Source: Baia soyae (GTDB lineage Bacteria > Bacillota > Bacilli > Thermoactinomycetales > Thermoactinomycetaceae). From it: a stretch of DNA of 37,312 nucleotides. Of this stretch, positions 1-37,312 are shown piece after piece. Every line of letters starts with the position of its first letter. The first letter of the stretch is position 1. The DNA lies in the NCBI RefSeq assembly GCF_004341445.1, contig NZ_SLXV01000029.1:1-37312 (forward strand). Direction: 5' to 3'. The position numbers and the translations under genes were made by a program. The notes below the pieces were generated by a model. It ran no database searches and was not told where the DNA came from. It saw only the letters and a program-made list of their open reading frames with translations.

Positions 1-92
1 CACTCGTTCCCATCCCGAACACGACCGTTAAGCCCTCCAGCGCCGATGGTACTTGGACCGCAGGGTCCTGGAAGAGTAGGACGTCGCCAGGC
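1..92 (+). rRNA. rrf: 5S ribosomal RNA, 3' part
   Basis: Conserved 5S blocks are visible: the CCATCCCGAACACG box, the CGCCGATGGTACTTGG box and the closing GAGTAGGACGTCGCCAGGC. The 5' part lies before the window. The gene is directly followed by a strong terminator, so it is the last gene of an rRNA operon; no tRNA gene follows. The end at 92 is set by analogy with bacterial 5S 3' ends. Confidence 0.95.
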
Positions 93-96
93 ATAT

Positions 97-154
97 ACAT
101 AGTAAAAGAAGCATCTAGTCCATTTGGATAAACTAGATGCTTCTTTTACTATGT
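97..154 (+). terminator. rRNA operon terminator hairpin
   Basis: Two 23-nt arms (97-119 and 132-154) are perfectly complementary around a 12-nt loop. The right arm carries TTCTTTTA rather than a clean U-run at its end. It sits 4 nt after the 5S gene, as expected for the end of the rRNA transcript. Confidence 0.9.
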
Positions 155-349
155 CAAGAAACATCCATATTTATTAAGTGGTCCTTGAAACAGCAGTGAG
201 AGAAAATCCTTCTTGAAGTTATCATTGTCGTAACAAGGTATCCCTTTTCCACAGAAGCTCTCCAAGCTCCTTTATCGGTGATAAGTAGAGATGAATTCTT
301 ATTTCATTTCATCATAACCAGTACAGTATTATATCGCGCGAGACAAGAA
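155..349. other. Non-coding spacer with a 16S-like fragment
   Basis: I see no gene here. The stretch holds a 14-nt exact match (227-240, GTCGTAACAAGGTA) to the conserved 3' region of 16S rRNA (the 1492R primer site), preceded at 216-220 by TGAAG. In 16S the two pieces are contiguous; here they are 9 nt apart with the leading overlap discounted. There is also a short TTATC/GATAA hairpin near 272-284 and an 8-bp TCGCGCGA palindrome around 333. Confidence 0.5.
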
Positions 350-419
350 ATAAAAACTCCTTTTAGGTTTAGAATGCGTGGAAACAACCACAATATCTAA
401 TCCTAGAGGGAGTTTTATA
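350..419. terminator. 70-nt imperfect hairpin, possible bidirectional terminator
   Basis: Nested complementary blocks run inward: ATAAAAACTCC (350-360) with GGAGTTTTAT (409-418), AGG with CCT, TTTAGA with TCTAAT, and GTGG (378-381) with CCAC (388-391) around a 6-nt loop. Small internal loops separate them. On the minus strand the structure ends GGAGTTTTTATTT, so it could terminate the secreted-protein gene that stops at 458. It could also be a mobile-repeat remnant. Confidence 0.5.
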
Positions 420-457
420 GTGTCATCAAACAAGAACCGTTAAGTACTGACAATCGG

Positions 458-817
458 TTACTCCATAGCGAGAACAACATTGCCAGTTGCGGAGCATCCT
501 TGGCTGTATCCGTTTTGGCATTTCAAAACGAGTAAATACTCACCAGGGCCTTTTGGCTCCATTCCGTTTGCTGTTTCTCCTTTTCTCAGATAGCCTGTTT
601 TGACTACTTTCCCATTTTTCACGATTTCATATTGAACATAGTAACGAGTATCTTGACCAGCCTGTACATCCCAACCAAAGTAGGTATATTTATCTAGATT
701 ATATGCCTGAGAGAATACTACACGATCTTGCTTGCCAAGTATCATTCCTTCACTAGCATGGACAGTTTGAGATAGTAAAAGGAGAGATCCTAATGCTGCC
801 ACGATTCCTTTTTTCAT
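458..817 (-). CDS. Small secreted protein of unknown function (119 aa)
   Basis: I do not recognise this family. The start chosen is the ATG at 817, because the minus-strand AAGAAGGAA lies 8 nt upstream and the product then begins MKKGIVAALGSLLLLSQ, a classic Sec signal peptide with probable cleavage after VHA-S (about residue 22). An upstream in-frame ATG at 856 would add 13 hydrophilic residues and spoil the signal. The mature part of about 95 residues is polar and aromatic-rich, with many Tyr and Gly and probable beta structure. It carries two Cys near the C-terminus (CQNGYSQGC) that could form a disulfide. The gene stands alone, divergent from the nuo operon and convergent with the rRNA operon. 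Confidence 0.75.
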   Translation of the reverse strand: MKKGIVAALGSLLLLSQTVHASEGMILGKQDRVVFSQAYNLDKYTYFGWDVQAGQDTRYYVQYEIVKNGKVVKTGYLRKGETANGMEPKGPGEYLLVLKCQNGYSQGCSATGNVVLAME

Positions 818-911
818 TTGCCATTCCTTCTTTCTGGTTAGGTTGTTTCTTATCAATTCAATTTAGCGTTGGCTTGTAAATTATCTAAATAGCAGGAAAG
901 AAACTTTCTAG

Positions 912-941
912 AATATATCACACAATAAAAAACTGTGTCCA
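912..941 (-). promoter_or_regulatory. Probable sigma-A promoter of the secreted-protein gene
   Basis: On the minus strand, TGGACA (plus 936-941, 5/6 to TTGACA) and TATATT (plus 912-917, 5/6 to TATAAT) are separated by 18 nt. This predicts a leader of about 90 nt before the ATG at 817. The spacer contains an ACACA/TGTGT inverted repeat. Confidence 0.45.
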
Positions 942-1139
942 TAAATTATTTTAAATTATTCATAAATTAATGTTTGAGTTTTGCACCTGCCTTAGCGGAG
1001 GATCCAGCCCTCGATTACCCAATAATCAATAATCACTAAGCTTGGGGTTAAACCTAGCTAACTACCTAACTAACTAATGGACTACCACCATTTTCCCAAA
1101 AAGAAATCTACTTTTTTTAGATACACTATATCAACAAAT
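942..1139. other. AT-rich non-coding divergent region
   Basis: There is no credible gene. The stretch contains a GCGGAGG sequence near 993-1000 that looks like a ribosome binding site but has no start codon at a usable distance. A short run of overlapping CTAACTA repeats lies near 1056-1077. No -35/-10 pair other than the flanking ones stood out. Confidence 0.4.
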
Positions 1140-1168
1140 TAGACACTATTTTAGCCTTTTGCTATAAT
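1140..1168 (+). promoter_or_regulatory. Sigma-A promoter of the nuo operon
   Basis: TAGACA (1140-1145, 5/6) and a perfect TATAAT (1163-1168) are separated by 17 nt. Transcription would start near 1175, leaving about 140 nt of leader before nuoA. It is the only good promoter before the eleven-gene operon. Confidence 0.75.
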
Positions 1169-1316
1169 CATTATTAATGATTCAAAACAATATATAAAAT
1201 CATTCTATTGATTCTAGTTTGTCATTAATGTTTCATGATTTTGTTGTTTAGAGTCAGGTTTCACGCATAGTTTGTTAGAAGGACATATATAGGTGATAGG
1301 CTAGGGAGGGCTTTGC

Positions 1317-1691
1317 ATGGAGTTAGAGGCTAGTTTTCTAACGATTGCTTGGTTTATTGCGCTCGGGATATTACTACCTGTAGTAGCATTGACAGTTGGG
1401 AAGTGGCTAAGACCAAATAAACCATCTTCTCGCAAAGCAATCACGTACGAAAGTGGTGTAGATCCAACTGGAGAGGGATGGGTACAGTTCCACGTTCGTT
1501 ATTATTTATTTGCTCTTCTCTTTGTTATTTTCGATGTGGAGACTATTTTTCTCTATCCATGGGCAGTCGCATATGACTCTCTACGGGCTACATTAGGTAT
1601 ATGGGTTTTGTATGAAATGCTTATCTTTATTGGGCTTTTGGTATTAGGCCTCGCCTATGCTTGGAAAAAGAAGGTGTTGAAATGGGAGTAA
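1317..1691 (+). CDS. nuoA: NADH-quinone oxidoreductase subunit A
   Basis: NuoA is a small membrane subunit of complex I, at the junction between the quinone site and the proton channels. The 124-aa product has three hydrophobic segments and the family signature [12 protein letters not shown] in the first loop, followed by FDVET in the second segment, whose acidic residues are conserved in NuoA. The start is the ATG at 1317, preceded by AGGGAGGG (1303-1310). The 3' end overlaps nuoB by 10 nt, and this is the first gene of nuoABCDHIJKLMN. Confidence 0.97.
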
Positions 1692-2203
1692 ATTTTGAGG
1701 ATTTTTCTCCGTTTGAGGAACAAGAGCTACAGCGAAATGTGCTAACTACGAATCTAGAGCAAATGAAATCTCTCATTCGTAGCAATTCTTTGTGGCCGCT
1801 TACATTTGGCCTTGCTTGTTGTGCGATTGAAATGATGGGGACAGGTGGCTCGCACTATGATTTGGACCGCTTTGGAGTCATTTTCCGTGCTTCTCCTCGT
1901 CAGTCGGATGTGATGATTGTAGCAGGTACGGTAACGAAGAAAATGGCACCGCTTTTACGTAGATTATATGATCAAATGCCGGAACCTAAGTGGGTTATTG
2001 CGATGGGTTCTTGTGCGACCGCAGGCGGACCTTATATTAAGTCCTACTCGGTAGTAAAAGGTGTCGACCAAATTGTGCCGGTTGATGTGTACATACCTGG
2101 TTGTCCCCCTAATCCAGCCGCGTTGATATACGGAATCCACAAATTACAAGAAAAGATTCGCTATGAAGCGAAGCACGGAAAGCGAGTGACAATCCGTGAG
2201 TGA
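1682..2203 (+). CDS. nuoB: NADH-quinone oxidoreductase subunit B
   Basis: NuoB carries cluster N2, the last iron-sulfur centre before quinone. In the 173-aa product the ligand cysteines are visible: adjacent Cys in [10 protein letters not shown], then MGSCA and IPGCPPNP. The start at ATG 1682 (AAGAAGG 7-8 nt upstream) gives MGVNFEDFS; an in-frame start 21 nt earlier has no comparable signal. The gene overlaps nuoA and its end overlaps the GTG of nuoC, so translation is probably coupled. Confidence 0.97.
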
Positions 2204-2999
2204 TCAAGAAAAAGAGCTTACTCAAGAAACAAAGGCTACCAATATCATGGGGGAGGAAGCTGTGAAGAATGAAGAGGCAAGTGAAGAGCAAGGAGTTCAA
2301 ACTTTGTCCAACACCACATCTCAACAGATGAATGCGGAAGCTGTGAAACTGGCGAATGAAGAACAAGGAATTAAAAGTTCACCTAATACTCCACCGAAAC
2401 AGGAGAGTAGAGAGAATGCTGTAACGAAGCCGCAGGCGGCATCTGTTCCTCCTAAGAAACCAGCAGCTACACCACGTCCAGCGGCGAAGAAACCAGCGGA
2501 AGAGAAGCCGTTAGAGCCTTCCCGCAAACAACCTTGGCTGGATAAGTTTGTGGTCAAGCTTAAGGAGCTGGAAGGATCGGAGCATTTAGAGGACGCTTTT
2601 ATTAATCGAGCGAATAATGATTTACCCACCTTGGTTGTAAAAAGTGAGTGGTGGCGTACTCTCGCGCTACATTTACGAAATCATCCGGATTGTCAGTTTC
2701 ATTATGTGCAGAATTTCTCATCTGTGGATTATGAAACCCATTTGGAAGTGGTCGTACATCTCTTTTCATTTCCGCACAAAGAACGCCTTGGAGTGCTAGT
2801 AAAAGTAGATCGGGCAGAAGCAAAAGTGGATTCAGTAGCTGATATTTGGGATGCTGCAAACTGGAATGAACGAGAAGCGTATGATTTGATGGGGATTATA
2901 TTCGAGGGACATCCTGATTTGCGCAGAATTATGCTGACAGATCAGTGGATAGGGCATCCGCTACGTAAAGATTATGTTCCGTATGATGAGGGGGTGTGA
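2196..2999 (+). CDS. nuoC: NADH-quinone oxidoreductase subunit C with a charged N-terminal extension
   Basis: The C-terminal ~140 residues are a standard 30-kDa subunit domain ([40 protein letters not shown]), part of the peripheral arm. The first ~110 residues are a low-complexity Glu/Lys/Pro/Ala extension holding an imperfect duplication: residues 21-44 ([13 protein letters not shown]...) resemble 48-69 ([11 protein letters not shown]...). The start is unresolved. GTG 2196 overlaps the nuoB stop but has a weak site, whereas GTG 2262 has GGGGGAGG at 2249-2256 with a 5-nt gap and would give 245 aa. Extensions of this sort occur in some Gram-positive NuoC proteins; the function is unknown. Confidence 0.92.
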
Positions 3000-3001
3000 G
3001 C

Positions 3002-4099
3002 ATGCTACGTACAGAAGAAATGCTATTAAATATGGGTCCACAGCATCCTAGTACCCACGGAGTTTTACGTCTGGTCATCAAGATTGATGGAGAGATTATC
3101 CGTGAGGTTGATCCAGTGGTAGGTTACCTGCATCGTGGAACGGAAAAGTTAGCGGAAGATTTAACTTACACACAGATCATCCCTTATACGGATCGTCTCG
3201 ACTATGTATCAGCGATGACGAATAACTATGCGGTGGTTCATGCAACGGAGAAGTTAATGGGTCTAGAGGTCCCTGAGCGTGCAGAGTATCTCCGTATGAT
3301 TACCATGGAACTAAATCGGGTTGCGAGCCATTTGGTTTGGGTAGGAACGTATCTGCTTGACTTAGGTGCGATGAGTCCATTCCTCTATTGCTTCCAGGAT
3401 CGAGAAACCATTTTGAACCTATTTAATGAGCTTTGTGGAGCGCGTTTGACCTATAACTACATGCGCGTAGGCGGAGTGAAGTGGGATGCCCCAGAGGGTT
3501 GGCTTCAGAAGGTAGAAGAATTTGTGCTATATATGCAAAAGGAATTGGCTACTTACCATGACCTGATCTCAGGGAATGATATTTTCCTCCAGCGGACTAG
3601 GGGGATTGGGATTTATACAAAGGAGCAAGCACTTTCCTATGCTTTATCGGGAAGTAATCTCCGCGTGACAGGTGTTCCTTGGGATTTAAGGCAACATCAG
3701 TCGTATTCGTTATATCATCAGTTTCAGTTTGAGATTCCAACTGGTGAAACAGGTGATGTGTTAGATAAATATCATCTTCGTATGCAGGAGATTGAAGAGT
3801 CGTTAAAAATTGTGAAACAAGTTCTGGATGTGATTAAAGAAGGACCCATTATGGGGAAAGTGCCGAAAGTACTCCGTGTGCCAGAGGGGGAGGTTTATAC
3901 AGGTGTGGAGTCCCCGAGGGGAGAATTAGGCTGTCATATCGTCAGCAATGGGAAGAATAAGCCTTGGCGTTTGAAATTCCGTCGCCCATCCTTTTACAAC
4001 CTTCAGATCTTGCCAGAACTACTAAAAGGAGAGAATATTTCAAACCTGGTTGCGATTTTAGGTGGGATCGATATTATTTTGGGAGAGGTGGATGGGTAA
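3002..4099 (+). CDS. nuoD: NADH-quinone oxidoreductase subunit D
   Basis: NuoD forms the quinone pocket with NuoB and derives from the hydrogenase large subunit. The 365-aa product shows MGPQHPSTHGVLR near the N-terminus (the conserved His loop at the quinone site), ELNRVASHLVW, and the C-terminal GGIDIILGEVDG end typical of the family. ATG 3002 is preferred over the GTG at 2996 because GAGGGGG ends at 2994, 7 nt before the ATG but only 1 nt before the GTG. nuoH follows without a gap. Confidence 0.97.
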   Translation: MLRTEEMLLNMGPQHPSTHGVLRLVIKIDGEIIREVDPVVGYLHRGTEKLAEDLTYTQIIPYTDRLDYVSAMTNNYAVVHATEKLMGLEVPERAEYLRMITMELNRVASHLVWVGTYLLDLGAMSPFLYCFQDRETILNLFNELCGARLTYNYMRVGGVKWDAPEGWLQKVEEFVLYMQKELATYHDLISGNDIFLQRTRGIGIYTKEQALSYALSGSNLRVTGVPWDLRQHQSYSLYHQFQFEIPTGETGDVLDKYHLRMQEIEESLKIVKQVLDVIKEGPIMGKVPKVLRVPEGEVYTGVESPRGELGCHIVSNGKNKPWRLKFRRPSFYNLQILPELLKGENISNLVAILGGIDIILGEVDG

Positions 4100-5074
4100 A
4101 TGGACTTGTTCTTCTATCTCGGTCCGATCATCTTAATGCTTCTGTTACTTGGCTTTGTGACATATGCCATTTTGTTTGAGCGTAAAGTCATCGGATGGAT
4201 TCAAAATCGACCTGGTCCCAACCAAGTAGGCCCATGGGGATTATTTCAAACGATTGCGGATGTAGCAAAGCTATTGCTGAAAGAGGATATCGTACCAGGG
4301 AAAGCAGATCGCGCTTTGTTCAAATTAGCGCCGATTATTGCATTTGTGCCGGCATTTGCTATATTAGCCGTCATTCCCTTTACAGAATCATGGCAGTTTG
4401 GTGATTTTGCGGTGGGGCTTCTGTATTACATTGCGATCTCCAGTATTACCATTATTGGAATTTTGACAGGAGCTTGGGCTTCGAATAATAAATATTCATT
4501 ACTCGGTGGAATGCGTTCAGCAGCACAGATGATTAGTTATGAGATTCCGCTCGTACTCTCGGTGGTCGGAATCGTGATGACCACGGGATCTCTTGATTTA
4601 AACGATATCGTCCTAGCTCAGAAAAAAGTTTGGTTTATCGTGCCGCAATTTTTAGCGTTTCTGATCTTTCTCATCGCTTCATTGGCGGAGCTAAATCGAA
4701 CGCCTTTTGATTTACCAGAAGCGGAGTCGGAGCTAGTAGCTGGATATCACGTGGAATATACAGGCTTTCGCTTTGCTTTCTTTATGCTTGCGGAGTATGT
4801 GTACGTATTTGCGATGGCATCGCTTACCACGTGCCTCTTTTTAGGAGGATGGCTTCCATTGTTTGGATTGACGATGATTCCTGGAATTCTGTGGTTCCTA
4901 CTAAAGTTTTCGCTGGTGGTATTTTCGTTATTTTGGATTCGAGCCACGATGCCACGATTACGGGTAGACCAACTCATGCAGTTTGCTTGGAAAGTACTGC
5001 TTCCATTATCGCTTCTCAATATTTTCTTAACAGCGATCTTCAAAGAAATACCCGTTCTTTCGTCATTTTATTGA
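4100..5074 (+). CDS. nuoH: NADH-quinone oxidoreductase subunit H
   Basis: NuoH is a multi-span membrane subunit that anchors the peripheral arm and forms the quinone access path. The 324-aa product has about eight hydrophobic segments. Hallmarks are FERKVIGWIQNRPGPNQVG after the first helix and ELNRTPFDLPEAESELVAG in the long acidic loop implicated in coupling. The ATG abuts the nuoD stop codon, with a purine-rich GGAGAGGTGG just upstream inside nuoD. Confidence 0.97.
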   Translation: MDLFFYLGPIILMLLLLGFVTYAILFERKVIGWIQNRPGPNQVGPWGLFQTIADVAKLLLKEDIVPGKADRALFKLAPIIAFVPAFAILAVIPFTESWQFGDFAVGLLYYIAISSITIIGILTGAWASNNKYSLLGGMRSAAQMISYEIPLVLSVVGIVMTTGSLDLNDIVLAQKKVWFIVPQFLAFLIFLIASLAELNRTPFDLPEAESELVAGYHVEYTGFRFAFFMLAEYVYVFAMASLTTCLFLGGWLPLFGLTMIPGILWFLLKFSLVVFSLFWIRATMPRLRVDQLMQFAWKVLLPLSLLNIFLTAIFKEIPVLSSFY

Positions 5075-5103
5075 TTTGATTGAGACAAGGTAGGTGGAAC
5101 AGA

Positions 5104-5556
5104 ATGTTTGGATTGTTGAAAGGGCTTGGCGTCACACTAAAAAACATGACGAAGCCGAAAGTTACCTATAATTACCCTGCGGAACCCATTCCCGTTCCAG
5201 ATCGATTTCGAGGGATTCAGCACTTTGATGCGGAGAAATGTATCGTTTGTAATCAATGTGCGTTGGTTTGTCCAACTGATTGTATTACGCTCACAGGAAA
5301 GAGAAATCCAGACCCTGAGAAAAAGGGAAAAGTAATTGAAATCTACGATATAAATTTTGAAATTTGCATTTTGTGCGACTTGTGTACAGAAGTTTGTCCC
5401 ACAGAAGCGATTGTGATGACCAATAACTTTGAATTAGCGACTTATAGCCGCGATGATCTATTCAAGAATATGCAGTGGTTGCATGATAACAATCAAAATA
5501 TCCGTCAAGAAAACATGTCTAGTAAACCGCCTGGGGCTGCAGGGGGGGCGAAGTAA
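5104..5556 (+). CDS. nuoI: NADH-quinone oxidoreductase subunit I (2x 4Fe-4S)
   Basis: NuoI passes electrons through clusters N6a and N6b towards NuoB. Two ferredoxin motifs are complete: CIVCNQCALVCP and CILCDLCTEVCP, each CxxCxxCxxxCP. The 150-aa product starts at ATG 5104, with GGTAGGTGG upstream; an in-frame TTG at 5080 would add 8 residues lacking family character. The final ~35 residues are Asn/Gln-rich and poorly conserved. The TAA stop shares one base with the nuoJ ATG. Confidence 0.96.
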   Translation: MFGLLKGLGVTLKNMTKPKVTYNYPAEPIPVPDRFRGIQHFDAEKCIVCNQCALVCPTDCITLTGKRNPDPEKKGKVIEIYDINFEICILCDLCTEVCPTEAIVMTNNFELATYSRDDLFKNMQWLHDNNQNIRQENMSSKPPGAAGGAK

Positions 5557-6062
5557 TGGAGATTACGGGCGAATTTATTGCGTTTTTTATTCTCTCTATT
5601 TTAGCGATCTGTGGAGCCGTCTTTATGATTTTCTTCACGAATGTCGTTCATATGGGCGTTTCAATGGCATTTACCTTCCTCAGCATTGCGGGAATTTACT
5701 TCTTGCTAAACGCTGATTTTTTAGCTGTTATTCAAATTATGGTGTACACAGGGGCCATTTCCATTTTAATGTTATTTGGAATTATGATGACGAGACATAA
5801 AGAGACAGAAGAAAAGCTAAATCGTCCCATTCACTACGGGCTAAGTATAGCAGGTGCTGGAGTTTTGCTAGTGAGTTTGGTCCTTTTATCACGGGGAGCT
5901 ACGTTTGTCTCGGACGCTGTAGATACCAAGGGATATGGGATTGAGAAGATCGGTGAATTGTTCTTTGGAACCTATATGATTCCGTTTGAACTTGCTTCGA
6001 TCCTGTTATTGGTTGCTCTAATTGGATCGATTATCATTGCCAAGAAAGAGGGGCAGGAGTAA
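5556..6062 (+). CDS. nuoJ: NADH-quinone oxidoreductase subunit J
   Basis: NuoJ is a membrane subunit between the quinone module and the antiporter-like subunits. The 168-aa product has five hydrophobic segments; the third contains the [18 protein letters not shown]-like block ([16 protein letters not shown]) with the pi-bulge region typical of NuoJ. The start codon overlaps the nuoI stop by one base, and the end overlaps nuoK in the same way. Confidence 0.95.
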
Positions 6063-6367
6063 TGTTAATAGCTTCTTATCTAGCGCTTGCCGCCATCTTA
6101 TTTGTCATTGGACTTATGGGCGTGTTGACCAAACGGAATGCAGTGATCGTGCTATTCTCACTGGAACTAATGCTAAATGCCGCCAATATCAATTTGGTGA
6201 CATTTTCAAAAATGGGTCTTGTGCCTAATTTGAACGGGCAAGTATTTGCGTTATTTAATGTGGTGGTTGCTGCTGCAGAAGCGGCAGTGGGTCTTGCGAT
6301 TTTGTTTGCTATTTATCGCAATCGAGAAACAATCGATGCTGAGAAATTTAATTTATTGAAGGGATAG
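6062..6367 (+). CDS. nuoK: NADH-quinone oxidoreductase subunit K
   Basis: NuoK is an MrpC-like three-helix subunit. At 101 aa it has the standard length. Conserved features are [12 protein letters not shown], with the membrane glutamate in helix 2, and [12 protein letters not shown], with the second membrane glutamate in helix 3, both needed for proton translocation in characterised enzymes. GGGGCAGGAG just upstream serves as the ribosome binding site, and the start overlaps the nuoJ stop. Confidence 0.96.
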
Positions 6368-6381
6368 AGGTGGTATGAAGC

Positions 6382-8244
6382 ATGATGTTCACGTGGGCAT
6401 GGGTTTTACCTCTTTTTCCGTTGATCGCGTTTGTCCTTCTCATTGCCTTACGCGATGTGATTGAGAAAAGACTTGCGGTTGCGTTAAGTCTGATAGGGAT
6501 TGGCGTTTCATTCGGTTTCGCTGTCTATCTAGCTTGGATAGGGGTTTTCCAGCAAAGTGTGATTCAAACGGCGAAATACCAGTGGTTTTCGATAGGTGGG
6601 AAACCGCTGTACCTTGATTTTATGTTAGAACCATTAAACATCGTGATGGTTTTCTTAGTATCACTCGTTAGTTTATTGGTGCAGATTTATTCCATGGGAT
6701 ATATGAAGGATGATGCTCGCATTATCACGTTTTATGCATACCTTTCTCTGTTTACCAGCTCGATGTTAGGCCTCGTAATCTCAGCCAATTTATTACAAAT
6801 CTATTTCTTCTGGGAACTAGTAGGTTTGTGTTCCTTCTTACTGGTAGGATTTTGGTATTTTAAACCGGAAGCAAAGGAAGCAGCTAAAAAAGCGTTTATC
6901 GTTACGCGGATTGGTGACATTGGTTTATTGATCGCGATCTTTATGATCTTTCAAAAGGTAGGTAGTTTTGACCTACGAGTGATTCAAGATGCGGTTGGTT
7001 CGGGTGTATTGACAGGTGGGGCCTTAACAACGGTGGCGATTCTCATCTTTGTAGGGGCCGTAGGGAAATCGGGCCAGTTTCCATTACATACTTGGTTGCC
7101 TGACGCGATGGAAGGGCCGACTCCAGTAAGTGCCCTCATCCATGCGGCCACGATGGTTGCGGCAGGAGTCTACTTAGTAGGGAATCTGTTCTTCTTATTT
7201 GCGGGTTCAGAGGTTGCACTTACCACTGTGGCCTATATTGGTGGATTTACAGCCCTATTTGCGGCCACGATCGCGGTTACACAGAACGATATCAAACGAG
7301 TTTTAGCATATTCGACCGTTAGTCAGCTGGGCTTTATGATGCTGGGTATGGGTGTAGGTTCTGTCTATGCAAGTAGCTTCCATCTGCTTACACATGGATT
7401 TTTCAAAGCCCTCCTCTTCCTAGCAGCTGGCGCGGTGATTGTCGCCTTGCATCATGAGCAAGACATTCGTAAAATGGGCGGGTTATGGAAGCATTCTAAG
7501 TGGCTCAGTATTCCGTTCTTAATCGGATGTCTGTCAATTGCAGGGATTCCGCCGTTCTCAGGATTTTTCTCTAAAGACGAAATCCTGTATGCGATTCAGT
7601 TATCGGGTAAGAAAGACTTGTTAGTGATTGCGCTACTTACCACGTTTTTTACAGCCTTTTACATGTTCCGTCTATTTTATCTGGTGTTTGCTAAAAAATC
7701 CCGTGAGAAACACGAAGTTCATTCCATTCCGTGGAGTATGAAAGTGAGCTTAGCAGTTTTAGCAGTGTGTTCGATCGTTGGAGGATTCTTTTCTTTTCCA
7801 ACTACGAATCTGAGTGCTGAAACGATTACTCATATAACGAAGTTACCGGGTCATGCTCCGCTGTGGTTAAATGGTTCAGCAGTGGGGGCATCCTTGCTAG
7901 GAATCCTACTTGCTACCTTTCTATATGTGTGGAGACAGGGGTCAGCTGAAGGATTGGCTAAGCGGCTTTCTTGGCTCTATCAGGTATCGTATCGGAAATA
8001 TTGGATTGACGAGCTTTATCAGGTGGTGTTTGTCTCATCGCTGAAGGTAGTTGCATGGTTCCTAAATGGATTTGATCGTTTTGTCGTAGGTGGAATCGTT
8101 CGATTTGTGGGCTGGGGAACGATGTCCATAGGAAGATTGGGTTCCATGATGCAAAACGGGCAGAATCAAACGTATGTATTGGTAAGTCTCATTGCATTCT
8201 TGATTTTATTTGTTAGTTTGGTGTTCGGGAGGTTGATCGGATGA
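6382..8244 (+). CDS. nuoL: NADH-quinone oxidoreductase subunit L
   Basis: NuoL is the distal antiporter-like proton-pumping subunit, ending in a long lateral helix. The 620-aa product has the family block GKSGQFPLHTWLPDAMEGPTP, SALIHAATMVAAGVYL, and NDIKRVLAYSTVSQLGFM, with Lys and His residues of the channel path. The C-terminal ~80 residues contain the amphipathic segment and a last membrane anchor. Start ATG 6382 (or the adjacent ATG 6385) follows AGAGGTGG; the end overlaps nuoM as ATGA. Confidence 0.97.
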   Translation: MMFTWAWVLPLFPLIAFVLLIALRDVIEKRLAVALSLIGIGVSFGFAVYLAWIGVFQQSVIQTAKYQWFSIGGKPLYLDFMLEPLNIVMVFLVSLVSLLVQIYSMGYMKDDARIITFYAYLSLFTSSMLGLVISANLLQIYFFWELVGLCSFLLVGFWYFKPEAKEAAKKAFIVTRIGDIGLLIAIFMIFQKVGSFDLRVIQDAVGSGVLTGGALTTVAILIFVGAVGKSGQFPLHTWLPDAMEGPTPVSALIHAATMVAAGVYLVGNLFFLFAGSEVALTTVAYIGGFTALFAATIAVTQNDIKRVLAYSTVSQLGFMMLGMGVGSVYASSFHLLTHGFFKALLFLAAGAVIVALHHEQDIRKMGGLWKHSKWLSIPFLIGCLSIAGIPPFSGFFSKDEILYAIQLSGKKDLLVIALLTTFFTAFYMFRLFYLVFAKKSREKHEVHSIPWSMKVSLAVLAVCSIVGGFFSFPTTNLSAETITHITKLPGHAPLWLNGSAVGASLLGILLATFLYVWRQGSAEGLAKRLSWLYQVSYRKYWIDELYQVVFVSSLKVVAWFLNGFDRFVVGGIVRFVGWGTMSIGRLGSMMQNGQNQTYVLVSLIAFLILFVSLVFGRLIG

Positions 8245-9728
8245 ATGCTCTACAGCACTGGCTCCTGAGTCTCATTGTATTTGCTCCTTTGGTTGGCTTG
8301 TTGATCCTGGCTGTCTTACCGAGTAGGAAAACATCTTGGCACCGTACGATTGGTTTACTCGCGATGCTTCCCTCACTTGCTCTCTGTATTTATCTCTATC
8401 AACGATTGGATAATGGGGCAAGCGGACTTCAATGGACTCAAAAGGTAGAATGGTTTCACATTGGCGAGATGAAGCTGTTTTATCACTTAGGTGTAGATGG
8501 TTTATCCGCTATTATGCTGTTGCTTACTGCGTCGATTTCCTTATTTGCTGGGATCGCTTCACTATACATTACAACGAAGACGAAGCTATATTATTCTTTG
8601 CTCTTGTTGTTAGAAGTGGGTGTTTTAGGTGTATTTGCTTCCCAAAATCTACTTCTCTTCTTCCTGTTTTTTGAAATGACACTGGTTACTCTATTCCTTC
8701 TCATTAGTGGTTGGGGTGGTTTGGAAAAGAAAAAAGCATCGTATATGTTCCTGCTGTATAACGGGTTTGGTTCTGCTTTTCTCCTCTTTGCCATCGTCGG
8801 TTTGTTGGCTTTCACGAGCACTCTTGAACTAGATCAAATCAAAGCCGTTTTTGCACAAGTGGATTTAGGTGGACTTCCTCCCGAGGCTACTACATTCGTA
8901 TGGGGAATTTTTCTTAGCTTCATGATTGCATTTGCCATTAAATTACCTGTTTTCCCGTTCCACACCTGGATGTTAAAAGTTCATGTGGAGGCACCGCCGC
9001 CTGTGGTGATGATTCATGCGGGTGTTCTACTAAAAATGGGCGCATATGGCATGATTCGTTTCGGTGCTGGATTATTCCCGACGCTCTTTGCACAAATTGC
9101 AACGGGGCTGATGATTCTGGGTTTGATTGGTATTCTATACGGAGCTGTACTTGCTTTTTCTCAAAAAGAGCTAAAAAGTGTAATTGCGTATTCGAGTGTG
9201 AGCCATATGGGCATTCTCGTAATTGGTTTGGCTTCTTTGACTGAGGCAGGGATGCAAGGAGCGATTTATCAGGCCGTTTCCCATGGAATCATATCGGCGC
9301 TTCTCTTCTTCCTCGTTACCAGTTTAGTAGAACGTACACGTACGACTGAATTGATTGAATTAGGGGGGCTGGCGAAGCAACTGCCGATTCTATCAGGCTT
9401 GTTAATGGTAGGGGCTATGGGATTATTGGGTCTTCCAGGATTATCGGGCTTTGTAAGTGAATTCATAGCATTCTTAGGGGTGTATCAAGTAAATCCACAG
9501 ATAGCGATTATCGGTTCCCTTGGATTTATCATAGCAGCGGCTTACACTTTACGGGCCTTGTTAAAAGTAACCTACGGGCAGGCTGTAACTCGCTTTCAAC
9601 ATGTACAAGATATCCAAGTGAGGGAATGGCTACCGATGTTGCTACTAGTCATCCTATCGATTTGGATGGGGATTGATCCAGACTGGATTGGAAACCAACT
9701 TCAGCAGACCATTCAGATAGGGGGGTAA
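8241..9728 (+). CDS. nuoM: NADH-quinone oxidoreductase subunit M
   Basis: NuoM is the second antiporter-like subunit. The 495-aa product has about 14 hydrophobic segments. It keeps KLPVFPFHTWMLKVHVEAPPP, with a Lys and His of the proton path, and FSQKELKSVIAYSSVSHMG, plus the glutamate of LFFEMTLV in helix 5. GGGAGGTTG precedes the ATG, which overlaps the nuoL stop by 4 nt. Confidence 0.97.
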   Translation: MNALQHWLLSLIVFAPLVGLLILAVLPSRKTSWHRTIGLLAMLPSLALCIYLYQRLDNGASGLQWTQKVEWFHIGEMKLFYHLGVDGLSAIMLLLTASISLFAGIASLYITTKTKLYYSLLLLLEVGVLGVFASQNLLLFFLFFEMTLVTLFLLISGWGGLEKKKASYMFLLYNGFGSAFLLFAIVGLLAFTSTLELDQIKAVFAQVDLGGLPPEATTFVWGIFLSFMIAFAIKLPVFPFHTWMLKVHVEAPPPVVMIHAGVLLKMGAYGMIRFGAGLFPTLFAQIATGLMILGLIGILYGAVLAFSQKELKSVIAYSSVSHMGILVIGLASLTEAGMQGAIYQAVSHGIISALLFFLVTSLVERTRTTELIELGGLAKQLPILSGLLMVGAMGLLGLPGLSGFVSEFIAFLGVYQVNPQIAIIGSLGFIIAAAYTLRALLKVTYGQAVTRFQHVQDIQVREWLPMLLLVILSIWMGIDPDWIGNQLQQTIQIGG

Positions 9729-9730
9729 GG

Positions 9731-11260
9731 ATGATGAATAAGGTATTTGAACAGATAGAGTGGTCTCTATTGACACCTGAAACAACCATTATCGCTGGAA
9801 TTGTCCTGCTTCTCTTGACGGACTTGGTTCTACCTGCATCTATATCGCGTAGATGGTTTGGCTTTATTGGTTTAGCGAGTATTCTGGGATCCTTAGCGTT
9901 TGTAGTAAGTCAACTGCCGCTAAAACCAGCAGAAATCCTATTTGGAACATATCGCCTAGATCCAATGTCTCTCGTGTTTAAGCTTCTATTCTTAACAGCG
10001 ACCGCTTTGATCCTGCTTGTTGCGATGGATCGGAAGAAGGGGGATAAGACCGATCGCTATATTGCGGAAGAGTATATCTTAATGCTTTCAGCCTTATTAG
10101 GAGCGATGTTCTTAGCTTCCTCTGTCGATGTGATCACGTTGTTTATTGGCTTGGAGCTATTAAGTATCTCTTCCTATATCTTGGTGGGGATGAGAAAGCA
10201 CGAACGCCTCTCGACAGAAGCTGGATGGAAATATGTCATATACGGAGGCGTATCCTCGGCCTTCTTCTTATATGGATATTCGTTTCTCTATGGGTTATCG
10301 GGGACGACGAATTTGTTTACTTTGGGACAGAGTCTGGCAGAAGTCGTGCAGAGTACCCAATCGGACCTCTTTATTGTAGCGAGTCTTTGTCTGATGTTAG
10401 TTGGATTTGCTTTTAAAATCTCGCTCGCTCCCTTCCATATGTGGGCGCCAGATGTGTACCAGGGTGCTTCTTCCCCTGTTGCATCGTTCTTAGCGGTCGT
10501 ATCGAAGGCAGCAGGCATCCTTTTCTTGATTCGCTTTTTATTAATTGGCATGTATCCCCTTCTCCGTTCGGAAGTGTGGGGGGAGAATATAATGTGGGCC
10601 TTGGCGATTTTGGCCGCTGTTTCCATGATTGTTGGGAATACAGTTGCCCTTAGACAGCAGAATGTGAAGCGGATTCTGGCTTACTCCGGAATTGCGCAAG
10701 CGGGCTACCTGTTCATTATCTTTCCAAGCTTACAATCTAACTTAATCTTTGTTAGTGTGGGTTTTTACCTAGTCGTTTATATGTTAATGACTATCGGTGC
10801 ATTTGCGATTGTACATGTTGTATCCAAAGATACGGGGAATGAGGAACTTACCAGCTTTGATGGTTTGGTTCGACGATCTCCAGGGCTCGCGATTGCGATG
10901 ACGCTCTTTTTATTCTCACTCGCGGGAATACCGCTTACAGCAGGTTTCATTGGAAAAGTAAACTTATCATTAAATACATTTGCTTCGGGCCAGATGTGGC
11001 TATTAATCAGTACTTTGCTTGTTACAACTGTGATTTCGTATTATTACTACTTCCGGATTGTACAACGGATGTTTGTCGAGAAAGCAACTTCTGATCAAAA
11101 GGTACCCATCTCCTTCTTTTCAGCTCTCACGATCCTTGTAGTAGTACTGGGAACGATCGGGTTTGGAATCATGCCAGATCTCTTATTAAGTAAGCTAGAA
11201 ACAGTAAAATGGGGATATGGTTTGATTCCATTAGAGGGAATTCAACAATTGAAAAACTGA
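9731..11260 (+). CDS. nuoN: NADH-quinone oxidoreductase subunit N
   Basis: NuoN is the third antiporter-like subunit. The 509-aa product has about 14 hydrophobic segments, the acidic FIGLELLSISSYILVG, FKISLAPFHMWAPDVYQGASSP and LRQQNVKRILAYSGIAQAGY. GGGGGTAAGG lies just before the ATG pair at 9731/9734. It is the last gene of the operon; no nuoE, nuoF or nuoG homologue lies in the cluster or elsewhere in the window. Confidence 0.97.
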   Translation: MMNKVFEQIEWSLLTPETTIIAGIVLLLLTDLVLPASISRRWFGFIGLASILGSLAFVVSQLPLKPAEILFGTYRLDPMSLVFKLLFLTATALILLVAMDRKKGDKTDRYIAEEYILMLSALLGAMFLASSVDVITLFIGLELLSISSYILVGMRKHERLSTEAGWKYVIYGGVSSAFFLYGYSFLYGLSGTTNLFTLGQSLAEVVQSTQSDLFIVASLCLMLVGFAFKISLAPFHMWAPDVYQGASSPVASFLAVVSKAAGILFLIRFLLIGMYPLLRSEVWGENIMWALAILAAVSMIVGNTVALRQQNVKRILAYSGIAQAGYLFIIFPSLQSNLIFVSVGFYLVVYMLMTIGAFAIVHVVSKDTGNEELTSFDGLVRRSPGLAIAMTLFLFSLAGIPLTAGFIGKVNLSLNTFASGQMWLLISTLLVTTVISYYYYFRIVQRMFVEKATSDQKVPISFFSALTILVVVLGTIGFGIMPDLLLSKLETVKWGYGLIPLEGIQQLKN

Positions 11261-11335
11261 TTCTTTTTCGAAAACGAATCGGCTCATCATACAAATGTTC
11301 ATTTTACAAAATTTGTATGATGAGCCGATTTATTA
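11259..11335 (+). terminator. nuo operon terminator with overlapping alternative hairpin
   Basis: The main hairpin has perfect 20-nt arms (11277-11296 and 11311-11330) with a 14-nt loop. A second near-palindrome (11259-11280, GATTC...GAATC, one mismatch in 11 bp) shares 11277-11280 with it, so the two stems compete at their bases. The downstream U-tract is weak. Confidence 0.8.
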
Positions 11336-11433
11336 ACTGTTTGCGTCATAGATGAAAAAAGATTAAACTAGTAGTTGGTTTTTAAAAAGGAAACTTCGAA
11401 ATATAGCAAAATTAAGTCAAACGCAGGATTTCT

Positions 11434-11462
11434 TTGATTCCGATTGGAATTTGCGATACCAT
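11434..11462 (+). promoter_or_regulatory. Possible sigma-A promoter of ywzB-ywmB-murA
   Basis: TTGATT (11434-11439) and TACCAT (11457-11462), each 4/6 to consensus, are spaced by 17 nt. Transcription would begin about 35 nt before the ywzB ATG. The nuo terminator just upstream makes a promoter in this interval necessary. Confidence 0.45.
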
Positions 11463-11505
11463 AGGCTTATTGCGGGGAGAACAAGACGTAAAAGGGGTGC
11501 ATAGC

Positions 11506-11751
11506 ATGAACGGAGCGGCATCAATTGGTTTCCAGTCCTTATTATCTATTTTAGTATCGCTCTTTTGCATTGTACTTGCGTGGCGTCTCCTGCTAAATGT
11601 CCGGATTGAGGCTATTTTACGAGTGAAACAAGCGTATCAAGTGAAATGGATGATGATCTTTTTATCGGTTATATTAGGACATTTGTTAGCACGGTTTATC
11701 TTGGACTATTTGACATGGTCGCGTTGGCTTCCTAGCCTTATATCTTCTTAG
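11506..11751 (+). CDS. ywzB: DUF1146 (YwzB-like) small membrane protein
   Basis: The 81-aa protein has two transmembrane helices (about residues 8-28 and 48-68), the family size. Start ATG 11506 has AAAGGGGTG 7 nt upstream; a longer in-frame reading from 11434 would add 24 residues without a binding site. In Bacillus ywzB lies between the ATP synthase operon and ywmB-murA; here nuo takes the place of atp. Function is unknown. The call rests on size, topology and conserved neighbourhood. Confidence 0.8.
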   Translation: MNGAASIGFQSLLSILVSLFCIVLAWRLLLNVRIEAILRVKQAYQVKWMMIFLSVILGHLLARFILDYLTWSRWLPSLISS

Positions 11752-11824
11752 TATGGGTATAGTTTGGAGATTTCATGTACACAATGATAGTGAGAAAATT
11801 CTGTGTACGTGAGGGGTATGAGGG

Positions 11825-12556
11825 ATGAAGGCCAAGTGGGGGAAGTCTCTGGTTTGGATTGTACTTTGTGTCTTGTTGATGGGAAATACCCAAGCTCAAA
11901 ATGATTCGATTCAAGAAATCTTAGATCATTACCAGACTACCGGAGCGATTCCATCTTTATTTGTGCTTCATCATGGAAGTCGAACCAACCAGTTGTTCAC
12001 CTCACAAGAGGTGGAAGGACTAGCGAAACGACTGAATGGTGAATTTCATGGAAAAGACTTACAGATCTATCGGAGTGCAGACGGTGTGCGTTACCAAGGT
12101 GACCATCAACTCTCGCCTTCTTTAAAAGTAGCGGTTCGAGTCGTAGATGATAAGCCAACAGAGACCAAGAAAAAGCCATATGTATCATTGGAACTGAGAG
12201 GAACGGGTACACCAGATGCTCGTTTACCACAATATCGAAAACAATTTCAGCAAATTTGCGAAGCGTTCGGGATGACTCCAAGTCTTCATTTCTCGATTCA
12301 AGGAGAGGTCGATTTGAAGCAAGCGAGTGAATTAAAAAGCTTGGTTCAATCTACGACGAAGCCTTTTGGAGCAACTCAAGTTGAAGAAATGAAAACAGAA
12401 CAAACGGTTAGTATCTCCTATTTTATACCGAGATGGGGATCTGGCATTGTTACACAAGGCGGCGAAATGAATTTACAAGTTTCTGCGCGCTGGAACTATC
12501 AGACCAATCGGGCGGTCCTTACTATGGGGACACCGATTATCACCATAGAATATTAG
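11825..12556 (+). CDS. ywmB: YwmB-like secreted protein (DUF1779, TATA-box-binding-like fold)
   Basis: The 243-aa protein has an N-terminal hydrophobic signal of about 25 residues ([18 protein letters not shown]), so it is exported or membrane-tethered. The rest is a mixed alpha/beta region with no catalytic motif that I can see. Identification comes from its place between ywzB and murA, as in Bacillus, and its length. GAGGGG and GAGGG precede the ATG. The biochemical role is unknown. Confidence 0.8.
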
Positions 12557-12576
12557 ATCAAGCGGAGGGAAGATCA

Positions 12577-13875
12577 TTGGAAAAAATCGTTGTACAGGGT
12601 GGAGCTAGACTAAAGGGTAGAGTAAAAGTTCATGGGGCCAAAAATGCAGTCCTTCCACTCATCACGGCATCACTTTTAGCGTCTAGAGGAAGTGTCCACA
12701 TTGAAGATGTTCCGTTATTGGAAGATGTAAAAACCATTACCGAAACATTAAACAGTCTAGGAGTAGAAGCAAGTTTAGGAGAGGATTCTGTAACGATTAA
12801 TGCAGAGAAGTTATCGAATACAGCTGCTCCATACGAGTTAGTTCGGAAAATGCGTGCTTCTATCTTAGTGATGGGACCGCTTTTGGCTCGTAAAAAACAT
12901 GCTAGTATCCCCTTACCTGGTGGTTGTGCGATTGGTTCTCGTCCAATTGATCTTCACCTTAAAGGTTTTGAAGCGATGGGTGTTCGATTTGAAGTTGCAC
13001 ATGGGTGTGTAGAAGGATTTGTAGAAGATCGCTTAAAAGGTGCGGATATCTATCTCGATTTCCCTAGTGTAGGAGCGACTCAAAATCTAATGATGGCGGC
13101 TACATTGGCTGAGGGGCGCACGGTGATCGGAAATGCAGCATGTGAACCAGAAATCGTAGACTTAGCGAACCTGCTAAATGCGATGGGAGCTAAAGTGCGT
13201 GGCGCGGGTACGGATGAGATTCGGATTGATGGAGTCGACTTCTTGCGTGGCACCGAGCATACAGTCATCCCAGATCGAATTGAAGCCGGCACGTATATGG
13301 TTGCTGCGGCAATCACGCGTGGTGATGTATTTGTAGAGGGAGCTATCTCTGAGCACTTAGTACCTCTCATCGCGAAGTTGCGAGAGATGGGAGTAAGTGT
13401 GCTAGATGGAGATAACGGCATCCATGTAAGCGCAAAAGGAGATCTAAAGCCAGTTGATGTGAAGACTCTACCATATCCCGGGTTCCCAACAGATCTACAA
13501 TCGCAGATGATGGCGCTTCAGTTAACCGCAAAAGGAACAAGCATGATTACGGAAACTGTATTTGAGAACCGCTTCATGCATGTAGAAGAGTTTAAGCGTA
13601 TGAATGCACATATCAAAATCGATGGTCGTTCCTCTGTAATCGAGGGTGGTTATAAACTATCTGGAGCTGAAGTTAAATCAACGGACTTGCGTGCAGGTGC
13701 CTCCTTAGTACTTACAGGATTAGTTGCTGATGGAATTACTGAAGTGACTGAACTAAAGCACATTGATCGTGGTTATGTAGATTTAGTAGGGAAGTTACAA
13801 AAGCTAGGCGCTACCATCTCCCGAGTAAAAATCGGTGAAGAGGCAGAGAAAGTACAACAAGTAACTTTTGCATAA
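12577..13875 (+). CDS. murA: UDP-N-acetylglucosamine 1-carboxyvinyltransferase
   Basis: MurA transfers enolpyruvate from PEP to UDP-GlcNAc, the first committed step of peptidoglycan synthesis, in the cytoplasm. The TTG at 12577 is the start, because GGAGGGAAG lies just upstream and the family N-terminus ([14 protein letters not shown]) begins there. This gives 432 aa, the usual length. Key residues: Lys22-Asn23 in GAKNAVLP and the PEP-binding Cys117 in [14 protein letters not shown], the target of fosfomycin, which is intact. The gene starts 20 nt after ywmB. The Bacillus order ywmB-murA-spoIID is conserved. Confidence 0.97.
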
Positions 13876-13888
13876 GGTTGTTCTTGAG

Positions 13889-13920
13889 AAGCACGTTGCT
13901 ATAGAGCGGCGTGCTTTTTG
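13889..13920 (+). terminator. murA terminator
   Basis: A stem of AAGCACGTTGCT with AGCGGCGTGCTT (two G.U pairs) around the loop ATAG is followed by a TTTTT run, 14 nt after the murA stop. Confidence 0.9.
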
Positions 13921-14035
13921 TGAGTTTATACAATCTCCTCTGTCTATTCCCCAATTTTGAAATCTATTAAACTCAGTTCTAGAGTCCTGACGAAACCCAT
14001 AGAGTAGTGTAGACAGAAAGACAAGGGGGATGAAG

Positions 14036-15175
14036 ATGAAATCGTTTAAGGAAACATGGTTGACTAGATGGAGACGTATACGGGGAAATAAGAGGCTTAT
14101 TTTTAAAGGAAAGATGATCCTCCTCTTCATCGCGGGCTTTCTATTATTATTGGCGATCCCGGCGGTTCTGGTGGGATTTGGGTCAAATGGGGAACCTGTT
14201 GTGGCTGGGCAAGGAAGGCATGAGAAGGAAATGAGTCCTGGTACGCAGAAAGCACAGGCCCAAGTAACAGACTCGAAGAAGGCGAATACTTATAATCCAA
14301 ATGTACGGGTGTATTTGTCTAAAGAGAAGAAAGTGATCTCCCTTCCATTGGAGACCTACTTAGAGGGGGTTGTTGCCGCAGAGATGCCAATTACGTTTGA
14401 GGTGGAAGCACTTAAAGCACAAGCGATGGCGGCACGGACTTTTGTGGTTAATCGCTTGGAAAAAGGCTCTACGGTGAGCCTAACATCATATGGGCTTCCT
14501 CATCAATTAGCAGACGTAACGGATACGGTGCAACATCAAGCTTATTCAACAGATGACAAATTAAGAAATCAATGGAAAGGCCGCTATCAAGAGTATAAGA
14601 CGAAGATAAAACAGGCTATTGAAGGAACGAGAGGGCAGATTTTAACTTATCAGGGCAAGCCGATTTATGCCGCGTTTTTCTCTACAAGTAATGGTAGAAC
14701 TGAAAACTCTGAGGAATACTTTACGGCTAAGTACCCATATCTCGTCAGTGTTGACTCATCATGGGATCGTTCCTCCCCTAAGTTTGAGCGAGAAGCTACA
14801 TTCCCTCTATCTGAAGTCTTTTCCAAACTGGAGAATCAAACGAAAAAGCCGTTAGATGTGGCAGTATCGGCATTCCAAGCCGGAAGCCAAATGAAAGTCG
14901 TGAAGAAGACAACGGGGAACCGTGTTGCTAATTTGAGTATTGGTGATAAGAGCTTTTCTGGTAGAGAAGTGCGTGAAGCTCTTGGACTCGCTTCCTCTGA
15001 CTTTACTTGGAAGCAAGATGGCGACAAGATTACATTTACTACATATGGCTATGGTCACGGGGTAGGTCTTAGCCAATGGGGTGCTAATCTAATGGCGCAG
15101 ACGGGTGCAAAAGCGGACAAAATCGTTAAGCATTATTATCAAGGTATTCAGATTAGTGAGTTTGAGAAGAAGTAG
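14036..15175 (+). CDS. spoIID: Stage II sporulation protein D (SpoIID/LytB family)
   Basis: SpoIID is a membrane-anchored lytic transglycosylase of the DMP machine that thins septal peptidoglycan during engulfment. The 379-aa protein has a basic cytoplasmic N-terminus, one membrane helix (about 26-48) and an extracellular SpoIID domain. Visible motifs are PLETYLEGVVAAEMP with the catalytic-region glutamates, ALKAQAMAARTFVVN and the C-terminal YGYGHGVGLSQWGA. Start ATG 14036 has AAGGGGG 6 nt upstream; ATG 14030 is too close to it. A weak SigE-like -10 (CATAGAGT, 13998-14005) is present without a clear -35. Confidence 0.95.
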   Translation: MKSFKETWLTRWRRIRGNKRLIFKGKMILLFIAGFLLLLAIPAVLVGFGSNGEPVVAGQGRHEKEMSPGTQKAQAQVTDSKKANTYNPNVRVYLSKEKKVISLPLETYLEGVVAAEMPITFEVEALKAQAMAARTFVVNRLEKGSTVSLTSYGLPHQLADVTDTVQHQAYSTDDKLRNQWKGRYQEYKTKIKQAIEGTRGQILTYQGKPIYAAFFSTSNGRTENSEEYFTAKYPYLVSVDSSWDRSSPKFEREATFPLSEVFSKLENQTKKPLDVAVSAFQAGSQMKVVKKTTGNRVANLSIGDKSFSGREVREALGLASSDFTWKQDGDKITFTTYGYGHGVGLSQWGANLMAQTGAKADKIVKHYYQGIQISEFEKK

Positions 15176-15246
15176 TGTCTCATAACTATCACCAAACTAT
15201 AATGATTTTCATCCACTCGCAATATACCAAAAATTTAACAACTTAG

Positions 15247-15276
15247 GTATAAAATGAGTTTTTCACGTCGACAATG
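15247..15276 (+). promoter_or_regulatory. SigF-type promoter of spoIIQ
   Basis: GTATA (15247-15251), an exact 15-nt spacer and GTCGACAATG (15267-15276) match the B. subtilis SigF consensus GYWTA-N15-GGNRANAMTW at all -35 positions and 8 of 10 -10 positions. Expression in the forespore is what spoIIQ requires. Confidence 0.7.
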
Positions 15277-15296
15277 TAGTCAGAGGTGAGAAACTT

Positions 15297-15965
15297 ATGA
15301 AAATAGAGGATCCAAAAACGAAGGTATCCTTCTTGAATCAAAACAAACGCCAACTTGCGTGGAAAAGACTCCTTACGAAAAAATGGTTCTTTCCCGCTGT
15401 GTATTTAACAGTTGTCGCGATCGTACTAGGCGGAGTATGGCTGGTACAGGGGACAGTCAGCAAAGACGTAAGCAAAAATATGCCATCGATTGATACCATC
15501 TTACCCGTAGAAAAACCATCCACTGCTGAAATGATGGGAATGCCTGTAGCATCCAATTCCGAAGTGACGGTCACCAAGAAGTTTTATGATGAAAAAATGA
15601 CTAGCAAAGATAAAGAGCTAGCTCTTATCAATTATCAAGGTACTTTCTATCGGAATACGGGTGTAAATTTTGCACGAAAAGATGGAAAGACGTTTGATGT
15701 GGTAGCTACATTGGGCGGTACTGTGACCAGAGTAGAAACCAATCCAGTAGTAGGCTTGCAAGTAGAAGTGAAACATGAGAATGGCTTGATTACCATTTAC
15801 CAAAGTTTATCGGCCGCTTCCGCAAAAGTGGGACAAGTCGTGAGCCAAGGAGATGTTCTTGGGCAAGCGGGTATGAACAAGTTTGAACAAGCTGATGGAA
15901 ATCACCTACACTTCGAGGTAAGAAAGAATAGCCAACCTCAAAACCCAGAACAATTTATCAAGTAA
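15297..15965 (+). CDS. spoIIQ: SpoIIQ-like degenerate LytM/M23 protein
   Basis: SpoIIQ is the forespore membrane protein that docks with mother-cell SpoIIIAH across the intermembrane space. The 222-aa protein has one membrane helix (about 31-51) and a C-terminal LytM domain (about 115-222). Zinc-ligand positions are largely lost: the HxxxD motif reads N120..N124 (NTGVN), the YxHL-type histidine is Ser170, and only H203 and H205 of HLHFEV remain, so endopeptidase activity is unlikely. Bacillus SpoIIQ is likewise degenerate. AGAGGTGAG precedes ATG 15297. Position between spoIID and spoIIID and the SigF promoter support the call. Confidence 0.9.
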   Translation: MKIEDPKTKVSFLNQNKRQLAWKRLLTKKWFFPAVYLTVVAIVLGGVWLVQGTVSKDVSKNMPSIDTILPVEKPSTAEMMGMPVASNSEVTVTKKFYDEKMTSKDKELALINYQGTFYRNTGVNFARKDGKTFDVVATLGGTVTRVETNPVVGLQVEVKHENGLITIYQSLSAASAKVGQVVSQGDVLGQAGMNKFEQADGNHLHFEVRKNSQPQNPEQFIK

Positions 15966-15970
15966 TATAA

Positions 15971-15999
15971 GAAAAGCCCACGAAATAGTGGGTTTTTTC
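15971..15999 (+). terminator. spoIIQ terminator
   Basis: AAAAGCCCAC and GTGGGTTTTT pair around a 6-nt loop and are followed directly by a TTTTTTCT run, 6 nt after the stop codon. Confidence 0.9.
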
Positions 16000-16019
16000 T
16001 ATTCCTGTCCAAATTCGAA

Positions 16020-16047
16020 GAATAACCTCATTTTTGCCTCATATACT
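16020..16047 (+). promoter_or_regulatory. Candidate SigE promoter of spoIIID
   Basis: GAATAA (16020-16025) and CATATACT (16040-16047, 6/8 to the SigE -10 CATACAAT) are 14 nt apart. The spacing fits mother-cell SigE promoters; the -35 match is weak. Confidence 0.4.
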
Positions 16048-16081
16048 TTATCAAGAAATGAGGGGAGGGAGGACGGAATCG

Positions 16082-16372
16082 ATGCATGATTATATAAAAG
16101 AACGCACTATAAAAATTGGAAGATACTTTGTAGAAACAAAAAATACAGTTCGCTCGATTGCCAAAGAATTTGGAGTTTCCAAAAGTACGGTTCATAAGGA
16201 TTTAACGGAAAGATTACCAGAGATAAATCCTGATTTGGCAAATCAAGTAAAAGAAATATTGGAATATCATAAATCTATTCGTCACCTTAGAGGTGGAGAA
16301 GCTACGAAGATCAAATATAAAAGAAAGCCAAATATCAAAGAGTCCCGTTTGAAAGAAGCAGTAAAGATCTGA
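16082..16372 (+). CDS. spoIIID: Sporulation transcriptional regulator SpoIIID
   Basis: SpoIIID is a small DNA-binding protein that activates and represses mother-cell genes between the SigE and SigK stages. The 96-aa product closely follows the Bacillus protein: MHDYIKERTIKIGRY at the N-terminus, helix-turn-helix SIAKEFGVSKSTVHKDLTER (about 25-44) and YHKSIRHLRGGEATK with basic C-terminal helices. ATG 16082 fits the known N-terminus and follows GGGGAGGGAGG; the extra 16 codons from 16034 are non-coding leader. mbl, the usual next gene, is absent. Confidence 0.97.
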   Translation: MHDYIKERTIKIGRYFVETKNTVRSIAKEFGVSKSTVHKDLTERLPEINPDLANQVKEILEYHKSIRHLRGGEATKIKYKRKPNIKESRLKEAVKI

Positions 16373-16378
16373 GTTCAA

Positions 16379-16402
16379 ACTGCACCGGGGTAGTACTTTT
16401 TA
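16379..16402 (+). terminator. Weak terminator after spoIIID
   Basis: A 5-bp stem, ACTGC with GTAGT (one G.U) around ACCGGG, is followed by ACTTTTT, a few bases after the spoIIID stop. Confidence 0.4.
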
Positions 16403-16458
16403 TGTAACAAAATTGACGAAATGACAATAAAAGGAATCCTCCGGTGTGTTCAAATTTA

Positions 16459-16467
16459 TGGTACAAT
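16459..16467 (+). promoter_or_regulatory. Extended -10 promoter candidate for the EpuA-family gene
   Basis: TGGTACAAT is an extended -10 (TGn plus TACAAT, 5/6). No good -35 precedes it. The resulting leader of about 160 nt holds no other feature I can identify. Confidence 0.35.
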
Positions 16468-16635
16468 CTAACAGAGTCGTCACAGATGAATCTAGACGTA
16501 CTGATTTTTCTAGGATATATTCTATTTATGATCGTAAAGAGTTGCTGTATAAGACAGCATTCGTTATTTATATAGACAGGACTAAGATAGACTTAGGTTT
16601 ACAAAAAATTATCTGCTTTTGGAGAGGTAGAAAAA

Positions 16636-17286
16636 ATGACTCAATTAGATCGAGAGAAAGAGTTAGAGATGAATGAAACAAATCACACAGATGATACCCA
16701 AGAGGATCGTGTGATGGTCGGTAAATTAAAGTGGAGTCAAAAAGAGGAAGAAAAGCGCACAGACGAAGCTGTGGAGGACGAGTTTAAAGAATCGAAAAAA
16801 GAGGAAGAAGAGCAAGGGAGCGAAGATTCTAAAGCGGACAAGCTTGCGAATTTTGAAGATACACTAAGCCCTCTTGATTTTAAAGAGTATAAGGTAGATC
16901 TTGAACAGCTTCAGGAAGCTTCTGCGGCAGTGGAAACGCCTCTAAAAGAAGAAAGCACGACTGTAGTTGAGGATATAGAAGATCTGGAGAAGGAAGAACA
17001 TGTGCAGGATGAGGTTGTGAAAAATTCATTTGATGCGCATGATAATGAACAAGAATTAGTAGAAAATATAGACCATGATGCAGAAGTAGTCGAAGAAATA
17101 AACCCAGAAACGAAAAGAAGTCCTTTGAAAGTAGCTATAAAAATTCTCTGGATTCCGGTATTATTGATAGCGGCATTAATGACGGGTCTAGTGATCGGGA
17201 ATACCATGATTGGTGGGAAGCCCATTTCAGACATATTTAGCTGGAGTTCGTGGGAACACTTATATAACTTAATTTATCAGAAGTAA
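16636..17286 (+). CDS. EpuA-family membrane protein with a long acidic N-terminal region
   Basis: The C-terminal ~50 residues, a membrane helix (about 166-188) followed by GNTMIGGKPISDIFSWSSWEHL, match the EpuA domain, a short protein found near fabZ in many Firmicutes and often mislabelled as an RNA polymerase beta subunit. EpuA proteins are usually 60-100 aa; this one has 216 aa because of a ~160-residue cytoplasmic region very rich in Glu, Asp and Lys, probably disordered or coiled coil. Start ATG 16636 follows GGAGAGGTAG. The role is unknown. The position between spoIIID and fabZ is shared with relatives. Confidence 0.75.
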   Translation: MTQLDREKELEMNETNHTDDTQEDRVMVGKLKWSQKEEEKRTDEAVEDEFKESKKEEEEQGSEDSKADKLANFEDTLSPLDFKEYKVDLEQLQEASAAVETPLKEESTTVVEDIEDLEKEEHVQDEVVKNSFDAHDNEQELVENIDHDAEVVEEINPETKRSPLKVAIKILWIPVLLIAALMTGLVIGNTMIGGKPISDIFSWSSWEHLYNLIYQK

Positions 17287-17294
17287 CCCCTTTA

Positions 17295-17324
17295 AATCCC
17301 GCTTAAGTAGACGGGGTTTCTTCG
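17295..17324 (+). terminator. Terminator after the EpuA-family gene
   Basis: AATCCCG (17295-17301) pairs with CGGGGTT (17312-17318) around a 10-nt loop, followed by TCTTC. The U-tract is imperfect. Confidence 0.65.
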
Positions 17325-17350
17325 TGTCAAACCACTACTTAGGAGGGACT

Positions 17351-17872
17351 ATGTTGAATGTGCCCAATCTGTTGACGTTGGTTCGTTTTCTATTGGTTCC
17401 AGTTTACTTGCTCATATTCTTCTCGGACATTCCTTCACCAGCACGCCTTTGCTGGGCGATCGGGATTATCTTCTTAGCGGGCCTGACCGATGTAGTAGAT
17501 GGGTATCTAGCTAGACGTAATAATCAAGTAACGCAAATGGGTGCTATGTTAGATCCACTTGCGGATAAGTGTATGTTAATGGCCATCTTTCTATCCTTAT
17601 TACTGTCAGATAAAATCTCATGGGAAGCAGCATTTGCCATCCTATTCCGCGATCTGGGCATGATTGTCTATGGAGCGATCGTCCATTTCCAAGGTAGGAA
17701 AACGGTACCTGCTAACTTTCTAGGGAAGATGACAACGGTACTTTCTTATCTCGTGTTATTTATGGTTATGTTTGATGCTCCGTATGCCTCAACTATGTTA
17801 TGGATTGTCATCGGGCTTTCCTATATCACGGCTTTGTTTTATATGTTCCAACTAAAAGTGGTAAATGAGTAA
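17351..17872 (+). CDS. CDP-alcohol phosphatidyltransferase family protein (PgsA-like)
   Basis: This integral membrane enzyme moves a phosphatidyl group from CDP-diacylglycerol to an alcohol, most likely glycerol 3-phosphate. The catalytic motif D-x2-DG-x2-AR-x8-G-x3-D-x3-D is complete (DVVDGYLARR...GAMLDPLADK, about residues 51-77). The 173-aa product has about five or six hydrophobic segments. Start ATG 17351 has AGGAGGG directly upstream; the reading from 17324 lies over the preceding terminator. It might be a second paralogue of housekeeping PgsA, which in Bacillus lies elsewhere, so substrate and symbol are left open. Confidence 0.88.
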   Translation: MLNVPNLLTLVRFLLVPVYLLIFFSDIPSPARLCWAIGIIFLAGLTDVVDGYLARRNNQVTQMGAMLDPLADKCMLMAIFLSLLLSDKISWEAAFAILFRDLGMIVYGAIVHFQGRKTVPANFLGKMTTVLSYLVLFMVMFDAPYASTMLWIVIGLSYITALFYMFQLKVVNE

Positions 17873-17888
17873 GAAATGTGAATAATAA

Positions 17889-17924
17889 AGGGATCGGGGC
17901 GATGAACCCCGATTCTTTCTCTTT
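17889..17924 (+). terminator. Terminator after the phosphatidyltransferase gene
   Basis: ATCGGGG (17893-17899) pairs with CCCCGAT (17907-17913) around a 7-nt loop, followed by TCTTTCTCTTT. Confidence 0.85.
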
Positions 17925-17965
17925 GCGACATCATTCTTGTATACATAAAATTAGGAGGGTGCAAC

Positions 17966-19291
17966 ATGGGAGCAAGAAATGTAACCCGCACCATTATTGT
18001 TGAAACACCATCAAAACCAGGGAATTTAGGGAAAGTGACAACCGCCATTGGCTTATTTGGTGGTGATATTGGCGAGATTAAAACGAGACAAATAGGACCC
18101 TATTCGACTGTGCGAGATATTACCGTACAATGCGAAAGTGAAGAACAATTAGAGACAGCAATAGCGGCTGTGGAGCAGTTAGGGGAAGGGATTCATGTAA
18201 GAGCGGTCTCTGATGATGTTCTTCACGCCCATGAGGGCGGTAAGATTCATATGAGTAGCCGCTTTGATATACGTTCCATCGATGACTTGCGAAAAGTGTA
18301 TACGCCTGGTGTTGCCAATGTGTGCCGTGCGATTGAAGAAGATCCATCTTTGGCTCAATACTATACAAGCATAGGAAATACCGTTGCAATCATTACAGAT
18401 GGAACGGCTATTTTAGGTCTTGGAAATATTGGCCCCTTGGCAGGAATGCCTGTAATGGAGGGGAAAGCGGCCCTATTCGATCGTCTTGCAGGGATTAGTG
18501 GCATTCCAATCCTACTAGACACCAGTGATCCGGATGAAGTCGTCGCAACGGTGAAGCGGATTTCAAAAGGGTTCGGCGGTATTTTATTAGAGGATATTGG
18601 ATCCCCGCACTGCTTTGAAATTGAAGAGCGTCTGATTAAAGATCTTGATATCCCTGTGATGCACGATGATCAACATGGTACGGCTGTTGTGACACTCGCG
18701 GCTGTTATGTCTGCGTGTCGTAGTGCAGGCGTTAATTTAAAAGAAGCGGTTGTAGGGCAAATTGGACTAGGTGCTGCGGGCTTAGCGATTTGTCGGATGT
18801 TCATGGCTTACGGCGTAAAAGAAATGGTCGGAGTCGATCGTCAACCAGCTGCCTTAGATCGATTAGCTATGTATGGCGGAACACCTGCTCGCTCGCTGGA
18901 AGAAATCATGGAGAAGTGTGATATCGTGATCGCTACGACGGGTGTACCTAATTTAATTAAGCCAGAATGGATTAAAAAGGGACAAGTCATACTAGCTCTT
19001 TCGAATCCAAAACCAGAAATCGAGCCAGATGAGGCGATCAAAGCAGGGGCTTTGTTTGCGGCGGATGGACGATCGGTCAATAATGTTCTTGGATTCCCAG
19101 GTATTTTCCGTGGAGCATTAAACGCTGGAGCAAAACGGATTACCCATGATATGTTAGTAGCAGCTGCTACTGCAATATCAAACCATACCAAGCCAGGCCA
19201 GTTAGTTCCTCACCCACTCGATTTAAGAGCACATCAAATTGTGGCAGAAGCAGTCGAGATGGCAGTGATGAAAGAGGAATCAAGTAAATAA
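17966..19291 (+). CDS. NAD(P)-dependent malic enzyme with N-terminal ACT domain
   Basis: The enzyme oxidatively decarboxylates malate to pyruvate, giving NAD(P)H. The 441-aa protein has an ACT domain (about 8-82: TIIVETPSKPGNLGKVTTAI), then the malic N-domain with catalytic VYTPGVA and GLGNIGPLAGMPVMEGKAAL, metal-site HDDQHGTA, and a Rossmann domain GQIGLGAAGLA. This architecture matches Bacillus YtsJ-type enzymes, which prefer NADP; the cofactor cannot be fixed by reading. AGGAGGG precedes ATG 17966. The ACT domain suggests allosteric control by a small metabolite. fabZ follows after 16 nt. Confidence 0.93.
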   Translation: MGARNVTRTIIVETPSKPGNLGKVTTAIGLFGGDIGEIKTRQIGPYSTVRDITVQCESEEQLETAIAAVEQLGEGIHVRAVSDDVLHAHEGGKIHMSSRFDIRSIDDLRKVYTPGVANVCRAIEEDPSLAQYYTSIGNTVAIITDGTAILGLGNIGPLAGMPVMEGKAALFDRLAGISGIPILLDTSDPDEVVATVKRISKGFGGILLEDIGSPHCFEIEERLIKDLDIPVMHDDQHGTAVVTLAAVMSACRSAGVNLKEAVVGQIGLGAAGLAICRMFMAYGVKEMVGVDRQPAALDRLAMYGGTPARSLEEIMEKCDIVIATTGVPNLIKPEWIKKGQVILALSNPKPEIEPDEAIKAGALFAADGRSVNNVLGFPGIFRGALNAGAKRITHDMLVAAATAISNHTKPGQLVPHPLDLRAHQIVAEAVEMAVMKEESSK

Positions 19292-19307
19292 GAGATGAGG
19301 TTTGTTT

Positions 19308-19751
19308 ATGGAATGGGCTATCGATAAGATTAAAGAGACGATTCCACACAGATATCCTTTTTTATTAGTGGATCGTGTGTTGGAATGTGAACCGAATGTT
19401 CGTGCAGTCGGCATCAAAAATGTTTCAATAAACGAGCCATTTTTCCAAGGGCACTTTCCCCATTATCCAGTTATGCCGGGTGTGTTGATCGTAGAAGCGT
19501 TAGCTCAGGTTGGAGCATTGGCAGTTCTCACTTCAGAGGAGCACAAAGGGAAGACGGGCTTCCTTACAGGGGTTGACGGTTTTCGTTTTCGTGGACAAGT
19601 TGTTCCGGGGGATCAAGTGCGCTTAGAGGTGGAATTAACTCGTTTTAAAGGAAGTATCGGTAAAGGAAAAGGTACGGCGACCGTTGATGGAAAAGTGGTC
19701 GCATCAGGGGAATTAATGTTTGCGATTATCGATGTAGCAAGCCAAGGATAA
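19308..19751 (+). CDS. fabZ: 3-hydroxyacyl-[acyl-carrier-protein] dehydratase FabZ
   Basis: FabZ dehydrates 3-hydroxyacyl-ACP in type II fatty acid synthesis. The 147-aa hotdog-fold protein keeps [13 protein letters not shown], the catalytic His in [14 protein letters not shown] and the catalytic Glu in [11 protein letters not shown]. Start ATG 19308 with GATGAGG 7 nt upstream is preferred to a TTG at 19302. The gene sits close behind the malic enzyme gene, which could supply NAD(P)H for fatty acid synthesis (inference). In Bacillus the fabZ homologue also lies downstream of spoIIID. Confidence 0.96.
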
Positions 19752-19767
19752 AATAGAAGTAGAGGAT

Positions 19768-19800
19768 AGGATGGGGTCGTAGCGACCTCTCCTTTTTCTT
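19768..19800 (+). terminator. fabZ terminator
   Basis: An 11-bp stem with one bulged T (AGGA-GGGGTCG with CGACCTC-TCCT) and a 3-nt loop is followed by TTTTTCTT. It touches the 3' end of the convergent small gene. Confidence 0.85.
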
Positions 19801-19946
19801 TATCTGAATGGATAGATGAGCGTATAGAGCAGGACCCACAGTAGGGAGCTAAAAAGTAACGAATTACGGATGCCTGTAAAGGGTTGTTCTTGAAACTCAT
19901 CGATATTGAGTTCTAACTCCATCTCCCATGAATCATGGTTTTCCAT
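19800..19946 (-). CDS. 48-aa single-TM micro-protein
   Basis: I do not recognise this family. The ATG at 19946 has an excellent minus-strand ribosome binding site (AGGAGGGATGTAACG before the ATG), which is the main reason to call it. An upstream ATG at 19988 lacks one. The protein has an acidic N-terminal half (MENHDSWEMELELNIDEF) and a C-terminal hydrophobic helix (about residues 28-45, SLLFSSLLWVLLYTLIY) ending in PFR, so it is probably an N-in membrane peptide. It is convergent with fabZ and divergent from the polysaccharide operon. Confidence 0.65.
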   Translation of the reverse strand: MENHDSWEMELELNIDEFQEQPFTGIRNSLLFSSLLWVLLYTLIYPFR

Positions 19947-20255
19947 CGTTACATCCCTCCTGACGATATGCTGTGCTACTATGTACAAGTGTTCACAGGT
20001 AGTTTGCGATTGTTAAATAGGGTTTTATACGGCTCATACTATGGAAGATTCCAGAGATTGTGGGTAACTTATAATACATATTTGAAAAAGTGCACTCCTT
20101 TGTAGTGTGCTATCCAAAAGATTTCAGTTATGTTACAGTGAGACTGTAGTTTGTAATCTTTCTGTAACATTAGGGACGTAAATCATCGTTTGTTAGAGGT
20201 ACAATGAGAGTGAATATCTATATATGGAACAAGTTGTCGGAAATGAGGGAGATCT
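19947..20255 (+). promoter_or_regulatory. Promoter and regulatory region of the first polysaccharide operon
   Basis: No gene lies here. A 9-bp perfect inverted repeat, ATGTTACAG (20130-20138) and CTGTAACAT (20162-20170), encloses TGTAAT (20152-20157), which is followed after 5 nt by TGTAAC (20163-20168). A -10-like TACAAT lies at 20200-20205 with no recognisable -35, suggesting activator dependence (inference). The repeats end about 30 nt upstream of this -10. Related arrays precede the units at 29868 and 30830. Confidence 0.5.
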
Positions 20256-21293
20256 ATGGTACGCTATGGTATTGTAGGCTGTGGTCATATTGCTAAGAAG
20301 CACGTTTCAGCGATTCAAGCTGATCCTGGAGCTGTTCTTGTGGCAGTATGTGACACGAATGAAGAGCGTTTAAAGGAATTTACAATCGATGGAGTCATCG
20401 GATATACGGATCTGGCTGACATGTTAAAAGCGGACATCGATGTTGTATCGATTTGTACACCAAGTGGTCTGCATCCTGCGCTTACGATCCAAGTGGCTGA
20501 AGCTAAGAAGCATGTCATCGTCGAAAAGCCAATGGCGTTAACGCTAGAAGATGCTGATCGGATGATTGACGCGTGTGAGGAAAATGGTGTCAAGATGGCA
20601 GTGGTCCATCCAAACCGCTTCCGCCCGGCTATCGTAGAACTACGGAAACAAATTGAAAATGAAAAATTCGGGACCATCGGTCATGCCAACGCAACCGTTC
20701 GATGGAATCGGAATCAAGCATATTATGATCAAGCGCCTTGGCGTGGAACCAAAGCGATGGATGGTGGAGTCCTGATGAATCAAGCGATTCATAATATGGA
20801 CTTGCTTCTATGGATGATGGGGGACGTGGATGAAGTTTATACATACGACGCGACCCGGATTCGTCAGATTGAAGCAGAAGATACTTCTATCTCTGTGATC
20901 CGCTTTCAAAATGGAGCACTCGGCGTGCTAGAAGCGGCAGTTACGATTTATCCGAAGAACTTAGAAGAATCATTAAGCATCTTTGGTGAAAAAGGTAGCG
21001 CCGTTGTGGGTGGCCCAACTGCGAACTGGATTAAGACGTGGGACTTTGAAGGTCTGACGGAAGAGGAAGTGGCACAAGTGAAAGAGCAAATTACACAAGA
21101 TCCATGGGGCATGCCGGGTCATGAGTGTATTATTCGCGATATGACACTTGCGATTACAGAAGACCGTACTCCGATTGTCTCTGGCACAGAAGGCCGTGCT
21201 GCACTTGGCTTAGTTGTAGCTTGTCAGATGTCGGCTGAATCAGGTAAACCAATCAAAATGAGTACGTTAAAACGAAATATTTTAACCAAATAA
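20256..21293 (+). CDS. Gfo/Idh/MocA oxidoreductase, WbpB/WlbA-like
   Basis: WbpB/WlbA enzymes oxidise C3 of UDP-N-acetylglucosaminuronate so that an amino group can be added. The 345-aa protein has the Rossmann motif GIVGCGHIAKKH at the N-terminus, the EKPMAL motif with the catalytic-region Lys, and the WlbA-like block AYYDQAPWRGTKAMDGGVLMNQAIHNMD. GAGGGAG precedes ATG 20256. The three following genes supply the aminotransferase, dehydrogenase and acetyltransferase of the same pathway, which makes this substrate assignment more likely than for an isolated Gfo/Idh gene. It is first in an eight-gene unit ending at 29634. Confidence 0.88.
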   Translation: MVRYGIVGCGHIAKKHVSAIQADPGAVLVAVCDTNEERLKEFTIDGVIGYTDLADMLKADIDVVSICTPSGLHPALTIQVAEAKKHVIVEKPMALTLEDADRMIDACEENGVKMAVVHPNRFRPAIVELRKQIENEKFGTIGHANATVRWNRNQAYYDQAPWRGTKAMDGGVLMNQAIHNMDLLLWMMGDVDEVYTYDATRIRQIEAEDTSISVIRFQNGALGVLEAAVTIYPKNLEESLSIFGEKGSAVVGGPTANWIKTWDFEGLTEEEVAQVKEQITQDPWGMPGHECIIRDMTLAITEDRTPIVSGTEGRAALGLVVACQMSAESGKPIKMSTLKRNILTK

Positions 21294-21315
21294 ATGATAA
21301 AAGGGGTATTTTAAA

Positions 21316-22419
21316 ATGAAAAAAATTCCTTTATTGGACTTAAAAGCACAATTTGCTACTATTCGTGAAGAAGTTCTTGCAGCTGTAGAAAACGTTTTTG
21401 AAAGTGGAGCTTATATTCTTGGACCTGAAGTAAAAGCATTGGAAAAAGAAGTAGCTGAGTATATCGGAGTGAAACATGCGATTGGAGTAGCAAACGGGAC
21501 AGACGCGCTTGTACTAACTCTAGATGCTATGGGTGTTGGGCCTGGAGATGAAGTGATCACAACTCCATTTACCTTCTTTGCTTCTGCGGAAACCGTATCG
21601 CAAGTAAGGGGTACACCTGTATTTGTGGATGTAGATCCAGAGACCTATAACTTAGATATCGAGCAACTTAAAGCAAAAATTACAGATAAAACGAAAGTAA
21701 TCATCCCAGTTCATATCTTTGGTCAACCTGCTAATATGGACGAACTTCGCGCGATTGCAGAGGAAAAAGGCATCTATATCTTAGAGGATGCTGCACAGGC
21801 GATGGGGTCTCAGTTCCAAGGTCAAATGATCGGTTCTTGGGGCGATGCGGCAACCTATTCATTCTTCCCAACCAAAAACCTCGGTGGCTATGGTGATGGC
21901 GGGATGGTTGTAACGAATAATGATGAGCTTGCACAGAAAATCCGAATTCTTCGCGTTCATGGTAGTAGCCCGAAATATTATCACAGCATGATTGGTTATA
22001 ACAGCCGTCTAGACGAGATCCAGGCGACTGCGCTACGTATTAAACTACGCCATCTCGATCAGTGGAACGATGCACGTCGAGAAAAAGCGACTATCTATAA
22101 TGAGCTATTAAAAGATACTCCGCTTGTGACACCTTACGAAGCACCAGATCGTAAGCATATTTACCACTTGTATATTGTACAAGCTGAACAACGCGATGAG
22201 TTAATGAAGTATCTAGGGGAGCATGGCATTTCCACAGGGGTATACTACCCAGTTCCGCTTCATCTACAAGAAGTGTATAAAGATTTGGGTCAAGGCGAAG
22301 GTAGTATGCCAGTATCGGAATACTTATCGAAACGTACTTTTGCTCTTCCGCTTTACCCAGAGCTATCTCATGAAGATATGAACTATATCGTGGATACCAT
22401 TAAAAAGTTCTATAAATAA
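21316..22419 (+). CDS. DegT/DnrJ/EryC1 sugar aminotransferase, WbpE-like
   Basis: This PLP enzyme would transfer an amino group, usually from glutamate, to the 3-keto sugar made by the preceding oxidoreductase. The 367-aa protein shows family motifs: GTDAL (phosphate contact), TPFTFFASAE, EDAAQAMGS with Asp158 (pyridine nitrogen) and FFPTKNLGGYGDGG with the PLP Lys187. AAAGGGG lies about 10 nt before ATG 21316, and the gap to the previous gene is 22 nt. Without the flanking wbp-like genes, other 3- or 4-amino sugars would be equally possible. Confidence 0.9.
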   Translation: MKKIPLLDLKAQFATIREEVLAAVENVFESGAYILGPEVKALEKEVAEYIGVKHAIGVANGTDALVLTLDAMGVGPGDEVITTPFTFFASAETVSQVRGTPVFVDVDPETYNLDIEQLKAKITDKTKVIIPVHIFGQPANMDELRAIAEEKGIYILEDAAQAMGSQFQGQMIGSWGDAATYSFFPTKNLGGYGDGGMVVTNNDELAQKIRILRVHGSSPKYYHSMIGYNSRLDEIQATALRIKLRHLDQWNDARREKATIYNELLKDTPLVTPYEAPDRKHIYHLYIVQAEQRDELMKYLGEHGISTGVYYPVPLHLQEVYKDLGQGEGSMPVSEYLSKRTFALPLYPELSHEDMNYIVDTIKKFYK

Positions 22420-22432
22420 GGGGGTACCCAGC

Positions 22433-23767
22433 GTGACAAACGTGTTACTAGAGAAATTAGAGAATCGATCCGCTGTGATCGGAGTAGTAGGGCTTGGTTA
22501 TGTGGGTTTACCACTCGCAGTAGAGAAAGCAAAAGCAGGATTTCGTGTCATCGGCTTTGATGTGTTAAAACATCGTGTGGATGAAGTAAACCAAGGCATT
22601 AACTATATCGGTGATGTTGTCGATGAAGAATTAAAAGAGTTAGTGGCCAGTGGCAAGATTATGGCAACGACGGATTACTCTAAGATTGGGGAAGTCGATG
22701 CAGTAGCGATCTGCGTTCCTACTCCTTTGGATAAATATCAACAGCCAGATGTTTCGTATGTAGAGTCATCTAGTAAAGATATCGCGAAATATTTACATTC
22801 GGGAATGTTAGTTGTCTTAGAAAGTACAACCTATCCAGGCACAACAGAGGAAGTAGTAGGCCCGATCTTAGAAGCAACTGGCTTGAAAATAGGTCAAGAT
22901 TTCTATCTAGCTTACTCTCCAGAACGTGTCGATCCGGGTAATAAAACCTTTAATACCAAAAACACACCAAAAGTAGTAGGCGGTGTGACAGCAGATTGTA
23001 CGAAGGTAGCAGCTGCGATGTACCGTGCGGTATTAGAAGGGGAAGTTCACGAAGTATCGAGTCCGAAAGTAGCGGAAATGGAGAAAATTTTCGAAAACAC
23101 CTTCCGTAACATTAACATCGGACTTGCCAATGAAATGGCGATTCTCTGTCATAAGATGGGGATCGATATCTGGGAAGTGATCGATGCCGCTAAGACCAAA
23201 CCATACGGATTTATGGCGTTCTATCCGGGACCAGGGCTAGGTGGACACTGTATTCCAATCGACCCATTCTATTTGACTTGGAAAGCACGTGAATATAATT
23301 ATCACACTCGCTTAATCGAATGTTCAGGTGAAATTAATAATGCAATGCCAGAATTTGTGGTAGATCGTTCGATGAAAATCTTAAATCGATATGGAAAGGC
23401 ACTCGCAGGTTCTAAAGTACTTGTACTTGGCGTGGCTTATAAAAAAGATATCGATGATATGCGTGAGTCTCCGGTGCTTCCGATTTTAGAGTTGCTTGAG
23501 CTTTATAAAGCGGACGTTGAAGTAGTTGACCCACATGTACCCTCTTTCCGCTTCTCACATAGTGCAGATGCAAAAACGGTGGAAACAGTAGAACTGACAG
23601 CAGAGCGTTTGCAAAATGCGGATCTGGTACTGCTTACTACGGATCACAGTGCCTTTGATTATGAATTGATTGCACGAGAATCGAAAGTGATCTTTGATAC
23701 ACGTAATGCTTTTAAAGGTGTAGGTATTTCTACTTCCGACATTCAGGCAGACTACGAAAAATTATAA
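22433..23767 (+). CDS. Nucleotide sugar 6-dehydrogenase, WbpA-like (UDP-GlcNAc type)
   Basis: It oxidises C6 of a UDP-sugar to the uronate with NAD+. The 444-aa protein has GVVGLGYVGLPLA (NAD binding), ESTTYPGTTEE and the catalytic Cys273 in GPGLGGHCIPIDPFY. The HCIPIDP form is that of UDP-GlcNAc/UDP-ManNAc dehydrogenases (WbpA/WecC), not the CFPKD of UDP-glucose dehydrogenases. Start GTG 22433 follows AAGGGGG. In the proposed pathway it acts first, on UDP-GlcNAc, although its gene is third. Confidence 0.92.
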   Translation: MTNVLLEKLENRSAVIGVVGLGYVGLPLAVEKAKAGFRVIGFDVLKHRVDEVNQGINYIGDVVDEELKELVASGKIMATTDYSKIGEVDAVAICVPTPLDKYQQPDVSYVESSSKDIAKYLHSGMLVVLESTTYPGTTEEVVGPILEATGLKIGQDFYLAYSPERVDPGNKTFNTKNTPKVVGGVTADCTKVAAAMYRAVLEGEVHEVSSPKVAEMEKIFENTFRNINIGLANEMAILCHKMGIDIWEVIDAAKTKPYGFMAFYPGPGLGGHCIPIDPFYLTWKAREYNYHTRLIECSGEINNAMPEFVVDRSMKILNRYGKALAGSKVLVLGVAYKKDIDDMRESPVLPILELLELYKADVEVVDPHVPSFRFSHSADAKTVETVELTAERLQNADLVLLTTDHSAFDYELIARESKVIFDTRNAFKGVGISTSDIQADYEKL

Positions 23768-23784
23768 GAAGTGGGTGTGGGCTC

Positions 23785-24531
23785 ATGAACAATTTCGTAC
23801 ATGAACGTGCGACGATGGGGACAGATGTCTCCATCGGCCATTTTTCGGTTATTGAGGACGGCGTTGTATTAGGGGATCGTGTTATGATCGGGAACAATGT
23901 CACGATTCATGCAGGAACTGTGGTTGGTGATGATGTATTTATTTCTGATAATTGCGTCGTAGGGCGTTGGCCGAGACCTGCGAAAGCGTCAACGGTGAAG
24001 GTAGATGCTTCGTTACCTGCTCTTGAGATCGGAGACGGGACAACCCTTGGGGCAAACACGGTTTTATATCGTGGTTCTTCTTTTGGGAAGGAATGTATGA
24101 TCGGTGACCAAGCCTCTGTACGAGAAAAGTGTGAGATTGGGGATCGCGTGGTCATCGGACGTGGAGTAGCGGTCGAGAATCAAGTCTCCATTGGCTCCTT
24201 TACAAAGATTCAAACCAATTCATACATTACCGCTTATACCACGATTGAGGAAAAGGTCTTTATCGCTCCGACTGTGACGACTACGAATGATAATTTTATG
24301 GGGCGTACGAAAGAACGCTTCCAGTTTGTAAAAGGAGCGCACATCAAGAAAGGCGCACGTGTTGGTGGAGCGTCTATTTTGCTACCGGGTGTGGTTGTAG
24401 CAGAAGAGAGTTTTATCGCGGCAGGCGCCGTTGTACACCGTGATACAGAGGAAAAGAAAGTGTATGTAGGGGTGCCAGCGCGTGTGCTACGTGATGTACC
24501 AGCCCGTGAATTATTAGAAAATCAAGAGTAG
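23785..24531 (+). CDS. Left-handed beta-helix N-acyltransferase, WbpD-like
   Basis: It probably acetylates the 3-amino group introduced by the aminotransferase. The 248-aa protein consists mostly of hexapeptide repeats ([LIV]G-type turns: IGHFSVI, IGNNVTI, IGDRVVIGRGVAV, IGSFTKI) with the WbpD-like region FIAPTVTTTNDNFMG and a C-terminal VGVPARVLRD common to sugar acetyltransferases. It is longer than typical WbpD (about 190 aa) because of extra N-terminal coils and an insertion near residues 58-85. The start is ATG 23785. It closes the four-gene WbpB-E-A-D set. Confidence 0.85.
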   Translation: MNNFVHERATMGTDVSIGHFSVIEDGVVLGDRVMIGNNVTIHAGTVVGDDVFISDNCVVGRWPRPAKASTVKVDASLPALEIGDGTTLGANTVLYRGSSFGKECMIGDQASVREKCEIGDRVVIGRGVAVENQVSIGSFTKIQTNSYITAYTTIEEKVFIAPTVTTTNDNFMGRTKERFQFVKGAHIKKGARVGGASILLPGVVVAEESFIAAGAVVHRDTEEKKVYVGVPARVLRDVPARELLENQE

Positions 24532-24549
24532 TTGAGGTAGGAGCAATCC

Positions 24550-26058
24550 ATGAACCAACTAATCAAGCGTTTGTTTTCAGACTCGGCTGCATTTGCGATT
24601 GCAACGATGGGAAACAAGCTAGCGGCAGTCGTGTTGGCCCCTATTTATATTCGGATTCTGCAAAAGGACCAACACGCAATTGGCGACTGGGGTTTGACAC
24701 AGACATATACGCTTATTTTAACGTACCTATGTATCCTAGGAACTGATACTGCACTCGCTTATTATTTCTATGACACGAAAGATGAGAAAGATCGTCGAGT
24801 CTACTTCACAAACACATTATTGTTTAGTGTAGGGATGTGCATTCTGTTTAGCGTGCTATCTTTCCTCTTTGACTCTACTCTCTCTTCCGTCGTCTATCGA
24901 AATGATCGTTATGACGATACCCATCTATTGACCATTGCAACCGTTGCGACATTGGGAGCGATTGTCATCCAGCATATTCTCGCCTATGCTCGCTACAACC
25001 GAAGAGTCTGGTTTTTTAATATCTTTTCAATGGCATTTGTGATCGGGTCCTCTGTACTAAGTGTCGTGCTTGCTTATTATATGAAACCGTCTGTGCTGGG
25101 CATATTCTACGGTCAGTTAATAGGTCAAGGTACGGTAGCCCTGATTCTGCTGTGGCTATATCGAAAAGAACTTACTTGGAAATTCTCTAAGCCTCATACG
25201 ATTCAACTCATCAAGTATGGATCTCCCGTGATGATCTCTCTACTATCTTTTTGGATCATGTCATCGATTAGCAGACCGATGCTGAATTACTTAGTACCCG
25301 ATAATGCTGCTATCAAGTACGATGCAAACGCCATCTACGAAGCGACTGTTCGTATCGCCAGTTTTATTGTTTTGATTACGGCACCATTTCAACTAGCTTG
25401 GCGGCCTTTTTCAATGTCCATTAAGGACCGTGATGATGCGAAGCAGGTGTATGGATTAATAGGTAGAGGGTTACTTGTGTTTGGCACATTAGCTATTATG
25501 GTGCTTACATTCTTTATTCAACCTCTATATAACCTCTATATCGGTACGCCAGGTCCAGAGACAAAGGTAGACCTTTCTAGCGGCTACCTATACGTATGGA
25601 TGTTATCGCTGGGGACCTTATTAAACGTATTACATCCTGTATTCGGTGTAGGGCTGTTCATTAAAAAGCAAACCAAGTACATCTCCAGAATCTTTATCCT
25701 CGTTTCTGTGATGTTCTTAATTGGTAACTTTCTACTCGTGCCGTACTTTAAAATTTGGGGTACAGTTAGTATGACCGCAGCTAGTTATTTAATTGCGGTG
25801 ATCTTAATTTATCGGGCGAGCCAAAAAGTGTATCCGGTTGAGTTTAAATTTGGTGCTGTGATGCTCTACATGACCGTGTTCCTTGCCTCGATGGCTTGGA
25901 TTAGCTACGTACAGGCAAATCATCTACCGAATCCGTGGATTACGTATGTAGCGGCATTTGTAGGGAATGTGGCAGTTGTTTTCATTACCGGATTAATTCC
26001 TGTTAACATGTTGAATCGAATTGGCAGTCTTTTGCCCAAACTAGGAGGTAAAAAGTGA
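24550..26058 (+). CDS. Polysaccharide flippase, Wzx-like (MOP superfamily)
   Basis: It is likely to move lipid-linked oligosaccharide units across the cytoplasmic membrane. The 502-aa protein begins with LFSDSAAFAIATMGNKLAAVVLAPIYIRIL, split here as a first helix, and has 12-14 hydrophobic segments as expected of the polysaccharide-biosynthesis MOP family. GGTAGGAG precedes ATG 24550. Presence of a Wzy-like gene right after it supports Wzx/Wzy-dependent assembly. The transported unit cannot be deduced from the protein alone. Confidence 0.88.
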   Translation: MNQLIKRLFSDSAAFAIATMGNKLAAVVLAPIYIRILQKDQHAIGDWGLTQTYTLILTYLCILGTDTALAYYFYDTKDEKDRRVYFTNTLLFSVGMCILFSVLSFLFDSTLSSVVYRNDRYDDTHLLTIATVATLGAIVIQHILAYARYNRRVWFFNIFSMAFVIGSSVLSVVLAYYMKPSVLGIFYGQLIGQGTVALILLWLYRKELTWKFSKPHTIQLIKYGSPVMISLLSFWIMSSISRPMLNYLVPDNAAIKYDANAIYEATVRIASFIVLITAPFQLAWRPFSMSIKDRDDAKQVYGLIGRGLLVFGTLAIMVLTFFIQPLYNLYIGTPGPETKVDLSSGYLYVWMLSLGTLLNVLHPVFGVGLFIKKQTKYISRIFILVSVMFLIGNFLLVPYFKIWGTVSMTAASYLIAVILIYRASQKVYPVEFKFGAVMLYMTVFLASMAWISYVQANHLPNPWITYVAAFVGNVAVVFITGLIPVNMLNRIGSLLPKLGGKK

Positions 26059-26061
26059 GAG

Positions 26062-27507
26062 ATGGTAAATGAAGGTTTCCTTTCTCAACGAAAACGTTTA
26101 GATACGTTGTTTTATCTAACGGCCGCCTTCGCTCTACTCGGGCCTAGCTTTGGTATTCCGGTGACATCCGGTTTTACGTTAACCTTCTTCCGCTTAGCTT
26201 TTTTTGTTTTACTAGCTGGATTCATTTTTCGCTTTGTAAACACAAAGAGCTTGGAAGCAACTTATATGTACCCCATTCGTTGGTATATCGCCTTTCTGTG
26301 TTTTTGGATCGTTTATGCTGTCCTAACATTAACGTGGGTGATCGATATGGGGAAAGGGATTCGCTATGTGGTATTCCTGACGAATATGATCGCGTTAGCC
26401 CTTTCATTTCCGTACTTCATCCGAAATGAATCCTACTATCAGAAAATCACGAAAGTATTATTTGGTGTATATACAGCGATTATTTTATTTGCGGTGTTTG
26501 AATCGGTTACCTTAATCCACCTCCCTACTTCTCGGGCGGCAGATGAAAATGTCTCCGATGGTGTAAGTGCAGCGGTTACATCTGTGTTTACCAACCAAAA
26601 TGATTTGGCGACATGTATTACATTGGCTCTGCCATTTATCGCCGCGGCCATGATCATGTTACCTTTGTCGCGAAAGGCGAAAACGGCACTGTACGGAGTA
26701 TTCATCCTATCCGGCTATGTCTTATTTGCCACAGGATCACGCGTAAACGAGTTGATCGTTCTCCCATTGATTGCAGTCGCTTTGCTCATCCTTTTTTGGA
26801 AGAGCTTGGATCGTAGTCGTTTCAATCTAAAGAGCATACGTAGGAATGGTTTCTTTCTACTTCTCGCTGTTGTATTGATTCAGGTTATGCTGGCCACTAT
26901 GTTGACTCCAGAGGGTCAAAGAGTGGTGGGGGATAAGCTGGGAAGTACTTCTGCTAGCCTCTCTGACCTTCATAATGCGGTTTCGGAGGAGCTTGTAGGG
27001 GAAGAGGGCTCCGGGATAGCAGGCCAGTCAGGAGAAAGCATAACGGTACGTGTGAATCTCTTGAAGCATGGTTTCGATTTCCTAGTGAAAAGCCACTTTA
27101 TGGGTGTGGGAGCAGGAAATATTGAACGATGGATGCATCCTTCTTCAGATGAGTATGTGAGTGGGAATGTGAACAAGGAAAATATCCATAACTGGTGGGC
27201 TGAGATTTTAGTCAACTTTGGTGTTGTCACGTTTGCACTTTATCTATCTTTGTACGTCTGGTTGCTGTGGCGACTGTGGAAGTTGATCAGTTTGAAACGA
27301 TCTCCACATCTCTCTCCGTACCTACGTTTCGGGGCAGTAGCTAGTTTAGCAGCTATGACTGGATACTTTTTCGGTGGTATGGCGATGAGTACCGCGATCC
27401 ACTTCACTCCGATGTGGATTAGCTATGGCTTAGCGTTAGCAGTACTTGTGTTAGGTGAACATCAGAATAAACAAGTTGAACCCAAGTCTATATCTGGATC
27501 GAAATGA
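26062..27507 (+). CDS. O-antigen ligase/polymerase family protein (Wzy-like), copy 1
   Basis: The 481-aa protein has about 11-12 membrane helices and one large extracytoplasmic loop (about residues 280-365), as in Wzy polymerases and WaaL ligases; it probably polymerises or ligates repeat units. Shared with copy 2 at 30830 are FESVTLIHLPTSR, VTSVFTNQNDLAT and IHNWWAEILVNFGV, so the genes are paralogues. ATG 26062 is 3 nt after the flippase stop; its AGGAGGT (26042-26048) is an unusually long 13 nt upstream. Polymerase versus ligase cannot be told apart by reading. Confidence 0.85.
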   Translation: MVNEGFLSQRKRLDTLFYLTAAFALLGPSFGIPVTSGFTLTFFRLAFFVLLAGFIFRFVNTKSLEATYMYPIRWYIAFLCFWIVYAVLTLTWVIDMGKGIRYVVFLTNMIALALSFPYFIRNESYYQKITKVLFGVYTAIILFAVFESVTLIHLPTSRAADENVSDGVSAAVTSVFTNQNDLATCITLALPFIAAAMIMLPLSRKAKTALYGVFILSGYVLFATGSRVNELIVLPLIAVALLILFWKSLDRSRFNLKSIRRNGFFLLLAVVLIQVMLATMLTPEGQRVVGDKLGSTSASLSDLHNAVSEELVGEEGSGIAGQSGESITVRVNLLKHGFDFLVKSHFMGVGAGNIERWMHPSSDEYVSGNVNKENIHNWWAEILVNFGVVTFALYLSLYVWLLWRLWKLISLKRSPHLSPYLRFGAVASLAAMTGYFFGGMAMSTAIHFTPMWISYGLALAVLVLGEHQNKQVEPKSISGSK

Positions 27508-27580
27508 GCGGAGGGAGCCTAGATGGGTAATTCCTCCCCTTTCTATATAGAGCAAGTTGCTATAGGAGCTGAACCCGTGA

Positions 27581-28681
27581 ATGAAAAAAGTAATGATATT
27601 TAGTTCAGTTCATCCTTGTGATGACTCCCGAATTTTTCATAAGCAAGCCGTCTCTTTAGCAAAATCGGGATACGAAGTAGAGCTACACGCGATTTCGGAT
27701 GTAGAAGAGAAGATGGAGCAAGGTGTCCGGATTGTAGGCGTGAAACGGGCGGCCAACCGCTTTCGCAGGTTACTAAAGGGATACGAATTATATAAACGGG
27801 CTCGAAAAAGTGGTGCAGATGTGTTTCACTTTCATGATCCCGAACTACTTCCGTGGGGAGTACTCTTACGGTTGCGGACAGGGAAGCCTGTGATCTATGA
27901 CGTACATGAAGACTTACCCAAACAAATCTATACCAAAGTATGGATTAATCCCAAGATTCGCAGGCCTTTATCTACTCTAGTCCACCAAATTGAAAAGGGG
28001 CTAGCGCGCAAACTAACAGCGGTCATCGCCGCAACAGAGCCTATTGCCAGCCAATTCACCGGGGTGAAGCATCGGGAAGTGATCAAAAACTACCCACTCC
28101 CGATGCCGATGATGGAACGACAAGATGGAAAGAATCAAATCTTATATGTGGGCGGAGTTTCTCGTTTGCGTGGGTATGAGGAAATGATTCAAATGATGAA
28201 TCACATTCCAGAAGAGTTACAAGCAGAATTACACATTATCGGACCGCTCCAACATATCCAAGTGAGTGTAGAGGAAGCTGAACGATTTAGTGAAAGACGG
28301 ATCTACCTTCACGGGAGAATACCCTTTACAGAAGTTCAGCAGAAATTAGCATCGGGGAAAGTCGGATTGGTCTGTTTGCATCCTGTTGAGAACTACCGTG
28401 AGTCTCTACCGATTAAGATGTTTGAGTATATGTCAGCCGGTATGCCTGTACTGGCAACCGATTTCCCGTTATGGAAAGAGATTGTGGAGGGAAGCGACTG
28501 TGGGTTTACGGTAAACGCTCTAGACCCGAAGGAAATGGCAGAGAAGGCAACGCAGATTTTGACCGATTCCGGGCTAGCTAAGTCCATGAGTGTTAATGGA
28601 CGGAGAGCGTACGAGGAACACTACAATTGGCACATTGAAGAGCAGAAATTACTACGCTTGTACCAAGAAATTGGATCATGA
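27581..28681 (+). CDS. GT4-type glycosyltransferase, copy 1
   Basis: The 366-aa protein has a GT-B fold: an N-terminal acceptor domain beginning KVMIFSSVHPCDDSRIFHKQA and a C-terminal donor domain with YVGGVSRLRGYEEMI and the EX7E-type site ESLPIKMFEYMSAGMPVLA. It probably adds one sugar to the lipid-linked unit at the inner membrane face. The ATG at 27581 has TAGGAG only 13 nt upstream, so translation may be weak. It is not closely similar to the second GT4 gene at 32247. Confidence 0.88.
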   Translation: MKKVMIFSSVHPCDDSRIFHKQAVSLAKSGYEVELHAISDVEEKMEQGVRIVGVKRAANRFRRLLKGYELYKRARKSGADVFHFHDPELLPWGVLLRLRTGKPVIYDVHEDLPKQIYTKVWINPKIRRPLSTLVHQIEKGLARKLTAVIAATEPIASQFTGVKHREVIKNYPLPMPMMERQDGKNQILYVGGVSRLRGYEEMIQMMNHIPEELQAELHIIGPLQHIQVSVEEAERFSERRIYLHGRIPFTEVQQKLASGKVGLVCLHPVENYRESLPIKMFEYMSAGMPVLATDFPLWKEIVEGSDCGFTVNALDPKEMAEKATQILTDSGLAKSMSVNGRRAYEEHYNWHIEEQKLLRLYQEIGS

Positions 28682-28716
28682 GATGTTTCATGTAGGAAAA
28701 CAAAGGGGGTATCAGT

Positions 28717-29634
28717 ATGAAAGTCCTTGTAACGGGAGGAGCCGGCTTCATCGGGTCCCATATCGTGGATCAACTGATTGGCGAAGGGCATGAAGTGGTT
28801 GTCCTAGATAATCTGATCACAGGACATGAAGAACAGATTCATCCGAAGGCGGTCTTTTATCGGATCGATGTGACTCATCCAGAAATTCATCAGATATTTG
28901 AAGAAGTCAGACCAGACGCGGTGATTCATCAGGCAGCACAAACGCATGTACCAACATCGATTGAAAAGCCTATCTATGATGCAAATGTAAATATCATGGG
29001 GGTTATTAATTTATTAGAAGCAGCAAAAGATACGGGAGTAAAGAAATTCGTGTATGCTTCTTCTGCCGCTGTATACGGAGAGCCTAAGTATCTGCCAATC
29101 GATGAACATCACCCAACCCATCCCATTTCCCCTTATGGTGTTTCCAAATACACAGTAGAACATTATCTAGATGTGTACCATCGTTTATTTGGGCTTGAGT
29201 ACACAGCACTTCGCTATGCCAATGTGTATGGTATTCGTCAGGACCCAAGAGGAGAAGGCGGCGTTGTATCCATCTTCACCGATAAAGTATTGAGTAAACA
29301 GCCGCTAACGGTATTTGGAGACGGGGAACATACGCGTGACTATGTTTATGTAGAAGATGTAGCCAAAGCAAATGTACAAGCGTTGACTAAAGGCTCTGGT
29401 GAGATTATCAACATCGGTACCGGCGTTCAAACTTCACTAAATGAATTAATCGAAGCGTTTCGGGTGGCCTCTGGAAGGGATGTAGTGGTTACGTATGGAC
29501 CAGAGCGCGCTGGAGATATTAAGGATAGTTATTTTAATGCGATGAAAGCCGCGGACACCTTAGAATGGGTAGCGAAAATCCCATTATTAGATGGTCTTAA
29601 GCAAACCTATCAATACTATTTAAAGAAGTACTAG
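28717..29634 (+). CDS. NAD-dependent epimerase/dehydratase, UDP-glucose 4-epimerase-like
   Basis: This extended SDR protein of 305 aa has GGAGFIGSH (NAD binding), YASSAAVYGEP with the catalytic Ser, and YGVSK with catalytic Tyr and Lys. The C-terminal GDGEHTRDYVYVEDVA is common in GalE/Gne-like epimerases. It probably makes UDP-galactose, UDP-GalNAc or a uronate epimer for the polymer; the substrate is unresolved. AAAGGGGGT lies 8 nt before ATG 28717. It is the last gene of the unit begun at 20256; I see no terminator after it. Confidence 0.88.
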   Translation: MKVLVTGGAGFIGSHIVDQLIGEGHEVVVLDNLITGHEEQIHPKAVFYRIDVTHPEIHQIFEEVRPDAVIHQAAQTHVPTSIEKPIYDANVNIMGVINLLEAAKDTGVKKFVYASSAAVYGEPKYLPIDEHHPTHPISPYGVSKYTVEHYLDVYHRLFGLEYTALRYANVYGIRQDPRGEGGVVSIFTDKVLSKQPLTVFGDGEHTRDYVYVEDVAKANVQALTKGSGEIINIGTGVQTSLNELIEAFRVASGRDVVVTYGPERAGDIKDSYFNAMKAADTLEWVAKIPLLDGLKQTYQYYLKKY

Positions 29635-29771
29635 CATACGCTTCTATATAACAAACTGTGGACCAAGCAGAGCTCGTTACGAACCGATACATAAATCGCT
29701 CAAGCTGTAACAAAACGTCTATTGTTATTTAGGCCCTCCTGGAGTATACTGTGTACATTATAGGCTTGAAA

Positions 29772-29820
29772 CATTACTGTAATGTTACTGTTACTTTTGT
29801 AATCTAACTATGAGTATAAA
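29772..29820 (+). promoter_or_regulatory. TGTAAT/TGTTAC array before the sugar transferase
   Basis: The region holds the palindrome CATTACTGTAATG (29772-29784), two TGTTAC units (29783-29788 and 29789-29794) and TGTAATCT (29798-29805), then TATAAA (29815-29820) as a possible -10. The array resembles those before 20256 and 30830. A TTGACA at 29824 has no -10 at 16-18 nt and is not used here. Confidence 0.45.
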
Positions 29821-29867
29821 CTGTTGACAAACATAGATGATTTATAGCGATCAGGAGTGAATAGCAG

Positions 29868-30512
29868 ATGCGTTTGAAGGCGTCAGTCGAAAACGATGCA
29901 AGTGTTTTGACAGGAAAATTAGGAGTTGCTTCTATGATCTACTCAATCGTTAAACGGGCGTTTGAGGTCCTCTTCTCACTAGCCCTGCTCATCTTTACCT
30001 TACCTGTCCTCGTTCTCTCAGCGATTGCGATTAAAATGGAGTCTCCTGGATCTGTTTTCTACAAGCAAGAGCGAGTTGGACTTCAAGGGAAGAAATTTTG
30101 GATTTATAAGCTACGTTCTATGCGTACAGATGCTGAGAAAAACGGCCCACAGTGGGCGGCTAAAAACGATCCTCGTGTTACACAGGTAGGTAAATTTATT
30201 CGTAAGACGCGAATTGATGAGCTTCCTCAGATTATCAACGTATTGAATGGGGATATGAGCTTAATCGGGCCTCGTCCCGAACGAGATTGTTTTACGGAGC
30301 AATTTGAACAAGAGATTCCTGGATTTAAGAAACGCTTGTTAGTGAAACCAGGCCTTACTGGATGGGCGCAGGTAACAGGTGGTTATGAAGTGACCCCGCG
30401 TGAAAAGTGGGAGCAAGATATGTATTATATTCAAAATCAATCCGTTGCCTTGGATCTACGTATTTTACTCCGAACGGTTTGGGTTGTCTTATCAGGAAGC
30501 GGTGCAAGATAA
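29868..30512 (+). CDS. Polyprenyl-phosphate sugar-1-phosphate transferase (initiating enzyme)
   Basis: The bacterial sugar transferase family moves a sugar phosphate from a UDP-sugar to undecaprenyl phosphate, starting the repeat unit. The 214-aa protein has a membrane segment (about 29-53), KMESPGSVFYKQERVG, YKLRSMRTDAE, DELPQIINVLNGDMSLIGPRPE and PGLTGWAQVTG. Two starts are credible: ATG 29868 (AGGAGTG, 10-nt gap) and ATG 29934 (TTAGGAG, 8-nt gap). The second gives 192 aa beginning MIYSIVKRAFE, the usual family N-terminus. Its stop lies in the terminator stem. It is monocistronic, so initiation of polymer synthesis can be controlled separately. Confidence 0.92.
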   Translation: MRLKASVENDASVLTGKLGVASMIYSIVKRAFEVLFSLALLIFTLPVLVLSAIAIKMESPGSVFYKQERVGLQGKKFWIYKLRSMRTDAEKNGPQWAAKNDPRVTQVGKFIRKTRIDELPQIINVLNGDMSLIGPRPERDCFTEQFEQEIPGFKKRLLVKPGLTGWAQVTGGYEVTPREKWEQDMYYIQNQSVALDLRILLRTVWVVLSGSGAR

Positions 30513-30562
30513 AAAGAAAACACGGATACCATCTCATGATGATCCGTGCTTTCTTTTTATCT
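30507..30562. terminator. Terminator after the sugar transferase gene
   Basis: Arms 30507-30527 and 30542-30562 are complementary at all but one position (21 nt, loop 14 nt), and the left arm includes the stop codon. A-rich and T-rich ends on either side suggest it works in both directions, also for the 36-aa gene. Confidence 0.85.
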
Positions 30563-30576
30563 GACTGTGACTCACA

Positions 30577-30687
30577 TTAGAATATCAGACGAAGTCCTGC
30601 ATACATCAGTAACCAAAACGGTACACTGATCCCAGCGGCATTCATGACACCAATCCAAAATGATTTACCAACGACTGGATATTCCAT
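30577..30687 (-). CDS. 36-aa single-TM micro-protein
   Basis: I do not recognise it. The minus strand reads GGAGGTG, 6 nt, ATG (30687), then 36 codons and TAA. The protein, MEYPVVGKSFWIGVMNAAG followed by a hydrophobic C-terminal stretch, is one membrane helix (about residues 10-35) with a single Lys and a single Arg. A -10-like TATAAT (plus 30720-30725) lies upstream. The near-perfect ribosome binding site and the downstream shared terminator favour a real gene. It diverges from the wzy copy 2 unit. Confidence 0.6.
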   Translation of the reverse strand: MEYPVVGKSFWIGVMNAAGISVPFWLLMYAGLRLIF

Positions 30688-30746
30688 GTGAGGCACCTCC
30701 GTTTTCGCTTTGTAAACTTATTATACGCCACGATATACTCCTTTAG

Positions 30747-30795
30747 TTACATTTGTCGAACTTGTTAACAAAATGTAATCTACAAGTAACATAAT
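30747..30795 (+). promoter_or_regulatory. TGTTAA-TGTAAT-AGTAAC array before the second wzy unit
   Basis: TGTTAA (30763-30768), TGTAAT (30774-30779) and AGTAAC (30785-30790) recur with exact 5-nt gaps, an 11-bp period. TTACATTT (30747-30754) and AAATGTAA (30771-30778) form an inverted repeat. A possible -10 CATAAT lies at 30790-30795. On the minus strand the units read GTTACT, ATTACA, TTAACA, resembling PhoP-box spacing. Confidence 0.5.
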
Positions 30796-30829
30796 CTTGA
30801 TATTGATGGATGAAAAGAGTGAGGGCTTG

Positions 30830-32245
30830 GTGGATCAGTTGTTGCTTCGAAAACAAGATCGATTGGAAAAGATTTTCTATTTTATGATTGCATTTGGGCT
30901 GATCGGCCCGACACTTGGAATAGGTACAGGGGACTTTCGGCTTACCTTTTTTCGGATTGCTTTTTTCGTTTTAGCTGTAGGTACTTTTATACATCTTGTT
31001 TGGAATAGAAAGTACATAAACCATAAGCAAAATAGAGAACTAACTACCATCTACCAAGTGCGTTGGGCTGGAGTTTTCTTCTGTTTTTGGCTTCTTTATG
31101 CAATCATTTCACTCACTTGGGCGGTTAGCTTGAAAGATGGTATCCGATATTTGATCTATCTTGGAATGATGCTTGCGCTCACTTTCTCTTTCCCGTTCTT
31201 TATCCGTACATATGAAAGTCTTTGGAAAACAGCAAAAACTCTTGTAGCAGTATATGCCATGATTATCGGTTATGCTGTTTTCGAGTCGATGACCTTTATC
31301 CATTTACCCGCTTCTAGGGGTTATAATTCTGAATTTGTAAGTGTTGTCACTTCTGTTTTTACCAATCAAAATGACTTGGCTACGTTTATTACGTTGGCTC
31401 TGCCATTTCTGATTACAGCCATCTTTATGTTACCACTACATAAAAAATATAAATGGGTCCTTTATGTTGGCTGTATCTTTAGCCTCTACACCCTTTTCGC
31501 AACCGGCTCACGTAGTAATGTGATGTTAGCCCTGCCGCTTGCTTGTGCAGTGCTATTGCTGGGAGCTTTTTTCGTGGTGAAGCGCGAGAAATGGACGAAG
31601 AAAAACGTGACTAAAGCGATTATAGCGGTCATAGCGGCTGTTATTTTGGCTAATGCAGTAGGTGTTGTTCTTTTGTCAGATAAGGCAAGGGCTGCAAATA
31701 ATGCGAAATTGGCTTCTATTTTCGGCTTTTTAGGTGATTTTCAAAAAGGGGGCTGGGATGCAGAAGGAGAAGGTGTCATTGAAGGAGAAACGGGACGAAG
31801 CGCTACGGTTCGTAAGTTTCTGATTATCAATGGATTCCACTTCTTGCATAAGTCACATTATTTGGGAGTGGGGCCGGGTAATATCGAGCCACTAATGGAA
31901 GGTGCACCCCATGTCGATAAAAAGAATATGCACAATTGGTGGCTAGAAGTCCTCGTTAACTTTGGAGTTCTGATCTTTGTTCTGTACATGGCTGTATACT
32001 TCTGGCTCTTATGGCGTTTATGGAAGTTTGCTTCTTTAAAGCATGGGGCATTCACGAGTCCTGTGATTCGTTGGAGCGCTTTTGCTACATTATCCAGTCT
32101 GATCGGCTTCTTCTTTGGGGGGATGGCGCCTAGTAGCTGCATTCACTATACACCGATGTGGATTACGGTTGGGATCGGATTAGCTGTGGTTGCAATGGGT
32201 GAATTGGAGAGAAAGAAACAGGTCGTTGCACAAGGAAGTGAATGA
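30830..32245 (+). CDS. O-antigen ligase/polymerase family protein (Wzy-like), copy 2
   Basis: The 471-aa membrane protein is a paralogue of the product of 26062: FESMTFIHLPASR, VTSVFTNQNDLATFITLALPF and MHNWWLEVLVNFGV align throughout, and both end in a TPMWI helix. GTG 30830 is chosen because GTGAGGG lies 4 nt upstream and the N-terminus then aligns with copy 1 (VDQLLLRKQDRLEKIFYF against VNEGFLSQRKRLDTLFYL). In-frame TTG 30797 or ATG 30806 would add 8-11 residues. One copy may polymerise and the other ligate the polymer (inference). A GT4 gene follows after 1 nt. Confidence 0.85.
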   Translation: MDQLLLRKQDRLEKIFYFMIAFGLIGPTLGIGTGDFRLTFFRIAFFVLAVGTFIHLVWNRKYINHKQNRELTTIYQVRWAGVFFCFWLLYAIISLTWAVSLKDGIRYLIYLGMMLALTFSFPFFIRTYESLWKTAKTLVAVYAMIIGYAVFESMTFIHLPASRGYNSEFVSVVTSVFTNQNDLATFITLALPFLITAIFMLPLHKKYKWVLYVGCIFSLYTLFATGSRSNVMLALPLACAVLLLGAFFVVKREKWTKKNVTKAIIAVIAAVILANAVGVVLLSDKARAANNAKLASIFGFLGDFQKGGWDAEGEGVIEGETGRSATVRKFLIINGFHFLHKSHYLGVGPGNIEPLMEGAPHVDKKNMHNWWLEVLVNFGVLIFVLYMAVYFWLLWRLWKFASLKHGAFTSPVIRWSAFATLSSLIGFFFGGMAPSSCIHYTPMWITVGIGLAVVAMGELERKKQVVAQGSE

Positions 32246-32246
32246 A

Positions 32247-33449
32247 TTGACGAAAAAAGTTCTGGTTGTTTCACATATGTACCCGAGTGAAGTAAATCCA
32301 CAATCTGGGATCTTTGTACATAATCAGACAAAGGCACTGCGAGATGCAGGATGCGAAGTGCGGGTAGTCGTACCGATTCCGAGCTTTCCTCTGTATAAAA
32401 AGTGGAAGGGTTACACAAACTTACCTAATCGCACAGATCTTGATGGAATCCCTGTCCATTATGTGCCGACAAGGATGTTTCCGGGTGGTTTCTTTTTTCA
32501 TCGCTATGGAGCGTTTTATATACGATCACTACAAACAATCTTGCATCAAATGAAGCAGGAATTTCCGTATGAGGTACTTCATTGTCACACGATTTTTCCA
32601 GACGGCTATGCAGGTGGGCAGTTGAAAGAGGCATTAGGAGTTCCAGTCATTAGCACGATTCACGGCTCTGATATTATGCTTTATCCAAAGAAAAATAAAA
32701 AGATGTATGAACGAACGGTCGAGGCGCTAAGAAAAAGCGATTATCTCATCACGGTAAGTGATCGTCTTCGTAGTGAGGTGGATCAAATGGTGCCAGGATT
32801 ACCAGTATCCACGATCTATAACGGCTTTGATCCTAATCGTTTTTACTCTATCGATCATCTAGAGGCTCGTCTTCGTCTGGGAATCCCATCCGAGGGCAAA
32901 AAGATTATATTTATCGGAAATCTACTTCCTGTAAAGGGAATTAACTATTTGCTACAAGCTTTTCACCGCCTCGTTCAGGATGATCAGCACGAAGGTCTAG
33001 ATCTGTATCTAGTAGGTGCAGGACCCCTCAAAAGTGGCCTAGAGGAAGAGATCACAAAGCTTGGGCTCTCCGATAGGATTCATATGATGGGCAGAAGGCC
33101 TTATGATGAGATGCCACTATGGATGAATAGTGCCGATGTGATTGCTTTAACCAGTCTAAGCGAGGGACTACCTTCCATCCTACTGGAATCAATGGGGTGT
33201 GGACGCCCGATGGTGGCTACGGACGTTGGTGGAATCAAAGAAGTCCTGCAAGATGGCGTGACAGGAAGACTTGCCCGTCCAAAAGATGCAGTTCATATCG
33301 CGCAATGTTTGCATGAAGTGTTAACAATGGACGATGTACGAGAAGAGCTAGGAAAACAAGCATATGTAGCTTCGAGCGGCTTCTCTTTGGAGCAAAATGC
33401 GAATCAAGTGATCGAGTGCTATGAGAAAATAAAATCATTGACATATTAA
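32247..33449 (+). CDS. GT4-type glycosyltransferase, copy 2
   Basis: The 400-aa GT-B protein starts TKKVLVVSHMYPSEVNPQSGI, has STIHGSDIMLYPKKNK in the acceptor domain, and the donor-site blocks IFIGNLLPVKGINYLLQAF and SLSEGLPSILLESMGCGRP with the EX7E glutamates. Start TTG 32247 has AAGGAAGTG at 6 nt, inside the end of the preceding wzy gene, implying coupling. The sequence differs clearly from the GT4 encoded at 27581, so a different linkage is likely. The TTGACA of the met promoter lies in its last codons. Confidence 0.9.
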   Translation: MTKKVLVVSHMYPSEVNPQSGIFVHNQTKALRDAGCEVRVVVPIPSFPLYKKWKGYTNLPNRTDLDGIPVHYVPTRMFPGGFFFHRYGAFYIRSLQTILHQMKQEFPYEVLHCHTIFPDGYAGGQLKEALGVPVISTIHGSDIMLYPKKNKKMYERTVEALRKSDYLITVSDRLRSEVDQMVPGLPVSTIYNGFDPNRFYSIDHLEARLRLGIPSEGKKIIFIGNLLPVKGINYLLQAFHRLVQDDQHEGLDLYLVGAGPLKSGLEEEITKLGLSDRIHMMGRRPYDEMPLWMNSADVIALTSLSEGLPSILLESMGCGRPMVATDVGGIKEVLQDGVTGRLARPKDAVHIAQCLHEVLTMDDVREELGKQAYVASSGFSLEQNANQVIECYEKIKSLTY

Positions 33450-33466
33450 ATAAATTGATCTAGTAT
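33438..33466 (+). promoter_or_regulatory. Sigma-A promoter of metNIQ
   Basis: A perfect TTGACA (33438-33443) and TAGTAT (33461-33466, 4/6) are 17 nt apart. Transcription would start near 33473, placing the whole riboswitch in the leader. The -35 lies inside the end of the glycosyltransferase gene. Confidence 0.7.
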
Positions 33467-33515
33467 AAGCGTTAGTTCGTTGCAATCATGAATTTACAAA
33501 TGAATATCTTGAGAT

Positions 33516-33636
33516 TTTCTCTTATCCAGAGAGGTTGAGGGACAGGCCCTATGATACCTCGGCAACCAGTCTGTATGGTCAACATACAAACAAGGTGCCA
33601 ATTCCTGCAGAGCTTTTTTGTCTGGTAGATGAGAGG
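33516..33636 (+). promoter_or_regulatory. SAM-I (S-box) riboswitch aptamer
   Basis: The S-box core is plain: CTTATCCAGAGAGGTTGAGGG, then GGCCCTATGATACCTCGGCAACC (given here as two overlapping blocks), AAGGTGCCAATTCCTGC and the closing GATGAGAGG, which pairs with CTCTTATC to make P1. It binds S-adenosylmethionine and here controls the methionine importer genes. Confidence 0.97.
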
Positions 33637-33661
33637 AAAGTGGATCTTTGTATATATACAT

Positions 33662-33700
33662 ATCCCCTTTCTGCATTCATCTGCAGAAAGGGGATTTTTC
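33662..33700 (+). terminator. SAM-riboswitch expression platform terminator
   Basis: Arms ATCCCCTTTCTGCA (33662-33675) and TGCAGAAAGGGGAT (33682-33695) are perfectly complementary, loop 6 nt, followed by TTTTC. The left arm plus loop (33662-33682) can instead pair with 33627-33645 (AGATGAGAGGAAAGTGGAT), the 3' side of P1, forming an antiterminator. High SAM would therefore switch metNIQ off. Confidence 0.95.
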
Positions 33701-33726
33701 ATTTTGAACTAAGGAAGGTGAACAAA

Positions 33727-34485
33727 TTGATCCAAATCGAGCAAGTTACGAAACGATATCCAGCCAAGCAACGAGAGCGGGAAGTAATCGCATTGCAAGA
33801 GATTGATCTTCAGATCGAAAAGGGTGATATCTTCGGGATCGTCGGTTACAGCGGTGCCGGTAAAAGCACCTTACTCCGCTTACTAAACGGATTAGAAAAG
33901 CCAACAAGTGGCTCGATCCATGTGAACGGCAAAAAGTTAGCCGTCTTGTCTGATGGAGAGCTTCGAGTGCTTAGACAAAAAATCGGCATGATCTTCCAAC
34001 ATTATCATCTTCTATGGTCCCGTACCGTGAGAGAAAATGTAGCCTTTCCACTCGAAATAGCAGGGAAAACGAAGCGCGAAATCGAGCAACGAACAGAAGA
34101 ATTATTACGACGGGTCGGGCTATGGGAACGCAAAGATGCGTATCCATCCGAATTAAGCGGCGGGCAAAAGCAACGTGTCGGGATTGCACGTGCGCTGGCC
34201 AATGATCCGTTTTTGCTACTGTGTGACGAAGCGACTTCTGCACTCGATCCAGAAACGACGACTTCCATTTTGCAATTAATAAAAGAGATCAACCAAGAGA
34301 TGGGGATTACCGTTGCCTTGATCACGCACGAGATGAGTGTAGTAGATGCCATTTGTAACAAAGTAGCGGTGATGGAGACGGGATCGATTGTGGAATTAGG
34401 CGAGGTAAAACAAGTGTTTCGAGAGCCACAGCATGAAGTGACGAAGCGTTTTACAGAGGGTTTGGGAGGTGACCACATTGCTTAG
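33727..34485 (+). CDS. metN: Methionine ABC transporter ATP-binding protein, short form
   Basis: MetN powers methionine uptake. The 252-aa protein has Walker A GYSGAGKST, signature LSGGQKQRVGIARAL, Walker B LLLCDEATSALD and the switch His in LITHEM. It stops soon after the ABC domain, about 90 residues short of typical MetN, and so lacks the C-terminal NIL (ACT-like) domain through which methionine inhibits transport. Start TTG 33727 has GGAAGGTG 6 nt upstream; readings further upstream run through the riboswitch. The end overlaps metI by 8 nt. Confidence 0.94.
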   Translation: MIQIEQVTKRYPAKQREREVIALQEIDLQIEKGDIFGIVGYSGAGKSTLLRLLNGLEKPTSGSIHVNGKKLAVLSDGELRVLRQKIGMIFQHYHLLWSRTVRENVAFPLEIAGKTKREIEQRTEELLRRVGLWERKDAYPSELSGGQKQRVGIARALANDPFLLLCDEATSALDPETTTSILQLIKEINQEMGITVALITHEMSVVDAICNKVAVMETGSIVELGEVKQVFREPQHEVTKRFTEGLGGDHIA

Positions 34486-35134
34486 TCAAGTTGACTGGGA
34501 GACCGTTTGGCAAGCTACGTTAGATACATTGCAAATGGTAGGGATTTCAACGTTGTTCACGGTACTACTGGGTTTGCCACTTGGTGTGCTCCTCGTGATT
34601 ACGAATCGTGGTCATCTATGGGAGAACCAAGTGATTCATAAAAGCTTAGCCGTTGTAGTGAATGTATTTCGGGGTGTTCCGTTTATCGTCCTTATTTTAT
34701 TGTTATTTCCTTTATCGACGTTTCTCATTGGCACCAGCTTAGGACCGACTGCGGCCACGATTCCACTAACCGTAGCGGCTGCCCCATTTTTTGCTCGGAT
34801 GGTAGAGACCGCATTGTTGGAAGTGGATCGGGGCACATTGGAAGCCGCTCATGCGATGGGCGCGAATCGATTTACCATGATTCGCAAGGTTTTATTAGCC
34901 GAGTCCCTACCAGCTATTATTTCCGGGATTACCGTAACCTGTGTCTCGTTAATCGGTTACTCTGCCTTTGCTGGAATTGTAGGTGGTGGTGGATTGGGAG
35001 ACGTTGCTCTACGAGTAGGCTTCCAATCGTTTAATAATGAGATGTTGCTCGTATGTAGCTTTATTTTAGTAGCCATTGTTCAAATCGTTCAGTGGATCGG
35101 CGATGCGATCAGTCGCAAAGTGGACCACCGTTAA
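34478..35134 (+). CDS. metI: Methionine ABC transporter permease
   Basis: MetI is the membrane channel of the methionine importer. The 218-aa protein has five hydrophobic segments, the permease signature NVFRGVPFIVLILLL and the EAA loop EAAHAMGANRFTMIRKVLL that contacts MetN. Start TTG 34478 is supported by GGGAGGTG (34464-34471) 6 nt upstream and by the family N-terminus; a GTG at 34469 falls inside that site. Translation is coupled to metN. Confidence 0.95.
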   Translation: MLSQVDWETVWQATLDTLQMVGISTLFTVLLGLPLGVLLVITNRGHLWENQVIHKSLAVVVNVFRGVPFIVLILLLFPLSTFLIGTSLGPTAATIPLTVAAAPFFARMVETALLEVDRGTLEAAHAMGANRFTMIRKVLLAESLPAIISGITVTCVSLIGYSAFAGIVGGGGLGDVALRVGFQSFNNEMLLVCSFILVAIVQIVQWIGDAISRKVDHR

Positions 35135-35169
35135 GAAAAGAATCATATATAACACTGGAGGAATAAGAG

Positions 35170-35964
35170 ATGAAAAAAAGTTGGCTCATTGCCCTAATCG
35201 CGGTTGTATCCCTGCTTGCTGTTGCTTGCGGAGGGGGGAAGAAAGAAGAGTCTACGTTAACCGTAGGAGCTTCCCAAGTACCACACGCTGAGATTTTAGA
35301 GCACATCAAACCGCAGCTTGAAAAAGAAGGCGTAAAACTGAACGTAAAAGTATTTCAAGACTATGTATTGCCAAACAAAGCGGTAGAAGAAGGGCAGCTC
35401 GATGCGAACTTCTTCCAACACGTTCCTTGGCTAGAGACCACAAACAAAGAAAAAGGGTATCATATCGTAAAAGTTGCCGGTGTTCATATCGAGCCAATGG
35501 GTGCATACTCGAAGAAATGGAAAGAAGTTTCCCAGATCCCAAATGGCGCAACAGTATCATTGCCGAATGACCCATCTAATTTCAAGAGATCCCTTCAGCT
35601 TTTAGAGACAAAAGGATTAATCAAATTAGATAGTCCAGATGGCGAGAAAACCCTTCAATCCATCAAAGAAAATCCAAAGAAACTTCAATTTAAGCAATTA
35701 GAAGCGGCTATGCTTCCTCGTACCATAGGAGAGGTAGACTTAGCGGTTATCAACACAAACTATGCATTACAAGCCAAACTAAACCCAATCAAAGATGCCA
35801 TGTTCATCGAGGATAAAAACTCACCGTATGTAAATATACTAGCGGCAAAAAAGGGTAATGAAAACAAAGATGCCCTTACGAAACTGGCGAAAGTCTTGAA
35901 CTCACCCGAAGTGAAAAAGTTTATCGATGAGAAGTACAAAGGCGCAGTCATGGCCGCGTTTTAA
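35170..35964 (+). CDS. metQ: Methionine-binding lipoprotein
   Basis: MetQ captures methionine outside the membrane and hands it to MetNI. The 264-aa protein has a lipoprotein signal (KKSWLIALIAVVSLLAVAC) with the lipid-anchored Cys20 followed by GGG. The NlpA family core follows: VGASQVPHAEILEHIKP, QDYVLPNKAVEEGQLDANFFQH, and VSLPNDPSNFKRSLQLLE. GGAGGAATAAG precedes ATG 35170, 35 nt after metI. The gene ends with a strong terminator. Confidence 0.96.
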   Translation: MKKSWLIALIAVVSLLAVACGGGKKEESTLTVGASQVPHAEILEHIKPQLEKEGVKLNVKVFQDYVLPNKAVEEGQLDANFFQHVPWLETTNKEKGYHIVKVAGVHIEPMGAYSKKWKEVSQIPNGATVSLPNDPSNFKRSLQLLETKGLIKLDSPDGEKTLQSIKENPKKLQFKQLEAAMLPRTIGEVDLAVINTNYALQAKLNPIKDAMFIEDKNSPYVNILAAKKGNENKDALTKLAKVLNSPEVKKFIDEKYKGAVMAAF

Positions 35965-35968
35965 TCGA

Positions 35969-36024
35969 ACTCTCCAGTACGGACCTATGAATCGAATAGG
36001 TCGTGCTGGGGAGTATTTGTTTCC
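35969..36024 (+). terminator. metNIQ terminator
   Basis: An ~18-bp stem with one bulged G (ACTCTCCAGTAC-GACCTAT with ATAGGTCGTGCTGGGGAGT, some G.U pairs) and a 7-nt loop is followed by ATTTGTTTCC. Confidence 0.8.
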
Positions 36025-36053
36025 TTGAGAACTATAACTTAAAAGGATATATT
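36025..36053 (+). promoter_or_regulatory. Sigma-A promoter of the beta-lactamase gene
   Basis: TTGAGA (36025-36030, 5/6) and TATATT (36048-36053, 5/6) are spaced by 17 nt. The leader would be about 140 nt and contains a TAGGGG/CCCCTA hairpin, an orphan Shine-Dalgarno and a TGGGAAT/ATTCCCCA inverted repeat. Confidence 0.65.
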
Positions 36054-36096
36054 TGTAAGTAAATATGTAAAGAAAAAGAGTTTGTTTTTGTTTTTG

Positions 36097-36196
36097 TAGG
36101 GGAAATAGAAACCCCTAAGGGAGGTGTCCATTCGAATAGGAAGTATGTGGGAATACCAAATTCCCCATCTACGAATCTATAGCAGAAAAGGATGAT
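36097..36196 (+). promoter_or_regulatory. Structured bla leader with an orphan Shine-Dalgarno and short open frame
   Basis: TAGGGG (36097-36102) and CCCCTA (36112-36117) form a hairpin. AAGGGAGGTG (36117-36126) is a strong ribosome binding site followed, at proper spacing, only by ATT (36130). That frame stays open for 22 codons and stops at TGA 36194-36196, inside the bla ribosome binding site. ATG 36145 in the same frame has a poorly spaced AGGAA. This could be a leader peptide or a decayed gene start. Confidence 0.35.
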
Positions 36197-36201
36197 ATCT
36201 C

Positions 36202-37113
36202 TTGAAGAAAATGAAAATGGTACTCGGAATGCTTGCTGGAGTATGTCTTTTTAGTCTTACGGGTGTAAGTGAAATGGTTCGAGCAGAAGAAAATAAAATC
36301 AAACATAGTGTAAGTGATGATGGCGTGAATCAAACATTTACCGATTTGGAAAAGAAATTTGATGCAAGGCTCGGTGTTTATGCCATCGATACAGGAACAG
36401 GACGTAGCGTTACCCATCGGTCGGACGAGCGTTTTGCTTACGCGTCTACTTTTAAGACTCTCATAGTAGGAATGTTGTTGAAGCAGAAGTCGGTTGATCA
36501 GCTAAATGAATTGATTACATATACAAAAGAGGACGTGACTCGATCTGGATATGCACCTATTACCGAAAAGCATATAGATACGGGCATGACTCTGAAAGAG
36601 CTTTGTGATGCAACCCTTCGCTATAGCGATAATGCAGCACTCAACCTCATACTTGAGAAAATAGGTGGTCCGACAGTAGCGAGAAAGGAATTAATGAGGA
36701 TTGGCGATTATACGACGAAACCTTTTCGCTTTGAGCCAGAACTGAATGAAGCGACTCCTGGAGACATTCGTGATACAAGCACTCCAAAGGCGCTAGCAAC
36801 GAGTCTAAAGGCTTTCACACTGGGGAATGTCCTTCAGGCGGACAAGCGTGATATGTTAATCGATTGGATGAAGAGAAATACAACAGGAGATAAGCTCATT
36901 CGTGCAGGTGTTCCGGCAGGCTGGGTTGTGGGTGATAAAACGGGATCAGGTGGCTACGGAACCCGAAATGATATTGCCATCGTCTGGCCTCCGAATCGAG
37001 CGCCGATTGTGATTGCTGTGTTATCGAGTCGAGACAAGAAAGATGCTACTTATAACGAAGAGCTAATTGCACAGGCGACTAAAGAAGTGATTCGTGCACT
37101 TGATAAGAAGTAG
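36202..37113 (+). CDS. Class A beta-lactamase
   Basis: A secreted serine hydrolase that opens beta-lactam rings. All class A motifs are intact: S82-T-F-K85, S142-D-N144, E178-P-E-L-N182 (the omega loop Glu) and K246-T-G248 followed by SGGYGTRND. The N-terminus is a signal peptide (about 1-28, ending MVRA). The 303-aa length is normal. Start TTG 36202 has AAAGGATGA 7 nt upstream; ATG 36211 is an alternative. No blaI/blaR1 genes adjoin it, so it is not in the usual inducible arrangement. Substrate range cannot be judged from sequence. Confidence 0.95.
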   Translation: MKKMKMVLGMLAGVCLFSLTGVSEMVRAEENKIKHSVSDDGVNQTFTDLEKKFDARLGVYAIDTGTGRSVTHRSDERFAYASTFKTLIVGMLLKQKSVDQLNELITYTKEDVTRSGYAPITEKHIDTGMTLKELCDATLRYSDNAALNLILEKIGGPTVARKELMRIGDYTTKPFRFEPELNEATPGDIRDTSTPKALATSLKAFTLGNVLQADKRDMLIDWMKRNTTGDKLIRAGVPAGWVVGDKTGSGGYGTRNDIAIVWPPNRAPIVIAVLSSRDKKDATYNEELIAQATKEVIRALDKK

Positions 37114-37172
37114 GGATAAGACAAATTGATTTTGATGTTTTATGATCCTAATTAGATGTCGTTATGGGTCAA

Positions 37173-37217
37173 GAAAAGAAGGATTCGATCTATCAATTAG
37201 ATCGAATCCTTCTTTTC
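37173..37217. terminator. Perfect palindromic terminator after bla
   Basis: Arms 37173-37192 and 37198-37217 are complementary over all 20 bp with a 5-nt loop. The outer part is GAAAAGAAGG/CCTTCTTTTC, suitable for termination in both directions. The intron begins at the next base. Confidence 0.85.
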
Positions 37218-37312
37218 GTGCGCCCGGCATGGGCGTAGTCTATAGGGTGAAAGTCCCGAATGGTGAAGGTAGCAGTAGCCATTAGCTTAAGGCAAGGGTG
37301 TCCACCGTGAGG
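37218..37312 (+). mobile_element. Group II intron, 5' end (domain I start)
   Basis: The 5' boundary GTGCGCCCGGCATGGGC, followed by TATAGGGTGAAAGTCCCGAA and AAGGCAAGGGTGTCCACCGTGAGG (in two pieces), is the conserved start of bacterial group II introns that carry a reverse transcriptase gene. Only 95 nt are in the window; the rest of domain I and any intron-encoded protein lie downstream. It starts exactly at the base of the preceding hairpin, a placement typical of class IIC introns, although the subclass cannot be proved from this piece. Confidence 0.88.

Follow-up and report, generated by a model that had tools for sequence, protein, structure and literature searches.

The 37,312-nucleotide stretch of Baia soyae DNA analysed here (the window) carries three arrays of TGTWAH-type hexamers in 11-bp phase, located before the first operon of a glycopolymer locus, before its sugar transferase gene and at a previously unlisted microprotein gene. 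That the corresponding promoters belong to one regulon, as a sequence-only reading of the window had proposed, was borne out with good confidence, as a common tandem-hexamer element of the OmpR/PhoB type with this 11-bp period also marks a small set of envelope genes in relatives. On sequence grounds, we lean towards the arrays being predicted sites of a single OmpR/PhoB-type regulator that controls envelope assembly in the order, most likely WalR (YycF). The most novel part of the finding is the conserved microprotein with an array at a fixed distance from its promoter. Together, these elements outline a sequence-defined envelope regulon for a bacterial order, in which one type of box would unite the conserved microprotein with a class A penicillin-binding protein (PBP) and a glycopolymer locus.

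Tandem hexamers in three promoter regions

Array 1 (20152..20168, + strand; TGTAAT-N5-TGTAAC), an exact match to the consensus TGTWAH-N5-TGTWAH, precedes the first polymer operon, whose leading gene (20256..21293, +) encodes a Gfo/Idh/MocA oxidoreductase (PF01408). The sequence TACAAT is found 31 nt beyond this array, at 20200-20205, and arrays of the same type were detected before the same type of gene in several relatives. Array 2 (29767..29803, +), before the transferase gene, is composed of TGAAAC (29767), TGTAAT (29778) and TGTTAC (29789) in 11-bp phase plus an extra, out-of-phase TGTAAT at 29798, with the exact tandem (TGTAAT-GTTAC-TGTTAC) at 29778-29794. Array 3 (30763..30790, +) reads TGTTAA-N5-TGTAAT-N5-AGTAAC, its hexamers at 30763, 30774 and 30785 being exactly 11 bp apart, which confirmed the period previously noticed in this region; on the minus strand, it becomes GTTACT-N5-ATTACA-N5-TTAACA, upstream of the microprotein promoter.

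The tandem TGTWAH-N5-TGTWAH occurs exactly three times in the window (20152, 29778 and 30763), once per promoter and always on the + strand, against 0.20 occurrences expected in 37 kb, and only one of 100 shuffles reached three. In dinucleotide shuffles of each promoter region, the tandem appeared in 7, 15 and 13 of 2000. The earlier observation that TGTAATCT is present in all three promoter regions was accurate to the letter (+ strand, at 20152, 29798 and 30774), but this octamer, which has a fourth copy on the - strand at 15027 within a long ORF, does not by itself exceed chance (four found against 1.67 expected, with 8 of 100 shuffles reaching four), whereas the tandem does. In the whole genome, 34 tandem matches were counted against 18 for a backwards control, so that a lone match elsewhere carries little weight and conservation makes the stronger test.

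Conservation among Thermoactinomycetaceae

The comparison set comprised 24 named loci of the family Thermoactinomycetaceae (L051-L074, up to 20 kb each), with Thermoactinomyces sp. DSM 45892 and Croceifilum oryzae as the nearest named relatives; some of their species are shared with the numbered genomes also used in this work. The 24 loci contain 55 tandem matches against 14 for the backwards control, and all 55 lie on the + (transferase) strand. A perfect tandem was found at most 310 nt upstream of the transferase gene in 15 of the 24 loci (shuffled mean 0.185, largest 2), and some of the remaining loci have a tandem that is off by one base, e.g. TGTCAT. Downstream of the transferase, at the microprotein gene, a perfect tandem is present in all 24 named loci and in 16 of 20 further loci, the latter scanned with a microprotein pattern that missed L293, L294 and L295.

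A microprotein gene at array 3

Between the transferase gene and array 3 lies a gene for a 36-amino acid microprotein (30577..30687, - strand) with a GGAGGTG ribosome-binding site. The microprotein is hydrophobic, probably forming one membrane span, and matched no Pfam or NCBIfam family. An alignment of 15 homologues revealed invariant M1, K8, F10, G13, N16, A17, S21, P23, W25 and L27. It is present in all 24 named loci and, in the order as delimited by the search tool, was matched in 39 of 42 genomes, two of these matches being weak (E about 1e-4). Its -10 box, TATAAT (30720..30725, -), is located exactly 37 nt from array 3, and the arrangement of array, exactly 37 nt and TATA(A/C)T recurs in 42 of 45 loci, 36 of which are distinct (six duplicates). 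No match to this pattern was found in L293, L294 and L296, the last failing by a single hexamer base. Across 28 microprotein promoters, the information content is 1.1-2.0 bits in the hexamer columns and averages 0.19 in the upstream flank. Array 3 is thus anchored to the microprotein gene and is not primarily an element of the second wzy unit, to which it had been assigned.

By position, array 3 does precede the gene for a second Wzy-type polymerase/ligase (wzy2; 30830..32245, +; PF04932), the start of which is uncertain (GTG 30830, TTG 30827 or ATG 30806). A possible wzy2 promoter, TTGTAA-N18-TATACT, is found at 30710..30739 (+), with array 3 just beyond it; this pattern matches in the window and in L051 but not in L052. 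Ownership by wzy2 was rejected because the gene directly follows the array only in L051 and L052, two of the 24 named loci, while the microprotein and its tandem persist, with metN further on, beyond the array, in 20 of the 24 (in two of the remaining four, the contig stops short). In the other named loci that have a Wzy relative, the gene is upstream of the transferase. Among the compared loci, wzy2 and the next glycosyltransferase gene (30830-33449) occupy this position only in the window, L051 and L052, and, as judged from gene order, are an addition specific to the genus, placed between the promoter of the microprotein and the metNIQ-type genes. Since wzy2 is rare and metN usual after the array, and since the microprotein-plus-array pair persists in L072, where an additional ORF separates it from the transferase gene, wzy2 was probably inserted beside a pre-existing microprotein promoter in the window's genus.

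The heptamer TGTCGAA adjoins array 3 at 30752-30758; it is also found in L051 and L052 and is not obvious in the other loci shown. We take it to resemble a Spo0A box.

Transferase promoter and polymer type

The polyprenyl sugar-phosphate transferase gene (29868..30512, +; PF02397, with TIGR03025 over cut-off) is preceded by a sigma-A-like promoter, recognized by its sequence pattern as TTGTTA-N17-TATACT (29722..29750, +), and the form TTGNNA-N16-18-TATACT is found in 21 of 25 transferase loci (the window and the 24 named loci). In the window, the exact tandem starts 27 nt after the -10 box. In L058, L064 and L067-L070, the distance from the start of a tandem to the end of the transferase -10 box, which follows it, is 63-74 nt, and two of these six loci, L067 and L070, have a downstream tandem as well. 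A possible further promoter behind array 2, close to the ribosome-binding site, was considered by eye; its spacing varies between loci. The long inverted repeat at 30507..30562, with 21-nt arms that are 95% complementary, lies between two convergent genes and is probably a two-way terminator.

The gene set of the locus is, by Pfam, like that of Wzx/Wzy-type glycopolymer loci with a UDP-sugar dehydrogenase, a Gfo/Idh dehydrogenase, a DegT aminotransferase and a hexapeptide acyltransferase; we take this dehydrogenase, aminotransferase and acyltransferase set to be WbpABDE-like. Because the nucleotide-sugar dehydrogenase (22433-23767) reached 140 bits against a TuaD cut-off of 700, teichuronic acid proper is an unlikely product. 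The same enzyme scored higher for UDP-ManNAc/UDP-GlcNAc dehydrogenase models, which makes an N-acetylated uronic acid likelier than a teichuronic-type glucuronate.

Wider target set in the family

A narrow form of the motif, TGTAAYNTTNCTGTNAY, has 44 matches in 23 genomes of the family against 5 for the backwards control, with at least one match in 19 of the 23, and marks mainly the promoters of the transferase gene, the first polymer operon and a class A PBP gene, the identity of the latter being based on PF00912 and PF00905 in L297. In 24 scanned loci, from 30 PBP loci fetched, a tandem is located upstream of the class A PBP gene in 11, none of them from the window's genus. In 10 of the 11, TATAAT follows this tandem at a distance of 39-43 nt (40 nt in seven); none was found in L303.

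The looser core TGTAAYNTNNNNGTAAY, which includes the microprotein sites, yielded 107 matches against 39 for the control. Twenty additional contexts of this core were read; in two, an epimerase-type gene follows after about 60 nt (confirmed by PF01370 in L355 and judged by eye in the other), a few precede an ABC-F-type gene, and several matches fall inside coding frames and look like chance. No phosphate gene was among the names readable by eye in these 20 contexts, of which only L366 (ABC-F) had been chosen for phosphate/autolysin content.

WalR as the likeliest regulator

The tandem is the published WalR/YycF consensus (given in parts of PMC9210968 and PMC5405149), and all three promoters contain it. 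WalR is encoded in the same genome (G000:C3; NF040534 over cut-off) and has a conserved DNA-binding region, closest to that of YycF/VicR/WalR structures, in which a 20-residue stretch agrees at every position with S. aureus WalR and departs from B. subtilis YycF at two. Of these two differences, one (I/V) presumably falls within the helix. The exact consensus, the conserved DNA-binding region and the envelope targets make WalR the likeliest binder, and in these three respects the regulon is like the WalRK (YycFG, VicRK) regulon of Bacillota. The likeness extends to wall-polymer genes, for which regulation by WalR is known or predicted in staphylococci: ltaS is repressed by WalR in S. aureus, as stated in a passage of PMC10746227, and the predicted S. 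epidermidis ltaS site, when reversed, reads TGTAATCT-TATTG..., like array 1 (Table 3 of PMC5405149). Unlike that regulon, the targets here are a glycopolymer locus, a microprotein and, in relatives, a class A PBP, the hexamer spacer is constrained and there is no autolysin enrichment.

A perfect tandem was detected in one of 32 whole NlpC/P60 loci, about the genome background, and a classical WalR autolysin regulon was discarded on this count. Whole loci were scanned because start codons guessed by pattern were wrong in several NlpC/P60, phoP and walR loci. According to a portion of PMC5405149, B. subtilis WalR also controls autolysin genes that lack the consensus. A matrix of the shared motif reached a score of 10 in none of 59 control promoters, comprising 22 phoP, 9 walR, 15 pstS and 13 NlpC/P60 promoters, the last picked from 21; as it was trained partly on transferase promoters, its 23 of 24 there are circular and only the 59 controls are informative. 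That walR's own promoters (0 of 9) show no such site counts against WalR as the binder.

PhoP sites and competing readings

PhoP recognizes paired hexamers of the form TTHAYA-N5-TTHAYA, and neither strand of the window contains such a pair. The WalR and PhoP motifs are near reverse complements, which explains why the sequence-only reading had found the orientation of its proposed PhoP boxes imperfect, and calls for caution, as the two boxes are easily confused. PhoP is encoded in the genome (G000:C14); no family model names it, and its orthologues lie near pstS in relatives. As a positive control, coding-strand PhoP pairs (TTWACA-type) were looked for before pstS and found in 7 of 15 loci; TATAGT follows after 31 nt in five of the six loci in which the distance was read. 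The arrays have other geometries, namely 37 nt at the microprotein, 39-43 nt at the PBP and beyond the -10 box at the transferase; array 1 does sit 31 nt before TACAAT, but in the opposite orientation to the pstS boxes. At the transferase and the first operon, TGTWAH reads on the coding strand, and the microprotein array, on its own coding strand (ATTACA-N5-TTWACA), resembles a PhoP pair. Tandems of TGTWAA were also detected before the PhoP-type regulator gene (L010, G000:C14:27759; 3 of 22 phoP loci, all from the window's genus) and before a DUF47 (PF01865) gene of the window's own genome (L030, G000:C44:3410); both are PhoP-like when reversed and fit PhoP as well as WalR. A GlnR/TnrA-type site, TGTNA-N7-TNACA, was dismissed by eye, as its spacing does not fit.

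A resemblance by chance or low complexity, without function, would agree with the frequency of TGTAATCT alone and with the many single tandem matches expected by chance genome-wide (34 against 18), but this reading is already contradicted by conservation, because the tandem is kept with fixed spacing at the microprotein in the named and further loci even though the 37-nt spacer of that promoter has a median identity of only 41%, and because the narrow motif far exceeds its control (44 against 5); we consider it highly improbable. Within a single regulon, the binder could conceivably be a different member of the OmpR/PhoB family, dedicated to a small set of glycopolymer, PBP and microprotein genes, and this is a possibility that we entertain tentatively: the genome encodes 15 OmpR-type regulators, the narrow motif has only about two matches per genome (44 in 23), and an autolysin link is missing. 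It also counts against WalR that this narrow form, with its constrained spacer (NTTNC), has a higher specificity than the WalR consensus. On the other hand, the targets in the window have no regulator gene as a neighbour, and the tandem coincides with the consensus of WalR, whose DNA-binding region is conserved.

The proposal of a PhoP-driven change to a uronic-acid polymer under low phosphate, with the arrays as PhoP sites, appears unlikely. PhoP is of the same family type with the same 11-bp period, the coding-strand reading of the microprotein array is close to its pair, TGTWAA tandems precede phoP (3 of 22) and the DUF47 gene, and PhoP controls teichoic/teichuronic acid genes in B. subtilis, according to parts of PMC4415409 and PMC13403408. 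The arrays are like the tuaA/tagAD promoters of the PhoPR (Pho) regulon of Bacillus in their 11-bp tandem hexamers and in the control of an anionic wall polymer, but they differ from the family's own pstS PhoP boxes in hexamer, strand, distance to the -10 box and gene set. In addition to the missing TTHAYA pair, none of the pstS (0/15) or phoP (0/22) promoters scored as the motif, and an array beyond the -10 box of the transferase is unlike activation. Because PhoR phosphorylates YycF (WalR) in B. subtilis, as described in a section of PMC13403408, phosphate may still have an effect on the arrays.

Proposed mechanism

The tandems, their 11-bp phase, their conservation, their fixed distance to the -10 box and the set of target promoters are read directly from the DNA, and the signs of regulation were predicted from the position rule of S. 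aureus WalR. According to this rule (section 8 of PMC10746227), a site upstream of the -35 box leads to activation and one between, or beyond, the -35 and -10 boxes to repression, irrespective of orientation. In this model, the tandem hexamers would be occupied by phosphorylated WalR molecules lying next to each other. Activation would be expected at the microprotein promoter, where the array is upstream of the -35 box and 37 nt from the -10 box, at the PBP promoter of relatives (39-43 nt), and at the transferase promoters of L058, L064 and L067-L070, which have an array upstream. Conversely, the transferase promoter of the window, with its array beyond the -10 box, would be repressed, as would wzy2 provided that it is transcribed from the promoter at 30710-30739, since the array there also lies beyond the -10 box. 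At the first operon, either sign may apply: the array lies 31 nt before a TACAAT in the window's genus, but in L071 and L073 it is followed by the start codon within 35 nt. The outcome would be a switch by which an active regulator brings about synthesis of the microprotein and lowers initiation of this glycopolymer.

As a rather doubtful extension, we also propose that WalR or a sister regulator operates an envelope switch throughout the order, turning on the microprotein and repressing the facing transferase gene. The microprotein would then act on the transferase or on the export/ligation machinery and in this way link the production of glycopolymer to that of peptidoglycan at the level of proteins. 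A literature search on Thermoactinomyces and WalR returned nothing related, as judged by title.

Other small ORFs and promoter elements

In L272, L255, L252, L256 and L264, a small hydrophobic ORF of about 56-60 amino acids lies between the PBP array and the PBP gene on the opposite strand. It ends just beyond the array and contains GFWFGLGW in three of the five; the L272 version matched no Pfam family. In the window's genome, ABC-transporter-type genes (ATPase; FtsX-like permease) in L006 (G000:C7:1949) and L012 (G000:C16:42660) have a near-identical promoter stretch, ACAAATGTGTAATCNATCTGTTAT, which perhaps contains sites of a different, antibiotic-sensing regulator.
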